From Methanobrevibacter millerae (GTDB lineage Archaea > Methanobacteriota > Methanobacteria > Methanobacteriales > Methanobacteriaceae): DNA of 64,000 nucleotides. Of this stretch, positions 1-64,000 are shown piece by piece. The translations under genes were made by a program, and so were the position numbers. The DNA is taken from assembly GCF_001477655.1 (NCBI RefSeq), contig NZ_CP011266.1, positions 434,001-498,000 on the forward strand. Reading direction: 5' to 3'. The notes below the pieces were generated by a model that saw only the letters and a program-made list of their open reading frames with translations, was not told the DNA's origin and ran no database searches. Every line of letters starts with the position of its first letter. Position 1 is the stretch's first letter.

Positions 1-255
1 AAAGTTGCTAACGTTACAAACGTTGCTGTTGCTGGATCAAACATGACGGGTAATGTGAATGCTAGTGCTGATGTGACTATTGTCAATGGAACAGGCCCTA
101 CTCCGGAGCCAACTCCAGAGCCTACTCCAGATTGCCCTCAAGATGCAAAATCTTCTGCTCATGTTCCTATGGATAGCAAAGCTACTGGTAACCCAATAAT
201 CATATTATTATTGATCATTTTTGCACTTGTTCCTTTAAGAAGACGTAAACAATAA
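1..255 (+). CDS. Adhesin-like surface protein, C-terminal fragment
   Basis: The reading frame is open from base 1 to a TAA at 253-255, so this is the last 84 residues of a gene that begins before the window. The visible part has an Asn/Val/Thr-rich end of a repeat domain, a short Thr-Pro-Glu-Pro stalk (three TPEP-type units), then Lys-Ala-TGNP, about 16 hydrophobic residues and the basic tail LRRRKQ. This is the plan of a wall- or membrane-anchored adhesin-like protein: stalk, sorting motif, membrane span, positive stop-transfer. The same KxTGNP tail ends the protein encoded at 56408-58009. Function beyond surface display cannot be judged from the fragment. Confidence 0.8.
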   Translation, partial: KVANVTNVAVAGSNMTGNVNASADVTIVNGTGPTPEPTPEPTPDCPQDAKSSAHVPMDSKATGNPIIILLLIIFALVPLRRRKQ

Positions 256-269
256 AATTTAACACTAAA

Positions 270-301
270 AGGGTTTTTTAACCCTACTTTTTTTACTTTT
301 T
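270..301 (+). terminator. Hairpin terminator of the adhesin-like gene
   Basis: A perfect 6-bp stem, AGGGTT (270-275) with AACCCT (280-285) around a TTTT loop, is followed by a T-rich run to about 301. It lies 15 bases after the stop codon. Confidence 0.7.
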
Positions 302-577
302 TTATAATTGATTACTGATTTTGATTAACTTGCCATCGTGATGTAGATGTTCTTTAACTAATTTAGTAATTTTCAATTAATATTAATATATCTTGATTGT
401 CGCTTTCATTAAACGAATTACTTTTTAATTATTATTATAGATTATTGATGCTTTAATAAAAATATGACATGTTTTGTTTTCACCAATATTCTTCTTATTT
501 TAGTAAATGTATTATTTAATATATTAGAAAAAACATAATATTTCATAATAATTTTTAATTAATATGGGGTAATAAAA
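302..577. other. AT-rich intergenic region, no gene seen
   Basis: About 275 bases of very AT-rich DNA between the terminator of the upstream surface-protein gene and the TTG start at 578. No convincing reading frame or structured RNA was seen. It must hold the promoter for the plus-strand run starting at 578; several TATA-like tracts (for example around 440-460 and 515-530) make a single choice unsafe. Confidence 0.6.
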
Positions 578-1861
578 TTGAAAGCAATAATTTTAAGTGC
601 AGGTGAAGGCTCAAGAATGAGGCCATTAACACTTACAAAGCCTAAAACTATGTTGCCTGTCGCCGGTAAACCAATTATTCAGTATAACATTGAAGCATTA
701 AAAAATAATGGTATAACAGATATTCTATTAATTGTTAGATATAAGGAAGAGATAGTCAAAGAATATTTTGGTGATGGTTCTGATTTCGGTGTTAACATCA
801 CATATAAAACTCAAAAGGATTTCCTTGGAACTGCTAATGCTATTTCATATGGTGAAGACTTTATTGAAGATAGTTTATTGGTTTTAAATGGGGATATCAT
901 TCTTGATGATGAAATAATTAGTGAAATCATTGAAAAATACGATGATTTAAAGCCAGATACATTGATGGTTTTAACTGAGGTAGAAGATCCTTCTGCTTTT
1001 GGTGTTGTTGAAATAGATGATGGCAACATTAAAAATATTATTGAAAAGCCTAAAAAAGAGGAAGCTCCTAGTAATTTAATAAACACAGGACTTTATGTAT
1101 TCAACAGGGATATTTTTGAAAAAATTGAAAAAACGGAAATATCTGAAAGGGGAGAATACGAAATTACCGATTCCGTATCATTGCAAATTGCTGAAGGTAA
1201 AGAGGTCATTGGTCATAAGACGGATAAGGATTGGATTGATGTTGGAAGGCCATGGGAACTTATTGAAGTAAATGAGGAGCTTATTGGCAATTTAAAAACT
1301 AAGATTAAAGGTAAAGTCGAAAACGGTGCTCATATTCATGGGGAAGTATATTTGGGCGAGGGAAGTGTTATTAAGGCTGGAGTTTACATTGAAGGTAATG
1401 TTTACATTGGTAAAAACTGTGATATAGGTCCTAATTGTTACATCAGAGGTAATACTTATCTTGGTGATAATGTGCATGTTGGTAATGCCGTTGAAATCAA
1501 AAACTCAATCATTATGGAAAATACTAATGTAAGTCACTTGAGTTATGTTGGTGACTCTGTAATTGGATCTAATTGTAACATTGCGGCCGGAACCAATCTT
1601 GCTAACTTACGTTTTGATAATGCTAATATTAAGACAAAAATCAAAGATGCAATGGAAGATAGTGGAAGACGTAAGCTTGGAGCAATTATTGGTGATTCTG
1701 TTAAGACGGGAATTAACTCAAGTTTCTCTCCGGGTGTAAAAATAGGTTCAAATTCAACTATTGGATCAAATGTTTTGTTATATGAGGACTTGCCGTCTGA
1801 TACGAGAGTATTATTAAAGCAAACTCACATTGTTCAGGACAAGAAAAAAGATAAAGATTAA
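578..1861 (+). CDS. glmU: GlmU-like bifunctional sugar-1-phosphate nucleotidylyltransferase/acetyltransferase
   Basis: 427 residues. The N-terminal half is a sugar nucleotidyltransferase with LSAGEGSRMRPLT near residues 7-19, a VLNGDI metal-site motif and an IIEKPK motif. The C-terminal half (from about residue 245) is a left-handed beta helix of hexapeptide repeats, as in archaeal GlmU-type enzymes that make UDP-GlcNAc from GlcN-1-P. The start is TTG, preceded by a GGGGT site at 566-570. GlmM, which supplies GlcN-1-P, is encoded at 5474-6838. It heads a closely spaced plus-strand run. Archaeal homologues vary in sugar specificity (glucose-, glucosamine- or GlcNAc-1-P), so the exact substrate is inferred from family and context. 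Confidence 0.82.
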   Translation: MKAIILSAGEGSRMRPLTLTKPKTMLPVAGKPIIQYNIEALKNNGITDILLIVRYKEEIVKEYFGDGSDFGVNITYKTQKDFLGTANAISYGEDFIEDSLLVLNGDIILDDEIISEIIEKYDDLKPDTLMVLTEVEDPSAFGVVEIDDGNIKNIIEKPKKEEAPSNLINTGLYVFNRDIFEKIEKTEISERGEYEITDSVSLQIAEGKEVIGHKTDKDWIDVGRPWELIEVNEELIGNLKTKIKGKVENGAHIHGEVYLGEGSVIKAGVYIEGNVYIGKNCDIGPNCYIRGNTYLGDNVHVGNAVEIKNSIIMENTNVSHLSYVGDSVIGSNCNIAAGTNLANLRFDNANIKTKIKDAMEDSGRRKLGAIIGDSVKTGINSSFSPGVKIGSNSTIGSNVLLYEDLPSDTRVLLKQTHIVQDKKKDKD

Positions 1862-1879
1862 TTAAAAACTAGTGATATT

Positions 1880-2362
1880 ATGGAAAATAAAAAAGACTCT
1901 ATTGTAATATGCCCTGGTGCTCAAGTGCTTGGTGATGTTGAACTTGGTGAAAATGTTTCTATTTGGCATGGTGCTGTCCTAAGAGGAGACGTAGCATCAA
2001 TCAGAATAGGAAACAATTCTAATGTTCAGGATAATTGTGTTGTTCACTGCTCTAAAGATTATCCTGTTGTAATAAAGGAAAATGTTTCTGTTGGTCATGG
2101 GGCTGTCATTCACGGATGTACTTTGGAAGATAATGTATTGATTGGAATGAATGCTACTGTTTTGAATGGGGCTAAAATAGGAAAAAATTCTATTGTTGGG
2201 GCAGGAGCTGTTGTTAGTGAAGGAAAAGAATTCCCTGAAAACAGTTTGATTTTAGGAGTTCCTGCTAAACTGATTAAAGATGTTTCACCAGAACAAATCA
2301 AACACATCCAAGAGAATGCTGATAATTATGTTAGACTTTCCAAACAGTATAAGGAAGATTAA
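1880..2362 (+). CDS. Gamma-carbonic-anhydrase-like hexapeptide-repeat protein
   Basis: 160 residues, almost entirely left-handed beta helix with a C-terminal helix, the usual size of the YrdA/CaiE/PaaY branch of gamma carbonic anhydrases. The three expected zinc histidines are present: one in VVHCSKD and two in GHGAVIHGC. Cam-type acidic loop residues are not evident, so catalytic carbonic anhydrase activity is possible but unproven; many members of this branch are of unknown role. The gene starts 18 bases after the GlmU-like gene and ends 3 bases before hisC, so it is very likely co-transcribed with both. Confidence 0.75.
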   Translation: MENKKDSIVICPGAQVLGDVELGENVSIWHGAVLRGDVASIRIGNNSNVQDNCVVHCSKDYPVVIKENVSVGHGAVIHGCTLEDNVLIGMNATVLNGAKIGKNSIVGAGAVVSEGKEFPENSLILGVPAKLIKDVSPEQIKHIQENADNYVRLSKQYKED

Positions 2363-2365
2363 ATC

Positions 2366-3466
2366 ATGAAACCAAGACAAATTGTTAGTGATATGGACTC
2401 ATATGTTCCTGGAAGATCACAAGATGAAATTGCTGCAGAATTCGGATTGAAAAAAGAGGATATTATCAAATTGGGATCTAATGAAAATCCTTGGGGTCCG
2501 TCTCCAAAGGCTATTGAAGCTATTAAAAATGAATTGGAATCCATTAACAGATATCCTGAATCACAACTTAAGGAGTTAGTTCATTTAGTTGCCGATTATT
2601 CTGATGTTAAAGATTCTCAGGTCATAATAGGTGGTGACGGAGCTGATGAAATCATTGATGTTTTAGCTAAAACATTCATTGAACCTGGTGATGAATTTAT
2701 AGTGCCTTTGCCTTCTTATATGTATTATGAATATTTATTGCAGCAATATGGCGCTAATCCGGTTTATGCAAAATGGGATTTGGATAAAAATGTTTTGGAT
2801 ATCGATTCAATCTTTGAATGCATTTCTTCTAAAACAAAAATGATTTTCTTGTGCAGCCCAAACAATCCTACAGGAACTTTAATTGAAAAGGCAGATTTGG
2901 TTAAAATAGCCAGTGAAAATCCGGATATCTTGATTGTTATTGATGAAGCATACTTTGAATACTCTGAAGTGACTAATAAGGGTTTGATTGATGAATATGA
3001 TAATATTTTTATTATCAGAACAATGTCCAAGGTTTTGGGTCTTGCGGGAATGAGAATTGGTTATGGTCTTGCATGCGAGGAAATCATTGAATATATGCAT
3101 AGGATTAAACCTGTATTTTCTCTAACAAGACTGTCTTATGTTGCGGCAGTAAATACATTTAAAGATAAGGATTACATTGAAAAATCAATTAAAGACGGGA
3201 TTGAAAGCAGGGATTATTTGATTGATGAATTATCAAAAATAGAATCTCTTAATGTATTTCCTTCCAAATCCAATTTCATTTTGATTGGAGTTAAGGATAC
3301 TGGTTATACTGCAGCGGAAATCACTCGTGAATTCATGAAAAGAGGAATTATTGTGCGGGACTGTACTTCATTTAAAGGTTTGGATGAATATTGGATAAGG
3401 ATTAGTATTTGTACAATGGATGAAAATAAAAGGTTCATTGAAATTGTTCATGAGGTAGTTGACTAA
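2366..3466 (+). CDS. hisC: Histidinol-phosphate aminotransferase
   Basis: 366 residues, full length for HisC. It is a fold-type I PLP enzyme: the [11 protein letters not shown] substrate motif near residue 37, SPNNPTG, a DEAYFEY motif, and the PLP lysine in [13 protein letters not shown] near residue 222. It would transaminate imidazole-acetol phosphate with glutamate in histidine synthesis. Other his genes are not in the window; here hisC lies in a mixed operon. Its TAA stop overlaps the ATG of the next gene by one base (TAATG), which suggests translational coupling. Confidence 0.88.
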
Positions 3467-4176
3467 TGTATGTGGGTGGAACTTTAATCTCTTCTATTGA
3501 ATTTCATGGAAATATGTCTTTGGTTATTTTCATGTCCAAATGCCCTTTGGCTTGCAGATATTGCCATAATGTGGAATTATTGGAAGATGATACTGAAAAA
3601 ACTTTTGAGGAAATAAAATCTGAAATTGATAATGCTGCTGACTTTATTGATGCTGTTGTATTGTCTGGTGGAGAGCCATTAATGCAATTGGATGCATTGA
3701 TTGAATTGTTTACATATATTAAAAGTATTGGTCTTAAAACCAAATTGGATACCAGTGGAATATATCCTGATAAAATTGAAAAGCTATTGGATTTGGGATT
3801 ATTGGATTTTGTATCTTTGGATGTTAAGGCACCTTTTGAAAAATATCGAAAGGTCACTGGTGCAAATGTGGGTTCACAAGTTAAAAAATCAATGAGGCTT
3901 TTAAATAATGATGATAATGTTCATCTAGAGGTAAGAACTACTTATGTTCCAACCCTTCACACTAAAAAGGATATTTATAATCTAGTAAATGATGTTGAAG
4001 GAGATATTTACACTATTCAGCAATTTAGAAATAAGAATGTTCTAGATCCTGCTTTGGAAAAAGTGGAAGTTCCAAATCCTCATGATTTAAGAAAATTGGC
4101 TGAGCAGATTAAGCCGTTATTTGATGGTGTTGTTAAAGTTAAAACAGGAGAATTTGGGGAGCAAATTATTGAATAA
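3466..4176 (+). CDS. nrdG: Anaerobic ribonucleotide reductase activating protein-like radical SAM enzyme
   Basis: 236 residues. The CPLACRYC motif (Cys26, Cys30, Cys33) is the radical-SAM [4Fe-4S] site, followed by LSGGEPLMQ, the GGE motif that binds SAM. Length and layout match the NrdG/COG1180-related activases that install a glycyl radical on the class III ribonucleotide reductase. The reductase NrdD is not in the window, so the partner is inferred; other activases of this family look alike. The start codon overlaps the hisC stop by one base. Confidence 0.72.
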   Translation: MYVGGTLISSIEFHGNMSLVIFMSKCPLACRYCHNVELLEDDTEKTFEEIKSEIDNAADFIDAVVLSGGEPLMQLDALIELFTYIKSIGLKTKLDTSGIYPDKIEKLLDLGLLDFVSLDVKAPFEKYRKVTGANVGSQVKKSMRLLNNDDNVHLEVRTTYVPTLHTKKDIYNLVNDVEGDIYTIQQFRNKNVLDPALEKVEVPNPHDLRKLAEQIKPLFDGVVKVKTGEFGEQIIE

Positions 4177-4191
4177 TACTGGAGGTTCAAA

Positions 4192-5328
4192 ATGCCAATA
4201 TTATCATTTTCTAGTAATGATATTGATGTAATCACAGGTAAAAAGAGAAGGACTATTCGTAAACTTTGGAAATCTCCTCTTAAAAAAGGTGACCGATTAT
4301 ATTGCTACTGGAATCTAGTTTCAAAGGAAAAAATGAAGATTTTTGAAGCTATTGTCACTGATGTTGAAGACATTTCTTTTGATGATATTATTGGTAATGA
4401 TGAAATTGCACATGATGAAGGTTTTGCAAACTCAGATGAAATGCTGAAAGAGTTTAAAAAAATGTATGGCGGTCGTGTGAATCCATCGGATAAATTCCAA
4501 ATCATTTATTTTGAGAAATTGGATATTGATGATTGGAAAGGAGACAAAATCGATGAGAAATCCATGATCACTAAACGTGCAGATATTCTTTTTGACAGTG
4601 GTAAGTTTGATAAGTCCACAATGTGTTATGATGCAGCTTTAAGAATTGACCCGAATGATGTTTATCTTTTAAATAAGCAGGGGGATAATCTTTCAAGGCT
4701 TGGTCAATTTGATGATGCTATTAAATGTTATGACAGAGCATTGTCAGTTGAACCGGATAATGAATATATATTAAACAATAAAGCTATTGCTCTTTTAAAT
4801 GCAGGTGACTTGGAAGGTGCCCTAAAAGCAAGCACCATTGCTTATAATTATTCTCCAAGCAGTCCTATTGTTTTGTATTGGAGAGGATTTATTTTGGAAG
4901 TCCTGGGTGAATATGATAAGGCATTAAGGGTTTATGATAAACTTATTGTTATCGATGGTGAAAATCCAGAAGTTTGGAATGCTCGGGGAAACCTTTTAAC
5001 GGATATGGGTCGTTTAGAAGAAGCTATTGAATCTTTTGACAAGGCGGTTGAAGTTTGTTTGGATGACTCTGAAATGGATGCCGATGCTATTAATAGGATG
5101 GGTAATGCATATATTGATTTGGGAAAACTGGATGAAGCACTGGAATGTTTTAATACGGCCATTTCCTTAGAAAAAAATAACATTGACTTTTTATTGAATA
5201 AAGGTGTTGTATTGATGGAACTTGGAAAATTTGAAGAGGCTGTAGACAGTTTCAATAAAGTGTTGCTTAGAAGCCCTGACAATGAGGATGCATTTTTCCT
5301 AAAAGAAGAATGTTTGGATAACTTCTAA
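4192..5328 (+). CDS. ASCH-domain protein with tetratricopeptide repeats
   Basis: 378 residues. Residues 1 to about 110 look like an ASCH (PUA-like, RNA-binding fold) domain: a TGKKRRTIRK segment, a KKGDRLYCYW beta hairpin and a conserved acidic/Tyr-Gly region. The rest is about seven TPR units of 34 residues, recognisable by repeats such as FDKSTMCYDAALRIDPND and LGKLDEALECFNTAISLEKN. The fusion suggests an RNA-related domain carried on a protein-interaction scaffold; no specific function is known to me. A clear GGAGG site lies just before ATG 4192, 15 bases after the nrdG-like gene, making it the last gene of the run. Confidence 0.75.
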   Translation: MPILSFSSNDIDVITGKKRRTIRKLWKSPLKKGDRLYCYWNLVSKEKMKIFEAIVTDVEDISFDDIIGNDEIAHDEGFANSDEMLKEFKKMYGGRVNPSDKFQIIYFEKLDIDDWKGDKIDEKSMITKRADILFDSGKFDKSTMCYDAALRIDPNDVYLLNKQGDNLSRLGQFDDAIKCYDRALSVEPDNEYILNNKAIALLNAGDLEGALKASTIAYNYSPSSPIVLYWRGFILEVLGEYDKALRVYDKLIVIDGENPEVWNARGNLLTDMGRLEEAIESFDKAVEVCLDDSEMDADAINRMGNAYIDLGKLDEALECFNTAISLEKNNIDFLLNKGVVLMELGKFEEAVDSFNKVLLRSPDNEDAFFLKEECLDNF

Positions 5329-5435
5329 TGTAGATGTGAACATTTATTTTATTTATTTTTTCTTTTACTTTTGATTTAATTAAAAAAGTAGTTTATTAAA
5401 TTAATAGTTTTTGTAGGTGTGGTCTTTTTTTCATT

Positions 5436-5474
5436 CAAAAAATTAAAAATTATTGAAGTAAAAATTACTTCAAT
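5436..5474 (-). terminator. Hairpin terminator of glmM overlapping its stop codon
   Basis: ATTGAAGTAA (5452-5461) and TTACTTCAAT (5465-5474) form a perfect 10-bp stem with a 3-base loop. Read on the minus strand it is followed by a U-rich tract (complement of 5436-5451). It includes the last bases of the glmM stop codon. Confidence 0.7.
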
Positions 5475-6838
5475 TATTCTTTGTATTTTTTAATTAAACT
5501 GATACCCCATTCAGTCATTTCGTCTGCTTTTTCCTGACTGTCACTTTCAGCGAAACATCTGAATATTGGTTCAGTTCCTGATGGTCTGATAATCACCCAA
5601 CCATCGTCTTTTAGGATTTTAACACCATCAGTTAAGTCTAATTCAAAGTCAGTAGTGGTTTTGATTTCATCAGCTATTTGTGTCATGACTGATTGCTTTT
5701 GATCATCAGGACATTCGATTTTCATTTTACGTGCATAGTATACTGGAAGTTCAGCCACTAATTCGGACAGTGATTTTTTCTCCAATGCTAAAGTCTCTAA
5801 GATTTTAGCTACAGTCATTACTGCATCTCTTCCATAAACAAAGTCTGGGAAAATTAAACCTCCGTTTTCTTCACCACCAAATAATCCTTCTTTTTCATGC
5901 AATTCACGTGCAACAAGTAAGTCTCCAACAGCAGTAGCTATTACTTCACCATTATATTCATCTGCAATATCATAAATTGCCTGGGATGTTGCGACAGTAG
6001 TAACAATGATTCCGCCACCGTTTTCCTTAAGCATTTGTTTTTCAACGAGGGTGAATGTTTTATCTCCTAAAACAAAATTACCTTTTTCATCGATACAGAT
6101 AGTTCTGTCAGCATCTCCGTCATGAGCAATACCAATATCTGCACCTAATTCTTTTACAACAGAAATCAATTCCTGCAAGTTTTCTTCAATAGGCTCAGGG
6201 TCACGACCAGGGAATGATCCGTCTGCTTGGCAGTTTAGAGTTGTTACTTCACATCCTAATTTACGAATTAAATATGGTGCTGTATAAGCCCCTGCACCGC
6301 TTCCACAGTCTACGACTACTTTTAATTTAGCTTCACGAATTGCTTCAGCATCAACTTTGGATATTGCTTCGTCAACATATTCATCAATGATTTTATCGTT
6401 ATGGTAAACTTGACCAATTTCATGCCATTCTGCTCTTTTCGGTTCATTGTCAAAGTATAATTCTTCGATAGCCAAATCCATTTCATCAGGAATTCCAATA
6501 CCGTATTCATCTAAAAATTTAATTCCATTATATTTTGGAGGGTTATGTGAAGCAGTAATCATTACTCCACCATCATAATATTTACGAACAGCATATTGAA
6601 CACCAGGTGTTGGCAGGATTCCTAAATCCACAACATCACAGCCTGATGATAAAAGCCCAGCCTTTACAGCTTCCATTAACATTGGGCTAGAAGTTCTTGT
6701 GTCTCCACCAACTGCAACGGTACCTTGAATTTGAGTTCCATAACATGCAGCAAGTCTTGCAGCAAATTCTGGAGTTAATACATCATTTGCAGTCCTTCTA
6801 ACACCAAAAGTTCCAAATAATCTTTTTTTATCTGACAT
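5474..6838 (-). CDS. glmM: Phosphoglucosamine mutase
   Basis: 454 residues, normal length for the alpha-D-phosphohexomutase family. The phosphoserine loop TASHNPPKYNG places the catalytic serine at residue 97; DGDADR near residue 240 is the metal loop; GEENGG is the sugar-binding loop; RPSGTEP near the C-terminus is the phosphate-binding loop. Archaeal GlmM converts GlcN-6-P to GlcN-1-P, the substrate for the GlmU-like enzyme whose operon converges on this gene. Phosphomannomutase activity is an alternative within the family. An AAGGAATT site precedes the ATG. Confidence 0.85.
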   Translation of the reverse strand: MSDKKRLFGTFGVRRTANDVLTPEFAARLAACYGTQIQGTVAVGGDTRTSSPMLMEAVKAGLLSSGCDVVDLGILPTPGVQYAVRKYYDGGVMITASHNPPKYNGIKFLDEYGIGIPDEMDLAIEELYFDNEPKRAEWHEIGQVYHNDKIIDEYVDEAISKVDAEAIREAKLKVVVDCGSGAGAYTAPYLIRKLGCEVTTLNCQADGSFPGRDPEPIEENLQELISVVKELGADIGIAHDGDADRTICIDEKGNFVLGDKTFTLVEKQMLKENGGGIIVTTVATSQAIYDIADEYNGEVIATAVGDLLVARELHEKEGLFGGEENGGLIFPDFVYGRDAVMTVAKILETLALEKKSLSELVAELPVYYARKMKIECPDDQKQSVMTQIADEIKTTTDFELDLTDGVKILKDDGWVIIRPSGTEPIFRCFAESDSQEKADEMTEWGISLIKKYKE

Positions 6839-6900
6839 TTTAATAATTCCTTATAATCTTAATTAAGTTTAAATTTGGTTTTTTATTAATAAATAACTAT

Positions 6901-7629
6901 TTATTTTATCACCATTTGCATCATGAAAAATGTCAATTTTGAAAATATCTTTTTAAATATTCCTAATTTTATTTCCGGTGCAAAATCATAATTGATTAAT
7001 TCGGTTTCATTCCAATACTCTTTGTCCTTTTCAATTGAATTTTGTGATTTTGCCATTGTTTTCCATACATCAAAAAATATGATATCATTTAATTTTGGAG
7101 AATGGAGTTTTTTAGTTGTTACATCCTTAAAGAATTGTTCTGAGGTTTTGCTGATTTTTGATTCATTGAAGTTTCCATCTCCAATGGCTTGTGCTATAAT
7201 ATATGTTTTATTAAAGCCCCAATGCCTTAATGTCTCATCGATGTATTTAGCCACATCTTTTTGTCCGGCTCCTGCTGATGTAACTACAATCAGTGCTTTT
7301 TTTGTGAAAAATCTTGGTCTGTGATATAGATATGCCGTGTGATCAAATAAATTTTTCAATAATGCAGTCACATTCATTGCATAAACAGGGGAGCTGATAA
7401 TCAGTCCGTCGCATTCGTTTATTTTTTGGATAATTGGATTGATTTTATCAAAATGTGGGCATTTCTCTTCTCCTTTCATAATGCAGTTCTGGCATCCGAT
7501 ACACATTGGAATTTCTTCATTTAGTAAATTAATTTCTTCAAATTCTCCTTCAATGTTGTTTTTGGCTATTTGTATTGCTTTATATGTATTTTGTTTTCTC
7601 GGTGAACCGTTAATAATCAGATATTTCAT
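6901..7629 (-). CDS. NADPH-dependent FMN reductase-family iron-sulfur flavoprotein
   Basis: 242 residues. The N-terminus MKYLIINGSPRKQNT is the flavodoxin-like FMN phosphate loop. The cysteine cluster CIGCQNCIMKGEEKC near residues 43-57 matches the compact cluster of archaeal iron-sulfur flavoproteins. SPVYAMNVTALLKNLFDH is the usual flavin/dimer region. It probably acts as a cytosolic electron-transfer or detoxifying reductase. A lysine/aromatic C-terminal tail beyond the core resembles an amphipathic helix. It lies 33 bases downstream of the TetR gene on the same strand and is probably the regulated target. Confidence 0.78.
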   Translation of the reverse strand: MKYLIINGSPRKQNTYKAIQIAKNNIEGEFEEINLLNEEIPMCIGCQNCIMKGEEKCPHFDKINPIIQKINECDGLIISSPVYAMNVTALLKNLFDHTAYLYHRPRFFTKKALIVVTSAGAGQKDVAKYIDETLRHWGFNKTYIIAQAIGDGNFNESKISKTSEQFFKDVTTKKLHSPKLNDIIFFDVWKTMAKSQNSIEKDKEYWNETELINYDFAPEIKLGIFKKIFSKLTFFMMQMVIK

Positions 7630-7662
7630 TTTTACACTCTCACAATTTTATTGTCTTTTATA

Positions 7663-8277
7663 TTAATCTCTCTTTTTGACTGAATTGTAAATTAATTTCA
7701 TTTGGATTTCGCTTTTTCTTGCAAGTTCCTTTAAAAACTTTTCATCATCTTCAGGATAGTTAATTATCACATGTTCAATTAGTAAGTATAATCCATAATA
7801 ATAGAAAGACTCTGCTAACTGTTTTGAGTTGCAATCTCTTTTAATCAATTCCTTTTCTTTCATCAAATCAAAAAGAGCTATCCATCCATTTATGGCCGCA
7901 TCAACAATTGCAGTTTTTACAAATTTTCTGATTTTTTCATTGTGGTATGTTTCAACAAAAATGATTCTGGTGATTTTCATCATTTTGACATCATTTAATT
8001 TGGATGTATAAAGATCCACACCTGCTTTATAGAAATATTCTAGGCTTTTGTCCAGATTGTCGCTTGCTTGGTTAAGTGGAATTTCATCTTTTGTCATTTC
8101 ATTAATATAATATGCTAAAATCGCATCCAATATTGATTCCTTGCTTTTGTAATGATTATAAATTGAACTTTCCTTTATTCCTACTGCACTGGCAATTTTG
8201 CGTATGGATACTCCATCATATCCGTATTCCGAAAAAAGGGCAATGGATTTTTCAAAAATTTTTTCTTTATTGTTCAT
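7663..8277 (-). CDS. TetR/AcrR-family transcriptional regulator
   Basis: 204 residues from ATG 8277. The N-terminal helix-turn-helix is typical: ALFSEYGYDGVSIRKIA and GIKESSIYNHYKSKESIL. The remaining 140 residues are the ligand-binding helical domain, too variable to name a ligand. A GTG at 8286 would add three residues but lies inside an 18-bp palindrome (8278-8295). ATG 8277 directly follows that palindrome and there is no Shine-Dalgarno site, so a leaderless or very short-leader transcript is likely. The palindrome repeats at 8320-8337, pointing to autoregulation and control of the downstream flavoprotein. TetR proteins are much rarer in archaea than in bacteria, so transfer is possible. 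Confidence 0.87.
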   Translation of the reverse strand: MNNKEKIFEKSIALFSEYGYDGVSIRKIASAVGIKESSIYNHYKSKESILDAILAYYINEMTKDEIPLNQASDNLDKSLEYFYKAGVDLYTSKLNDVKMMKITRIIFVETYHNEKIRKFVKTAIVDAAINGWIALFDLMKEKELIKRDCNSKQLAESFYYYGLYLLIEHVIINYPEDDEKFLKELARKSEIQMKLIYNSVKKRD

Positions 8278-8295
8278 AACTAACACTTGTTAGTT
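8278..8295. promoter_or_regulatory. Candidate TetR operator O1
   Basis: AACTAACA-CT-TGTTAGTT is a perfect 8+8 palindrome with a 2-base centre, immediately upstream of ATG 8277 of the TetR gene. The size and symmetry fit a TetR dimer site. A near copy lies 42 bp further upstream. Confidence 0.75.
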
Positions 8296-8319
8296 TATTA
8301 TAACTTATATCACATATAA
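8296..8319 (-). promoter_or_regulatory. Promoter of the TetR-flavoprotein operon between the two operators
   Basis: On the minus strand this spacer reads as an unbroken run of A/T-rich TATA-like sequence (TTTTATATGTGATATAAG and TTATAATAAA). A TATA box in this place would put transcription start at or next to ATG 8277. A repressor on the flanking operators would block TBP/TFB access. The exact box cannot be chosen by eye. Confidence 0.5.
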
Positions 8320-8337
8320 AACTAACGATTGTTAGTT
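8320..8337. promoter_or_regulatory. Candidate TetR operator O2
   Basis: AACTAACG-AT-TGTTAGTT repeats O1 with one arm mismatch (G for A) and a different centre. It starts exactly 42 bp from O1, four helical turns, so both sites face the same side of the DNA. It overlaps the stop codon (8332-8334) of the upstream OB-fold gene. Confidence 0.72.
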
Positions 8338-8730
8338 TATAATTTTCAAACTGTCTCCGCTTGATAAAACAATTTCCATTTCATTGTTGTATTCAGTAAT
8401 CTTTCCAACAACATTGACTTTCTTATTCTTGAAATCATTTATATCCAGATTATTTGTCTGCATCTGCGCTATTTGGCTTTCAAATATGATTAATGGCATC
8501 TGTCCTGTTCCGTCATTTATTGTTAAAAAATAACTGCTTCCGCTTTTTGAGGATTTGATTTCAGTTACAACACAGTTAATGCTGACTTCCTCATCAATCA
8601 TGGCACGTGTCACATCTTTAATTTTAACCTCTTTAACTTCAATTGAGGGGGTAAATAAAATTAGTCCGATTAAACCTATTAAAGAAGTAACCAAAGCTAT
8701 TTTTAATAATTTATCGTCTGTAATTTTCAT
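8332..8730 (-). CDS. Membrane-anchored OB-fold protein
   Basis: 132 residues. Residues about 9-27 form one hydrophobic span (IALVTSLIGLIGLILF) after a short charged N-terminus. Residues about 40-130 look like an OB-fold of the tRNA_anti/nucleic-acid-binding type: SINCVVTEIKSSKSGSSYF, LTINDGTGQMPLIIF, NKKVNVVGKITEYNNEMEIVL. Small proteins of this plan occur in methanogens and have no settled role. The OB domain probably faces outward, with N-in topology, but this is inference. The gene ends inside operator O2 of the next gene. Confidence 0.65.
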   Translation of the reverse strand: MKITDDKLLKIALVTSLIGLIGLILFTPSIEVKEVKIKDVTRAMIDEEVSINCVVTEIKSSKSGSSYFLTINDGTGQMPLIIFESQIAQMQTNNLDINDFKNKKVNVVGKITEYNNEMEIVLSSGDSLKIIN

Positions 8731-8814
8731 AAAATTTCTTTTAATTATTGAAATTAATAAATTGGATAGGATTTAATCTGGTTATATTGTATGGTGAGGT
8801 TATTTTGTTTTCAT

Positions 8815-9282
8815 TCAGTATCTTCTGTTTCGCCAGTTGTCTAATTTTCTTTTCTTTTCCTGGTCGGTATCGATGAAACTGTATTGCCCCTCGTCCCCGT
8901 AGTTTGAAAAATGAAACATCTGGCTGAATGAGCTGCAATAATCATCAGGATCGGTATTTTCACCTGTCATTTGGCATATCATTCCGTAAGCGGAACCTAA
9001 ACGATGTGTAATCCAATGGCTGCAGTTTTCACAGATGCTGTCACCGGGATCTATTTCGTCTTCTTCATCATCTTCCTCGTTCATATAATCATAATAATCA
9101 AATTCTTCGTCTTCTTCTTCAATATCAAACTCATCTAATGTTTTTCCGCAATTACACGGGTACTTTTCATCAACAGGACAATCACATTCCGGACAAATTA
9201 TTGTATCGACTGAAAATCCACAAACAGGACATTCTGATTGAAAATCTGTATCGTATTCTGTTCCGCAGTTAAGACATTCCAT
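8815..9282 (-). CDS. Zinc-ribbon protein with acidic linker
   Basis: 155 residues. Cysteine pairs MECLNCG, CPVCG, CPECDCP and CNCG in the first 45 residues make two zinc ribbons. A strongly acidic Asp/Glu/Tyr stretch follows (about residues 50-80), then a second cysteine set (CENCSHW, CQMTGENTDPDDYCSSF) and a basic tail. No function is known to me; zinc ribbons of this kind mediate nucleic-acid or protein contacts. ATG 9282 was chosen over GTG 9291 because an AAAGTGAT site lies just upstream of it. It starts only 11 bases after the DNA ligase stop and belongs to the thiC-lig transcript. Confidence 0.65.
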   Translation of the reverse strand: MECLNCGTEYDTDFQSECPVCGFSVDTIICPECDCPVDEKYPCNCGKTLDEFDIEEEDEEFDYYDYMNEEDDEEDEIDPGDSICENCSHWITHRLGSAYGMICQMTGENTDPDDYCSSFSQMFHFSNYGDEGQYSFIDTDQEKKRKLDNWRNRRY

Positions 9283-9293
9283 TTTTATCACTT

Positions 9294-10949
9294 TTATTGT
9301 GCTTTATACATTGAAAGCAGTCTTTCAACTGTGTCAACATCCATAGGTCCCTTATCTTTTCTTATATTTTTAACAACAGGGAACCTTAAAGAGTAGCCGG
9401 TTTCATATTCTGGAGATTCGACAATTTCAGAAAAAGCAATTTCTAAAACAATTTTTGGTTCAACAACAATTTCACGGCCTTTTGTTGTTATTTCAATTTC
9501 CTTCATTTTCCCGGTCAAATACTCCAAAGTAGCATCATCAAGACCGGTTGCAGCATAAGCTACAGTTTTAAACTCGTCATTTTCATCCCTAAGTGCCACA
9601 AGGTAAGACCCTACAAAATCCCCTCTTTTGCCGATACCATATGTTCCGCCGACAATTATCATATCTAATGTTTCAGGCTCTGCTTTATACTTAAGCATTT
9701 TTTTGCCTCTAATTCCTGGAATGTATGGTTCTGATGCATCTTTAATCATGATTCCTTCGTGGTGGGCGGCAATGGATGAATTGAATAGTTCTTCTATTTC
9801 ATCAATGTTGTCAGGTGTTCCGATAATCATCGTGCTTAGGTTCATTTCATCAACTGATGTATCGACAATATTTTCTAAGGTTTCTCTTCTTGTCATTAAC
9901 GGCTCATCAATCATTGGCTCCTTATAGTATAATACATCAAATAGGTATAATTTCAATGGAACATTTTCCATTGCTTCTTCAACATTGTATTTACGCCTCA
10001 CCCTATGTAAAATATTCTGGAATGGTAAAGGTTTGCCGTCTCTTGTAGCAATAACTTCTCCCTCAACGATATAGTCGTCATGGGGAAGATATTCATCAAA
10101 CAGTTCGACGATTTCCGGAAGGGCATGTGTGATATTTTCCAGTCTTCGTGTAAATATTCTGATTTCATTACCGTTTCTGTGAACCTGAAGGCGAATTCCG
10201 TCATATTTTGTCTCACAGATTGCAGTACCCATTTCAGGAATGATTTCTGCAACAGGCAGTGATAATTGGGCAAGCATTGGTTTAACAGGTGTTCCTGGAG
10301 TCAAGTTAAGTCTTGATAATCCACTTGCACCTTCCAAAAGGGCAGTTCTTGCTACAACTGAAAAATCATTGGTTAGCATTTGAGCTCTTTCAACGACTTT
10401 TTTATCAATATCAAAAGCCTGTGCTATTGCATCACGGACTATGCCGTCACCAACGCCAATCCTCAACTCTTCAGTAATTGTTCTGGTCAAGTATTTTGCT
10501 TCAGTAGCTGAAGCCTGTGATAATAATTCTAAAATGATTGAAATTTTACGATTAGTAGACCTTGAACCGCTTATCTTTGACAGTTTCTGCAAGCTATCAA
10601 ATACGAAATTAATGGTTAATGGCTGTGAAAAGAAAGTCATCTGGGACTTTTTAGAGTACAATTTTATGCATGCAAGACCAATGTCTCCTTCATCTCGAAC
10701 TGCATCTTCAACTTTTGCCTGTGTGGTTCCAACAGCTTCTGCAACAGCTCTTTCAACAAGTTTTGCACCAATACCAATTTCTTCTGAACTCCATGCCGGA
10801 AAAACTCCTCCCAAGAGTAACAATCCAACTTTTCCAATGGTATCAGCATCCAATTTTTTAAGATATTCTGCAATAATATCTGTTTTTTCTAAACGTTTGG
10901 TCGTTGCCTCTAAAGCAGAATAAACATCTACTAATTCCTGATATTTCAT
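9294..10949 (-). CDS. lig: ATP-dependent DNA ligase
   Basis: 551 residues from ATG 10949, the usual size for archaeal replicative DNA ligase I. The order is an N-terminal DNA-binding domain; the adenylation domain with catalytic lysine in ETKYDGIRLQVH near residue 250, EGEVIA and EGIMIKD; and a C-terminal OB domain with YGIGKRGDFVGSYLVA. It seals nicks using ATP and joins Okazaki fragments. An in-frame start 18 codons upstream would add a Cys/Arg-rich segment inside thiC and is unlikely. The ATG overlaps the thiC TAA stop by one base, so ligase translation is probably coupled to thiamine-synthesis mRNA. Confidence 0.93.
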   Translation of the reverse strand: MKYQELVDVYSALEATTKRLEKTDIIAEYLKKLDADTIGKVGLLLLGGVFPAWSSEEIGIGAKLVERAVAEAVGTTQAKVEDAVRDEGDIGLACIKLYSKKSQMTFFSQPLTINFVFDSLQKLSKISGSRSTNRKISIILELLSQASATEAKYLTRTITEELRIGVGDGIVRDAIAQAFDIDKKVVERAQMLTNDFSVVARTALLEGASGLSRLNLTPGTPVKPMLAQLSLPVAEIIPEMGTAICETKYDGIRLQVHRNGNEIRIFTRRLENITHALPEIVELFDEYLPHDDYIVEGEVIATRDGKPLPFQNILHRVRRKYNVEEAMENVPLKLYLFDVLYYKEPMIDEPLMTRRETLENIVDTSVDEMNLSTMIIGTPDNIDEIEELFNSSIAAHHEGIMIKDASEPYIPGIRGKKMLKYKAEPETLDMIIVGGTYGIGKRGDFVGSYLVALRDENDEFKTVAYAATGLDDATLEYLTGKMKEIEITTKGREIVVEPKIVLEIAFSEIVESPEYETGYSLRFPVVKNIRKDKGPMDVDTVERLLSMYKAQ

Positions 10950-12223
10950 TAAAAATCGCCTTTTGCTATTTTTACTGCACAATATTCTCCGCACATTGCA
11001 CACATTTCATCATCGTCCAGTTCGCATTTATCACGATATGTTCTTGGTTTTGATTTATCAAATGCTAAATCAAACTGTTTTTCCCAGTCAAATTCTTTAC
11101 GGGCTTTTGCCATTTGACGTTCCCTCATCCATGATTGTGGAAGTCCTCGTGCAACATCAGCAGCTTCTGCAGCTATTTTTGATGCAATTACTCCTTCTTT
11201 TACATCTTCAAGTGAAGGAAGAGATAAATGTTCTGCAGGAGTTACGTAGCAAAGGAAGTTAGCTCCGCTGCTTGCAGCTATTGCACCACCGATTGCTGAG
11301 GTAATGTGATCGTAACCTGGAGCCAAATCGGTTACCAATGGTCCGAGGACATAAAATGGGGCTCCATGACATATTGTTTTTTGAATTTCCATATTGGCTT
11401 TTATTTGATTCATTGGCATATGTCCAGGTCCTTCAACCATGACCTGAACGTCAGCGTCCTGTGCTCTTTTAACAAGACCGCCTAAATTGACCAATTCTTG
11501 AATTTGGGGGATATCGCTCGCATCAGCCAAACATCCTGGCCTGAGTCCGTCACCTAATGATAATGTAATGTCATATTCATAGGATAATTCCAAAAGATAA
11601 TCGTAATTTTCATATAATGGGTTTTCCATTTTGTTGTGCTTAATCCATGAGGCCATAAAAGTACCTCCACGACTGACAATTCCCATCATACGCTTTTGCT
11701 TTTCTAATTTTGAAACTAAATCTTTAGTGATGCCGCAGTGAAGTGTCATGAAGTCAACTCCTTCACGTGCCTGATTTTCAATAGCTTTAAAAATGTCGTC
11801 CGGGTCCATATCAACGATTTCTTTTCCTTTTGATAAGGTAACAACTCCTGCTTCATAAATTGGGACTGTTCCGATAATAACATCAATGGCATCCATAATC
11901 TTTTGTCGGAATAATTTTAAATCTGAACCGGTTGATAAATCCATTATTGCATCTGCACCATACTCAACGGCTAATTTGGCTTTATTTATTTCCAATTCCA
12001 AATCATCGATTTTTGATGAAGAACCAATGTTTGCATTAATTTTTGTTGAAAGCTCCTCACCAATACCGCAGGCTTTTGCATGGCTATTAACATTTTTTGG
12101 AATAACAACTTTTCCATCCGCTATTAATCTAGCTAGTTTATCAACTTCAATATTTTCCTGTTTTGCAACATCTTTCATTTCTTGAGTGATATTGCCTTTG
12201 ATAGCTTCACTTTTTTGAGTCAA
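10949..12223 (-). CDS. thiC: Phosphomethylpyrimidine synthase
   Basis: 424 residues. ThiC is a radical-SAM enzyme that converts aminoimidazole ribotide to hydroxymethylpyrimidine phosphate for thiamine. Recognisable blocks are MDLSTGSDL, EGVDFMTLHCGI, VSRGGTFMASW and EGPGHMPMNQI. The C-terminal cluster motif is CAMCGEYC (CX2CX3C), one residue shorter than the CX2CX4C I know from bacterial ThiC. The bacterial N-terminal extension is absent, as in archaea. The start is TTG with a GAGGG site upstream. No TPP riboswitch was recognised in the 76-base gap upstream. Confidence 0.93.
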   Translation of the reverse strand: MTQKSEAIKGNITQEMKDVAKQENIEVDKLARLIADGKVVIPKNVNSHAKACGIGEELSTKINANIGSSSKIDDLELEINKAKLAVEYGADAIMDLSTGSDLKLFRQKIMDAIDVIIGTVPIYEAGVVTLSKGKEIVDMDPDDIFKAIENQAREGVDFMTLHCGITKDLVSKLEKQKRMMGIVSRGGTFMASWIKHNKMENPLYENYDYLLELSYEYDITLSLGDGLRPGCLADASDIPQIQELVNLGGLVKRAQDADVQVMVEGPGHMPMNQIKANMEIQKTICHGAPFYVLGPLVTDLAPGYDHITSAIGGAIAASSGANFLCYVTPAEHLSLPSLEDVKEGVIASKIAAEAADVARGLPQSWMRERQMAKARKEFDWEKQFDLAFDKSKPRTYRDKCELDDDEMCAMCGEYCAVKIAKGDF

Positions 12224-12299
12224 TATTTTCCCTCATTTATAGTAATTTCATTAAAGATAATTTTGTACATTAAAGTATTTATTATTTTTATCGGATATT

Positions 12300-13148
12300 T
12301 TAAATTAATGGATATGGGTGAGTTTCTCTTTTTAAAGGATAATCTTTTGCTGTTAATGCTTTGCCTATTTTTTCAAGTCTGTTATCTAAAAATTCACGAC
12401 CTTTTTCAGTAACTGCAAAAAGAGGTACTTTTGAACCTGAATAATAAACTTCTTCTTTTTCAGCATAATCCCTAATTTTATCGCTGGCACATGCAGTTAT
12501 GACATCTGCATTCTTAAATGCAATTTCTACCTCTTCATCGCTTGCATTTGTAGTATGCGCGACAAAAATATAGACATTAACATCATCTGGAAGAGGATAC
12601 TCTCTAAGTTCGAGTATTGTTCTTGAAGGCAAAATTGTAACCGCTATGTTTTTATAACCTTTTTCAATCGCCATTTCTAATCCTTTAATCGGGTCTAAAT
12701 CTGCAGTGTCCGGATTTAATACATTTTCTTTTCCTACTTTTTCAATAACTTCTGGTATTGCCGTAGTACTGATTAATGCAGACACTCTGCCGCCGACGCC
12801 CTGGATTATTTCAGGGTCTGTTATCAATAATGTTCCAACACCTTCACAAACCCCAACAACACAATCGATTTGGCCTAATTCTCTATTGGTTTTTAATATT
12901 TCTGAAATACCAAAAGACATCATATCAGGCATTTTGACAACTCTTTCTTTTGTACACATGCCAAATTCACGAATTCTTTTTTCCATATTCCATTTAATGT
13001 AGTCTTTATCGAGCTTTTTTGCATTGTCAATTTTATCAAAAAGAGGACAGTATTCAACTAGAGGTTCTCCTACAGACACCACTTCTCCATTTTCTATTAC
13101 TACTTTTGTTTTTCCAAGTGCTTCTATAACATGATGATCTTTGACCAT
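12300..13148 (-). CDS. Methanogenesis marker protein 8 (DUF2099)
   Basis: 282 residues. The sequence fits the methanogenesis marker 8 family: an N-terminal HHVIEALGKTKVVIENGEV, a conserved EYCPLF near residue 33, GVCEGVGTLL and a C-terminal PLFAVTEKGREF. This family is nearly confined to methanogens and its biochemical role is unsettled. ATG 13148 follows an AGGTGAGAG ribosome site at good spacing. thiC lies 76 bases downstream on the same strand; whether they share a transcript is unclear. Confidence 0.78.
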   Translation of the reverse strand: MVKDHHVIEALGKTKVVIENGEVVSVGEPLVEYCPLFDKIDNAKKLDKDYIKWNMEKRIREFGMCTKERVVKMPDMMSFGISEILKTNRELGQIDCVVGVCEGVGTLLITDPEIIQGVGGRVSALISTTAIPEVIEKVGKENVLNPDTADLDPIKGLEMAIEKGYKNIAVTILPSRTILELREYPLPDDVNVYIFVAHTTNASDEEVEIAFKNADVITACASDKIRDYAEKEEVYYSGSKVPLFAVTEKGREFLDNRLEKIGKALTAKDYPLKRETHPYPLI

Positions 13149-13371
13149 ACTCTCACCTAATCTTACTATAATTTTTAAATTAATTTAACTTTTGTATTTG
13201 AATAGTATGTTTAGTGCAAAATGATAAAATTATACTAATGAATGTTAAATTTCATTGGCAATGTTTTTGTATTAATTACATTTTGAATTAGAATTCAAAG
13301 GGTATTTTGTGATTTGTTTTGGTTGAAATAATGAAAATAAAGTTTTTTTATCAATAATTTGTGGGGTGATT

Positions 13372-13431
13372 TTGATTTTTAAAAATGAGAAAAATTGGAT
13401 AAAAGCCTATTTTTTATCCATAATAATATAA
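13372..13431 (+). CDS. Possible 19-residue peptide (leader-like)
   Basis: TTG 13372 follows GGGGTGAT (13363-13370) directly, and the frame encodes MIFKNEKNWIKAYFLSIII before TAA. The peptide is basic then hydrophobic. The spacing between ribosome site and start is only one base, and the hairpin 13396-13420 lies inside the frame, so this may be a chance match within a leader. Weak call. Confidence 0.2.
   Translation: MIFKNEKNWIKAYFLSIII
13396..13420. repeat. Perfect inverted repeat upstream of the exonuclease gene
   Basis: TGGATAAAA (13396-13404) and TTTTATCCA (13412-13420) form a perfect 9-bp stem with a 7-base loop. It could be a terminator for a short upstream transcript or a regulatory site for the exonuclease gene, which begins 85 bases downstream. 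Confidence 0.5.
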
Positions 13432-13505
13432 TAAAAATCTCAATAAATTTTTCTCCATTAACTATTTTAAATCATTGCTTGAAATATATTATTGGAGGAA
13501 TTTAA

Positions 13506-14162
13506 ATTAAAATTATATTTTTTGATACAGAAACTACTGGATTGGATTGCATAAATTCTAGAATCATTGAACTTGCAATGTTTACTTTGGAGGATGGAGT
13601 AATAACTGAGGAATATGATAAGTTCATTAAAATAGATGAACCGATTCCGCCGAAAATAACTCAAATCACAAGCATCACTGATGAAATGCTTAACAGTGAA
13701 GGAGTTCCTGAAGAGGTCATAGCTGATGATTTAAAGCAAAGACTTACAGCAGATACTTTGATGATTGCTCATAACACTCCTTTTGACTTGTCATTTATTT
13801 ACTATCTTTTAAAAAGACATTTTTCTGATGAAGCTGATGAGATTGTAGCTAACTTGAATTGGCTTGATACATACACAGTTTTTAAAGACAGAAAGGCATA
13901 TCCTCATAAGTTAATTGATGCTGTTCACTATTATGGTATTGAAGAAGTTAATTTCCACAGAGCCATTGATGATACAAAAGCTTTGTATGAGGTTACTAAG
14001 GCTCTGAAAAATGAGCGTGATGATTTGTATGAATACATTAATGTTTTTGGATACAATCCGAAATATGGTGTTAACGGCATGAAATTCTCATTCATAGAGT
14101 ATAAGGCTCAATATTACTGTAATAGTTTAAGGCCTAGTGATGAGATTTTGCCTAGAAAATAA
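13506..14162 (+). CDS. DEDD 3'-5' exonuclease (DnaQ-like), non-canonical ATT start
   Basis: 218 residues if translated from ATT 13506. All exonuclease motifs are present: Exo I FFDTETTGLD at the N-terminus, Exo II AHNTPFDLSF, and Exo III HRAIDDTKAL. It resembles the proofreading subunit of bacterial Pol III and RNase T-type enzymes and probably trims DNA or RNA. In this frame a TAA stop sits at 13503-13505, so no ATG, GTG or TTG precedes Exo I; the first conventional start (TTG 13542) would delete it. A GGAGG site at 13494-13498 sits seven bases before ATT 13506. Initiation at ATT (or ATA 13515) is therefore the best reading. Confidence 0.8.
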   Translation: MKIIFFDTETTGLDCINSRIIELAMFTLEDGVITEEYDKFIKIDEPIPPKITQITSITDEMLNSEGVPEEVIADDLKQRLTADTLMIAHNTPFDLSFIYYLLKRHFSDEADEIVANLNWLDTYTVFKDRKAYPHKLIDAVHYYGIEEVNFHRAIDDTKALYEVTKALKNERDDLYEYINVFGYNPKYGVNGMKFSFIEYKAQYYCNSLRPSDEILPRK

Positions 14163-14191
14163 GAGGAGGAGTAAGGAAGTGGTGAGCTTCC

Positions 14192-16384
14192 TTACATATA
14201 TTGGACTAATTGTTCATCTGCATTTTCTGCAGGCTTCACTTTTTCTATAGCTTCTTTGAAATATTTGTTTGGTATTTCAGAAGCTTCTATGTCATTTCTT
14301 AATGTGAGCATTGCTGCTTCACGACATACGGCTTCGATATCTGCTCCGACATATCCGTCGGTACTTTTTGCTAATTTTTTAAGATCAACGTCATCTGCCA
14401 AAGGCATGTTCTTGGTATGGACTTCAAAGATTGCAATTCTTGCTTCCTCTGATGGGGTGTCGACCTTAATATGTCTGTCGAATCTTCCAGGTCTCATTAA
14501 TCCAGGATCAATAATGTCTGGTCTGTTTGTTGCTGCAATTATTGCTACATCTTCAAGTTCTTCCAAACCGTCCATTTCTGTTAATAGCTGATTAACAACT
14601 CTTTTTGTCACACCGCTGTCAGAATCATTTCCGCTTCGAGTACTTGCAATGGAGTCAATTTCATCGAAGAATATTACTGTTGGAGCAGTTTGTTTTGCTT
14701 TTCTGAATACTTCCCTAACTCCTTTTTCGGATTCTCCAACCCATTTGGATAGGAGTTCCGGACCTTTGATTGAAATGAAGTTTGCTTCACTTTCACTAGC
14801 CACTGCTTTTGCAAGCAAGGTCTTTCCTGTTCCAGGAATTCCGTAGAGCAATATTCCTTTAGGAGGTTTAACGCCCAGTTTTTGGAAGTTGTCGGGATAT
14901 TTTAAAGGCCATTCGACAGCTTCTTTCAATTCCTGTTTGGCATCATCAAGTCCACCTACATCATCCCATTTAATGTCTGGAACCTGCACGAGAACTTCTC
15001 TTAATGCGGAAGGTTGAATTTCTTTTAGTGCGGATTTGAAGTCGTCTTTTGTTACAATGATTTTTTTAAGTACGTCTTCAGGAATTTCTTCATCACTTTT
15101 TATTTCAGGAAGGATTCTTCTAACTACTCTCATTGCCGCTTCCTTACATAATGATTCCAGGTCTGCTCCTACAAATCCATGTGTTGTAGTTGCAAGTTTG
15201 TTCAAGTCAACATCTTCAGCTATTGGCATGTTTCTTGTGTGAATTTCAAGTACTTCTCGTCTTTCGTCAGCATCAGGAACTCCGATTTCGATTTCTCTGT
15301 CGAATCTTCCAGGTCTTCTGAGTGCTGGGTCAAGTGAATCCGGCCTGTTTGTTGCACCGATAACAACGACCTGTCCTCTTGATTTAAGACCATCCATTAA
15401 TGTTAATAATTGTGCAACGGTTCTTCTTTCAGTTTCACCGTTTGTATCTTCTCTTTTTGGAGCAATAGCATCTAGTTCATCAATGAATATGATTGATGGG
15501 GAGTTTGCTTCCGCTTCTTCGAAGTATTCTCTTAAGTTTTCTTCAGATCCGCCGACGTATTTGCTCATTATTTCCGGCCCGTTAATCAATATGAAATGGG
15601 CATCACTTTCGCTGGCTACTGCTTTAGCCAGTAATGTTTTACCGGTTCCTGGAGGTCCATGCATTAATACACCTTTTGGTGGAGCAATTCCTAATTTTTC
15701 GAATAATTCCGGTCTTTTAAGAGGAATTTCAATCATTTCTCTTACTTTTTTAACTTCTTCTTTAAGACCTCCGATATCTTCATAGCTGACATCTACGAGG
15801 TTGGTTACTCCTTCAAGTTTGCTTACGTCAACTGGGGATTCATGAAGTTCCACTTCGGTGTTTTGTCCGACGACGGTTATTCCGCCAGGCTGGGTTGATA
15901 ATACTGCAAATCTGATTTCTCTCATTGCAGGGGTAAAGTCTAGCAATTCATCAAATAGGCTGTTAAATCCTGTATTTGGTCTTGGAGCCCTGATTTGAGA
16001 TCCAATTATGTCTCCTTTCATCATTACTTTACCCATGAATAAACCACGCACATCTCCTTGTACGCGGATGTTATCTTCAGTAGGTGCTAAAACTACTTTT
16101 TTAGCTTCCACAGCTTTTGCTTTTTTGATTGTCACTTCACCACCGATGGTAGCTCCGGAATTTTTACGAACTAATCCGTCAATCCTTATAACTCCAAGGC
16201 CGATGTCAGTTTGTGAAGGGAGTACAATAGCAGCGGTTTTTTTATCTCCGTTAATTTCAATAATGTCTCTTTCATTCAATCCTAATTCTTCCATTACCTT
16301 AGGATCAATTCTTGCAATACCTTGACCAATTTCCCTTTGAGAAAGTGCTTCTGCGACTTTTAAAGTTTTTTCATTTTGAGTCAT
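14192..16384 (-). CDS. CDC48/VAT-type AAA ATPase
   Basis: 730 residues from ATG 16384. The N-terminal double-psi/CDC48_2 domain (residues 1 to about 185) starts with [19 protein letters not shown]. Two AAA domains follow, each with Walker A ([15 protein letters not shown] and [15 protein letters not shown]), Walker B ([10 protein letters not shown] and [10 protein letters not shown]) and arginine fingers in GRFDRE/GRFDRH. It unfolds substrates in archaeal protein quality control. The second Walker A has Ile for the usual Pro. ATG 16384 is preceded by a strong GGAGATGAT site; in-frame starts further up at 16393 and 16450 lie inside or before that site. Confidence 0.92.
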
Positions 16385-16489
16385 AGATATCATCTCCGTA
16401 TAATTTTTATTAGTATGATAAGAAATTCGACTGCCTTTTAGTGCAGTCATGTCAGTTTAACTTTGACAAATATAGTGTGTATGTTTTAC

Positions 16490-16507
16490 TATATAAAGGT
16501 TTCGGTT
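16490..16507 (-). promoter_or_regulatory. BRE/TATA promoter of the CDC48 gene
   Basis: On the minus strand AACCGAAACC (16498-16507) is followed by TTTATATA (16490-16497), a textbook archaeal BRE plus TATA box. Transcription would start near 16465, giving a leader of about 80 bases before ATG 16384. The remaining bases to 16736 are extremely AT-rich, with no gene seen. Confidence 0.75.
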
Positions 16508-16736
16508 AAAAAAATTTTTTAAAACAAGTTTATAATGCTTTATTTTTTTAATTCTTTTTTTATTTTATTTATTTTTTATTTTTTATTATTTTATTATTTT
16601 ATTTTAAATTTAAAAATTGTTATTTATTCTTTATATTTAATTTTAAAATTTAATTACTTTTTATTACTTTAATATTTGTTCGATATAAAACGAACAAATT
16701 TCTATTGTTAAAAAAATAATAATCTGATTGATGGAA

Positions 16737-18029
16737 TTATCTTAAAACACCACCAAATCCTGTTAAAATACTTTTCACGTTGATAAATGCCTCTTTTGAT
16801 AGTGCGTTAACTGTGAATGTTAAGCTTTCATATCCTTCGTCAATTTGAGGGCCCTGATAAATGTCTGTCAAAACAACTTCAGTAACATCTTCAACGTTTT
16901 CCAATGTTTCGACAATGATGTTTGGAGTAACTTTGTCGTTAAATAGGCAGCTGATTGATTGCTGTTTTTCTTCAATGTTATCTAATTTCCATTGATGCAG
17001 TTCTTCACTGTTCAAAACTTCAATATTGGCTATACGAAGTCTTGTTCCATTGTCTAAAACTGCAGTTTTATCCTCTATTTTTTCCAACACTCCAATATGC
17101 ACTTTTCCTGAATAAATATGTTTCAGTGCTATTTCATTTCCGATTGATTTTTTCAATATGTTAAATTCATGGCTTAGCGCATTGATTGCCTTGTCACTTC
17201 TACCTAGTGCATTTTTTGTATCGCCCATATTTTTTGTTGCTTTGATTGCAATTTCAACAAATTTTTTATCATCATTTGCATTAATTGCATCTTTCAGTTC
17301 AAGTGCAGCTTCACAAAATGTGTTTCTTATTTTTTCTCCGTTGTTGTTTGTTGATTGTATGAAATATGTTAAATATGGGTTTTGTGAAACGATACGTGCA
17401 ATCATATCAATCATCAGGTTATATATTGGGCTTTCATAATTCTCTGTTTCTGTAATGTCCACTTTTAGCTTTTCCATGGCTGATGCAGTGGAAATAAATG
17501 AAAAATGAGTTAAAACCTGGACAATACTCATCATATAGTCATGATGTTCTGCGGTGGTTTCTATTACTCTCATGTTTTTGCCTGACAGGTAATCATATAC
17601 CTTTTTGTACCATTTTCCTTTTTCAGGTGCTGTCAGTACAATAACCTGATTGTCAAGTTCTGTTGTTCTTGGACCAAAAACAGGGTGTGTTGGAATATAT
17701 TCTACATTGCTTGGTAGATTTTCTTGCATTGCCTTTAAAGGTTCTTCTTTTACTGAAGTCACATCTATCATTAGAGAACCTTTTTTCATGAATGGTGCGA
17801 CTTCGCGAATAACTGATGTTGTGGAATTAATTGGAACGGATATTACTAATATATCACTCATGCCTGCTAATTTTTTGTTTGATTCAATATATTCAACATT
17901 CATTTCGTCTGCAACGTTCTGCCCTTTTTTGTGATCCCTGCCGCTTATAGTTACATCAAATTCATCTCTAAAGTAATAGATTAATGTTTTTCCTAATCCA
18001 TCACTTCCACCAATTATTCCAATTTTCAT
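16737..18029 (-). CDS. tyrA: Prephenate dehydrogenase with C-terminal regulatory domain
   Basis: 430 residues from ATG 18029. The N-terminus KIGIIGGSDGLGKTLIYYF is the NAD(P) Rossmann loop. SVPINSTTSVI, THPVFGPR and HHDYMMSIVQVLTHF are TyrA active-site blocks, with the catalytic His in THPVFGP. From about residue 300 to the end there is an added domain with alternating strands, ending TLTFTV-type beta segments, consistent with the ACT-like regulatory tail of archaeal TyrA. It makes 4-hydroxyphenylpyruvate for tyrosine. A start 7 codons upstream (18050) would overlap the promoter, so ATG 18029 is preferred. Confidence 0.87.
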   Translation of the reverse strand: MKIGIIGGSDGLGKTLIYYFRDEFDVTISGRDHKKGQNVADEMNVEYIESNKKLAGMSDILVISVPINSTTSVIREVAPFMKKGSLMIDVTSVKEEPLKAMQENLPSNVEYIPTHPVFGPRTTELDNQVIVLTAPEKGKWYKKVYDYLSGKNMRVIETTAEHHDYMMSIVQVLTHFSFISTASAMEKLKVDITETENYESPIYNLMIDMIARIVSQNPYLTYFIQSTNNNGEKIRNTFCEAALELKDAINANDDKKFVEIAIKATKNMGDTKNALGRSDKAINALSHEFNILKKSIGNEIALKHIYSGKVHIGVLEKIEDKTAVLDNGTRLRIANIEVLNSEELHQWKLDNIEEKQQSISCLFNDKVTPNIIVETLENVEDVTEVVLTDIYQGPQIDEGYESLTFTVNALSKEAFINVKSILTGFGGVLR

Positions 18030-18052
18030 ATTAATAACTTTAATAAACATTA

Positions 18053-18062
18053 TTTATATAAA
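18053..18062 (-). promoter_or_regulatory. Likely TATA box of tyrA in the tyrA-pelA divergent gap
   Basis: TTTATATAAA reads well on the minus strand and sits 24-33 bases before ATG 18029, which predicts a leaderless tyrA mRNA. The gap between the divergent tyrA and pelota starts is only 42 bases, so the pelota promoter must overlap this region too. Confidence 0.5.
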
Positions 18063-18071
18063 TAATTATCA

Positions 18072-19133
18072 ATGAAAATCGTTAAACAAGATACTAAAGA
18101 TGGAATAATTGAGGTAATTCCTGAAACATTGGATGATTTATGGCATTTGTCCCATATAGTTGAGGTTTCAGACAATGTTTCATCAAAAACAACCCGTCGA
18201 ATTCAGGATAATACTGGAGATAAATTAAGAAGTGACCGGGGGGTCAAAAAAACTTTTTATTTGGGCATTGATGTAGAAAGTATTAATTTTCATTTATTCA
18301 CAGGTAAATTAAGATTGACTGGAGTTATTACTCGAGGTCCTGAGGACTTAATCCCTTTAGGTTCACATCATACTCTGGAAGTTAAGTTAAATACTCCTCT
18401 AACAATAAAGAAATTGAAATGGCCAAAATGGGCATTGAAAAGGTTAAAACAAGCTATTGATGCTTCTAAAAAATTATCTGCGATAATTGTTGTAATTGAG
18501 GATGATACTGCAACTTTGGGTCTGATGAGACAATTTGGTATTGAATATTATGGGCCAGTTAAAGGAAACATCTCTGGAAAACGCATTTTGGATAAAAATA
18601 GGAATAAAAACATTATAAAATTCTATGAAAGCATTATAGATTCCATTAATAAATTTGATTCAATTCAAAATATAATCATTGCAGGACCGGGATTTTATAA
18701 AAACGATTTCTATGATTATATAAAGGATAAACATAAGGATTTGGCATCAAAATCTATTATTGAAAGTACTGGTACTGGTGGAAGAGTTGGAATCCATGAA
18801 GTGCTGAAAAAAGGTACTGTTGAAAAATTAACTGTTGAAAACAGAGTCGCCAGTGAAATGGGTGCTATTAATGGCCTTTTGGAAGAGATTGCTCAAAATT
18901 CATCTAAAGTAGCATATGGATTAACTGAAACCACTAATGCCATTAACTTAGGTGCTGTTGAAAAATTATTCATATTGGATAAAATGGTTGCAACTAATAA
19001 TTTAGGCCAGCAAATGGACATGGTTGAAAATATGAAAGGAGAAGTCATGGTTATTAGCAGTGAACATGATGGTGGTAAGCAATTAGAGAGTTTGGGTGGC
19101 ATTGCAGCTATTTTGAGATATGCGTTATCATAG
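18072..19133 (+). CDS. pelA: mRNA surveillance protein pelota
   Basis: 353 residues, full length for archaeal Pelota/Dom34. The N-terminal Sm-like domain begins MKIVKQDTKDGIIEVIPET; the middle and C-terminal eRF1-like domains follow, with IIAGPGFYKNDFYDYI and VMVISSEHDGG. The eRF1 GGQ motif is absent, as expected. Pelota binds stalled ribosomes with aEF1alpha and, with ABCE1 (encoded at 61233-63011), splits them. No ribosome site is visible, in line with a leaderless transcript in the 42-base divergent gap. Confidence 0.93.
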   Translation: MKIVKQDTKDGIIEVIPETLDDLWHLSHIVEVSDNVSSKTTRRIQDNTGDKLRSDRGVKKTFYLGIDVESINFHLFTGKLRLTGVITRGPEDLIPLGSHHTLEVKLNTPLTIKKLKWPKWALKRLKQAIDASKKLSAIIVVIEDDTATLGLMRQFGIEYYGPVKGNISGKRILDKNRNKNIIKFYESIIDSINKFDSIQNIIIAGPGFYKNDFYDYIKDKHKDLASKSIIESTGTGGRVGIHEVLKKGTVEKLTVENRVASEMGAINGLLEEIAQNSSKVAYGLTETTNAINLGAVEKLFILDKMVATNNLGQQMDMVENMKGEVMVISSEHDGGKQLESLGGIAAILRYALS

Positions 19134-19190
19134 ATTTTATATATGATTATAATTATAACTTATAAGTAATAAATTGAGTGAGAAAATATT

Positions 19191-20150
19191 ATGTATGTAT
19201 CGATGGTTTATGCATTTATTTATGTTTTTATAGTTACTGCTTTAGGAACACTTTTTGTAGATGCATTGTTTAGATTTCTTGGTAAAAGAGGATTTTTAGG
19301 AAACTTGTTTCCTAATGTGAGAGGTGGAATTCCTCGTGGAGTTGGAATTATTCCATTTATTGTGTTATCTTTTTATTTACTGCCAGGATATAATGATCTT
19401 GTTTTAATCATCGGTATTTGTGCTTTTATTGATGATGTTTTCGGTAGAAGGAAGTTCAGTTTTATGAATATAGAAATCGGCCAGTTTTCAAGAGGAATCG
19501 GTATGATTCTTGTAATGATTCTTGGTTTTATTCATGGATTCGGATTATCATCAATCATTATTGCATTTCTGATTCAACCGTTGAACATTTCCGATATGCA
19601 GCCAGGGTCCTGTGCAATGGTAACTATGGTAATGTCTATAGTAACTATAATCTGCATGGTTATTGCAGGATCACATCCCGTTGCAGAGCTTCCTGCAACT
19701 TATACTCCATTGTTAATATTCGTTGTCTGTCTGGCTTATTGTCCTCTTGATTTTGCAGGAAAAATCATGTTGGGTGAAGTCGGAAACCACACTTTTGCGG
19801 TGGCTTTAGGTATTGCATTTTATTTGACTGGTGGGTTCTGGTGGACTCTCTTACTTGCAATATTCACAGTTCTATTTACAGCATTTGTTAGAAGAAGCAC
19901 TCTTAAAGTATTCTTCAGACAACGTTTAAGATTGTTGAATCCTACTTTCGGTGATTATATCATGGATGTTTTAACCGGAGGAGGATTGGGTGATTTATTT
20001 AGAAAATGGATTCTTAAGGATAAGCAATATGAAGTTAATAATGAAATTTTAATATCTTTGGGTTTTAGAAGACTATTGTTTAATCCTCATGCAGTTCACA
20101 CAGATGGCTTTGTTCAAAAAGAACCACAATCTATTGGGAGGGTTCGTTAA
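19191..20150 (+). CDS. MraY-like phosphoglycosyltransferase, probable pseudomurein lipid step
   Basis: 319 residues with about eight to ten membrane spans. CAFIDDVFGRRKF carries the DD pair of the MraY/WecA family, and CPLDFAGKIMLGEVGNHT matches their conserved cytoplasmic loop (GKxxLGDxG), with Glu in place of the usual second Asp. The family transfers a sugar phosphate from a UDP-activated precursor onto a polyprenyl phosphate. The next gene, a MurG-like transferase, abuts it with no gap. That pairing, in an organism expected to have pseudomurein, suggests the lipid-linked steps of pseudomurein assembly. A role in another glycan remains possible. Confidence 0.72.
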   Translation: MYVSMVYAFIYVFIVTALGTLFVDALFRFLGKRGFLGNLFPNVRGGIPRGVGIIPFIVLSFYLLPGYNDLVLIIGICAFIDDVFGRRKFSFMNIEIGQFSRGIGMILVMILGFIHGFGLSSIIIAFLIQPLNISDMQPGSCAMVTMVMSIVTIICMVIAGSHPVAELPATYTPLLIFVVCLAYCPLDFAGKIMLGEVGNHTFAVALGIAFYLTGGFWWTLLLAIFTVLFTAFVRRSTLKVFFRQRLRLLNPTFGDYIMDVLTGGGLGDLFRKWILKDKQYEVNNEILISLGFRRLLFNPHAVHTDGFVQKEPQSIGRVR

Positions 20151-21203
20151 ATGAATGCATTAGTCATTATCACAGGTAGAGGCTTGGGGGGAGATGCAGT
20201 TGTTGCATATAATGTGATATCTGCTCTTGAAAAAAAAGGTGTTCACTGTGAAATAGCTCTTGATGAGTCTGCTCCAGGAACTATCTTTAAAAAGAATGGT
20301 TTGACTTGGCATAAGATTTCCATTCCTCAGGCGGGAGGCCATGCAGCTACCAAAGTGTCTTCTCTTAAAGCGGCTTTTAAAATGTTTACTGCCACTTTCA
20401 AAGCAAGAAGATTAATTAAAAAATTGGACGTTGATTTTGTTGTCGGCATTATCGGTGGTGGAGCTATTGTGGCTAGTGTTGGTGCTAAATTTGCTGGAAA
20501 ACCATGTGCAACATTATGTTCTACTCCTTTAGATATGAAAGTTTGCCCTAAATTAAATCATACTATAATTTTGCCGGAATATTATTTATTCAGGGAAGAT
20601 GTTTTGCCCGAAAACCTGTCTAAAACTTATTATCCGTTAAATGATGATGTAGATTCTGGTGATGGAAATATTGCATTGGAAAAACTTAAGGAATATTCAT
20701 TATTTGATGAAAATAAAAAGACTATTCTCTTTTCTTCAGGATCATCTCTTTTTAAGGGCATGATTGAAGCTGCTAACAACTTTGTTAATTTCACTGATGA
20801 GTATAATGTCCTTTTGATAGGTTATCCTATGCATGATGAGTATGGGGATCTGATTAATCGGGATAAAATTATTTATTTAGGTTTTCTCGATTGGCTGAAT
20901 CATCTTTATAATTATATAGATTTAGCTGTTTTAACTGATGATGGTGTGATGATTGAGGAACTTTTGGCATGTGAAGTCCCAATAGTCACTATAACTAAAA
21001 TCAAGTGGGGAAGATATCACAATATGGAAGGTATCTTTAAAGGAGCTATTTTAGAAACAGATATTGAAAATGCTAATGAAACTATTTTAAATGCTTTTGA
21101 AAATTATGATTCAATTAAAGATCGTGCAGATATTTTTTCTAAAGAATTGTTGGATGCTAAACCTAAATTAGCACAAAAAATAATAGATGTTTGTGGTAAA
21201 TAA
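20151..21203 (+). CDS. MurG-like glycosyltransferase, probable pseudomurein lipid step
   Basis: 350 residues in two Rossmann-like halves (GT-B fold). The N-terminus MNALVIITGRGLGGDAVVAYN gives the acceptor-side glycine loop, and the C-terminal half has TILFSSGSSLFKGM, YLGFLDWLNHLYNYIDLAV and VMIEELLACEVPIVTI, which sit where MurG binds UDP-GlcNAc (the EELLACEVP segment). It would add the second sugar to a lipid-linked precursor on the inner membrane face. Its ATG follows the MraY-like stop with no gap and a GGGAGGG site lies inside that upstream gene, so the two are translationally coupled. Confidence 0.68.
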   Translation: MNALVIITGRGLGGDAVVAYNVISALEKKGVHCEIALDESAPGTIFKKNGLTWHKISIPQAGGHAATKVSSLKAAFKMFTATFKARRLIKKLDVDFVVGIIGGGAIVASVGAKFAGKPCATLCSTPLDMKVCPKLNHTIILPEYYLFREDVLPENLSKTYYPLNDDVDSGDGNIALEKLKEYSLFDENKKTILFSSGSSLFKGMIEAANNFVNFTDEYNVLLIGYPMHDEYGDLINRDKIIYLGFLDWLNHLYNYIDLAVLTDDGVMIEELLACEVPIVTITKIKWGRYHNMEGIFKGAILETDIENANETILNAFENYDSIKDRADIFSKELLDAKPKLAQKIIDVCGK

Positions 21204-21204
21204 A

Positions 21205-22500
21205 TTATAACCACAAATTTTTAATGATTTTATAATTTGTATCCGTGGACGGATGTATCTCCAGGAAATTTGAATATTCATCTAATGGTGAGTCTATTCT
21301 CATTAAGTATGATAAATATGCAACATCACTAACTGATGATGGGGATATTGAGTTGATTTTTTTAATTCTATTATTTTCTTTATCAAATTCTATTTTTGCA
21401 TAGCCAGTATCTCCGGTAAGTATTTTCCAAAATGCTCCAGGCCCAGCTATTGCTGGAAGTGCAATTGTTTCAGTTTCAACATCACCTATTTTTTCGTTTT
21501 CAACAAAACTGACTTCAGTGTTTAAACTTATGCTTTGAGGAACTGAGTTGTAGCTTATTTTATTTTTATAGTTAGCCATATTTCTTGCAGCACAAATTCC
21601 TTCCATTCTTGCTACTGGAGTTAATTGCCATCCTCCAGTAACATCGCCTGCAGCATATACATTGTCTCTGGATGTTTCCATAAAATCATTTACTTTTATT
21701 GTTTTGTCCGGATTAATGTCAACAAATCCTTCTGCAATTTCGGAATTAGGCACTCTTCCTGTTGCAAAAAATGGAACTCCTTCCAATTCATCACCATTTG
21801 TCAATATAACTTTGTTTTTGCTACATTCACTAATGTCGGTATGCTCTAAAACATTCACATCTTTCATGATATGTTTTAAAATATAATCTTTTGCATCTTC
21901 GTCAATCTCTTTTAGGAATTCACTTCTTACTATCACATTGACTTCACTGCCTAATGTTGAGAAGATGTTGGCAATTTCGCAGGCAATGATTCCTCCGCCA
22001 ACAATATTTAGCTTTTCTGGAATATCATCTAATTTTAGAATGTCTTTATTTGTCAATCCATATTCGCTGCCTTTAACATCTGGAATGTGTGGTCTTGCTC
22101 CTGTAGCTATTAACAGATTGTCGTATTCAAGGCTTTCACCATTAACATTTACAGTATTTTCATCTATTGATGCTTCGCCATATATGACATTGTTTCCAAC
22201 ACTTTCATTTTCCATCTGATTTAATTTTCTCAGCAAGTCCTGTGTTTCTTTAATTTTTGAAACGATTTTTTCATAGCTAACATCAACTTGGCTTTTAATG
22301 AATCCATACTCGTTAAATCTTTTGTTGGAATCTATGAATTTAGAAATATCACTCAGTGCGCAAATAACCATGCATCCTTCATTTAAGCAGGTGCCTGCTA
22401 TATGGTTTTTTTCAATTAGAGTAACATCTTCACCTAATTTGCCCAGTTCATAAGACCCTAATCTTCCGGCAGGGCCTGATCCTATAACAATATTTTTCAC
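21205..22500 (-). CDS. Dihydrolipoamide dehydrogenase-like FAD disulfide oxidoreductase, atypical
   Basis: 431 residues. IVIGSGPAGRLGSYELGKLG binds FAD, GTCLNEGC holds the redox disulfide, NIVGGGIIACEIANIFSTLGSEV is the NAD(P) loop and VYAAGDVTGGWQL is the second FAD motif. It departs from lipoamide dehydrogenase in three ways: CLNEGCMVICAL has Glu in the CX4C pair and lacks the PSK that normally follows, there is a third nearby cysteine, and the C-terminal HPTxxE dyad is replaced by HPSTDT, losing the glutamate. No 2-oxoacid dehydrogenase genes are nearby. It converges on the MurG-like gene with a one-base gap. The substrate is unknown. Confidence 0.72.
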   Translation of the reverse strand: MKNIVIGSGPAGRLGSYELGKLGEDVTLIEKNHIAGTCLNEGCMVICALSDISKFIDSNKRFNEYGFIKSQVDVSYEKIVSKIKETQDLLRKLNQMENESVGNNVIYGEASIDENTVNVNGESLEYDNLLIATGARPHIPDVKGSEYGLTNKDILKLDDIPEKLNIVGGGIIACEIANIFSTLGSEVNVIVRSEFLKEIDEDAKDYILKHIMKDVNVLEHTDISECSKNKVILTNGDELEGVPFFATGRVPNSEIAEGFVDINPDKTIKVNDFMETSRDNVYAAGDVTGGWQLTPVARMEGICAARNMANYKNKISYNSVPQSISLNTEVSFVENEKIGDVETETIALPAIAGPGAFWKILTGDTGYAKIEFDKENNRIKKINSISPSSVSDVAYLSYLMRIDSPLDEYSNFLEIHPSTDTNYKIIKNLWL

Positions 22501-22583
22501 TTCATCACCTTTTAGATAATTTTATATAATATTTAATAGTATATTTATTTATTAATATAATTTAATTATTGGAGATGAAAAAT

Positions 22584-22862
22584 ATGTGTATTGCAGCACC
22601 CGCTCAAATTGTTAAAATTGATAGGGAAGCCAATGTTTTGTATGCTGATTTTGGTGGAGCAAGACAGGCTGCTAAAATGGATTTACTTCCTGATGTTGAA
22701 ATTGGTGAGTATGTTTTAATCCATGCAGGTTATGCTATCGAAAAATTATCAGAAGAAGCTGCTAAAGAGTCTTTAGAAGCTTGGGAAGAATTATTGGAAA
22801 TTCTTGAAGAAGAAGATAAAGAAATGGAAAAAGCAAGAATTGAAGCAGGATTGAATCAATAG
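22584..22862 (+). CDS. hypC: Hydrogenase maturation chaperone HypC/HybG
   Basis: 92 residues from ATG 22584, preceded by GGAGATGA at 22571-22578. It begins MCIAAPAQIVKI, the invariant N-terminal Met-Cys that binds the Fe(CN)2CO unit, followed by the small beta barrel (YADFGGARQAAKMDLL, GEYVLIHAGYAIEKL) and an acidic C-terminal helix. HypC works with HypD in building the [NiFe]-hydrogenase active site, which methanogens need for several hydrogenases. Its last 7 bases overlap the end of the convergent ACT-domain gene. Confidence 0.9.
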   Translation: MCIAAPAQIVKIDREANVLYADFGGARQAAKMDLLPDVEIGEYVLIHAGYAIEKLSEEAAKESLEAWEELLEILEEEDKEMEKARIEAGLNQ

Positions 22863-23359
22863 ATTGATACTCTATTGACACCTTTTATTTTTAAAAATTC
22901 ATTAATTAACTCACCATTTATAGGTTCATTTGTTATTACTGTGAGGATAGGATACTTCTGAAGTTCACTGTCTTCAGCATAGGCCTGTCTTATGTTTATT
23001 CCATTGTTTGTAATTAAGTTTGTTGCAGCAGCAAGCACACCCTCATTGTCTGATCCAACTTCTATTTCTATTACTCCCAAATCTACTATTTTTGCAATGT
23101 TTTTAAGTAGGGTTCCTGCGGGAATGATGTTGTTGAATAAATCAAATAGTTCAGAATCTTCATTAATAACTTCAATTGTTGATTTTATAGCTCGTCTATC
23201 CACATTTGCTGCAGTTGCCAATGCTTTGTCACTTATTTTTAGATTACCACAATATATTTTTCCATCTTCATGAACTGAAAGACCTAATTCAATCATTTTT
23301 TCTGCAACACGTATTCTTGCAGGGTATTTTTTAAATTTTTCATGTATGATTTCCCACAT
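22856..23359 (-). CDS. ACT-domain regulator of amino-acid metabolism (COG2150-like)
   Basis: 167 residues. Residues about 1-80 look like a winged or other DNA-binding helical domain (RIRVAEKMIELGLSV, ALATAANVDRRAIKSTIEVI); residues about 95-167 form an ACT domain (GVIEIEVGSDNEGVLAAATNLI, NGINIRQAYAED, YPILTVITNEPI). Proteins of this plan are annotated as amino-acid-responsive regulators in archaea; the ligand and targets are unknown. Its stop overlaps the hypC 3' end by 7 bases in convergent orientation. Confidence 0.72.
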   Translation of the reverse strand: MWEIIHEKFKKYPARIRVAEKMIELGLSVHEDGKIYCGNLKISDKALATAANVDRRAIKSTIEVINEDSELFDLFNNIIPAGTLLKNIAKIVDLGVIEIEVGSDNEGVLAAATNLITNNGINIRQAYAEDSELQKYPILTVITNEPINGELINEFLKIKGVNRVSIY

Positions 23360-23549
23360 TTTTATCCCTTATTACACTTTTTTGTACATTTAAGTTATAT
23401 TATGTTGAATATACTATTTAAATGATTTGGAAATTATAAAAAATATTTTACATGACTAATTAATTGAATAATATTATTTAAATATTTTGAAAAAATTTGG
23501 AATAAATTGTCAGGAAAAAGATAATTTCGAGAAAAATAGTTTAGTAAAG

Positions 23550-23624
23550 TAGGCTAGATGGGATTCGAACCCATGACCTCCCGGTTATCAGCCGAGCGCG
23601 CTAACCAAGCTGTGCCACTAGCCT
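23550..23624 (-). tRNA. tRNA-Ile (GAT)
   Basis: On the minus strand the gene folds as a cloverleaf: acceptor arm AGGCTAG with CTAGCCT (complement of 23618-23624 and 23551-23557), anticodon loop CTGATAA giving GAT, T arm ATGGGTTCGAATCCCAT and discriminator A. No intron is present and CCA is not encoded. The D stem appears to hold an A-C mismatch at 12-23. It is the most GC-rich short stretch in its surroundings. Confidence 0.93.
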
Positions 23625-23656
23625 ATGTAACAACAAATATATGTATGGATTTTATA

Positions 23657-23674
23657 CATATATAAATCTTTTGG
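23657..23674 (-). promoter_or_regulatory. Promoter of tRNA-Ile
   Basis: On the minus strand CCAAAAGA is followed by TTTATATATG, a BRE/TATA pair whose TATA box ends 33 bases before the tRNA 5' end, the right distance for a short 5' leader removed by RNase P. Confidence 0.65.
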
Positions 23675-23748
23675 TTTTTTAGTTTTTTTATATAAAATCA
23701 AAAATTTTCAAGTTAATTAATTTTTAACTAACTTGAAATATATAACAA

Positions 23749-24033
23749 TTATCTGTTAATCATTTCATTTATTGAATCTGCCATTGCGTGGCCTTCAACA
23801 ATAATAACTGCTTTAGATACTCCATCAACTTTCTCAGCTTGAGTTTTAGCATCCGCAGCGATGCGAGCAACACTCATACAACCAGGGTTGGTTGGTTTAA
23901 TAATAATTTTAGCTTCGTCACCATCTACACTTATATCTTGTACAATTCCCATTTCAACAATACTAACTCCCATGTGTGGGTCATTAATAACAGAAACAGC
24001 ATCTCTTATTGAATTAACTAGTTCTTCTGACAT
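23749..24033 (-). CDS. MIP18/DUF59-family iron-sulfur assembly protein
   Basis: 94 residues, the full size of a stand-alone DUF59 protein. The family pattern INDPHMGVSIVEMGIVQDI and the single cysteine in TNPGCMSVA are present. DUF59 proteins (SufT, PaaD, eukaryotic CIA2) help insert Fe-S clusters into targets, probably through that cysteine. Methanogens carry many Fe-S enzymes. The gene stands alone between tRNA-Ile and the ArcS-like gene. Confidence 0.82.
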   Translation of the reverse strand: MSEELVNSIRDAVSVINDPHMGVSIVEMGIVQDISVDGDEAKIIIKPTNPGCMSVARIAADAKTQAEKVDGVSKAVIIVEGHAMADSINEMINR

Positions 24034-24125
24034 TTAATAGTCACCTCTTTATTATTGTATAATATAACAAATAATATATTTAATGTTGATGTTTGATTAT
24101 ATATAATGTTATTGTTTTTGAAAGA

Positions 24126-25034
24126 TTATTTCACACGATGTTTTATTTTAACACCTATGCCGTTTGAGCATAATTCCATTTCACGGCCTGTTAAAATAGC
24201 CTTTCCAACACCTACAACTTTGTCATCGTTTACAACAACAACTTGATCATTAGGAACAATATTGTGACTTGCTTTATTAATTCCTGGAGCAAAAACGGTA
24301 TTTGTTTCTAAATCAAAATCAATATTGACAATATTAATGCCCAAATCTTTTAAGATTTCTCCACCAGCTAGATTTAAACGATAAAGTCCCGTATCCATAT
24401 TTAACATGGCAATTTGAGTGCCGTCAACAGTTATCTTTTTGTGATATCTTCCTTTTGCTTTAACATTATCTGGTATAAAATCGCAGGCTTTTGGACCAAA
24501 TTGGTATTTTGCAATGGAGCGGAGTTCATTTAAAACCTTGTCTCTTCTATTTATTTTTTCATGCTTTTTAAGTTCCATTCTTAAATTGTAAATGGAATCT
24601 GGTGAAGTAGGTTTTCCATCCAGACAGGTTAATGTGAAGTCATCTAAAAACGCTTCGCATGATTCCAAATATCCTCCATGGAGGTGTGCAACGACATTTT
24701 TGCCTTCACAATATTTTTTAATTAACTGGCCGCTTTCTTGGATTTCATCCTGAGACCATGAACCTGTAGTACTCACGTCATATGATTGGATGGGGAATGT
24801 ATTTTCAAGTTCTCTTGGACAAATTCCAAATGGTGAAGTTACAATAAGCTCTTGAAAAGACCGAGTAACTTTTCTAAATGCTTGATGGGATTTGGAATTT
24901 GAGTATGGTTTTTTCATACTGCACGGGAGCAAAACAACGCTATCTCCCACAGGTTCCATCCATTCCATTCTTTGTCTCCATCTTACGGCTTCTGGCCTAT
25001 ATAAAGATTCTTCACTTGAACATATTACTTTCAT
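24126..25034 (-). CDS. ArcS-like archaeosine synthase core plus PUA domain, no TGT domain
   Basis: 302 residues. LLPCSMKKPYSNSKSHQ near residue 35-51 is the signature of the DUF5591/ArcS core, the region that makes archaeosine from preQ0 at position 15 of archaeal tRNA. The last 80 residues are a PUA RNA-binding domain (PNDQVVVVNDDKVVGVGKAIL). Full-length ArcS also has an N-terminal TGT-like domain, missing here, so the enzyme may be split or may work with TgtA encoded elsewhere. ATG 25034 is chosen over 25043 because AAGGATGA lies just before it. It follows the HD-domain gene directly on the same strand. Confidence 0.68.
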   Translation of the reverse strand: MKVICSSEESLYRPEAVRWRQRMEWMEPVGDSVVLLPCSMKKPYSNSKSHQAFRKVTRSFQELIVTSPFGICPRELENTFPIQSYDVSTTGSWSQDEIQESGQLIKKYCEGKNVVAHLHGGYLESCEAFLDDFTLTCLDGKPTSPDSIYNLRMELKKHEKINRRDKVLNELRSIAKYQFGPKACDFIPDNVKAKGRYHKKITVDGTQIAMLNMDTGLYRLNLAGGEILKDLGINIVNIDFDLETNTVFAPGINKASHNIVPNDQVVVVNDDKVVGVGKAILTGREMELCSNGIGVKIKHRVK

Positions 25035-25035
25035 T

Positions 25036-25533
25036 TTATTCATCCTTAAATGCTTGTATTAACTCTTCATCAAGTTTTATTAATCGTTTAATATTATCTT
25101 CAGGATTATCCATTCGGGATTTCCATTTTTTTATTACAAAATCAATGTCAACTTCTTCAGTTCCACTAATTAAATTATCTGCATGAGCGACAATTTTTTC
25201 CTCTAATGTTTCTGGAACATATGATTTTTCAAAAAGATTCAACTCTTCAGCTTCTTTTTTGGTGATGCCCGCTCCAATATGTCTTTCGATAATATTTAAA
25301 ACATCATCACCGTATCCGTATCCTCGAGCAATTTCAACACCTTCGACTGCATGGGTAATGCCGTGAGTTCTGGATCTGCCTATATCATGCAATAATGCAC
25401 CTTTCTGCATGATGTCCAAATCAGCTTCAGGGAAATTTTTAGCTATTTCACATGCTTTTTTACAAACTGCTATTGAGTGATCTATAACATTTTGTGGTGT
25501 TTTTTCTTTTTTAAGAATCTCAATTTCTATCAT
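25036..25533 (-). CDS. HD-domain metal-dependent hydrolase (TIGR00295-like)
   Basis: 165 residues. The HD motif is GALLHDIGRSRTHGITHAVEG, with further metal ligands in IERHIGAGITKKEA and AHADNLISG. Archaeal proteins of this small family are predicted phosphohydrolases with no assigned substrate. It lies between the TFE gene (2-base gap) and the ArcS-like gene, suggesting co-transcription with both; a nucleotide or tRNA-related substrate would fit the setting but is only inference. Confidence 0.75.
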   Translation of the reverse strand: MIEIEILKKEKTPQNVIDHSIAVCKKACEIAKNFPEADLDIMQKGALLHDIGRSRTHGITHAVEGVEIARGYGYGDDVLNIIERHIGAGITKKEAEELNLFEKSYVPETLEEKIVAHADNLISGTEEVDIDFVIKKWKSRMDNPEDNIKRLIKLDEELIQAFKDE

Positions 25534-25535
25534 GT

Positions 25536-26072
25536 CTATTCATTTACTGCTTCTTCAAATTTTTTGAAATTCTTTTTATCAATAGTAATCCTTCTTTTCA
25601 ATAGGGATTTTTCTTTTTTTGCATCATAAGGTTCTAATTCATAATCACATACTGGGCAATAGAACTCGAATTCTGAAGATTCCGTATAATCACCTTTAAA
25701 GTGTTCTGGTTCCATACAGCAAACAAAGTATAAATTGTTTTCCAAATTATCTAATGCTGATTGTCTTTCATTTAATCTGTGTTCATAAAATTTAGTTATT
25801 TCTTCAACATATTCTTCTTTTTCAAATCTCCAAGTATATGTGAACCATTGTGTTTCAGGGTCTTTGTTTCTTTTGTAATTGGCTATTGATGCATCATGTA
25901 ACTTGTAAAGTAATTTTCTAACAGTATTTAATTTTATCTCTGTTTTTTCATGTATTGCTTCATCTGTATCAATACCGTCAATTAATGCTTGGATGATGGC
26001 TTTAATATTTTTTAAATCGTCAGCGCCTACAATTTGTTCTAAAAAATCGTTAACTATTGGATTATTTATCAT
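25536..26072 (-). CDS. tfe: Transcription initiation factor TFE (TFIIE alpha homologue)
   Basis: 178 residues. An N-terminal extended winged helix (residues 1 to about 90, ending QWFTYTWRFEKEEY) is followed by a coiled coil (residues about 95-112) and a zinc ribbon. TFE helps RNA polymerase open promoters with TBP and TFB. The ribbon's second knuckle is normal (FYCPVCDYEL), but the first reads VCCMEPEHF instead of the usual CxxC, so zinc would have to use an adjacent Cys pair or the histidine. A GGGGTAATTAA ribosome site precedes the ATG. Confidence 0.85.
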   Translation of the reverse strand: MINNPIVNDFLEQIVGADDLKNIKAIIQALIDGIDTDEAIHEKTEIKLNTVRKLLYKLHDASIANYKRNKDPETQWFTYTWRFEKEEYVEEITKFYEHRLNERQSALDNLENNLYFVCCMEPEHFKGDYTESSEFEFYCPVCDYELEPYDAKKEKSLLKRRITIDKKNFKKFEEAVNE

Positions 26073-26129
26073 TTAATTACCCCTAAAACTATAATAATAT
26101 ATTAATTTTGTTTCTTCTATTATAAAAAG

Positions 26130-26984
26130 TTAGTTGATTTTTCGTATGATTACTGCGGGGGTATGTGTAATACTGTCAAGAGCTTCAATAGTAACTCCAG
26201 TTTCAGAAGTTCCTAAAACTTTTTTCACACTATGTATTGTTTTCATTTCAGTTGACAATGACTTTTGATAATCTTCAGCAATGTTAGCTATTTTAAGGGC
26301 TTTTTCAACACTTATTTCTTCACTGCAGCCTAATGGGGTTGATCCCATATTTTCACTTAGCTGGCCTTTGAAATATCCGAAAAATCCCTTGTCTGCTTCA
26401 ATTCCATCTATGGCTATTGGAAGACCGGTAAAATATTTTCCATTTTTCATGTATGTGGCATCTGTATCTATAATCATGACACATACTTCCTTACCTATTT
26501 CTGATTTGATGTCATGAGCTACTTTTTCAGGGTTTTCCGGAAGCAGTGACACACATGTTCCTGGAGCATTACTCAAATCAATTCCTGCTTCTGAAGCAGG
26601 TTTGAGTGCATGTTTTAATCCATATAATTGAAGAACAACTTCTTTATGGGCTTTAGTTTCTTCAGGTAATCTTCTTAAATTTTTAATAGTTCTTTTTTTA
26701 ATTCCCAATAACGGTCCAAGAATATATCCCCAGATATACTTGCTCCAGACGGTAGTTAGGAACTTGGCCGTAAGGGATGGTGTGTATTGCGCTTCATCTA
26801 TTAGTCTGCCTTGTGAAACTGAAATTGGAGTTTCTGCAATTACTAAATAATCTCCGTCTTCCATTAATTCACGGGCAGGAATAATTATTGAATTCAAGTC
26901 TTCATTAGGTTTTATGTATCCGGTTTCTATTGGGATTACAATATAGTTCCCATTTATCACATGTTTTATATTTTCATCAATCAT
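26130..26984 (-). CDS. F420-0:gamma-glutamyl ligase-like protein (CofE paralogue)
   Basis: 284 residues. It matches the F420_ligase/COG1478 family: IPIETGYIKPNEDL, GDYLVIAETPISVSQGRLID, a conserved central block with IIDTDATYM and GLPIAIDGIEADKGFFGYF, and late STPLGCSEEISVEKAL. CofE adds glutamate to F420-0, but CofE proper is shorter (about 250 residues), and methanogens usually also have this longer paralogue of unknown substrate. I therefore call it CofE-like. It is divergent from the gene at 27037, with both starts in a 52-base gap. Confidence 0.68.
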   Translation of the reverse strand: MIDENIKHVINGNYIVIPIETGYIKPNEDLNSIIIPARELMEDGDYLVIAETPISVSQGRLIDEAQYTPSLTAKFLTTVWSKYIWGYILGPLLGIKKRTIKNLRRLPEETKAHKEVVLQLYGLKHALKPASEAGIDLSNAPGTCVSLLPENPEKVAHDIKSEIGKEVCVMIIDTDATYMKNGKYFTGLPIAIDGIEADKGFFGYFKGQLSENMGSTPLGCSEEISVEKALKIANIAEDYQKSLSTEMKTIHSVKKVLGTSETGVTIEALDSITHTPAVIIRKIN

Positions 26985-27036
26985 ATTAAAATCCTTAAAT
27001 AATATATGATATTATATAATATTTAAAGGTGAGATA

Positions 27037-27600
27037 ATGAAAATTACATACTTTGAAAAACAGGGTGAAGATTATACTGATGAGTTAGTGGCAGCTGTAA
27101 AGGAAAGACTGGACCAAACTGATGACATTGATAATATTGTCATTGCCTCTTCAACAGGCAAATCTGCGTTAAAATTATATGATGCGATAGATGGTGATGC
27201 AGAAATTATTAATGTCACTCACCATTCCGGGTTTAAGGAGGAAAATGCCTTAGATATCAGTGAAGACATGTTGGATGAATTGGGTGAAAAAGGTATTGTG
27301 ACTTTTGTTGGATGCCATGCATTCAGCGGAGCTAATCGTGGAGTAACTAATAAATATGGAGGATATGCTCCTTTGGATATAGTTTCAGACACACTACGTA
27401 TGTTTTCTCATGGTGTAAAAGTGGCATGTGAAATATCAATAATGGCTGCGGATGCTGGTTTAATTCCAGTAGGTGAAGAAATTATCGCAATCGGTGGTAG
27501 GGGTTCTGGTGTGGATACTGCAGTTATTTTAACTCCTGTTAATGCTAAAGATTTGTTTAATTTGAAAATTCATGAAATTATAGCTATGCCAAGGGATTAA
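27037..27600 (+). CDS. Pyruvate-kinase C-terminal-domain-like protein
   Basis: 187 residues with the fold pattern of the pyruvate kinase alpha/beta domain standing alone: NIVIASSTGKSALKLYDAI, AEIINVTHHSGF and a late GGRGSGVDTAVILTPVNA. No kinase catalytic barrel is present, so it is not a pyruvate kinase. Conserved stand-alone versions occur in methanogens with unknown function; the STGKSA loop suggests binding of a phosphate or nucleotide. An AAAGGTGAGAT ribosome site precedes the ATG. Confidence 0.6.
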   Translation: MKITYFEKQGEDYTDELVAAVKERLDQTDDIDNIVIASSTGKSALKLYDAIDGDAEIINVTHHSGFKEENALDISEDMLDELGEKGIVTFVGCHAFSGANRGVTNKYGGYAPLDIVSDTLRMFSHGVKVACEISIMAADAGLIPVGEEIIAIGGRGSGVDTAVILTPVNAKDLFNLKIHEIIAMPRD

Positions 27601-27725
27601 TATAATTAATTGCTAATTTTAATGAAAATCCTTAATATTTTTTATTTTTATAGTTGCATTTAAATATTAGTTTAAACAGAAATATTTAACAATTATTTTT
27701 TAAGCAGAGTATGTGGGGTTAATTC

Positions 27726-28862
27726 GTGAAATTTATAGATGATGCAATTAAAGAATCTGAAGAAAGAATGGAAAAAGTAGATTCCAAAAAAACTATTTCA
27801 TCCGATATAGACGAAGATTTAATCGGATTTATCAAAAAAACTAATATTTTTGTTGTTGGTGCAGGTGGTGCAGGAAATAACACTATTTCAAGATTAAATG
27901 AAATTGGTATTGAAGGTGCTGAAACAATTACAGTCAATACTGATGCTCAAGATTTATATTACAGTCAATCTGATAAAAAAATTCTCTTAGGTAGAAAAAC
28001 TTCCGGAGGATTAGGTGCTGGTGGAGATCCAAGCATTGGTGAAGAATGTGCTGAAGAAACAGAAGATGAAATAAGAGAATCTCTTGAAGGCGCAGATATG
28101 GTATTTGTTACCTGTGGTCTTGGTGGTGGAACTGGTACAGGTTCAGCTCCTATTGTTGCTAAAATTGCTAAAAAATTAGGTGCTTTAACTGTTGCTGTTG
28201 TTACCATGCCATTTTCAGCAGAAGGTATTAGAAGAAGGAATAATGCTGATGAAGGTTTAGAAAAACTTCAAGATGCTGCTGATACTGTAATTATTATTCC
28301 AAATGATAAATTATTAGAAGTTGCTCCAAATCTCCCATTAACTAAAGCATTTTTAGTTTCTGATGAAATTTTGGGCAGGGCTGTTAAAGGAATCACTGAA
28401 TTAATTACTAAACCAGGTATCGTAAGTTTAGACTTTGCTGATATTAAAAGTATCATGGAAGGTTCCGGTATGGCAATGATTGGTATGGGCGAATCTGACT
28501 CTGGAGACAGAGCATTGGAATCTGTACATGAAGCATTAAGCAGTCCTTTACTTGATATTGATATATCTAACGCTACTGGAGCATTAATTAATATTTCCAG
28601 TGGTGAAGATTTAACATTGCATGAATCTGAAAAAATCGTGCAAGTTGTTGCTGACAAGTTAGACCCTGAAGCTAATATTATTTGGGGTGCTCAACTTGAT
28701 TCTTCATTACAAAGTACTGTTAGAACAACTATTGTTGTTTCTGGAATTAAAACTGGTGATGAAGAGGATATTGCAGATTTTGATGAAGATGATGATGAAT
28801 CTGTTGGTGAAACTCAATCCAACAATGATCAATTAGATGATTTTATTGATGGAATTTTCTAA
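27726..28862 (+). CDS. ftsZ: Cell division protein FtsZ
   Basis: 378 residues. The tubulin-like GTPase domain is complete: [15 protein letters not shown] near residue 40, the tubulin signature [10 protein letters not shown] near residues 131-140, and [14 protein letters not shown] with the T7 catalytic loop [14 protein letters not shown] flexible acidic C-terminal tail ([13 protein letters not shown]) ends in LDDFIDGIF, which may be the partner-binding peptide. It forms the division ring. The start is GTG, preceded by GGGGT. It precedes the secE-nusG cluster, as in many euryarchaea. Confidence 0.95.
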
Positions 28863-28898
28863 AACCATCTTCATTTTTTATAATTTTTTGGATTTATA

Positions 28899-28913
28899 GA
28901 AAACTTTATAAAT
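28899..28913 (+). promoter_or_regulatory. Promoter of secE and the ribosomal-protein cluster
   Basis: GAAAACTTTATAAAT combines a BRE-like GAAAAC with TATA box TTTATAAAT. Start of transcription near 28935 would give a leader of about 50 bases before secE. The same 12-base core recurs upstream of nusG. Confidence 0.7.
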
Positions 28914-28985
28914 AATAAATTTCTAAAATAATACTATTATTATTTTATTATAATTTACTAAATTTTTTTATTATTGGGTATTTAA

Positions 28986-29165
28986 ATGAATGTACAAGAA
29001 CGTTTAGACAAATTTGTTAAAGATAGTAAAAGGGTATTAAAAGTAGCAAGAAAACCTGATAAAGATGAATATTTTGATTTTGCTAAAGTTACAACATTAG
29101 GTATTATAGTTATTGGTCTTATTGGTTTTGTTATTTTCTTAATAGCTCAATTAATACATTTATAA
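28986..29165 (+). CDS. secE: Preprotein translocase subunit SecE (Sec61 gamma)
   Basis: 59 residues, too short to be picked up by length filters but clear. It starts MNVQERLDKFVKDSKRVLKV, the amphipathic helix of archaeal SecE, followed by KPDKDEYFDFAKV and one membrane span (TLGIIVIGLIGFVIFLIAQL). SecE clamps SecY in the membrane. Position between ftsZ and nusG is the conserved archaeal order and supports the call. Confidence 0.92.
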   Translation: MNVQERLDKFVKDSKRVLKVARKPDKDEYFDFAKVTTLGIIVIGLIGFVIFLIAQLIHL

Positions 29166-29248
29166 AACTATTCTTTAATTTTTTTAATTTGATCCCAAAT
29201 TAATTATGATGAAATTTTAATTTTTATTTTCAAAATTTTGTTTTTTTT

Positions 29249-29260
29249 GAAAACTTTATA
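29249..29260 (+). promoter_or_regulatory. Second promoter, upstream of nusG
   Basis: GAAAACTTTATA is identical to the core of the secE promoter 350 bases upstream and is followed by more TATA-like sequence. It predicts a start near 29285 and a leader of about 120 bases before nusG. Confidence 0.65.
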
Positions 29261-29402
29261 TACTATAATATATAGATATATTCATATTATAGAAATCTAT
29301 TTTGCAAGATTTTTTTTATCTTGTTACATTGTTTTTATAATAACTTTTAACTTAATATATGATTTTATTAACAATAAGAATATTGAAATAGGTGAATTTT
29401 TC

Positions 29403-29870
29403 ATGGAAGATACTAATAGTTCCATATATGCTCTTAAAACCTCTGTAGGTCAGGAAAGAAGTGTTGCTAGACTTTTAGCACGTAAAGCTAAAATGCCTGG
29501 TGTTGGCATTTCTTCAATTCTTGTTCCTGAATCCTTGAAAGGGTATATCTTAGTTGAATCTGATACAAAAATAGATTTAAGAAATCCTAATTTAAAAGTA
29601 CAACATTTAAGAGGTGTTGTAGAAGGAAAAGGCGGTATTACCTTTGAAGAAGCAAAAAGATTCTTAAAACCAGAGCCTATTATTTCCTCAATCCAAAAAG
29701 GAAGTATTGTTGAACTCATTTCTGGTCCATTTAAAGGTGAAAGAGCTAAAGTGGTTCGTATTGATGAATCACGTGAAGAAGTTGTTCTTGAGTTAATAGA
29801 AGCAGCAGTTCCAATTCCGGTAACTGTTAAAGCTGATCAAATAAGAATAATTCAAAAGGAGGCTGACTGA
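29403..29870 (+). CDS. nusG: Transcription elongation factor NusG/Spt5
   Basis: 155 residues from ATG 29403, preceded by AGGTGA at 29390-29395. The NGN domain ([28 protein letters not shown]) binds the RNA polymerase clamp, and the KOW domain ([19 protein letters not shown]) contacts the ribosome or nascent RNA. Upstream in-frame codons from 29238 encode a Tyr/Phe/Ile-rich stretch without homology and are part of the leader. The TGA stop overlaps the ATG of L11 (TGATG), so the two are translationally coupled. Confidence 0.94.
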
Positions 29871-30352
29871 TGGCTAAAGATACAGTCGAAGTTCTTATCG
29901 AAGGTGGAAGCGCTACTCCTGGACCTCCATTAGGCCCAGCTTTAGGACCTTTCGGTATTAACATGATGCAAGTAGTTGACGAAATTAATAAAAAAAGTGC
30001 TGACTTTGCTGGTATGAAAGTACCTATTAAAGTTACCATTGATAGAGATACTAGAGATTTCGAAATCGAAATTGGTACTCCTCCAACTACAGCGTTAATC
30101 ATGCAAGAATTAGGCATCGAAAAAGCTTCTCACGAACCAGGTTTGGATATTGTAAATGACTTACCAATCGAAACCGCTTTAAAAATCGCAAGAATGAAAT
30201 TTGATTCATTACTTTCAAACGATTATAAAGCAGGTGTAAAAGAAGTCATGGGAACCTGTGTAAGTATGGGATTATCAGTTGATGGTAAAGACCCAAGAGA
30301 AGCACAAAAAGACGTAGATGCTGGAAAATATGATGATATCTTAGTAGAATAG
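29870..30352 (+). CDS. rpl11: Large ribosomal subunit protein L11
   Basis: 160 residues, archaeal length. The [21 protein letters not shown] motif lies in the N-terminal domain and the C-terminal rRNA-binding domain has [16 protein letters not shown] and [22 protein letters not shown]11 forms the GTPase-associated centre with the P0/L12 stalk, encoded just downstream. Its ATG overlaps the nusG stop by one base. Confidence 0.95.
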
Positions 30353-30529
30353 ATATCGGTTAATAAAATTTAAGTTAATATGTAACAGTGTATATGATGT
30401 TATGATTTACGGATTATAATTGATATACTGTTTTTTAATTCATGCAATCGTGGAGAATTTTTTCTTATAATCGATTCTCATGAAACCAAAATAAAACCAA
30501 TGGACAGAAAATGTTCATGGGGGACGAAT
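30353..30529 (+). promoter_or_regulatory. Leader of the L1-L10 mRNA with a candidate L1 autoregulatory element
   Basis: This 177-base gap contains GAGAAT (30453-30458) pairing with ATTCTC (30474-30479), directly followed by ATGAA (30480-30484). A short stem flanked on its 3' side by a U/C-GAUGAA-like loop is part of the L1-binding element on rRNA and on archaeal L1 mRNAs, and some archaea place it in the leader. The lower stem that should close the element is not clear here, so the call is tentative. AATCG/CGATT is an alternative pairing in the same segment. Confidence 0.35.
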
Positions 30530-31168
30530 ATGACACAAGATATAGTTAATGCGGTGAAGGAGGCTAAAGAACAATCTAAGCCGAGAAACTTCACTGAGTC
30601 CGTAGATATTATTATTAATATCCGTGACTTAGATGTCAAAAGGCCAGAAAATAGGTTTAATGAGGAAGTTACTCTTCCTAACGGCCGTGGCAAAGATGTA
30701 AAAATCGGAGTCATAGCTGATGGGGAACTCATTGTTCAAGCTAAAGATGCAGGCCTCGATCTTGTAATCAATAAAACTGATTTAGAAGAGTTAGGAAAAG
30801 ACAGAAAAGCTGCTAAAAAAGCTGCAAATGCTGTTGATTTCTTTATAGCTCAGGCTGATATGATGCCACTCGTTGGTAGGTTCTTAGGTCCAATTCTTGG
30901 TCCTCGTAACAAAATGCCAAAACCAGTGCCAGCAAGTATCAAACTAGCTCCTCTTTTAGAAAGATTACAAAGTACTGTCAAAGTTGGTGTAAAACAACAA
31001 CCAATCATTCAAATTGTTGTTGGAAGCCAAGACATGTCCGAGGAAGATATAGCTGAAAATGTGGAAACTGTTCTTACAGTCTTAGACCGCAATTTAGAAA
31101 AAGGAAGAAGTCAAATCAAATCCATGTTTATTAAAACAACTATGGGTCCAACTGTGAGGGTGATCTAA
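30530..31168 (+). CDS. rpl1: Large ribosomal subunit protein L1
   Basis: 212 residues from ATG 30530, with GGGG at 30519-30523 as ribosome site; an ATG at 30500 would add ten residues that do not fit the family. Typical blocks are [18 protein letters not shown] and [20 protein letters not shown]1 forms the mobile L1 stalk at the ribosomal E site and represses its own mRNA in archaea. The TAA stop overlaps the ATG of L10 by one base. Confidence 0.95.
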
Positions 31169-32181
31169 TGGCTCATGTTGCTGAATGGAAAAAAGAAGAA
31201 GTTATAGAGCTCAAAGGTATCATAGACGAATATGATGTTGTTGGTATTGTCGATTTATTAAACATTCCAGCAAAACAGCTCCAAGAAATGAGAAGAAATC
31301 TCAAAGGCAAAGCTGTTATTAGAATGTCTAAGAAAAACCTTATTGATTTAGCTCTCGAAGATTGTAATGCTAGCAAAAACAACATTGTTGATTTATCTGG
31401 ACACATGGATGGTCAAGTTGCAATTATTGCTACAGAAATGAATCCTTTCAAATTGTACAAAATATTGGAAGATAGTAAAACTTCAGCTCCTGCTAAACCA
31501 GGATCTATTGCTAATGACGATATTGTTGTACCTGCTGGGGATACCGGTTTTGAACCAGGTCCATTTTTAGGTGAATTACAACAAGTTGGAATTCCTGCAA
31601 AAATCGATAAAGGTAAAATTGTTGTTCAAAAAGATACTGTTGTTGTTGAAGCAGGTGAAGAAGTATCTAAAGATGTAGCAGCTACTTTATCCAGAATGGA
31701 TATTAATCCAATGGAAGTAGGAATTGATTTAAAAGCAGTATATGAAGATGAAGCAATTTATACTTCAGACGTACTTGCAATCGACGAAGAACAAACATTA
31801 GCAGATGTTCAAAGCGCATTTGCTCAAGCATTCAATTTATCTGTTAATGCAGCTATACCTACTGATGAAACTATTTCCACAATTATTACTCTTGCTTACA
31901 CTAGAGCAATTAATGTTGGTGTAGAAGCAGCAATATTAACTTCAGAAACTTCAGAACCAATTATCGGACTTGCACAAGCTAAAATGTTGGCTATTGCTTC
32001 TGCTGTTGCAGGCAAAGCAGGTGCAATCGACGATGAATTAGCTGAAAAATTATCTAACGTTGCTGTTGCAGCAGCTCCAGCAGCTGAAGAAGTTGAAGAA
32101 GAGGAAGTAGAAGAAGAGGAAGAAGAGGAAGAAGCATCCGAAGAAACAGCAGCAGCTGGATTAGGAGCTCTCTTTGGTTAA
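31168..32181 (+). CDS. rpl10: Large ribosomal subunit stalk protein L10 (P0)
   Basis: 337 residues, archaeal P0 length. The rRNA-binding N-terminal half has [20 protein letters not shown]; the insertion domain and the helical spine for L12 dimers follow. The end is an acidic run and [10 protein letters not shown], the same tail as L12, which recruits elongation factors. It is coupled to L1 by a one-base TAATG overlap. Confidence 0.95.
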
Positions 32182-32244
32182 AATTTAATTTAAAATTTTT
32201 TAATTCATAAAAACATTATATTTAAATAAACTAATGGTGATAAC

Positions 32245-32550
32245 ATGGAATATATATATGCGGCAATGATTTTGCACAGTGCAGAAAAAGATATTAACGA
32301 AGAAAATGTTAAAAGTATTATTGAAGCAGCAGGAATCGAAGCTGATGATGCTAGAATCAAAGCTTTAATTGCAGCTTTAGAAGACGTCGACATTGACGAA
32401 GCTATGGAAACTACTGCTATGGCAGCAGCAGCTCCTGCAGCAGCTGCACCAGCAGCAGCTGAAGCTGAAGAAGAAGAGGAAGAAGAAGAGGAAGAAGAAG
32501 AAGCATCTGAAGAAGAAGCAGCAGCTGGATTAGGTGCTTTATTCGGATAG
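32245..32550 (+). CDS. rpl12: Large ribosomal subunit stalk protein L12 (P1)
   Basis: 101 residues. [21 protein letters not shown] starts the dimerisation domain, then comes an Ala-rich hinge, an acidic Glu run and the [10 protein letters not shown] tail shared with L10. GGTGATAAC precedes the ATG. The 63-base gap after L10 contains ATTATATTTAAAT, which may act as a separate promoter to raise L12 output, since several L12 copies are needed per ribosome. Confidence 0.94.
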
Positions 32551-32582
32551 ATTTTTTAAATCTATCACCTTATTTTCTTTTT
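32546..32582 (+). terminator. Hairpin terminator of the ribosomal-protein operon
   Basis: GATAGATTT (32546-32554) and AAATCTATC (32558-32566) form a perfect 9-bp stem with a 3-base loop, followed by a T-rich tract. The stem includes the L12 stop codon. Confidence 0.72.
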
Positions 32583-32700
32583 TTATTTACTGTTTTTTTT
32601 TAAGATTTATTTTTTAAGATTGTTTTTTTTAATGGAAATTTTGAATTATTTCTTTGTTTTTTAGTTATCAATTGAATTATAGTTAATTTTATTGTTCCAA

Positions 32701-32735
32701 GAATCCACGAATTCTACAAGTCGTGGTAGTTCAAT
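32701..32735. mobile_element. Orphan hairpin resembling an IS605/IS1341-type right end (omega RNA 3' end)
   Basis: GAATCCACGA and TCGTGG form a 6-bp stem CCACGA (32705-32710) with TCGTGG (32721-32726) around a 10-base loop, then TAGTTCAA. The layout GAATCC-stem-loop-stem-(A)GTTCAA is how I remember the right ends of TnpB-only IS200/IS605 elements. There is no tnpB in the flanks, so at most it is a relic. Could also be a transcript-end hairpin unrelated to transposons. Confidence 0.35.
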
Positions 32736-32771
32736 AGAAAATATATATTATGTCGTATTGACAAATATTTT

Positions 32772-32785
32772 AAACATATAATATA
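32772..32785 (+). promoter_or_regulatory. TATA region of the giant adhesin gene
   Basis: AAACATATAATATA lies 20-33 bases before ATG 32805, which itself has no Shine-Dalgarno site. This spacing predicts a leaderless or nearly leaderless mRNA. Confidence 0.5.
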
Positions 32786-32804
32786 ATTATAATCGAGTGT
32801 TTAC

Positions 32805-35800
32805 ATGAAGTTTAAAAGAATAATTTTAATTTCATTGATTCTATGTGTTTTATCAATGGCTTGTGTATCGGCCAGCGACAATCAAACATCTGCAGATAAT
32901 CTGCAAATTAATGATATAAATGCTAATGTAATTAATGAAGAAATTAATGAGTATACTAATGATATGAATATTATGGAAGGAAATACTTCTGATAACGGAA
33001 GCGTTATCTCCGATAATCTTCTTTCCAGCAGCAATTCTGATGATAAGTTATCCGCTCCAAAAGAAGGAACACGTGATGAATTGAATAATTTGATTATTGC
33101 TGCAAAACCAGGCTCAACAATAACCTTGGATAAGGATTATATTTTTGAAAGTGATGTGAAAAGTGTTGATATAACAAAAAATATTGTAATTGACGGTAAG
33201 GGACATACTATTTATCCAGGATATAATCCTGTTTTTAATTTTAAGCATAACACCCCTAGTGGAAAGATAGAAATAAAAGATATCACTTTTGTACGTGGAA
33301 TTGGCAGTGCAATTCATTTTAATGAAGAATCTTGTCCTTTTATAATTTCCAATTGTAGATTTATAAACTGTTCTTCCCAAATTGGAGGTGCAATCGCAGG
33401 GGCGGCAAAATATACCTCAAATATTATTAATTGCAGTTTTAAAGGATGCCATGGTATGGGTGAATCCAAGGTTGTTAGAAAAGAAACATTTAACAGTGCT
33501 TCATCTAGCGCATTCAGTAGCGGCGGTGCGATATACATGTCCGGTTCAGTTAATGTTAAATCCTGTAGATTTGAAGATTGTTCTGCTGGAGACGGCGGTG
33601 CGATAGAGGCATATGGTAACTTCCAAATAATAGATTGTGTTTTTGTTAAAAATTATGCCGGAAGAATTGATTCTTTTAACTCTTTAGAACATGGAGGTGC
33701 CATTCGTATTCATGGTGGATCTGGCGCTTTAATTAAGGGATGTACATTCAATGAAAATCATGCAGGACATTATGGAGGTGCAATATCCTCATACGGCAAT
33801 AATGTCAGAATTGAAGATAATGTTTTCAATTCCAATTACATAGATAATAGTATAAGAAGAGAAGGGGGAGCAATATTTGTAGGTAAGGACTCCAAGATTG
33901 GTGACACAAGTATTCAAATAACCAGGTGTGCATTCAATAATAATGGATATAACAACAATAACCATTACTGTAAATATGGTGGAGCAATATATTTCCTGGA
34001 TGGAATTATTTCAGGAACTGTTTCATATTGTAATTTTACAGGTAATGGTGCATCAAAAGAAGGTGGTGCAATATATGCCTCATCCGATTGCAAATTCCTT
34101 ACTTTTAAAGGATGTGCGTTCACCAAAAATCAGGTTGAGAAATATGGTGGAGCCATATATCTTGATTCTAAATCTTCAACCATAGTGGATTGTGCATTTG
34201 TCGAACAGCCGAATGCAATATATTGCGACAATAAGGGATGCAGTGTTAAATTCTCCGCATTTTTAAATAACGGAAATTATAATGTCTGGTCTACTAAAGA
34301 GATAAATATTGCAAACAATTGGTTTGGAAATACTATGGATAACAGGTTTTACGATTTTTCTAAACTCAAAGGCAAAGCAGTCAACCTTAATAATGCGGAA
34401 AATCTATATCTAGCTGCCACATCTATGGATAAAAACTACCATAATGGACAGGAATCTACGGTTAATTTAAACTTTAGATATATGCGTGAGGAACCTACAT
34501 CCTACAACAAATTACCACCATTTAACAATCCTGTGATTAGTTATGCTGTCAGTGGAGTAAATGCAGCTATAGTTTCCAAAAATCTTTATCTGGCTAACGG
34601 CAAATCAAGTTTTAAATTCGTATCAGATGCTTCTAAAACTTCATCTTCTCTTACTGTAGATTGTTATGGTGCAAAACTGACTTTAAAGTTTAAGATAAAT
34701 CCAAATTCGTTCACTGCACTTCAAGCTCTTGTTGACAGTTGTCAAAATGGAGTTTTAAATCTGACTCATAATTATACTCGTGACAAATCTTTCGACGGTG
34801 ACATGACCGTAACTATTTCAAAAGACCTTGTGATTAATGGTAACGGTTTTACTTTGGATTCAAAAAATAGTGGCGGAGTATTTTTTATGAGTAGCCGTCC
34901 TAATGTGGACATAAATAATTTGAACATTGTTAATAGTAAATCAAAGTGGGGTTCGGCCATTTGGGGTTATATAAATAATATGTCAATCAATAACTGCAGG
35001 TTCATTAATTGTTCAGCAAAATTTGAGGGAGGTGCGATTAATTTGGTTGGAAAAGTGCTTACAATAACCAATTCCACTTTCATTAACAATACGGCTGATG
35101 AAAATGGGGGCTCTTTGATTGTAATGGGTATTAAGACTGTAATTAAGGATTGCATTTTCATTAATTCCCATTCTGGTATGGAGGGATGTTTCATTTATCT
35201 TCACGCTAGCAGCAGATTAAATCTCACAGATTCAATATTGTTAACCAATTCAACATCAAAATATATTTCTAAGCCAGAGGGTGAATCACTACGGTGGAAT
35301 ATTTCAGCTAACATTGAGAACAATTGGTTTGGCGGTACAAATGATGATATCTTAAAGAATTATGACAGAATCAATGATTTCAAAGTCAAAAGTCTGCTTT
35401 ATCTAAATGTCGCACCATCTTTGTATGATATTCCTATGGGAAACACATCAAAAATCAGCCTTAAATTTTATTCATATGATGTGAACTCAAGACGTAGTGC
35501 TGCCTTAACCAGCTTCAGAACCATGAAATTTAACGTTAAATTGTTGAAGGAGGGAGGAAGACTCAGTTCCAATTCAATAATATTAACCAATAATGAAGGA
35601 AATGTGGTTTATACTTCAAGCTCCAATGGCATAATGCCTGTTGAATTTAACTATGAATTATTCGGCCATAGAATTTATCTTAATCAGTACGGTGATAATT
35701 CTTTCACTGCCCTCCAATATTTGATTAATAGTTCAGGAAATGTCATAAACCTCACAAAGGATTATACTTTCTCAAATATTTCCGATTATAAACTGTTTGA

Positions 35801-38800
35801 TGGTGTTTATATTAATAAAGATTTAACAATTAATGGTAATGGCCATGTTCTCAGCGGTAGTGGACAGGCCAGAATCTTTAATATAGACGGACATACAGTT
35901 GTTTTAAACAATATCACATTCATTAAGGGTAAATCTGATGATGGTGGAGCAATTTTCGCTTCCCCTACATCTTCCTTGTCTATCGATTCATGCAGATTCG
36001 AAAACAATACTGCGAAAAACGGCGGTGCGATTTATCTTAAATATTTCAAAAGCATAATCATGGAGTCATCTTTCTTCAAAAACAATTCCGCCACTGCAAC
36101 AGGCGGTGCAATCTATTATTATGGAGACTATGGAAATAAGGAATTGTTTAACATAACAGGCACTTTCATAAATAACTGGGCCGGTGTGGATGGAGGTGCG
36201 ATATATGAACATGATATTGCGAATTATCATCTAAAAGGTAATTTCACAAACAATACTGCCGGAAGAAATGGCGGTGCGGTCTGTTCAGATTCAGTTTTTG
36301 TCATTGGAACGATTTCCATTGACGGCATTTTCGATTCAAATGCGGCTGCTTTTGGTGGTGCTGTTTATAGTTTCAATCCATTCGGAAACTTCACAGGCAT
36401 CTACCAGAATAACAGGGCATCTCAGGATGGAGGTGCAATTTACATGGTCAGAAGTTCTGTAAGATATGGAATGCCTAACACAATCAGCGGCGAATTCTAT
36501 TCCAACACTGCAAAAGGTCAAGGAAGTGCAGTCTGTGCAATGAATCTCAGTGATAAGGATGTGGATTTACATGATTCCATTTTCATAAAAAATAGTGGAA
36601 AATCCACCCTATATTCATCAGGTTATACCTATCTTAATGTTCATGACTCCATTTTTGTTGAAAATAATGATGATAAAGTACTCGACACATCTAAGGATTA
36701 TGCTGTTGACGGTCGTCTGAAAGCTTATAATAACTGGTTCGGCCACACGGTTGATAATTTTGATAAAAAGCCTTCTGTCGGTGAAAGAGTGATATTGAAT
36801 GACTGGCTATATGTAGATGTGGATTACGGTAAAACAGAAACCGATCTTAAATCTAAAAATAACATTATTTTTACATTGAAATCATATGACGCTAAAAAAG
36901 AAAAAGTTTCAGATTATACTGGCAACTTTAAACTTAATTTAAGTTTAAAATCAGATAGCGGCAACTTCAGTACCAATTCCTTTATTTTAGACAATGCTCC
37001 TGTTAAAGTTACATATGTTCCAAACGATTATGGTGAAAATACAGTTGTTGTTTGGGCAAATCTGTCAAAATATTCCCATAAGACATACGAAATTAAATAT
37101 AATGTAGTTGAGCATCCTAGCGATTCATTTTATGCATTACAATACGAAATAGATCATATGAAAGGAAATGTCCTTAACTTAACTAATAATTACGAGTTCT
37201 ATCCGGAAAGTGATACTCCAAATGGAATAAAAATTAACAAATCCATAAGCATCAACGGAAATGGATTTGCCATTGACGGTAAAGGAAGCTCCAACATATT
37301 CAATATTTCAGCTGACAATGTTGTTTTGGAAAATATCTCCCTAATCAACGGTAATGACATTAACGGCAGCGCAATATACGCTGAAGGAAACAATATCATA
37401 ATAAGGAATTCCATTTTATTGAATAACACTGATGTGGTTATCTATGCCACAAAATCATTAACTGCAAATTACAACTGGTGGGGAAATACTGCAGACACTT
37501 TCAATAAAAAAGCCAATGTCAGCAGCAATGTTATTTTAGATAATGCATTATTTGCAACTTTCAAAGCTAATTCAACTGTTATCGGTGCTGGAAATAATAC
37601 AACAGTTGTTTTAAACTTAACCAATTTATACAACTTCAATACAAAAACAAATTCAACACATGATGGACTTAACCTGTTTTCATTTGACTTCAATGCTGAA
37701 GATGGAAAAATTAATAAAACTTCAGATAAACTCAATAAAGGAATAATTAACGTTTCATTTGAAGTAATAGGTCCACTTTACGCTGAAATTTATGCCAAAT
37801 ATAAAAATGTGGTGTTAAACTACACATTTGAAGTAGTTTATGATGACGATTCATTCACAGCATTATATGCTTTAATTAACAAAACAGCACCTAACGGCAT
37901 TCTTAATCTGACACAGAACTATAGATTTTATTATTATGATGCGGATTATATTGAAGGTATTCCAATAGATAAGGCAATTACCATTAATGGAAACGGATTT
38001 AATGTTAATGGAACAGGTGAGTCCTGTGTATTCTTTGTATCTGCAGACAATGTCTGTCTGACAAATATTAATATTTATGATTCATTAGATGCTATCGAAT
38101 GGCTTGGAGACAATGGATTGATAAACAATATCACAGTCAATAACAGTAACAGTTCATTAAACGCCTTTGGTTCTAATCTGGTTATAAGGAATTCAAATTT
38201 CACTCGTGCAAGCAGATATTCACTATATCTTGAAGATTCAAATAATGTTGTTGACAACTGCAGATTTGTGGACAATTCAGGTCCTTCAATAATTGGAGTT
38301 TGCATGAACAATTTAACCATTGAAAATTCAACATTTAAAAATATTAACAGTCCAATTTCAGGAATCGTTGAAATAATAGATTGTAAGGATGCAAATATCT
38401 CCGGCTGCATATTCAATAATCAAAATAACCAATCTATAATGATTTTAGAAGGTTCAACAGTTTATTTAAATAATAATACCCTCTCCAAATCAGATTACAT
38501 CTATAACGATGGTACTATTCTTTCAAAGACATATGCACGCATGAACAAACTAAATTCAAGCTACATGGTCGACACCGAAATTTTATTAAACTCAACAATA
38601 TACGACGATAACAATAATATTATATTAGTTGATGAGTTTTATTTCAAAATTGGAGAAGAACCTGGTAAGGCCAATCCAAATATTGACACATACGAATATA
38701 AATGGACATCAAAAAATGGAACTTGGCTTGTTATGCCAGACATAAACAAAACATCATTTACAAACTGTGATGTTGATTCAGCAGCAGTTAACGTGTTAAA

Positions 38801-41800
38801 ATATAATTCATCCGTTATAATTACAAGCATTAGAGACATCATTTATGGTGAAGATGCAAACATAGAATTTGAGTTTAAAAACAGTACTGCAGTTTTAGTT
38901 ACAGTGCTTCTGGGCTCTGATGTGATATTCAATGAAACCACAAATAAGACTAACATTACCCTTCATGATTTGAAAACTGGATTATATACTATAATAATCA
39001 GCACTTTAGAAACTGAACGTTATCAATCCAGTAATGCTACTTCAGATTTAAGAGTCAATAGAGCAGGATCTTCATTGACTCTTGAAGCAATAATTGATAC
39101 CTATTACGGAAAAGATGTAATCATAAACTTCACTGTTGAAAATAGAACTGTCGTTACTGCTACAATTTATGATATTGATACCGGAAAATATGTTTTCAAC
39201 GATGTCGTTGAAGGCAATTTATTAATCCTAAATAATTTGACTGTAGGTTCATACTCAATATCATTAAATAATCTCATTGATCCAAATTACAATCCTAGCG
39301 GAGATTATTCTACATTCAATGTTTTAAAAGTCAATTCCACAATCAATATGGATGATGAAACAGAATATGTTTATGACAATGTTACAATCAACTATACTGT
39401 TGATAATTTAACAGATATCCTGGTTACTATATTTGATTTGGAAAGTGGCGACATATATAATTTCACAACCACAAACTCAAGCATTAATCTTGATTTGGAT
39501 GCAGGATCATACCAAATCACATTAATTAATATAGAAACCGAAAACGTTTTCCCAAGCGAGGATTCAAAAACAATCATTGTCCTACCTGCAAACACTTCCG
39601 TTAAAATAGATGACATAGACAATGTCCATTATGGAGAAGATGTTGAAATCATCTTTGATGTAATCAATGCTACAAATGTCACAGTCATAGTAAAAAATGA
39701 AAAGAATGTCATTATTTATCAAAACAATACAAATGAAAGCTATATATATCTTTCAGATTTAAATGTAGGCAAATATACTGTGGAAATTTATAATTCAGCG
39801 ACCAATAATTACAAGCCTAGCAATGACACAAAAACATTTAACGTATTAAAAGCAGGATCATTTATTGAAATCGAGTATGATAATTTAACAACCTACGGAA
39901 TACCATTCAGATTGGACTATGATGTGGAAAATGAAACACTTTTAAACATCCTCATTTATGATTCCAAAGGAAATATCGTTTATGACAAAAATTTCGATGA
40001 AATTAGCGAACTTCCAGATGATATGAGTAATCTGACCGAAGAAGCTTATTTAGGTTACTATTTCTTTATCCATAGAAACTTAACAGCCGGAAAATATACA
40101 TTTGAATTAAGGAATTTAGACACATCCAATGTAATCGGATATATGGTTAACGGCAGTTTTGAAATAATAAAAACCACCTCCGAAGTTGAAGTCTATGTAG
40201 AAGACATTGTATACGGTGAAGATTTAGAAATCCATATCGGCGTTATCAATACCACGACCGTCAATATTATAATTAAAGACGATAAAGGTAGCATTGTTTA
40301 TAATGATAATATTACCAGTTCCCCAGTCATAATCAAAAATTGGATTCCGGGCAATTATACTGTTATCGTTACAAACCTTGATACAGAAAACGTTATTGGA
40401 AATTCATCATCACAGGACTTCCAAGTCTTTAAAATCAATTCCACCATCAAATTAAACGACATATCAGACATTTATTATGAAGATAATGTTTCAATTAGTT
40501 TTGAAGTCGAAAATAAAACTATTGTAAATATCAGGATTCAAAATCAGGATGGCGAAGTAGTTTATGACAATAACGTCACATCAGACATGATTCAGGTTCC
40601 TAATTTGAATGCTGGAAACTACACAGTAACTGTTACAAATCTAGAAACCTTCAATATTACCAAAAGCAGCGATTCCAAATCATTCAGAGTTTTAAAAAGA
40701 AACATCAATATTTCAGTAACCGTTGAAAATAACATATATGGTGAGCCAACGGTCGTTAATGTATGCTCTGATATTGACGGCACATTCCCTGTTAATATAG
40801 GCACCCAACAAATATTAGTTAGTGTAAAAAATGGTCACGGAAAAAACACTACCAAACTTGGTGCGGGAAATTATACTGCTTATGTCAATTATACAAATGA
40901 CAATTATAATATCAACATGACCAACAGTTCATTTATTGTATCTAAAGCAGATATCACTTTGAGCATTGAAGTTTCAGATAAAGAATACGCAGCTGATGTA
41001 ACAGGCAAAGTATTTGCAAGCGTTGACGGCGAATATAGCATTGTCATCGGAGATATTATGAAACTTGTCACTGTTAATAAAGGCGTTGGGGAATTTAATT
41101 TGGGTATATTAAAAACCGGAAATTACACAATTAGCGTGATTTATAACGGAACTAACAATTATAAAGCCAATACCAACAAAACCACATTCAAAGTTAGTAA
41201 AAGCGAAACTAACTTCAACATAAAAACAGACACAAACAACATAACTTATGGAGACTCATTAAAAATCACTCAAACACTCCCAAGTGATGCAACAGGTACT
41301 ATAACCTACACATATGCCAATGGAATCATAATAAAAGTTATCAAGGTTAATGAGTCATTTGTTTTATCGAATTTGGATGCTGGATCATATGTAATTTATG
41401 CCAATTACTCAGGAGATTCCAATTACAAATCCACCAGCGATAACATAACAGTAACTGTCAATAAGGCTATAAATAACATTATCGTATCTGGTGAAAACAC
41501 AGTATACCCAGAAAACCCAACAATCCAAGTCATAGCAGATATTGACGGAGAATACACAGTTACTATCGCAGGTAAAAAAATCATTGTAAATGTAATAAAT
41601 GGAATCGGAACCGGCTCAATCGCATTAGACGCAGGAAAATACACGGCTAATATCAAATACACAAACAAAAACTATGAAAACAACATCAAAACAACCGCAT
41701 TCAATGTAGCTAAAGGAAACATTACTTTAAGCATTGAAGTCTTAGACAAAGTATATGGCGCTGATGTAGAAGGTAATGTATTTGCAAGCGTTGACGGCAA

Positions 41801-44800
41801 CTATGTTATTGTCATTGGTGATATTACAAAAATCGTTAGTGTTAAAAACGGTATTGGAGAATTTAATTTAGGCATTTTAAATGTCGGCGATTATAATATT
41901 TCTGTGAATTATTACGAAAATGAGAACTATAACAGCAATTCCAACACAACAACATTTAAAGTAACAGGAACAGGTACTAACTTCAACATAATTGCCAACA
42001 GCACACAAATCACTTACGGTGAAAACATCAAAATAACACAAAAACTCCCTGGTGACGCAACCGGCACCATAACATACATATTCGATAATGGAACAGTTAT
42101 TAAAATTACTAACGTTATTGAATCATTTGTTTTATCAAACCTTGATGCAGGATCTTATGTAATTTATGGATACTACTCCGGTGATTCCAATTACAAATCC
42201 GCCAGAGACAGTATAACAATAACCGTCAATAAAGCCATAAATAACGTAATTGTATCTGGTGAAAACACAGCATATCCACAAAACACAACAATAAAAGTCA
42301 CAACAGATATTGACGGAGAATATGCAGTAGTAATAGGTGATAAAAAAATCATTGTAAATGTAATAAATGGAATTGGAACGGGCACAATTGTTTTAGATGC
42401 GGGAAAATACACAGCCACTATCGAATACACAAACAAAAACTATGAAAACAACATCAAAAGCATTCCATTCAATGTAGCCAAAGCAGATGTTACTTTAAGC
42501 ATTGAAGTCTTAGACAAAGTATACGATTCTAATATAGGCGGTAACATATTTGCAAGCGTTGATGGCGAATATAATGTTATCATCAATGGCAAAACAATTC
42601 CAGTAACTGTTAAAAACGGTATCGGCGAATTTAATTTAGGCACATTAAAAGTCGGCGATTACAGCATTTCTGTAATTTATAACGGAAATAAAAACTACAA
42701 TAGCAATTCCAACACAACAACATTCAAAGTAACAGAAACCGGTACTAACTTCAACATAATTGCCAACAGCACAAACATCACTTACGGAGAAGACATAAAA
42801 ATAACACAAAAACTCCCAAGCGATGCAAAAGGCACAATAACATACACATATGCCAATGAAACCCTAATCAAAGTTATCAAAGTCGATGAATCATTCGTTT
42901 TATCCAATCTTGATGCAGGATCTCATGTAATTTATGGATACTACTCCGGCGATACCAATCACAAATCCTCCAGAGACAGTCTGACAATAACCGTCAATAA
43001 AGCCATAAATAACATAATTGTATCCGGTGAAAACACAGCATATCCACAAAACACAACAATAAAAGTCACAGCAGATATTGACGGAGAATACACCGTTACT
43101 ATCGCAGATAAAAAAATCATTGTAAAAGTAATAAATGGAATCGGAACCAAATCAATCGCATTAGATGCAGGAAAATACACAGCCAATATAGAATACACAA
43201 ACAAAAACTATGAAAACAACATCAAAAGCACAGCATTCAACGTAGCCAAAGCAAACATTACTTTAAGCATTGAAGTCTTAGACAAAGTATACGATTCTAA
43301 TATAGACGGTAACATATTTGCAAGCGTTGATGGCGAATATAATGTTATCATCAACGGCAATACAATTCCAGTAACTGTTAAAAACGGTATCGGCGAATTT
43401 AATTTAGGCACATTAAAAGCTGGAAATTATAGTATTTCTGTGATTTATTATGGAAATGATAACTATAACAGCAATTTCAATACAACAACATTCAAAGTAA
43501 CAGAAACAGGTACCAACTTCAACATAATTGCCAACAACACACAAATCACATACGGCGAAAACATCAAAATAACACAAAAACTTCCAAGTGACGCAACAGG
43601 TACCATAACCTACACATACGCCAATGGAACCATAATCAAAGTAATCAACGTCAATGAATCATTCGTTTTATCCAACCTTGATGCAGGATTTTATGTAATT
43701 TATGGATACTACTCCGGTGATTCCAATTACAAATCCGCCAGAGACAGCATAACCATTGTTGTCAATCCTAAAGGCAAAGAAAATGCTACAATTAGCATCG
43801 ATGCCCCTAAAGTCACTGAAGGTGAAAATGTTACAATTACAGTAACATTACCTGATGATGCAACAGGAACAATAACTGCTACAGTCAACGGCAAAACATA
43901 TTTCGCCTCTGTAGAAGAAGGTATAGCCATAATTACAATACCTGATTTGGATGCGGGCAACTACACAATACCTGTATACTACGCTGGTGATGACAAATAC
44001 ACATCACAAAGCAAAGATGCAAATGTTACTGTTGAAGAAGATAAATCAGACATTATCTCTGCTCAGGATATAACAAAATACTTCCACGGACCAGAAAGAT
44101 TTGTTGTAACCGTAACAGATTATAAAGGTAATCCATTAGCAAACAAAACAGTTAACATCACTATAAATGGTGTTAAATACACCAGAACAACAAATGCAAA
44201 AGGAACTACAAGTATTGCAATAAACTTACCAAGCGGCACCTACGATGCAACCGTAACAGTCGACAATAAAACAATTAAGTCTGTTATCATTGTTTTACCT
44301 ACCGTAAAAGGAAATGATCTTGTTAAAGTATTCAAAAATGCAACCCAATACTATACAACATTCCTTGACAGTCAAGGAAATTACCTTAAAGAAGGAAGCA
44401 TTGTCAGATTCAACATCAACGGCGTAATGTATGAGCGTAAAATAACCGGCGATAAAGGCCTTGCAAAATTAAATATTAACTTGCCTGCAGGCGAATATAT
44501 AATCACTGCAATAAACCTTGAAACCGGCGAAATGGCATCAAACAAGATTACAGTTATTCCAAGAATCATAGAAAACAATGATTTAATCAAATATTACAGA
44601 AATGCATCACAATACACAGTTAAATTGATTGGTGACGACGGCAACCCTGTAGGCGCAGGTGAAACAGTAACATTCAATATCAATGGAGTGTTCTACACAC
44701 GTACAACCAACGAATCAGGTATTGCAAAATTAAACATCAACCTAGATCCTGGACAATACATTATTACAGCAGAATACAGAGAATGCAAAGTTTCAAACAC

Positions 44801-45068
44801 TATTACAGTCCTGCCTGTATTAACTGCTCAAGACATTTCAATGAAATATCATGACGGAAGCAAATTCGTTGCAACACTTGTTGATGGCCAGGGAAAACCT
44901 TATCCAAACCAAAAAATACAATTTAACATAAATGGTGTCTTTTATTATCGTACAACTGATAATAATGGTCAAAGCGCATTAAACATCAACTTAGAGCCAG
45001 GAAAATACATCATAACATCAAGCTATGATGAATACAATACTTCAAACAAAATAACTATTTCAAGTTGA
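32805..45068 (+). CDS. Giant adhesin-like protein with beta-helix modules and Ig-like repeats
   Basis: 4087 residues in one uninterrupted frame. A signal peptide (KRIILISLILCVLSMACVSA) opens the protein. Up to about residue 1900 it has five right-handed beta-helix modules, three of them rich in GGAIY-type turns as in Pmp/POMP repeats. Modules 2-5 each start with NSFTAL or DSFTAL-type motifs (about residues 635, 965, 1440, 1682), and modules 1-4 each end in NWFG/NWWG (about 504, 839, 1309, 1556) plus an Ig-like strand domain. From about 2000 to 3650 it is a chain of Ig-like domains, including three 256-residue copies (2802-3569). Four related Ig-like units of about 85 residues close the protein. 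No membrane span or TGNP motif follows, so attachment to the wall is probably non-covalent through the last repeats. Likely role: adhesion to host, partner cells or particles. Confidence 0.88.
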   Translation: MKFKRIILISLILCVLSMACVSASDNQTSADNLQINDINANVINEEINEYTNDMNIMEGNTSDNGSVISDNLLSSSNSDDKLSAPKEGTRDELNNLIIAAKPGSTITLDKDYIFESDVKSVDITKNIVIDGKGHTIYPGYNPVFNFKHNTPSGKIEIKDITFVRGIGSAIHFNEESCPFIISNCRFINCSSQIGGAIAGAAKYTSNIINCSFKGCHGMGESKVVRKETFNSASSSAFSSGGAIYMSGSVNVKSCRFEDCSAGDGGAIEAYGNFQIIDCVFVKNYAGRIDSFNSLEHGGAIRIHGGSGALIKGCTFNENHAGHYGGAISSYGNNVRIEDNVFNSNYIDNSIRREGGAIFVGKDSKIGDTSIQITRCAFNNNGYNNNNHYCKYGGAIYFLDGIISGTVSYCNFTGNGASKEGGAIYASSDCKFLTFKGCAFTKNQVEKYGGAIYLDSKSSTIVDCAFVEQPNAIYCDNKGCSVKFSAFLNNGNYNVWSTKEINIANNWFGNTMDNRFYDFSKLKGKAVNLNNAENLYLAATSMDKNYHNGQESTVNLNFRYMREEPTSYNKLPPFNNPVISYAVSGVNAAIVSKNLYLANGKSSFKFVSDASKTSSSLTVDCYGAKLTLKFKINPNSFTALQALVDSCQNGVLNLTHNYTRDKSFDGDMTVTISKDLVINGNGFTLDSKNSGGVFFMSSRPNVDINNLNIVNSKSKWGSAIWGYINNMSINNCRFINCSAKFEGGAINLVGKVLTITNSTFINNTADENGGSLIVMGIKTVIKDCIFINSHSGMEGCFIYLHASSRLNLTDSILLTNSTSKYISKPEGESLRWNISANIENNWFGGTNDDILKNYDRINDFKVKSLLYLNVAPSLYDIPMGNTSKISLKFYSYDVNSRRSAALTSFRTMKFNVKLLKEGGRLSSNSIILTNNEGNVVYTSSSNGIMPVEFNYELFGHRIYLNQYGDNSFTALQYLINSSGNVINLTKDYTFSNISDYKLFDGVYINKDLTINGNGHVLSGSGQARIFNIDGHTVVLNNITFIKGKSDDGGAIFASPTSSLSIDSCRFENNTAKNGGAIYLKYFKSIIMESSFFKNNSATATGGAIYYYGDYGNKELFNITGTFINNWAGVDGGAIYEHDIANYHLKGNFTNNTAGRNGGAVCSDSVFVIGTISIDGIFDSNAAAFGGAVYSFNPFGNFTGIYQNNRASQDGGAIYMVRSSVRYGMPNTISGEFYSNTAKGQGSAVCAMNLSDKDVDLHDSIFIKNSGKSTLYSSGYTYLNVHDSIFVENNDDKVLDTSKDYAVDGRLKAYNNWFGHTVDNFDKKPSVGERVILNDWLYVDVDYGKTETDLKSKNNIIFTLKSYDAKKEKVSDYTGNFKLNLSLKSDSGNFSTNSFILDNAPVKVTYVPNDYGENTVVVWANLSKYSHKTYEIKYNVVEHPSDSFYALQYEIDHMKGNVLNLTNNYEFYPESDTPNGIKINKSISINGNGFAIDGKGSSNIFNISADNVVLENISLINGNDINGSAIYAEGNNIIIRNSILLNNTDVVIYATKSLTANYNWWGNTADTFNKKANVSSNVILDNALFATFKANSTVIGAGNNTTVVLNLTNLYNFNTKTNSTHDGLNLFSFDFNAEDGKINKTSDKLNKGIINVSFEVIGPLYAEIYAKYKNVVLNYTFEVVYDDDSFTALYALINKTAPNGILNLTQNYRFYYYDADYIEGIPIDKAITINGNGFNVNGTGESCVFFVSADNVCLTNINIYDSLDAIEWLGDNGLINNITVNNSNSSLNAFGSNLVIRNSNFTRASRYSLYLEDSNNVVDNCRFVDNSGPSIIGVCMNNLTIENSTFKNINSPISGIVEIIDCKDANISGCIFNNQNNQSIMILEGSTVYLNNNTLSKSDYIYNDGTILSKTYARMNKLNSSYMVDTEILLNSTIYDDNNNIILVDEFYFKIGEEPGKANPNIDTYEYKWTSKNGTWLVMPDINKTSFTNCDVDSAAVNVLKYNSSVIITSIRDIIYGEDANIEFEFKNSTAVLVTVLLGSDVIFNETTNKTNITLHDLKTGLYTIIISTLETERYQSSNATSDLRVNRAGSSLTLEAIIDTYYGKDVIINFTVENRTVVTATIYDIDTGKYVFNDVVEGNLLILNNLTVGSYSISLNNLIDPNYNPSGDYSTFNVLKVNSTINMDDETEYVYDNVTINYTVDNLTDILVTIFDLESGDIYNFTTTNSSINLDLDAGSYQITLINIETENVFPSEDSKTIIVLPANTSVKIDDIDNVHYGEDVEIIFDVINATNVTVIVKNEKNVIIYQNNTNESYIYLSDLNVGKYTVEIYNSATNNYKPSNDTKTFNVLKAGSFIEIEYDNLTTYGIPFRLDYDVENETLLNILIYDSKGNIVYDKNFDEISELPDDMSNLTEEAYLGYYFFIHRNLTAGKYTFELRNLDTSNVIGYMVNGSFEIIKTTSEVEVYVEDIVYGEDLEIHIGVINTTTVNIIIKDDKGSIVYNDNITSSPVIIKNWIPGNYTVIVTNLDTENVIGNSSSQDFQVFKINSTIKLNDISDIYYEDNVSISFEVENKTIVNIRIQNQDGEVVYDNNVTSDMIQVPNLNAGNYTVTVTNLETFNITKSSDSKSFRVLKRNINISVTVENNIYGEPTVVNVCSDIDGTFPVNIGTQQILVSVKNGHGKNTTKLGAGNYTAYVNYTNDNYNINMTNSSFIVSKADITLSIEVSDKEYAADVTGKVFASVDGEYSIVIGDIMKLVTVNKGVGEFNLGILKTGNYTISVIYNGTNNYKANTNKTTFKVSKSETNFNIKTDTNNITYGDSLKITQTLPSDATGTITYTYANGIIIKVIKVNESFVLSNLDAGSYVIYANYSGDSNYKSTSDNITVTVNKAINNIIVSGENTVYPENPTIQVIADIDGEYTVTIAGKKIIVNVINGIGTGSIALDAGKYTANIKYTNKNYENNIKTTAFNVAKGNITLSIEVLDKVYGADVEGNVFASVDGNYVIVIGDITKIVSVKNGIGEFNLGILNVGDYNISVNYYENENYNSNSNTTTFKVTGTGTNFNIIANSTQITYGENIKITQKLPGDATGTITYIFDNGTVIKITNVIESFVLSNLDAGSYVIYGYYSGDSNYKSARDSITITVNKAINNVIVSGENTAYPQNTTIKVTTDIDGEYAVVIGDKKIIVNVINGIGTGTIVLDAGKYTATIEYTNKNYENNIKSIPFNVAKADVTLSIEVLDKVYDSNIGGNIFASVDGEYNVIINGKTIPVTVKNGIGEFNLGTLKVGDYSISVIYNGNKNYNSNSNTTTFKVTETGTNFNIIANSTNITYGEDIKITQKLPSDAKGTITYTYANETLIKVIKVDESFVLSNLDAGSHVIYGYYSGDTNHKSSRDSLTITVNKAINNIIVSGENTAYPQNTTIKVTADIDGEYTVTIADKKIIVKVINGIGTKSIALDAGKYTANIEYTNKNYENNIKSTAFNVAKANITLSIEVLDKVYDSNIDGNIFASVDGEYNVIINGNTIPVTVKNGIGEFNLGTLKAGNYSISVIYYGNDNYNSNFNTTTFKVTETGTNFNIIANNTQITYGENIKITQKLPSDATGTITYTYANGTIIKVINVNESFVLSNLDAGFYVIYGYYSGDSNYKSARDSITIVVNPKGKENATISIDAPKVTEGENVTITVTLPDDATGTITATVNGKTYFASVEEGIAIITIPDLDAGNYTIPVYYAGDDKYTSQSKDANVTVEEDKSDIISAQDITKYFHGPERFVVTVTDYKGNPLANKTVNITINGVKYTRTTNAKGTTSIAINLPSGTYDATVTVDNKTIKSVIIVLPTVKGNDLVKVFKNATQYYTTFLDSQGNYLKEGSIVRFNINGVMYERKITGDKGLAKLNINLPAGEYIITAINLETGEMASNKITVIPRIIENNDLIKYYRNASQYTVKLIGDDGNPVGAGETVTFNINGVFYTRTTNESGIAKLNINLDPGQYIITAEYRECKVSNTITVLPVLTAQDISMKYHDGSKFVATLVDGQGKPYPNQKIQFNINGVFYYRTTDNNGQSALNINLEPGKYIITSSYDEYNTSNKITISS
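41208..43757 (+). repeat. 768-bp tandem repeat in the giant adhesin
   Basis: Three full units (41208-41975, 41976-42743, 42744-43511) and part of a fourth (43512 to about 43757) lie head to tail with an exact 768-bp period. Each encodes 256 residues starting TNFNI, holding three Ig-like domains. A diverged partial unit precedes them (about 40690-41207). Units 2 and 3 are nearly identical over long stretches, which favours copy-number change by recombination. Confidence 0.88.
44041..45065 (+). repeat. Four C-terminal Ig-like repeats of the giant adhesin
   Basis: Units begin near 44070, 44312, 44577 and 44828 and share the pattern F/Y-x-N-G-x-x-Y, then FNINGVxYxRTT, a Gly-x-Ala-x-LNINL and PGxYIIT. 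DNA identity is modest, so they are older than the 768-bp units. Their terminal place suggests wall attachment. Confidence 0.75.
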
Positions 45069-45100
45069 GATTAAATACTGTCTCAACTATTTTTTTTATT
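45064..45100 (+). terminator. Hairpin terminator of the giant adhesin
   Basis: GTTGAGA (45064-45070) pairs with TCTCAAC (45081-45087), 7 bp with a 10-base loop, followed by TATTTTTTTT. It overlaps the stop codon 45066-45068. Confidence 0.7.
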
Positions 45101-45301
45101 TTGATTGTTAAAAGAAATTATTGACTTTTAATAACCCTTCATTTTTTAACCTAATATTTCGCACTTTTTAAAAAAGGTTATATTAAAAAATAAAGCCTTT
45201 AACATTGTTTATAGGGACTATTTTTTTAAGATTAATTTTTCTCAATTTTGAAAGTTATTTAAAATATAAAAAACATATATTTTACTAATCAATCTTTTAA
45301 A

Positions 45302-48001
45302 ATGATTATTATGGTAGAAATTTTTGATGAACTTGGTTATAAAAAACAAACATGTAAAACTTGCGGACAGGAGTTTTACTCCCAGGTGGATAGAGACACC
45401 TGTGGTGATGCTCCATGTGATGAGTATGAGTTTATTGCAAACCCTGCAACCGATAAGCCATACAATTTATATGAAATCCAAAAGGTGTTTAGAGAATTTT
45501 TAGAAAGTGAAGGACATACTCATGTCCATAGATATCCTGTTTTAGCTAAAAGATGGAGAGATGATGTCTTTTTAGTTGGAGCATCTATTTTCTGTTTCCA
45601 GCCATGGATTACATCAGGTCTTGTTAAACCACCGGCCAATCCTATTGAAATGGCTCAACCATCAATCAGGCTTAATGATGTAGATAATGTTGGAAGAACC
45701 GGTCGTCACATGACCTGTTTTACAATGGGAACACATACAGTTATTAACAAGGAAGATGATTTTATCTATTGGGAAGATGAAACAATCAGACTTTGTCATG
45801 AGTTCTTTGCCCACATTGGAATTAACACTGAAGAAATTACTTTCATCAAATCCTGGTGGAGCGGTGGAGGTAATGAAGGGCCATGTTATGAGGTATGCTG
45901 CAGAGGAGTGGAACTTGCAACATTGGTTTTCATCCAATATGAAACCTTGGAAAATGGTGATAAAAAAGAAATCCCAATTAAAGTTGTGGATACAGGTTAT
46001 GGATTGGAACGTATTGCATGGATTTCACAAGGAACTCCAACAGCTTATGATGCTTGTTTTGCACCTGTTGTTGACAAACTAAAAGAATTGACTGGCGTTG
46101 AAATTAATGAGGATATTCAAGGAAGAAATGCGCAAATTGCGGGAATGATGGATATTGAGGATATCGGTGACTTGAAAGAATTAAGACAGCAAGTTGCAGA
46201 CAGTTTAAATCTTTCTTTGGATGAGTACTTAAAAGCCGCTGAACCGATGGAAGCGATTTATATTATTGCAGACCATACTAGATGTTTGGCATTCATGTTG
46301 GCTGATGGTATTATCCCATCCAATGTTAAGGAAGGATATTTGGCAAGATTGGTTTTAAGAAGAACTATTCGTTTCATGAAAGAGTTAAACATGAAAGAAT
46401 CCTTGGCTGATGTAATGGAAATACAATTGGATTTCTTATCTAAATTCTATCCTGAAATCCGTGATTCTGAAGAACATATTATGAATATCATTACTTTGGA
46501 AGAAGAGCGTTATGCTACAACCGTCAAAAAAGGTAAAAGCATTGTCAGAAGATCCATCAAAAGACTTAAAAAAGAAGGAAAAACTGAAATGCCTCTTGAC
46601 ATGCTGATTGATTTATATGATGCTCATGGGATCCCTCCAGAAACTGTTGTTGAAATGGCGGGGGATGGATTTACAGTAAATGTTCCGGACAACTTCTTCA
46701 CTCAGGTTGCAGGAGCACATGAAAAAGACACTTCCAGCAAAAAATCCACATTTAAACTGGACTTCCCTGAAACTGATTTATTGTTCTATAAAGATTTCTA
46801 CCAACAAGAATTTGAAGCTGAAGTTTTAGGTTTAGTGGAAAAAGACGGCAAGCAATGTTTGATTTTTGATAAAACAACATTCTATCCTGAAGGAGGAGGT
46901 CAACCTTCCGATATTGGTGAAGTTTCCATTAACGGAAATGTCTTTAAAATACCTCATGCCGATAAAGTTGACAATGTTGTCCTGCATTATGTGGATGGAG
47001 ACATCACAGATGATGTGGTTGGACAAAAGGTAACTGGTAAAATTGACTGGGCAAGAAGAATAACTCTTGCACGTCACCACACTGGAACACACTTGGTAAT
47101 TGCGGCTGCAAGAAAAGTGTTAGGTCAGCATATCTGGCAGGCAGGATCACAAAACGGTCTTACAAGAGCACGTATTGACTTATCCCATTACAAACGTATC
47201 ACACAAGAAGAATTGAATGAAATTGAAAAATTGGCTAATGAATATGTGATGGAAAACATCGACTTGGACATCCAATTCCATACAAGAGATGAGGCACAGG
47301 AATTATATGGATTTGTACTTTATCAGGGAGGTATCGTTCCAGGTAAAATGATTCGTGTAGTTAAAATACCTGGCGTTGATGTTCAGGCCTGTGCGGGTAC
47401 ACATGTATTAAGAACTGGTGTTGTCGGTCCGATTAAAATCAATAAGACTGAAAGAGTTCAGGATGGTGTTGAAAGGATTGATTTCTCAGCAGGTCTTGCA
47501 GCAATCGATTCAATGCAGCATGACGGTGAAATCCTGCGTGAAAGTTCAGCAATATTTAAGGTTGAAAATGATCAATTGCCAAAAACCTGTGACAGATTCT
47601 TCTCTGAATGGAAATCACAGAAAAATGAGATAGACAAATTAAAATCCGAGATTGCTTCTTTAAAAATGAACTCTCTTGCTGATGACTATGATGAAATCAA
47701 TGGTCTTAAAGTTGTTCATCAGTTAATGGACAGTGATATTAAGGAACTTCAAAAGATAGCAACTGATTTTACTGACAACGGTAAAGCTGATGTTGTTATC
47801 ATGGGTAACAATGATGGTAAAATTGTCGGTGCAGCATCCCAAAATGCTATTGACAACGGAGTTAAGATTAATGATATCATTAAAACTGCAGCCGGAGTTT
47901 TAGGTGGTGGCGGTGGAGGCCGTCTTACATTAGCACAAGGTGCTGGTAAAAACACTGAAAAGATGGATGAAGCTATTAAAACTGCTGTTGAATTAATATA
48001 A
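45302..48001 (+). CDS. alaS: Alanyl-tRNA synthetase
   Basis: 899 residues, archaeal type. The N-terminal zinc motif CKTCGQEF is archaeal. The class II core has HTHVHRYPVLAKRWRDDVFL and GYGLERIAW; the editing domain has the HHTGTH and CAGTH metal sites (ARHHTGTHLVIA and VQACAGTHVLR); the C-Ala part ends in GGGGGGRLTLAQGAG. It charges tRNA-Ala and clears mis-charged Ser/Gly. No ribosome site is seen before ATG 45302 or ATG 45311; AAACATATATTT at about 45270-45281 would give a leaderless start near the first. Confidence 0.95.
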   Translation: MIIMVEIFDELGYKKQTCKTCGQEFYSQVDRDTCGDAPCDEYEFIANPATDKPYNLYEIQKVFREFLESEGHTHVHRYPVLAKRWRDDVFLVGASIFCFQPWITSGLVKPPANPIEMAQPSIRLNDVDNVGRTGRHMTCFTMGTHTVINKEDDFIYWEDETIRLCHEFFAHIGINTEEITFIKSWWSGGGNEGPCYEVCCRGVELATLVFIQYETLENGDKKEIPIKVVDTGYGLERIAWISQGTPTAYDACFAPVVDKLKELTGVEINEDIQGRNAQIAGMMDIEDIGDLKELRQQVADSLNLSLDEYLKAAEPMEAIYIIADHTRCLAFMLADGIIPSNVKEGYLARLVLRRTIRFMKELNMKESLADVMEIQLDFLSKFYPEIRDSEEHIMNIITLEEERYATTVKKGKSIVRRSIKRLKKEGKTEMPLDMLIDLYDAHGIPPETVVEMAGDGFTVNVPDNFFTQVAGAHEKDTSSKKSTFKLDFPETDLLFYKDFYQQEFEAEVLGLVEKDGKQCLIFDKTTFYPEGGGQPSDIGEVSINGNVFKIPHADKVDNVVLHYVDGDITDDVVGQKVTGKIDWARRITLARHHTGTHLVIAAARKVLGQHIWQAGSQNGLTRARIDLSHYKRITQEELNEIEKLANEYVMENIDLDIQFHTRDEAQELYGFVLYQGGIVPGKMIRVVKIPGVDVQACAGTHVLRTGVVGPIKINKTERVQDGVERIDFSAGLAAIDSMQHDGEILRESSAIFKVENDQLPKTCDRFFSEWKSQKNEIDKLKSEIASLKMNSLADDYDEINGLKVVHQLMDSDIKELQKIATDFTDNGKADVVIMGNNDGKIVGAASQNAIDNGVKINDIIKTAAGVLGGGGGGRLTLAQGAGKNTEKMDEAIKTAVELI

Positions 48002-48010
48002 AAAATGTAA

Positions 48011-48033
48011 TGAGAAAAGTTATTCTTTTCTCA
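48011..48033. terminator. Bidirectional hairpin terminator between alaS and the EF-hand gene
   Basis: TGAGAAAAG (48011-48019) and CTTTTCTCA (48025-48033) form a 9-bp stem with a TTATT loop. A-rich bases precede and T-rich bases follow it, so it can serve both convergent genes. Confidence 0.72.
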
Positions 48034-48045
48034 AAAAACTTTTTT

Positions 48046-48798
48046 TCATAAACCATAACTGCTTTTATCATAATTTAATTTGTACATGAACTTATAATAT
48101 TCGTCATGGTTTAGTCTGCCGTCGCCATTGGAATCAGAATCGGCAAACATCTTGTTTTGAATATTTTTTGGTGTATGCGCTATATTCATGTCACTTAAAT
48201 ATACATATCCGTCTCCATTTTTGTCAGTATCTTCAAATGAATGTGAATAGCTGAATGATTGGTAATCTGGTTCTGTCCTTGTTGAAGTTACTTGGCTGCT
48301 GATTTCAGTCACTTTGCTTTCAACGGTCATCTTGTTTGTTGCAGAGGATTTAGCATAATTTTCATCTCCTGCAAATGAACATGTAACTTCGTAATCTCCT
48401 GGTTCAACATTTGGTGTTATTGAGGATAAACCTTGAGAATTCGTTGCCTGATTGAAAGTATATGTGTTCTGATTATTTTTAAAGGTTATTTCAATAGTTT
48501 TCCCGGCTACTCCCTGTGTGTTGCCCATTAGCTGAACTGTAAACTCTCCTGAACTACTTATAGGGGATTGTGTTATTAGATTAATTGATGTATGTTCTCC
48601 AAAGAGACCAAATCCATGTGTTATTATTGCTATGGATATAACAAGGATTATTACTACAATTAATAGTCCGTAAATTAGTTTTGTATTGTCTTTTTGTGAA
48701 GAGTTATTCTTTTTGGGGATTTTTTCTCCACAGTTAGGACAAAATGATTCATTTTCATCATTCAATTTTTCACCGCATTTACTACAATATTCACTCAT
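48046..48798 (-). CDS. Zinc-ribbon, membrane-span, Ig-like, EF-hand protein
   Basis: 250 residues. Residues 1-27 are a zinc ribbon (YCSKCGEKL and FCPNCGEKI). Residues about 41-62 are one membrane span. Residues about 75-160 resemble an Ig-like repeat (GKTIEITFKNN, SQGLSSITPNVEPGDYEVTC), similar in pattern to the giant adhesin's units. Residues about 190-235 hold two EF-hand loops, DTDKNGDGYVYLSDM and DSDSNGDGRLNHDEY, with the normal Asp/Asn/Gly calcium ligands. The likely layout is zinc ribbon inside, Ig and calcium domain outside. No known function; a calcium-responsive surface protein is a fair guess. Confidence 0.72.
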   Translation of the reverse strand: MSEYCSKCGEKLNDENESFCPNCGEKIPKKNNSSQKDNTKLIYGLLIVVIILVISIAIITHGFGLFGEHTSINLITQSPISSSGEFTVQLMGNTQGVAGKTIEITFKNNQNTYTFNQATNSQGLSSITPNVEPGDYEVTCSFAGDENYAKSSATNKMTVESKVTEISSQVTSTRTEPDYQSFSYSHSFEDTDKNGDGYVYLSDMNIAHTPKNIQNKMFADSDSNGDGRLNHDEYYKFMYKLNYDKSSYGL

Positions 48799-48949
48799 AA
48801 TTGTATATTTGGTAAGATAATATTTATAAATATTAAAATTTAAAAGTTATATTTGCTGTTATATTTTAGTAATATCTAGACATTATGTTTGGATATTGAA
48901 GGGATTACTATTATCTTCAGCTATCGTATTAATTGAAAGAGATGTTTAA

Positions 48950-50098
48950 ATGAAGTATGATTTAATCGTAGCAAGATATGGTGAAGTGGGCTTAAAAAGC
49001 TCAAAAGTACGTTCTCGTTTTGAAAGAAAATTAGTTAAAAATATCAAGTCTGCAATTGATTGTGATGTTGACAGAAATCAGGGCAGAATTTACATATTTC
49101 CCAAAAGCTTTGATGATGCAGTAAATAATTTAAACAGGGTTTTTGGTATTGTATCTTACTCTCCGGCTATTTCTACATACAGTAACTTTGAGGATATTGA
49201 TAAGACTTTGGGAGAATATGTTGAGAATTTGGCTAGCGAAAACATGATTGATGAGCAGACCAAATTTGCAATTAAATGCAGACGTGTTGGAGATCATGAT
49301 TTTACCTCTCAGGAGATGGCTGCATTTTGTGGAGGGGTTGTGAGAAAAAGAGTTCTGGCACCTGTTGATTTAACAAATCCTGAATTAACAATATTTGTTG
49401 AAGTTCGTGGTGATGACACTTTTATTTATCATGAAAAAATTCCAGGACCTGGAGGATTACCTTTAGGAACTCAGGGAAAAGTGGTTTGTCTTGTATCCAG
49501 TGGAATTGATTCTCCTGTTGCAACTTATCTGATGATGAAAAGGGGTTGTGAAGTGATTGCACTTTATTGTGATAATGACCCGTTCACATCCAAAAAAGCT
49601 TTAGAAAATTATAATAAATTGGTTGATCAGCTTCAAAACTATGCTGCAGGTGTTCCTATTAAAAAACGTGTTGTCAAATATGGTGAATACTTGAAAAAAG
49701 CCAAAGAAGATGCTCCGGAAAAGATGACTTGTGTTTTATGTAAATCAGGTATGTATAAATTGGCTGAAAAATTAGCTAATGAAATGGGGGCACTGGCTAT
49801 TGTAGATGGAAGCAGTGTAGGCCAAGTCGCATCTCAAACTCTGAATAATATTCTAGCAACTAGATATGGTGTTGATATGCCAATTTTATCACCGTTAATT
49901 GGTTTGGATAAGGCAGAAATTACTAAAATTGCTGAAGAAATTGGAACATTTGAAATATCCAAAATTGATGATGGTGGATGCAGTGCGGTTCCAAGATATC
50001 CTGAAACCAAAGGTGACTTGGACAGATTTAAAGATGCCTGTGAGGCCATGAATCAGGATGATGTTATTGAAGAGGTTTTTAAAACAATACAGCATTAA
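48950..50098 (+). CDS. thiI: tRNA 4-thiouridine synthase ThiI, archaeal type
   Basis: 382 residues. A ferredoxin-like plus THUMP domain (residues 1 to about 165) binds tRNA; the PP-loop SSGIDSPVATYLM near residue 183 adenylates uridine 8. The rhodanese domain of bacterial ThiI is absent. Instead MTCVLCKSG (CxxC, about residue 260) and a third cysteine in DDGGCSAVP (about 343) are placed like the three Fe-S ligands of methanogen ThiI. A role in thiamine thiazole synthesis is less likely. The gene starts well after a divergent gap of about 150 bases. Confidence 0.87.
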   Translation: MKYDLIVARYGEVGLKSSKVRSRFERKLVKNIKSAIDCDVDRNQGRIYIFPKSFDDAVNNLNRVFGIVSYSPAISTYSNFEDIDKTLGEYVENLASENMIDEQTKFAIKCRRVGDHDFTSQEMAAFCGGVVRKRVLAPVDLTNPELTIFVEVRGDDTFIYHEKIPGPGGLPLGTQGKVVCLVSSGIDSPVATYLMMKRGCEVIALYCDNDPFTSKKALENYNKLVDQLQNYAAGVPIKKRVVKYGEYLKKAKEDAPEKMTCVLCKSGMYKLAEKLANEMGALAIVDGSSVGQVASQTLNNILATRYGVDMPILSPLIGLDKAEITKIAEEIGTFEISKIDDGGCSAVPRYPETKGDLDRFKDACEAMNQDDVIEEVFKTIQH

Positions 50099-50376
50099 TA
50101 GTAATGTGTTATTGGCAGCATCATTAGACCTGTCAGGAAGATTATGATAAATGTAAGGACATACATTTCCTTATTTTCTATTTTTTTGTTTTTCAAATTA
50201 ATTATCAAAGGAACTAAAAATATTGGTAGGAATTATCTTGTTTGAACGCCAATAATTATATTTGAACCAACAGGTGTCCATTGCAAGTAATAAAAAACAT
50301 ACATTTTTAGCATTATTTTAGGATAAATAGATATTTTTAATAATCATCATAATTAAACAAATTATTTGGTGTTAAA

Positions 50377-50775
50377 ATGAGTACTTTTAATTCAATCGAA
50401 GAAGCAAGAGAATTTTTTAAAGGTGACAAGTTTGCAACAAACCTTGGTGTTAGCCTGGAAAAATTGGATGAAGATAGTTGTGAATGTAGTTTGGAATTAA
50501 ATGACGGCCATAAAAATGCTGTTGGTGGTGTAATGGGAGGAGTCATGTTCACTTTAGCGGATTTTGCATTTGCAGTTTTGTCCAATAATTTGCATTCTCC
50601 TACTGTTGCTCAACAAGTCAGTGTTAACTATTTAAGTGCTCCTAAAGGAAATAAACTAATTGCCCGTGCGGTATGTAAAAAGAATGGGAGAAGTTCATCT
50701 ATTATAAATGTTGATGTTAGTGATGATACTGGCAGAGATATCGTACAATTCGTAGGTACGGGTTTTAAATTATAA
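50377..50775 (+). CDS. PaaI-type hotdog-fold thioesterase
   Basis: 132 residues, a complete hotdog domain: NAVGGVMGGVMFTLADFAFA is the central helix with the catalytic Asp region, and VAQQVSVNYLSAP the adjacent strand. The PaaI branch hydrolyses acyl-CoA thioesters; the substrate here is unknown. It stands alone, in its own transcription unit. The 278-base gap before it (50099-50376) was examined on both strands and holds no supported gene. Confidence 0.78.
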   Translation: MSTFNSIEEAREFFKGDKFATNLGVSLEKLDEDSCECSLELNDGHKNAVGGVMGGVMFTLADFAFAVLSNNLHSPTVAQQVSVNYLSAPKGNKLIARAVCKKNGRSSSIINVDVSDDTGRDIVQFVGTGFKL

Positions 50776-50920
50776 CATTCTTTTTTCTTTATTTTCAAAA
50801 TTAATTTTTTGATTACTACTAATCATAATTATTATATACTAATCCAATCAAAAATATTATCATATGCTTAATTAATTTTTTAAGTTCATATAAGACTTAA
50901 TATTTTTTGAGGTATTAAAA

Positions 50921-52015
50921 ATGAAAACTACAGTTAGTGTAATTAAAGCTGATATCGGAAGTGTTTCTGGTCACTGTGTTGCACATCCAGAATTAATGGA
51001 TATCTGTGATGAAGTTTTAAACGAAGCTTTAGAAACTGGTATTTTAAAAGACTATTATGTTTCCCGTTGTGGAGATGACATTGATTTAATCATGACCCAC
51101 GACAAAGGGGAAGAAAACGAAGAAGTTCACAAAACTGCTTATGATGCATTCATGAAAGCTACTGCAAGAGCACGTGAATTGAAATTATACGGTGCAGGTC
51201 AAGACTTATTGTCCGATACTTTCTCAGGTAATATCAAAGGTATGGGTCCTGGTGTTGCAGAAATGGAATTTGAAGAAAGACCATCTGACCCTGTATTAGT
51301 ATTCTGTTGTGACAAAACCGAACCTGGTGCATTCAACTTACCAATCTTTAGAATGTTTGCAGACCCATTCAACACTGCAGGTCTTGTAATTGACCCAAGT
51401 TTACACGACGGATTCAAATTTGAAGTATTCGATGTAATCGAACACAAAAAAGTTATCTTAGATTGTCCTGAAGAAATGTATGATTTACTCGCATTAATCG
51501 GTTCAACCGGTAGATATGTTATTAAAAGAGTATGGAAGAAAAACGGCGAAATCGCAGCTGCAATAAGTACTGAAAGGTTAAACTTAATGGCTGGTGAATA
51601 CGTTGGTAAAGACGACCCAGTAGCAGTTGTAAGAGCACAATCCGGATTCCCTGCAAACGGTGAATGTGTAGATCCATTTGCATTCCCTCACATGGTAAGT
51701 GGTTGGATGAGAGGATCCCACAATGGTCCAATGATGCCTGTTTCAGAAGCAGAAGCAAACCCAATCAGATTTGACGGACCACCTAGAGTCGTCGGTTTAG
51801 GTTTCCAAGTAGCTAATGGTGAATTAGTAGGTCCTGTAGACTTATTCGATGACCCTGCATTTGATCCTACTCGTGAACAAGCTGCTAAAATCGCAACTTA
51901 CATCAGAAGACATGGTCCATTCGAACCTCACAGATTACCTGCTGAAGAAATGGAATATACTTCCCTTCCTGGTGTAATGAGCAAACTCGAAAAAAGATTC
52001 GAGGACATGGATTAA
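50921..52015 (+). CDS. fbp: Bifunctional fructose-1,6-bisphosphate aldolase/phosphatase
   Basis: 364 residues, the length of archaeal type V FBPase. MKTTVSVIKADIGSVSGHCVAHP opens the protein with the metal-binding Asp and His; GDDIDLIMTHDKG adds further metal ligands; GEYVGKDDPVAVV near residues 224-236 holds the Tyr and Schiff-base Lys that make the enzyme also an aldolase. It performs the last two steps of gluconeogenesis to fructose-6-P. Its codons use C-ending and optimal forms more than its neighbours, fitting high expression. Confidence 0.95.
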   Translation: MKTTVSVIKADIGSVSGHCVAHPELMDICDEVLNEALETGILKDYYVSRCGDDIDLIMTHDKGEENEEVHKTAYDAFMKATARARELKLYGAGQDLLSDTFSGNIKGMGPGVAEMEFEERPSDPVLVFCCDKTEPGAFNLPIFRMFADPFNTAGLVIDPSLHDGFKFEVFDVIEHKKVILDCPEEMYDLLALIGSTGRYVIKRVWKKNGEIAAAISTERLNLMAGEYVGKDDPVAVVRAQSGFPANGECVDPFAFPHMVSGWMRGSHNGPMMPVSEAEANPIRFDGPPRVVGLGFQVANGELVGPVDLFDDPAFDPTREQAAKIATYIRRHGPFEPHRLPAEEMEYTSLPGVMSKLEKRFEDMD

Positions 52016-52021
52016 ATTTAA

Positions 52022-52050
52022 AGAGATTTTCTAATCTCTACTTTTTTTAC
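52022..52050 (+). terminator. Hairpin terminator of fbp
   Basis: AGAGATT (52022-52028) and AATCTCT (52033-52039) form a 7-bp stem with a 4-base loop, followed by ACTTTTTTTAC. Confidence 0.72.
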
Positions 52051-52086
52051 TTTTTTTAACTAATTTCTAAAATGATGGTTGATTTT

Positions 52087-52326
52087 TCATTTGTGTGCAG
52101 TTATAATTGTATAGCTTGATGCATTAACTGTAATAACACAATTGTCAATATGAACATAGTAATTTTTACCTTTTCGTTCGACAACGGATTCATCCTTGAG
52201 AATTTTCTTTTTGCAGTATTCAACAACATCTCCATTAATATCTAAATTTCTGGAAATTCTTCCAACGCCCATTTCAGTTGTATGGATTTTATTGATATTC
52301 TGTATTAGGGTTTCCTTTTCATGCAT
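52087..52326 (-). CDS. DUF3781-family small protein
   Basis: 79 residues from ATG 52326, preceded by GAGGTG. The pattern LIQNINKIHTTEMGVGRISRNL and the end VITVNASSYTIITAHK match DUF3781, a small family of unknown function seen mainly in Firmicutes and some archaea. It may have come by transfer from gut bacteria. The ABC permease gene is divergent, 74 bases away. Confidence 0.72.
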   Translation of the reverse strand: MHEKETLIQNINKIHTTEMGVGRISRNLDINGDVVEYCKKKILKDESVVERKGKNYYVHIDNCVITVNASSYTIITAHK

Positions 52327-52400
52327 CTTGACACCTCTTTTTTGCATTTTAATATTCATTAAAAGAATTTATTTATATAGTTATTATATAATCTATTACT

Positions 52401-53510
52401 ATGTCATTTTTAAAATTTATTATCAAAAATCCATTCAGGAGAAAGAATAGTGCTATACTGGCTATTGTTGGTATATGTATTGGTATAGTAGTTATTGTCG
52501 CTCTTGGTGGTATTACAAATGGTTTGGTATCTACTTTTGAAGACACTGTCCATGCGGGAGGTGCGGATTTTACTATTTCAGGTAAAGAAACGGGAAATTC
52601 AGCGTATGGTACTAATACCATTGACGCTAACTGGACTGATAAAATAGCTAATGTAAGTGGCGTTAGTGAAGCCTATCCGATTTATGTTATTTTAACGTCT
52701 GTGGGGGATGATTATATGAACACATTAATTGGAATAGATCCGAACGGTACAACTATGGCTGATATTTCAATTAGTGATGGTCGAATGTTTAAGGATAATT
52801 CCTCAGAAGTGATTTTGGGAAAGATTTATGCCGATGATAAGAATTTGTCTGTTGGTGACACATTAAAAATTGACGGTGAAGACTTTAATGTTTCCGGTAT
52901 TTATGAAACGGGTGACTCCAATATGGCGGGGGCGGTTTTCACTTCAATTGAAAAGGTGGCAGATATTAATGATGATTCAGACAGTATATCAAATATCTAT
53001 GTGAAGGTAGATAAGGGAGCGGATGCTCAGGAAGTTGCAAATAGGATTGATTCTATGTATGGAGATAATATTACCACTGTCTCCTCTGTCATGGAAATGG
53101 AACAGATGGCAGACATGTTAAACATGCTTAAAGCATCTTCTTGGGGTATTTCTCTTTTAGCTATTGTTGTTGGTGCATTGGGTATTATCAATACAATGCT
53201 GATGTCTGTTTTTGAAAGAACTCGTGAAATTGGTGTGTTAAAGGCGGTGGGATGGTCTAATGCTAAAATTTTAACAATGATTGTTGGCGAATCATTGGTT
53301 ATTACCGTATTGTCTGCAATCATAGGGTCTGTTCTTGGTGTTGTTTTGTGTACTGTTTTAGGTCCTATGATGAATATTAATGCAGTTTTCACGCCAGATA
53401 TTTTCATACAGGCATTTGGAATAGCGATTATTGTTGGAATTATTGGGGGATTGTATCCTGCTGTCAAGGCAATTAAATTACCTCCAACTGAGGCATTGAG
53501 GTATGAATAG
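52401..53510 (+). CDS. MacB/FtsX-type ABC transporter permease
   Basis: 369 residues. One N-terminal membrane span (about residues 18-40), a large extracytoplasmic MacB_PCD domain (about 45-240), then three spans (about 255-275, 295-330, 335-355) with the FtsX motif SVFERTREIGVLKAVG. It ends KAIKLPPTEALRYE as usual. Such permeases act mechanically or export lipoproteins, peptides or antibiotics; the cargo is unknown. The ATPase gene starts 8 bases downstream. Confidence 0.85.
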   Translation: MSFLKFIIKNPFRRKNSAILAIVGICIGIVVIVALGGITNGLVSTFEDTVHAGGADFTISGKETGNSAYGTNTIDANWTDKIANVSGVSEAYPIYVILTSVGDDYMNTLIGIDPNGTTMADISISDGRMFKDNSSEVILGKIYADDKNLSVGDTLKIDGEDFNVSGIYETGDSNMAGAVFTSIEKVADINDDSDSISNIYVKVDKGADAQEVANRIDSMYGDNITTVSSVMEMEQMADMLNMLKASSWGISLLAIVVGALGIINTMLMSVFERTREIGVLKAVGWSNAKILTMIVGESLVITVLSAIIGSVLGVVLCTVLGPMMNINAVFTPDIFIQAFGIAIIVGIIGGLYPAVKAIKLPPTEALRYE

Positions 53511-53518
53511 GTGATTTT

Positions 53519-54223
53519 ATGGATAATGTTGTTGAAATTAATAATTTGGTTAAAACATATGAAAATGGCCATATTAAGGCTTTAAATGGTATTGATTTAA
53601 CAATTGGTGAAGGAGAATTTGTATCAATAATAGGGCCTTCAGGTTCAGGTAAGTCAACATTATTGAACATGCTTGGTGCACTTGACCTGCCGGATTCCGG
53701 TTCAATTAATGTTGCGGGATACGATTTGATTTCAAATAAAAAATTAAATGAATTCCGGGCCAAAAAAATTGGTTTTATTTTTCAGTTACATAATCTGATT
53801 CCAAATTTATCCGTCGTTGAAAACATAGAAATTCCAATGTTCACCTCCAAATTGTCCAATAGTGAAATGAGGGTCAAAGCATTGGATTTGCTTGATATTG
53901 TGGGTCTTCGAGATAAGGCATCACAAAAGCCATCAAAATTATCTGGTGGTGAACGGCAAAGGGTTGCTATTGCACGTGCACTTGCAAATGATCCTTCAAT
54001 TATATTGGCTGATGAACCAACAGGATCACTTGATTCAAAGACAAGTACTAAAATCCTTAAGCAATTAATTGATTTGCACAGATCCCAAAATGTAACATTG
54101 ATAATTGTCACACATGATATGGATGTGGCTAAACTTGCAGACAGAACTATTGAAGTTTTGGATGGTAAACTTGTTAATGCTGGTGAAAATTCTCTTTTGG
54201 ATGATAAGATAAATGTGGATTAA
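53519..54223 (+). CDS. MacB/LolD-type ABC transporter ATPase
   Basis: 234 residues. Walker A GPSGSGKST near residue 37, Q-loop FIFQLHNLIP, signature LSGGERQRVAIARALA, Walker B IILADEPTGSLD and the switch His in IVTHDMDVAKLA are all intact. It powers the permease encoded just upstream; the two are clearly one operon. A secreted Ser/Asn-rich protein follows after 73 bases. Confidence 0.92.
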   Translation: MDNVVEINNLVKTYENGHIKALNGIDLTIGEGEFVSIIGPSGSGKSTLLNMLGALDLPDSGSINVAGYDLISNKKLNEFRAKKIGFIFQLHNLIPNLSVVENIEIPMFTSKLSNSEMRVKALDLLDIVGLRDKASQKPSKLSGGERQRVAIARALANDPSIILADEPTGSLDSKTSTKILKQLIDLHRSQNVTLIIVTHDMDVAKLADRTIEVLDGKLVNAGENSLLDDKINVD

Positions 54224-54296
54224 TTTCCACATTTTTTATAAGGATGATGTAAAGTATTTAATGCATAAAATACTATTATATTATGGGGTGGAAAAA

Positions 54297-54935
54297 TTGA
54301 ATATCAAATATTTGGCTATTGTCCTATTTTTTGTCCTTGTTATTTTTTCAATATCTGCAGTCAGTGCTGCTAATGAAACTGTAGCAGATGATGTTAATGA
54401 AATTTCAGATAGTTCTATTGATTCCATTAATCCAAGTAATTCTAATGGGAGTTATAATATAAAGTCTCCTGCCGATAATTTAAATGGTAGTTTTGGGTTT
54501 TTTTATCCAGATTATCTTTACAGTAATTCTAATAATGCCAATTCTTCTGTTTCAGAGGATGTTTCTTATTTAAATTTTTCAGGAAGTTATTCCAGTGATT
54601 TTCCAACTTTAGAAGTATCAGTTAAAACGGATGAAAATAAAGGAATGTATAATTTTATTGATTTGTCTTTAAACTTTGAGGATTATTCTTTAAATATTAA
54701 TAATAGAAATTTTTTCTTTACTTTAAATCAGAGTTTTAAAAATTCTTCAAATAATCACTTAAATGAGGATAATAATATAATAGATGTAATTACGTCAATA
54801 AAAAATAATAATTTATTTTTAAATGTTAATTTTTTAAATTTAAGTAATCAAACTATCGAGTTATATTCTTCAGAAAATTTTTTAAATAATCTATTAAATA
54901 TGATACTTTCATTTTTTAGTTCATTATTTAAATAA
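54297..54935 (+). CDS. Secreted Asn/Ser-rich protein of unknown function
   Basis: 212 residues from TTG 54297, preceded by GGGGTG at 54285-54290. It begins MNIKYLAIVLFFVLVIFSISAVSA, a clear signal peptide, and the mature part is rich in Asn, Ser, Asp and Phe without cysteines. NLSNQTIEL and similar segments hold several N-glycosylation sequons. The C-terminus is a hydrophobic NNLLNMILSFFSSLFK, which may be a weak membrane anchor. I recognise no family. Position behind the ABC pair suggests, weakly, a functional link. Confidence 0.6.
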   Translation: MNIKYLAIVLFFVLVIFSISAVSAANETVADDVNEISDSSIDSINPSNSNGSYNIKSPADNLNGSFGFFYPDYLYSNSNNANSSVSEDVSYLNFSGSYSSDFPTLEVSVKTDENKGMYNFIDLSLNFEDYSLNINNRNFFFTLNQSFKNSSNNHLNEDNNIIDVITSIKNNNLFLNVNFLNLSNQTIELYSSENFLNNLLNMILSFFSSLFK

Positions 54936-54943
54936 TTCTTTTT

Positions 54944-55195
54944 TTAGTAATCATCAATTGTATCGTGGATGATTCTTAGTGCATCAAGCAATCCGTGTGA
55001 ATATTCAATGCATCCGAATGCTGTTCTCATATCTTTTTTTTCAAGGTAGTATTTTGAATCATTCCAATAATCAACAGCCCTGTCATATACTTCTTTTTCT
55101 TTTCCTGTAAACTCAATGTGAGCAACCTGATTTAAATTTCTTTCCAATTTCTGAATATCTTTAGCTATTTTTTCTGCACTTTCCAAATCACTCAT
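54944..55195 (-). CDS. DUF357-family protein
   Basis: 83 residues from ATG 55195, mostly helical. LESAEKIAKDIQKLERNL and the KYYLEKKDMRTAFGCIEYSHGLLDAL block match DUF357, an archaeal family of unknown role. Its ATG overlaps the TGA stop of the lipid-synthase gene by four bases (ATGA), so the two are coupled. Confidence 0.75.
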   Translation of the reverse strand: MSDLESAEKIAKDIQKLERNLNQVAHIEFTGKEKEVYDRAVDYWNDSKYYLEKKDMRTAFGCIEYSHGLLDALRIIHDTIDDY

Positions 55196-55758
55196 TTCAA
55201 CGCCTTCCAAACATGATAAATTCTTTGTCCAACAGTAATATATGATAAAATTACAAGGATTATGATTACATAAGTAAAGTAAATTGGCTGTGTAAAGTGT
55301 CCTATTAATGCACCAACCATTAATATAATCATACGAACAGCCCTTTCAGCTATTCCAACACTACAGTCTACACCTTGAGATTCTGCTCTAGCACGAACAT
55401 AACTTACAGTAATTGCAGAATGGATTGCTAAAACTCCTATAAACCAATCGCAATATCCACCAAATATTATACCAATATAAATAATTGCATCTGCAAAACG
55501 GTCCATTGTTGAATCAAGAAATGCTCCAAATTTAGATGATCTATTATGATATCTTGCAACAGCACCATCAACAACATCTAAAAATCCGGAAAGTAGGATA
55601 GCTACGCATCCCAGAAGCAATAAATGGTTGGCAAATCCATATGCTGCTAAAATAGCAATAAATGGAGAAATCACTGTTACAATGTTTGGATTAATATTCA
55701 AATTTCGTGCAAGCGGATTCAATATTTTTGTTAATAATGGTCTTAGACTTTCAAGCAT
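55192..55758 (-). CDS. CDP-alcohol phosphatidyltransferase, probable archaetidylinositol phosphate synthase
   Basis: 188 residues with about six membrane helices. The family motif D-G-x2-A-R-x8-G-x3-D-x3-D is intact in the segment DVVDGAVARYHNRSSKFG and FLDSTMDRFAD. Enzymes of this size in methanogens join CDP-archaeol and inositol-1-phosphate to give archaetidylinositol phosphate; other headgroups (serine, glycerol) are possible in the family. The start MLESLRPLLTKILNPLARNL fits the inositol-type branch. Confidence 0.75.
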   Translation of the reverse strand: MLESLRPLLTKILNPLARNLNINPNIVTVISPFIAILAAYGFANHLLLLGCVAILLSGFLDVVDGAVARYHNRSSKFGAFLDSTMDRFADAIIYIGIIFGGYCDWFIGVLAIHSAITVSYVRARAESQGVDCSVGIAERAVRMIILMVGALIGHFTQPIYFTYVIIILVILSYITVGQRIYHVWKALK

Positions 55759-55817
55759 ACTTAAATATATTAAGAAATTATCATATATAATTATTTAAAA
55801 ATCAAGGATTATTAAAA

Positions 55818-56399
55818 ATGAAAATATTAAAAACTGATAATGCAGCACCTGATGAACATGTAATTAATGAAGCCATTGATGTGTTGGCTAATGGTGGAGT
55901 TATCATATATCCTACAGACACGGTCTATGGATTAGGTGCTAATATATTCAACAATAAGGCTGTTCGCAATGTTTTTGGTATAAAGCAAAGAAATTTATTA
56001 AAACCATTATCTATTTTGGTTTCAGATACCGATGCGATAGATTTGGTTGCAAAAGTTTCATTATATCAAAAAAATACTTTAGAAAAATACCTGCCCGGAC
56101 CATATACTTTTATATTAAATAAAAATTCTATTATTCCAAGAGTTGTAACTAGTGGTTTGCCGCATGTTGGAGTAAGAGTTCCTAAAAATGAGATTGCATG
56201 TAAATTGGCAAGCTTGTTTCCAATAACCACCACAAGCGCTAATTTATCTGATGAGGAAGTATTGTCTACTCCTAAAGAAATTATTGATCAATTGGGTCGT
56301 GATGTTGATTTGGTAATTGATGTCGGACCTTTAGATTCTAAAAATGCATCAACTATTGTGGATTTAACAACACCACAACCAAAATTTATAAGAAGATAA
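55818..56399 (+). CDS. Threonylcarbamoyl-AMP synthase (Sua5/YrdC)
   Basis: 193 residues, the short YrdC-domain form. GGVIIYPTDTVYGLGANIF near the N-terminus, KQRNLLKPLSILV and TTTSANLSDEEVLST are the characteristic blocks. It makes threonylcarbamoyl-AMP for the t6A base 37 of ANN-decoding tRNAs, including the tRNA-Ile class found in this window. It faces the surface-protein gene in convergent orientation and shares a hairpin with it. Confidence 0.88.
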   Translation: MKILKTDNAAPDEHVINEAIDVLANGGVIIYPTDTVYGLGANIFNNKAVRNVFGIKQRNLLKPLSILVSDTDAIDLVAKVSLYQKNTLEKYLPGPYTFILNKNSIIPRVVTSGLPHVGVRVPKNEIACKLASLFPITTTSANLSDEEVLSTPKEIIDQLGRDVDLVIDVGPLDSKNASTIVDLTTPQPKFIRR

Positions 56400-56420
56400 A
56401 AAGAGAATTAATCTCTTTTT
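56398..56420. terminator. Shared bidirectional terminator overlapping two stop codons
   Basis: AAAAAGAGA (56398-56406) pairs with TCTCTTTTT (56412-56420), 9 bp with a 5-base loop. The stem covers the final bases of the Sua5 gene and the last codons of the convergent surface-protein gene. Confidence 0.7.
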
Positions 56421-58009
56421 AATGGACAAAATCCAATTATTCCAAGTAAAATTAATAGTATGAGTAATGGATTTCCAGTTGATTTTTGAATATCAATATC
56501 TTCTTGCTGATTTTTTTCATTTATGTCTGTTAAATTAGTTTCTGTTGAATTATTAACAGGTATTGTATAAATTGTTTCATAACTGTTTTCTGTTGTGTTG
56601 TTTTCTGGTATTGTTTCGTTTTTTATTGTTTCATTTTCTGGTTTTTCTTGTGTTGTGTTGTTGTTTTCTGTTGTGTGGTTTTCTGGTATTGTTTCGTTTT
56701 TTATTGTTTCATTTTCTGGTTTTTCTTGTGTTGTGTTGTTGTTTTCTGTTGTGTTGTTTTCTGGTATTGTTTCGTTTTTTATTGTTTCATTTTCTGGTTT
56801 TTCTTGTGTTGTGTTGTTGTTTTCTGTTGTGTTGTTTTCTGTTGTGTTGTTTTCTGTTGTGTTGTTTTCTGTTGTGTTGTTTTCTGGTATTGTTTCGTTT
56901 TTTATTGTTTCATTTTCTGGTTTTTCTTGTGTTGTGTTGTTGTTTTCTGTTGTGTTGTTTTCTGGTATTGTTTCGTTCTTTATTGTTTCATTTTCTGGTT
57001 TTTCTTGTGTTGTGTTGTTGTTTTCTGTTGTGTTGTTTTCTGGTATTGTTTCGTTTTTTATTGTTTCATTTTCTGGTTTTTCTGGTATTGTTTCGTTTTC
57101 TGTTGTGTTGTTTTCTGGTATTGTTTCGTTTTCTGTTGTGTTGTTTTCTGGTATTGTTTCGTTTTCTGTTGTGTTGTTTTCTGGTTTTTCTGGTATTGTT
57201 TCGTTTTCTGTTGTGTTATTGTTTTCTGTTGTGTTGTTTTCTGGTTTTTCTGGTATTGTTTCGTTTTCTGTTGTGTTGTTTTCTGGTTTTTCTGGTATTG
57301 TTTCGTTTTTTATAGTTTCATTATTAGTATTATCATTTTTATCTCCGAGAATATTATTCAGGATATTTTTATAGGTTAATTTATATCCAAAAAAGTTTTG
57401 AGCTCCTTTTTTATCAGAATCAAGAACTTCAAAATCAAATATTACTTTCGTTGTATTGTTGATTATTTTTTCCTCACCATGATCTGATATAACCCTACCT
57501 GATTTTGCGATATTTTTTATTTCATTTATTATTTCTTTATCTCCGTATTTGTAATCATCTGAAAATGACCAGATTATTTTTTGAGTCTCTCTTGGATTTT
57601 TAATTATGTAATCATAAAATTCTACAAATAAAATTTTTAAATAGTTCCCGATTTCATTTTTGTTGTTATTGTTTATTGCTGCAGATGTATCTTTTACTGT
57701 AAATCCATCTCCAATTTTTGCTCCTGCCTGTCCTTTGTTAATACAATATCCATTATATCCATCATTAAATGATATATTCAAATAACCTTCATTATTAATT
57801 CCTTTGTCTGTTGATTCTACATTTTCACCAATTCTGTCACTTTCATTTTTTGGTGAATTTTCAATATTTCCTAATTTATTTTCTTCTTCAGCATATGGAT
57901 CAGTTTCCATCATCATTAATTCATTTGTATTATTGTACGCTGATGCTAATGTTATGCATGACATAATTGCTATTATTGAAATAAATAAAGTTATAACCTT
58001 TCTTTTCAT
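56408..58009 (-). CDS. Repeat-stalk surface protein with candidate Cys-Gln thioester domain
   Basis: 533 residues. A signal peptide (KRKVITLFISIIAIMSCITLASA) is followed by a domain at about residues 75-215. Cys89 in NGYCINKG is the only cysteine of the mature extracellular part, and Gln143 in ETQKIIWSF fits the Gln-x-x-Ile-Trp pattern of class-type thioester adhesins of Gram-positive bacteria. Residues about 231-490 are a stalk of NNTTEN, NETIPE and KPEN units dense in N-x-T glycosylation sequons. The end is KSTGNP, about 17 hydrophobic residues and PLKRD, the same sorting plan as the protein ending at 255. Probably a covalent-binding adhesin held out from the wall; the thioester is predicted, not shown. 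Confidence 0.72.
   Translation of the reverse strand: MKRKVITLFISIIAIMSCITLASAYNNTNELMMMETDPYAEEENKLGNIENSPKNESDRIGENVESTDKGINNEGYLNISFNDGYNGYCINKGQAGAKIGDGFTVKDTSAAINNNNKNEIGNYLKILFVEFYDYIIKNPRETQKIIWSFSDDYKYGDKEIINEIKNIAKSGRVISDHGEEKIINNTTKVIFDFEVLDSDKKGAQNFFGYKLTYKNILNNILGDKNDNTNNETIKNETIPEKPENNTTENETIPEKPENNTTENNNTTENETIPEKPENNTTENETIPENNTTENETIPENNTTENETIPEKPENETIKNETIPENNTTENNNTTQEKPENETIKNETIPENNTTENNNTTQEKPENETIKNETIPENNTTENNTTENNTTENNTTENNNTTQEKPENETIKNETIPENNTTENNNTTQEKPENETIKNETIPENHTTENNNTTQEKPENETIKNETIPENNTTENSYETIYTIPVNNSTETNLTDINEKNQQEDIDIQKSTGNPLLILLILLGIIGFCPLKRD
56575..57320 (-). repeat. Short tandem repeats encoding the NNTTEN/NETIPE stalk
   Basis: About 750 bases of near-perfect tandem units. 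The longest recurring unit, about 78 bases, encodes KPENETIKNETIPENNTTE plus NNNTTQE; shorter units encode NETIPE and NNTTE alone. Unit number and order vary along the array, which marks it as prone to slippage. All units keep the frame. Confidence 0.88.
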
Positions 58010-58122
58010 TAAATTTTCACCTCGTTTTCGGGGTGTTTATTGCTTTAATAAAATTTTACTTATAAAGATTTGGTAACTTTTTAGTGTCAATTTATATATT
58101 TTAGAAAAACAAATGGTTTATT

Positions 58123-58827
58123 ATGAAAGTATTAGCTAACTTTGAGGATAATCATAAGATTCCAACAAATTCAAGTATCGATAATTTATTAAACGGGGGA
58201 TTTGAAAAAGGTACTGTAACCCAAATTTTTGGTCCTCCAAGTTCTGGTAAAAGTAATATTGCTTTGTGTTTGGCAGTTAATGTTGCCAAATCAGGTAAAA
58301 AAGCTATTTATATGGATACTGAAGGTGGAATTTCAATTGATAGAATTAAACAAATTGCAGGCAGTGATTTTTCACAAGTTGCTAATAATATAATGGTTTT
58401 TGAACCAACTACTTTTCAGGAACAAGGTGAAAACATCGGAGCTATTGAATTGTGGCTTAGAAAGAACCATGCAGATACTGATATATTTATTTTGGATTCT
58501 GCCGTAGCACTATATCGTGTGGATGATATGAAATCATCCCGATTAAATAAGGAATTGGGTAAACAAATGGGAATTCTTTCAAAAATAGCCCGGTCTTTTG
58601 ACATTGCCGTTATCGTTACCAATCAAATATATAATGCATTTGATGATGAAGGAAATAATGATATACGTGCTGTTGGAGGTATGGTACTTCAATATTGGAG
58701 CAAAGTCATAATTCAATTGGAGCGTGGTGAAGAAACAAATCAGAGAATCGCCACATTAAAACGCCATCGAAGTATTGGTGAAGGTCGGCAAGCCGTTTTC
58801 CGAATTAATTCTCGTGGGATTAATTAG
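58123..58827 (+). CDS. radB: DNA repair and recombination protein RadB
   Basis: 234 residues, the RadA-paralogue without the N-terminal helix-hairpin domain. Walker A is GPPSSGKSN (residues 37-45) and Walker B is IFILDSAVALYR. The DNA loop region is short. RadB is a euryarchaeal recombination mediator that supports RadA. The start is preceded by only a weak ribosome site. Confidence 0.9.
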   Translation: MKVLANFEDNHKIPTNSSIDNLLNGGFEKGTVTQIFGPPSSGKSNIALCLAVNVAKSGKKAIYMDTEGGISIDRIKQIAGSDFSQVANNIMVFEPTTFQEQGENIGAIELWLRKNHADTDIFILDSAVALYRVDDMKSSRLNKELGKQMGILSKIARSFDIAVIVTNQIYNAFDDEGNNDIRAVGGMVLQYWSKVIIQLERGEETNQRIATLKRHRSIGEGRQAVFRINSRGIN

Positions 58828-58885
58828 CATTAATTTTATAAATAACTTAAAATAAATATTTACTTTGTAGTTTACATGTGATATT

Positions 58886-60049
58886 ATGAACGATATAAAG
58901 AACCCTAAGAAAAAATTTAAAAAGACTGAAAGGGTACCTCCTGAAGGATATGACTCTTCAAATGATTTTTTTGAAGATGTATTCATGGATAAAGATATGA
59001 TTTGGATGGGTCAAAATACAAATCACCTTCACGGAGACATTATAGCTGATGCAATGGCAAGTTGTGTTATGGAAAAAGAATATTCTAAGTACCCTCCTCC
59101 AGAAGGTTTTTCAGAACTTAGACAGTTGATTTTAGACGATTTGAATGTAAAAAATTGTGAAGTACTTTTGACTGCGGGGGCGACAGAATCTTTATATTTA
59201 TGTATGCAAGCATTACTTGAACCTGATGACAATGTTGTCTTATCCGATCCAGGTTACTTTATCATTGGAGATTTCGCAAACCGTTTTGCAAATGAAGTTA
59301 GGTATGTTCCAATTTATAACGAGGAATGCGGATATAAATTAACTCCAAAATTGTTAAGGGAAAACATGGATGAAAATACAAAAATGGTAATTTTAATTGA
59401 TCCATTAAATCCGTTAGGTTCCGCATACACAGAAGACGAATTAAAAGAATTTGCCGAAATAGCTATTGAAAACGATTTATACTTATTACATGATGTAACT
59501 TATAAAGATTTTGCAAGACAACATTTTTCTGCAGAAGATTATGCTCCAGGTCAAACATTAACAATTTACAGCTTTTCTAAGATATTTGGAATGGCTGGTT
59601 TAAGAATTGGAAGTGTAGTTTCATCAAAAGCTATTATAGATGTTATTAAAAATGCGGTTGTAAATGATTTGGGTGTTAATATCATAGCACAATACGGTGC
59701 AATTGCAGGTTTAAAATCTAAAGATGAATGGGAAGATAAAATTCGTGATATTTCATTCACCAATCAAAAATTAATCAAAGAGATGATTGATGAAATTGAT
59801 GGCGTATTTTTGCCTGTTTATCCGTCTGATGCTAACATGATGGCAGTTGATGTTTCTGGTGCCGGAATCAATCCTAAAGAATTATCAAATTATTTATTTA
59901 AACGCGGAATTTTTGCAAGGGAAGGTGAATATACTTCTGAATTGTTTGGAGATAAGTATTTGCGTATCAGTTTCTCTATTCCAACTGAAGAAATTGAAAT
60001 ATTTTGTGAAGAATTCCCAAAAGCTATAGAAGCATTAAGACAAAAATAA
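58886..60049 (+). CDS. Class I/II PLP-dependent aminotransferase of unknown substrate
   Basis: 387 residues. The fold-type I blocks are TAGATESLYLCMQALL, LIDPLNPLGSAY, LLHDVTYKDFA and the PLP lysine in SFSKIFGMAGLRIG near residue 232. It is closest in pattern to histidinol-phosphate/aspartate-type aminotransferases, but the usual SPNNPTG reads DPLNPLG and the active-site Tyr/Phe set differs from HisC in this window. The basic N-terminus (KKKFKKTERVPPEGYD) is unusual. It begins an operon with a Fe-S protein (15-base gap) and a DGC-domain protein. The substrate is unknown. Confidence 0.72.
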   Translation: MNDIKNPKKKFKKTERVPPEGYDSSNDFFEDVFMDKDMIWMGQNTNHLHGDIIADAMASCVMEKEYSKYPPPEGFSELRQLILDDLNVKNCEVLLTAGATESLYLCMQALLEPDDNVVLSDPGYFIIGDFANRFANEVRYVPIYNEECGYKLTPKLLRENMDENTKMVILIDPLNPLGSAYTEDELKEFAEIAIENDLYLLHDVTYKDFARQHFSAEDYAPGQTLTIYSFSKIFGMAGLRIGSVVSSKAIIDVIKNAVVNDLGVNIIAQYGAIAGLKSKDEWEDKIRDISFTNQKLIKEMIDEIDGVFLPVYPSDANMMAVDVSGAGINPKELSNYLFKRGIFAREGEYTSELFGDKYLRISFSIPTEEIEIFCEEFPKAIEALRQK

Positions 60050-60064
60050 TCGAGGGTTAATGAT

Positions 60065-60784
60065 ATGCGATTTAGATATCATCATCCCATTCCTAATTTT
60101 TTTAAAGTTGAAAATCCAATCAATCCTTTAACTACTATTTCTGAAGATTTATTGAATGAACTGGAAGAATTTATCCTAAATAAAGGCTTCGTTGGTGTTA
60201 GCTATTCCAAATTGTCTGATGATTTTAAGGGTATGTGGGATATTGACTGGGATAATATACTTATTTTAAAATATGAAATGTCTGAAGATATTTTAAAGAT
60301 GAAACCGTCAAAGGAAAAGACAGTACTGGAAGATAAGGAATTTCAGGATTTTGGACATAGAACATTTGATATTGTTGATTTTTTAAGGAAAAATGATTTT
60401 GAAGCTGATTTGATTCATCCTTTGGATGATACTGTCAGCTTAAGGTCTATTGCAATGCAGTCCAATGAATGTGTCATAACAAGAAATAACATGTGTATGT
60501 TTAAAGAGGGTATTAATTTAGGTCTTTTCATGATTAAAACATCAATAAAAAATTTACCTTATAAAAAAGAAAATGATATGTTGTGGGTTGAAGATTTTTG
60601 TTCGACCTGTGGTGTTTGCATTGATAGGTGTCCTGAAAATGCATTTGATGAGGATGGAAAAGTAAAAAGGAAAGTTTGTACTGCCCATAAGGAAGGTTGC
60701 AGCAAATGTGTACTGCTTTGTCCTTTCTTCAAGAGGGGTTATGATAAAGTCAAAAAAAGATATGATAGAAAAAAAGTGAGGTAG
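60065..60784 (+). CDS. Two-[4Fe-4S] ferredoxin-domain protein
   Basis: 239 residues. The first 175 residues have no recognised domain, with a conserved-looking RFRYHHPIPNFF start and ECVITRNNMCMFKEGINLGL in the middle. The end is a double [4Fe-4S] ferredoxin site (CSTCGVCIDRCP and CSKCVLLCP) followed by a Lys/Arg tail. A distant likeness to the QueG/reductase type of Fe-S protein is possible but not secure. It is the middle gene of the operon, 4 bases before the DGC gene. Confidence 0.62.
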   Translation: MRFRYHHPIPNFFKVENPINPLTTISEDLLNELEEFILNKGFVGVSYSKLSDDFKGMWDIDWDNILILKYEMSEDILKMKPSKEKTVLEDKEFQDFGHRTFDIVDFLRKNDFEADLIHPLDDTVSLRSIAMQSNECVITRNNMCMFKEGINLGLFMIKTSIKNLPYKKENDMLWVEDFCSTCGVCIDRCPENAFDEDGKVKRKVCTAHKEGCSKCVLLCPFFKRGYDKVKKRYDRKKVR

Positions 60785-60788
60785 TAAT

Positions 60789-61166
60789 ATGGATGATAAA
60801 ATAGCTTTGGTTTCTTGTAGTGGATTAAGTCCATTGGGTTTGGTTGTAAGGGCAGCTACTGTTGAATTGGCATTGGATAATGAAAATATTGTAGCGGCAT
60901 GCATCACAGAATATTCTGCTCAGCCAAATACCTGTTCACCAATACTTGATGATGCAAAAATTGTATCAATTACCGGATGTGCTGATGACTGTGTTTCAAC
61001 AATTTTAAAAGAGAAGGATGTTGATGTGGTAAAGAATATTGATGCTGAGACTGTTGTTAAAGCATTTAATTTAAATCCTAATGATTCCATAAGATTGGAT
61101 AATGATGGTGAAGAAGCAGTTAAAGTATTAAAAAGATTCATATTAAGTGAATTGAAGCATATTTAA
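60789..61166 (+). CDS. DGC-domain putative zinc-binding protein
   Basis: 125 residues. VSCSGLSPLG at the N-terminus, CITEYSAQ-PNTC in the middle and ITGCADDCVSTIL match the DGC (putative zinc-binding) family, with four or five conserved cysteines. The family is found mainly in anaerobes and its role is unknown. The ATG is 4 bases after the ferredoxin-domain gene, so they are co-translated. A hairpin overlaps its stop. Confidence 0.75.
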   Translation: MDDKIALVSCSGLSPLGLVVRAATVELALDNENIVAACITEYSAQPNTCSPILDDAKIVSITGCADDCVSTILKEKDVDVVKNIDAETVVKAFNLNPNDSIRLDNDGEEAVKVLKRFILSELKHI

Positions 61167-61190
61167 GAAAAATAATTTTTTCTTTTCTAT
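61165..61190 (+). terminator. Hairpin terminator of the DGC-domain operon
   Basis: AAGAAAAA (61165-61172) can pair with TTTTTCTT (61177-61184), loop of four, followed by T-rich sequence. It overlaps the stop codon. The stem is all A/T except one G-C pair, so it is weaker than the others in the window. Confidence 0.5.
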
Positions 61191-61232
61191 TTTATTTTTA
61201 AATTGGTGTGGTTAATGATTAGAATATGAATT

Positions 61233-63011
61233 CTAATCGGATAAATAGTAATATTCGCCTTTTTCTTTTTGTTCACGATCCAAATAACTGTCCAGTTTGT
61301 TTACTCTTGGACGTTTTGTTTCTTTATCACGTCTGAAAGTAATGTTTAGATTTCCTAAAAATTCGTTCATGGATGTTCTTAAATCTGTTGGTTTTGATGC
61401 ATGACCTTCAAGACCCGGTGTACCGTTAAATACCATTGCTCTATCTGAAATGTAATCGATAAATACAATATCGTGGTCTACAATAAGTGATGCTGCATTT
61501 CTGCTTTCAACCATTTTGCGGATAACTCTTGCAGCAACAAGCCTTTGTTCCACATCTAAAAATGCTGTCGGTTCATCGAATAAATAAATTTCAGCATCTT
61601 TTGATAATGTTGCAGCTATTGCTAATCTTTGAAGTTCCCCACCACTTAATTTTGAAACCTGTTTTTCCAGCATGTCATCAAGTGCAAACGGTATCATTAT
61701 TTCACTTTCAAATATTTTACTGCCGTAACTAGGTGCATTCATGTATAAAAAGTCACTTACGCTACCTTCAAAGTCACTAACTAAGTATTGTGGCTTGTAA
61801 GCTATTGTAACCTCTTCATCAACTTCTCCGGTAGTTGGCTTTTCAACGCCAGCTAGCATTTTAGCGAAAGTGGTCTTACCGATACCGTTTGATCCGAATG
61901 CAGTTACAATTTCATCATAAAATATGTCACCTGCGTCCGCACTTAATTTAAATCCATCATAATCTTTGGAAATATCTGAATAACTTGCAAGGGCATCTCC
62001 TTCATCTTCAGGTGTTGGTGGCCTTATTGTAAATTCAATAGGATTTCTTCTGATTCTTACATTTTCTTCAGTTAAAAATCCATTAATATATGCATTAATA
62101 CCAATTCTCACACCTTTTCTCCCGGATACAACACCGTATCCTCCAGGAGTACCATATAATATGTGGACATTGTCTGACAATGCGTCAAGGGTTGCTAAAT
62201 CGTGTTCAATAACCAAAACACTTTTTCCTTCTTCTGCAAGTGATCTTATTACTTTAACAGCATTCAATCTCTGGGATACATCTAACCATGATGTAGGTTC
62301 GTCGAAGTAATAGAAATCCCCTTCTCTTAATACTGTAGCAGCTATTGCAACTCTTTGAAGTTCTCCACCACTCAGGTTTTCCATTTTTCTGTCTAAAACA
62401 TTTTCAAGTTGTAACTCTGTGCAGACATAGTCAAGTTTGCCTCTTTCATTCACATTTTCAAGCAGGTCTTTTACTTTACCTTTAACAACTTTTGGTAACT
62501 GGTCTACCATTTGTGGTTTTAAAATAGCTTTTATTTCGCCATTGGATAATTTTGAGAAGTAACTTTGAAGTGCTGAACCTTTATAATATTCAATTACTTT
62601 ATCCCAATTTTCCTGTGGGTTTTCAAAGTCTCCAAAGTTTGGAATTAAGTTTCCAGATAATATATTCATTATCGTTGACTTACCGATACCGTTTGGCCCT
62701 AAAAGCCCTAAAACAGTTCCTTCTTCTAAATTTGGAAGTCCGAATAATTCAAATTGGTTTTGACCAAATCTGTGGATAGGTTCACCAACGGCTTCTGGTA
62801 AGTTAATAATACTGATTGCATCAAATGGGCATCTGTTTGTACAAATACCACAACCTTCACATAACTGTTCTGATATTAAAGGTTTTTTAGTATCTTCGTC
62901 AATAACTATGGTGTCTTCATCCATCCTAACACCAGGACAGTAATTAATACAAAGATAATCACATTTTTTTGGTTGACATCTGTCCTTGTCAAGTATTGAA
63001 ATACGAGTCAT
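61233..63011 (-). CDS. Ribosome recycling ATPase ABCE1 (Rli1)
   Basis: 592 residues. The N-terminal Fe-S domain has [17 protein letters not shown] and [13 protein letters not shown] for two [4Fe-4S] clusters. Two ATPase domains follow, each with Walker A (GPNGIGKST and GSNGIGKTT) and LSGGELQR signature, plus the hinge. ABCE1 splits ribosomes after termination or pelota action and is conserved in all archaea. The ATG follows an AAGGAGATAAC site. Confidence 0.94.
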
Positions 63012-63153
63012 TGTTATCTCCTTAAATTAAAAAATAATTATTAATAATAAAATTATGTATTTAATAATTTTTAAACTTTAATATTTTAGATAAAATTTAT
63101 ATTAAATTAAATAAAAATAATAATAATTAATCATCATAGTTTAAAGTGATTTT

Positions 63154-63492
63154 ATGAAACAGGTAATGGTCGTTAGAACAGATTTAAAAATGGGTAAAGG
63201 TAAGATTGCAGCCCAATGTTGTCATGGATCTATTGGGGCTTATAAAAGAACCTCTCCTGAAAAAATTAAAAAATGGGAAAATGAGGCTTATGCTAAAGTT
63301 GTTTGTAAAGTGGGCTCTTTAGATGAATTATTGGAAATTAAAAAGCAGATTGCTCAAAGAAATATTTCATATTATCTTGTAGTTGATGCTGGAAGGACTC
63401 AAATACCTACATCATCCGTTACGGTTTTGGGAATCGGCCCTGATGAGGATGAAATTATTGATGAAGTGACCGGTGATTTAAAACTTTTATAA
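63154..63492 (+). CDS. pth2: Peptidyl-tRNA hydrolase 2
   Basis: 112 residues, full length for Pth2. MKQVMVVRTDLKMGKGKIAA carries the conserved Lys/Asp and AQCCHGSIGAYK the catalytic His region; DAGRTQIPTSSVTVLGIGP completes the active site. It frees peptidyl-tRNA from stalled or dropped products. It is divergent from ABCE1. Confidence 0.93.
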   Translation: MKQVMVVRTDLKMGKGKIAAQCCHGSIGAYKRTSPEKIKKWENEAYAKVVCKVGSLDELLEIKKQIAQRNISYYLVVDAGRTQIPTSSVTVLGIGPDEDEIIDEVTGDLKLL

Positions 63493-63536
63493 TTGATTAT
63501 TGGTTTAATTATAGCTATTTTTAATTAAATGTGGGT

Positions 63537-64000
63537 GTGATCATTATCATAAAGCAGGTTGTAAAAATTGGCGGTAGCTTATTTCCGGAAAATGCGATAG
63601 AATTGGCAAAAAAACTTAAAAATACTAATTCATTAATTATTTTGGGTGGTGGTGAATTTGCAAATCTTATTCGCAAATATGACTCAAATTTAACTTTTTC
63701 TAGTGAAGTAACTCATTATACTGCAATTGATTGTATGGATATAATTGCAAAATTGGTTAATGATAAGGTTGAATCTGCTAGATTAGTTTATTCTATTGAT
63801 GAGGCTCAAAAAGTATCTGATAAAAATTTAACACCAATTTTTGTCGTTTCTGATTTCTTAAAAAAAGAAGATCCTTTTGAATGCTCATGGGATGTCACTT
63901 CTGATTCCATTGCTGCATATATTTCACACCTTTTAAATGCAAACCTTTTAATAGTAACAAATGTAAATGGTATATATACCCGAGAACCAAGTGAGGAAGG
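63537..64000 (+). CDS. mfnE: Amino-acid-kinase-family protein, probable methanofuran kinase MfnE (5' part)
   Basis: The frame runs off the window with about 154 residues seen. VVKIGGSLFPENAIELAKKL, ILGGGEFANLIRKYDS, AIDCMDIIAKL and WDVTSDSIAAYISHLL-NANLLIVTNVNGIY follow the archaeal AAK protein MfnE, which phosphorylates the aminomethyl-furan-methyl phosphate intermediate of methanofuran. The start is uncertain: GTG 63537 is the conventional choice, but a GGTGTGATC site covers it and points to ATT 63543, ATC 63546 or ATA 63549. No ATG is available before KIGGS in this frame. Confidence 0.72.
   Translation, partial: MIIIIKQVVKIGGSLFPENAIELAKKLKNTNSLIILGGGEFANLIRKYDSNLTFSSEVTHYTAIDCMDIIAKLVNDKVESARLVYSIDEAQKVSDKNLTPIFVVSDFLKKEDPFECSWDVTSDSIAAYISHLLNANLLIVTNVNGIYTREPSEE

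Follow-up and report, generated by a model that had tools for sequence, protein, structure and literature searches.

The protein of 533 residues encoded at 56408..58009 on the reverse strand of the window (the whole stretch of Methanobrevibacter millerae DNA analyzed here, 64,000 nucleotides) is quite probably a short, class I-like thioester-domain adhesin of Methanobrevibacter, predicted to bind amines covalently through a thioester between Cys89 and Gln204. Thioester domains (TEDs) are the domains by which Gram-positive bacteria attach covalently to surfaces, in the manner of a “chemical harpoon.”

Read from its sequence, the protein is secreted and anchored in the membrane or wall, and all of its parts lie on the reverse strand. 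A predicted signal peptide (residues 1–24, MKRKVITLFISIIAIMSCITLASA; 57938..58009) is followed by the TED-type head, which spans residues ~70–222 (~150 amino acids; 57344..57802) as delimited by alignment, profiles, and a structure model, then by a repeat stalk (residues 226–500; 56510..57334), and finally by a C-terminal anchor composed of KSTGNP, a transmembrane segment, and KRD (56411..56485). The stalk consists of repeats of N, T, E, P, I, and K arranged in NETIPENNTTE units, with tandem repeats of ~78 bp in the DNA, and it contains 61 N-x-S/T sequons for N-glycosylation. The cysteines of the protein are found at position 18, in the signal peptide, at 89, in NGYCINKG, and at 528, within or behind the C-terminal membrane segment, while the glutamines of the head are 94, 143, and 204. 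An earlier, sequence-only reading of this DNA, which proposed a Cys-Gln thioester adhesin, was right in taking Cys89 for the sole cysteine of the mature outer part, and the translation also bears out its placement of Gln143 within TQKIIWSF, 54 residues after Cys89. It had located the feature at 57470–57830; the domain has the extent given above, and the codon of Gln204 (57398–57400) falls outside that span. Of the glycosylation-rich stalk and sorting tail that it described, the sequons and a hydrophobic C-terminal tail are present, but the tail is without a full LPxTG: where an LPxTG, a transmembrane segment, and basic residues were looked for, the protein reads KSTGNP, transmembrane segment, and KRD. 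The host genome, a single contig of 2.54 Mb, encodes one sortase-family gene as well as the oligosaccharyltransferase STT3, and sortase anchoring through this tail is possible.

As judged from profile and profile–profile matches, shared motifs, and orthologues above the Pfam cut-off, the head is homologous to the thioester domains of bacteria (TED, PF08341). Five residues (Cys89, Lys125, Phe149, Phe193, and Gln204) are invariant among 33 aligned archaeal homologues of the head (A1), whose profile matched the Cpa TED 4c0z in the PDB (E = 1.5e-4), the Cys, TQ..IW, and QN motifs falling in register, and weakly 5dcq; PF08341 was the family matched by most members of this alignment (19/33, best 1.2e-5). 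When profiles were aligned with hhalign, a Clostridia TED profile was matched at P = 5.2e-7, with Cys on Cys and TQxxIW on TQxxIW, and a second one at P = 4.9e-5, with Gln204 (QNFF) on the Gln of QNLL. The latter value became 3.9e-6 with 91 sequences in place of 33, repeat runs agreed, and ten column-shuffled control profiles all gave P ≥ 0.22. Head homologues were detected by profile search (E ≤ 0.001) in 74 of 139 Methanobacteriaceae genomes, and the PF08341 cut-off is exceeded in 16 of the 152 genomes of the phylum, among which are syntenic orthologues of the 56408–58009 gene (L018, 24.7 bits; L025, 23.3 bits; L015, 22.1 bits). The 533-residue protein itself scores 15.1 bits, under the gathering cut-off of 22, which is a detection threshold and no defining biological feature. 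Searched alone, the protein gave spurious weak matches only against the curated Pfam and NCBIfam families, and no match in a single-sequence search of the PDB. A PF08341 search of its own genome returned none, yet hmmscan later placed a TED above the cut-off in another of its proteins, so the first search misses divergent TEDs. Together with the three ordered motifs, these profile matches and orthologues give good support to the proposal that an archaeon has a thioester adhesin of the TED type.

All three TED motifs (eLife 06638) are found in the head, in TED order and on the reverse strand. The first, [YFL]C-Phi-zeta, is represented by YCIN (Y88-C89-I90-N91; 57737..57748, Cys89 at 57743–57745), as seen in alignment and sequence; the second, the helical TQxxPhiW, by TQKIIWSFS (T142-Q143...W147; 57560..57586, Gln143 at 57581–57583), as seen in alignment and model; and the third, Phi-Q-zeta-Phi-Phi, by AQNFF (A203-Q204-N205-F206-F207; 57389..57403), which carries Gln204, the predicted partner of Cys89, in the context QNFFGYK. 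The AF2 model of the head (pLDDT 90.7, pTM 0.86) runs from strands through helices to strands. Cys89 ends an early strand, the second motif lies in the third helix, three strands come after the helices, and Gln204 stands just before the last of them, which leaves motifs 1 and 3 at strands. This order of elements fits the description of TEDs (eLife 06638; Protein Sci 2018). The sequence-only reading had looked to structure prediction for a TED fold; the confident model and its order of elements are in line with one, whereas a Foldseek search of the model against the PDB retrieved no TED, only noise at TM <0.2. The control, a model of a Clostridia Cpa-like TED, was too poor (pLDDT 43) to serve as a check on the Foldseek search.

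The predicted thioester most likely joins Cys89 to Gln204, and not to Gln143, as had first been proposed. The QxxIW that was then taken for the bonding motif is the helical TQxxPhiW, which adjoins the thioester in known TEDs (Protein Sci 2018) and whose Gln is dispensable in those studied (eLife 06638; Protein Sci 2018); they form the bond through the Gln of Phi-Q-zeta-Phi-Phi (eLife 06638), and Gln204 is the residue that aligns with this third motif. Residue counts were made on 127 distinct copies with letters at Cys89 and at the partner position. Cys89 is kept in 100 of the 127 copies readable at Cys89 and Gln143, and almost half of these Cys-bearing copies (47/100) have Ser, Thr, His, Arg, or another residue in place of Gln143. 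For Cys89 and Gln204, the 127 copies divide into 91 with both, 27 with neither, 8 with Cys alone, and 1 with Gln204 alone, and the tree places 14 changes at Gln143 against 4 at Gln204. The syntenic set, which comprises the 22 of the L002–L030 loci that lie beside RadB and/or Sua5, has Cys in 22/22, Gln204 in 21/21 readable, and Gln143 in 17/22, with Ser in the other five. Cys89 and Gln204 are regarded as partners because Gln204 is invariant while Gln143 is variable, and the bond between them is predicted because the third-motif Gln forms it in TEDs. The Fisher test of their co-occurrence (p = 2e-19) is not used alone as evidence, and a phylogenetic independent-pairs test, underpowered with losses that are few and clustered, was not significant. 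A Cys89–Gln143 thioester could draw on the presence of Gln143 in the protein, inside a motif next to the thioester of known TEDs, but with Gln143 repeatedly lost from relatives that keep Cys89, syntenic orthologues included, such a bond is very improbable, and a supporting role for Gln143 is more likely.

Two further explanations concern the head as a whole. It might have a TED fold devoid of a reactive thioester, binding non-covalently or carrying Cys89 as a free thiol or in a disulfide dimer. Relatives that have neither Cys nor Gln204 keep the domain, which suggests that the fold is useful without the bond, and the Foldseek result would also agree with this explanation, as would eight Cys-bearing paralogues in which Gln204 is replaced and an extra Cys has appeared two residues on (SDC[LVI]AYK), where a disulfide might take the place of the thioester. 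Against this stand the invariance of Cys89 and Gln204 across a deeply diverged Cys-bearing set and the consideration that a buried free cysteine or a disulfide needs no glutamine, and this explanation is considered unlikely. That an unrelated surface domain matches the TED pattern by chance would agree with the negative Foldseek search and with the lack of a Pfam or NCBIfam match at the curated cut-offs for the 533-residue protein; it is hard to reconcile with profile and profile–profile matches, three motifs in order, clean shuffled controls, and orthologues above the Pfam cut-off, and is given hardly any credence.

The TED gene lies between two forward-strand genes, at 55818..56399 and 58123..58827, which we take from reading their sequences to be Sua5-like and radB-like, respectively. 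They are conserved neighbors, and the order Sua5-TED-radB recurs in many Methanobrevibacter genomes. Because the TED heads of the syntenic loci are 45–63% identical and the flanking neighbors 64–93%, the gene is taken to encode, from a fixed chromosomal place, a surface protein that evolves rapidly. Several species have a paralogue without Gln204, and often without Cys, near the TED gene, several of these paralogues standing between that gene and radB. Such paralogues are seen at L005, L008, L011, L014, L015, L022, and L023, and some of them have gained a Cys two residues past the position of Gln204. At L029, an orthologue-like frame contains six in-frame stops and represents a pseudogene or a poor assembly. 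Longer TEDs above the PF08341 cut-off, at L126, L127, L128, and L135 in the same phylum, apparently have a separate origin.

Among known systems, the protein resembles class I TEDs (SfbI-TED, Cpa-TED2 of Streptococcus pyogenes, and CpTIE-TED) in its N-terminal head after a signal peptide, in the helices between strands, and in the single Cys of the head. It differs from them in its sub-cut-off PF08341 score and in the Cys–Gln spacing, which is 115 residues, as compared to 129–153 in class I and 129 to 204 across the cited TEDs. Class II TEDs have a beta-sandwich insertion (slipknot) of ~75 residues that is missing from the archaeal head, in which the 61 residues from Gln143 to Gln204 leave no room for it. 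The TIE proteins BaTIE and TIE-pLS20 likewise carry a TED head on a stalk with a C-terminal anchor, but their stalks contain isopeptide or ester domains, of which the 533-residue protein has none, its stalk being a low-complexity, sequon-rich repeat; TIE proteins can also be likened to the thioester-motif heads of this genome that are combined with DUF11 repeats and TGNP or LPATG tails. The adhesin-like proteins of M. ruminantium and M. smithii are similarly secreted surface proteins with transmembrane or sortase anchors, and no thioester head is named in the genome and adhesin-like-protein literature searched. A 2015 survey found TEDs exclusively in Gram-positive bacteria (eLife 06638), and text searches of the literature returned no paper on methanogen TEDs, the TED papers describing Gram-positive bacteria only. 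Archaeal matches to PF08341 may nonetheless already be on record in databases.

Among the other proteins of this genome are five larger ones with thioester motifs, each with stalk repeats of DUF11, a “CLIPPER” isopeptide domain (2025 survey); two of the five end in LPATGNP, and one bears a PF08341 TED above the cut-off. A protein of 1117 residues (L237:1367–4717; 43866–47216 of this genome) has a signal, a TED above the Pfam cut-off (residues 132–235), at least six DUF11 repeats, and an LPATGNP tail, and thus looks like a TIE protein in an archaeon. Adjoining it is a protein of 1672 residues (L065:569–5584; 48568–53583 of this genome) in which the three thioester motifs are combined with eleven stretches of DUF11 and an LPATGNP tail. 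In a Clostridiales MAG, an LPxTG-type protein with a PQTG sortase tail and Ig-like repeats (L089:221–1711) has a TED close to the archaeal ones. Its gene adjoins pilin-like and sortase-like genes, the TED nests inside the Methanobrevibacter group on the tree (21 rows, support 97), and the DNA has 54% GC vs. 33% in the window. It is likely that a transfer has taken place between methanogens and bacteria of the rumen.

For an adhesin with a Cys89–Gln204 thioester, the predicted course of events begins with export, after which the head would fold. Cys89, where a beta strand ends, and Gln204, where the last strand begins, would then condense with loss of NH3 into a buried internal thioester, with Gln143 and Trp147 of the central helix packed on the backbone of the Cys in the manner of known TEDs. 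The extended stalk of NETIPENNTTE units, presumably glycosylated, would keep the head off the pseudomurein wall, and the tail of TGNP, transmembrane segment, and KRD would act as the anchor. An amine of a partner surface, most likely a lysine, would attack the thioester, by which an amide link to Gln204 would be formed and Cys89 freed. Candidate surfaces are those of neighboring hydrogen-producing bacteria, protozoa, and host material.

There is a somewhat better than even chance that functional covalent (thioester) adhesins form a large family in Methanobrevibacter, made up of a minimal TED at a fixed locus and of larger proteins with thioester motifs and isopeptide stalks, and that in the gut and rumen these adhesins bond the methanogens covalently to partners of microbial or host origin. 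If this is true, such a family would explain attachment to hydrogen-producing partners or hosts and would supply a mechanism that can be tested for some of the many unexplained adhesins of Methanobrevibacter, and Cys89 would offer one defined residue for work on methane mitigation.
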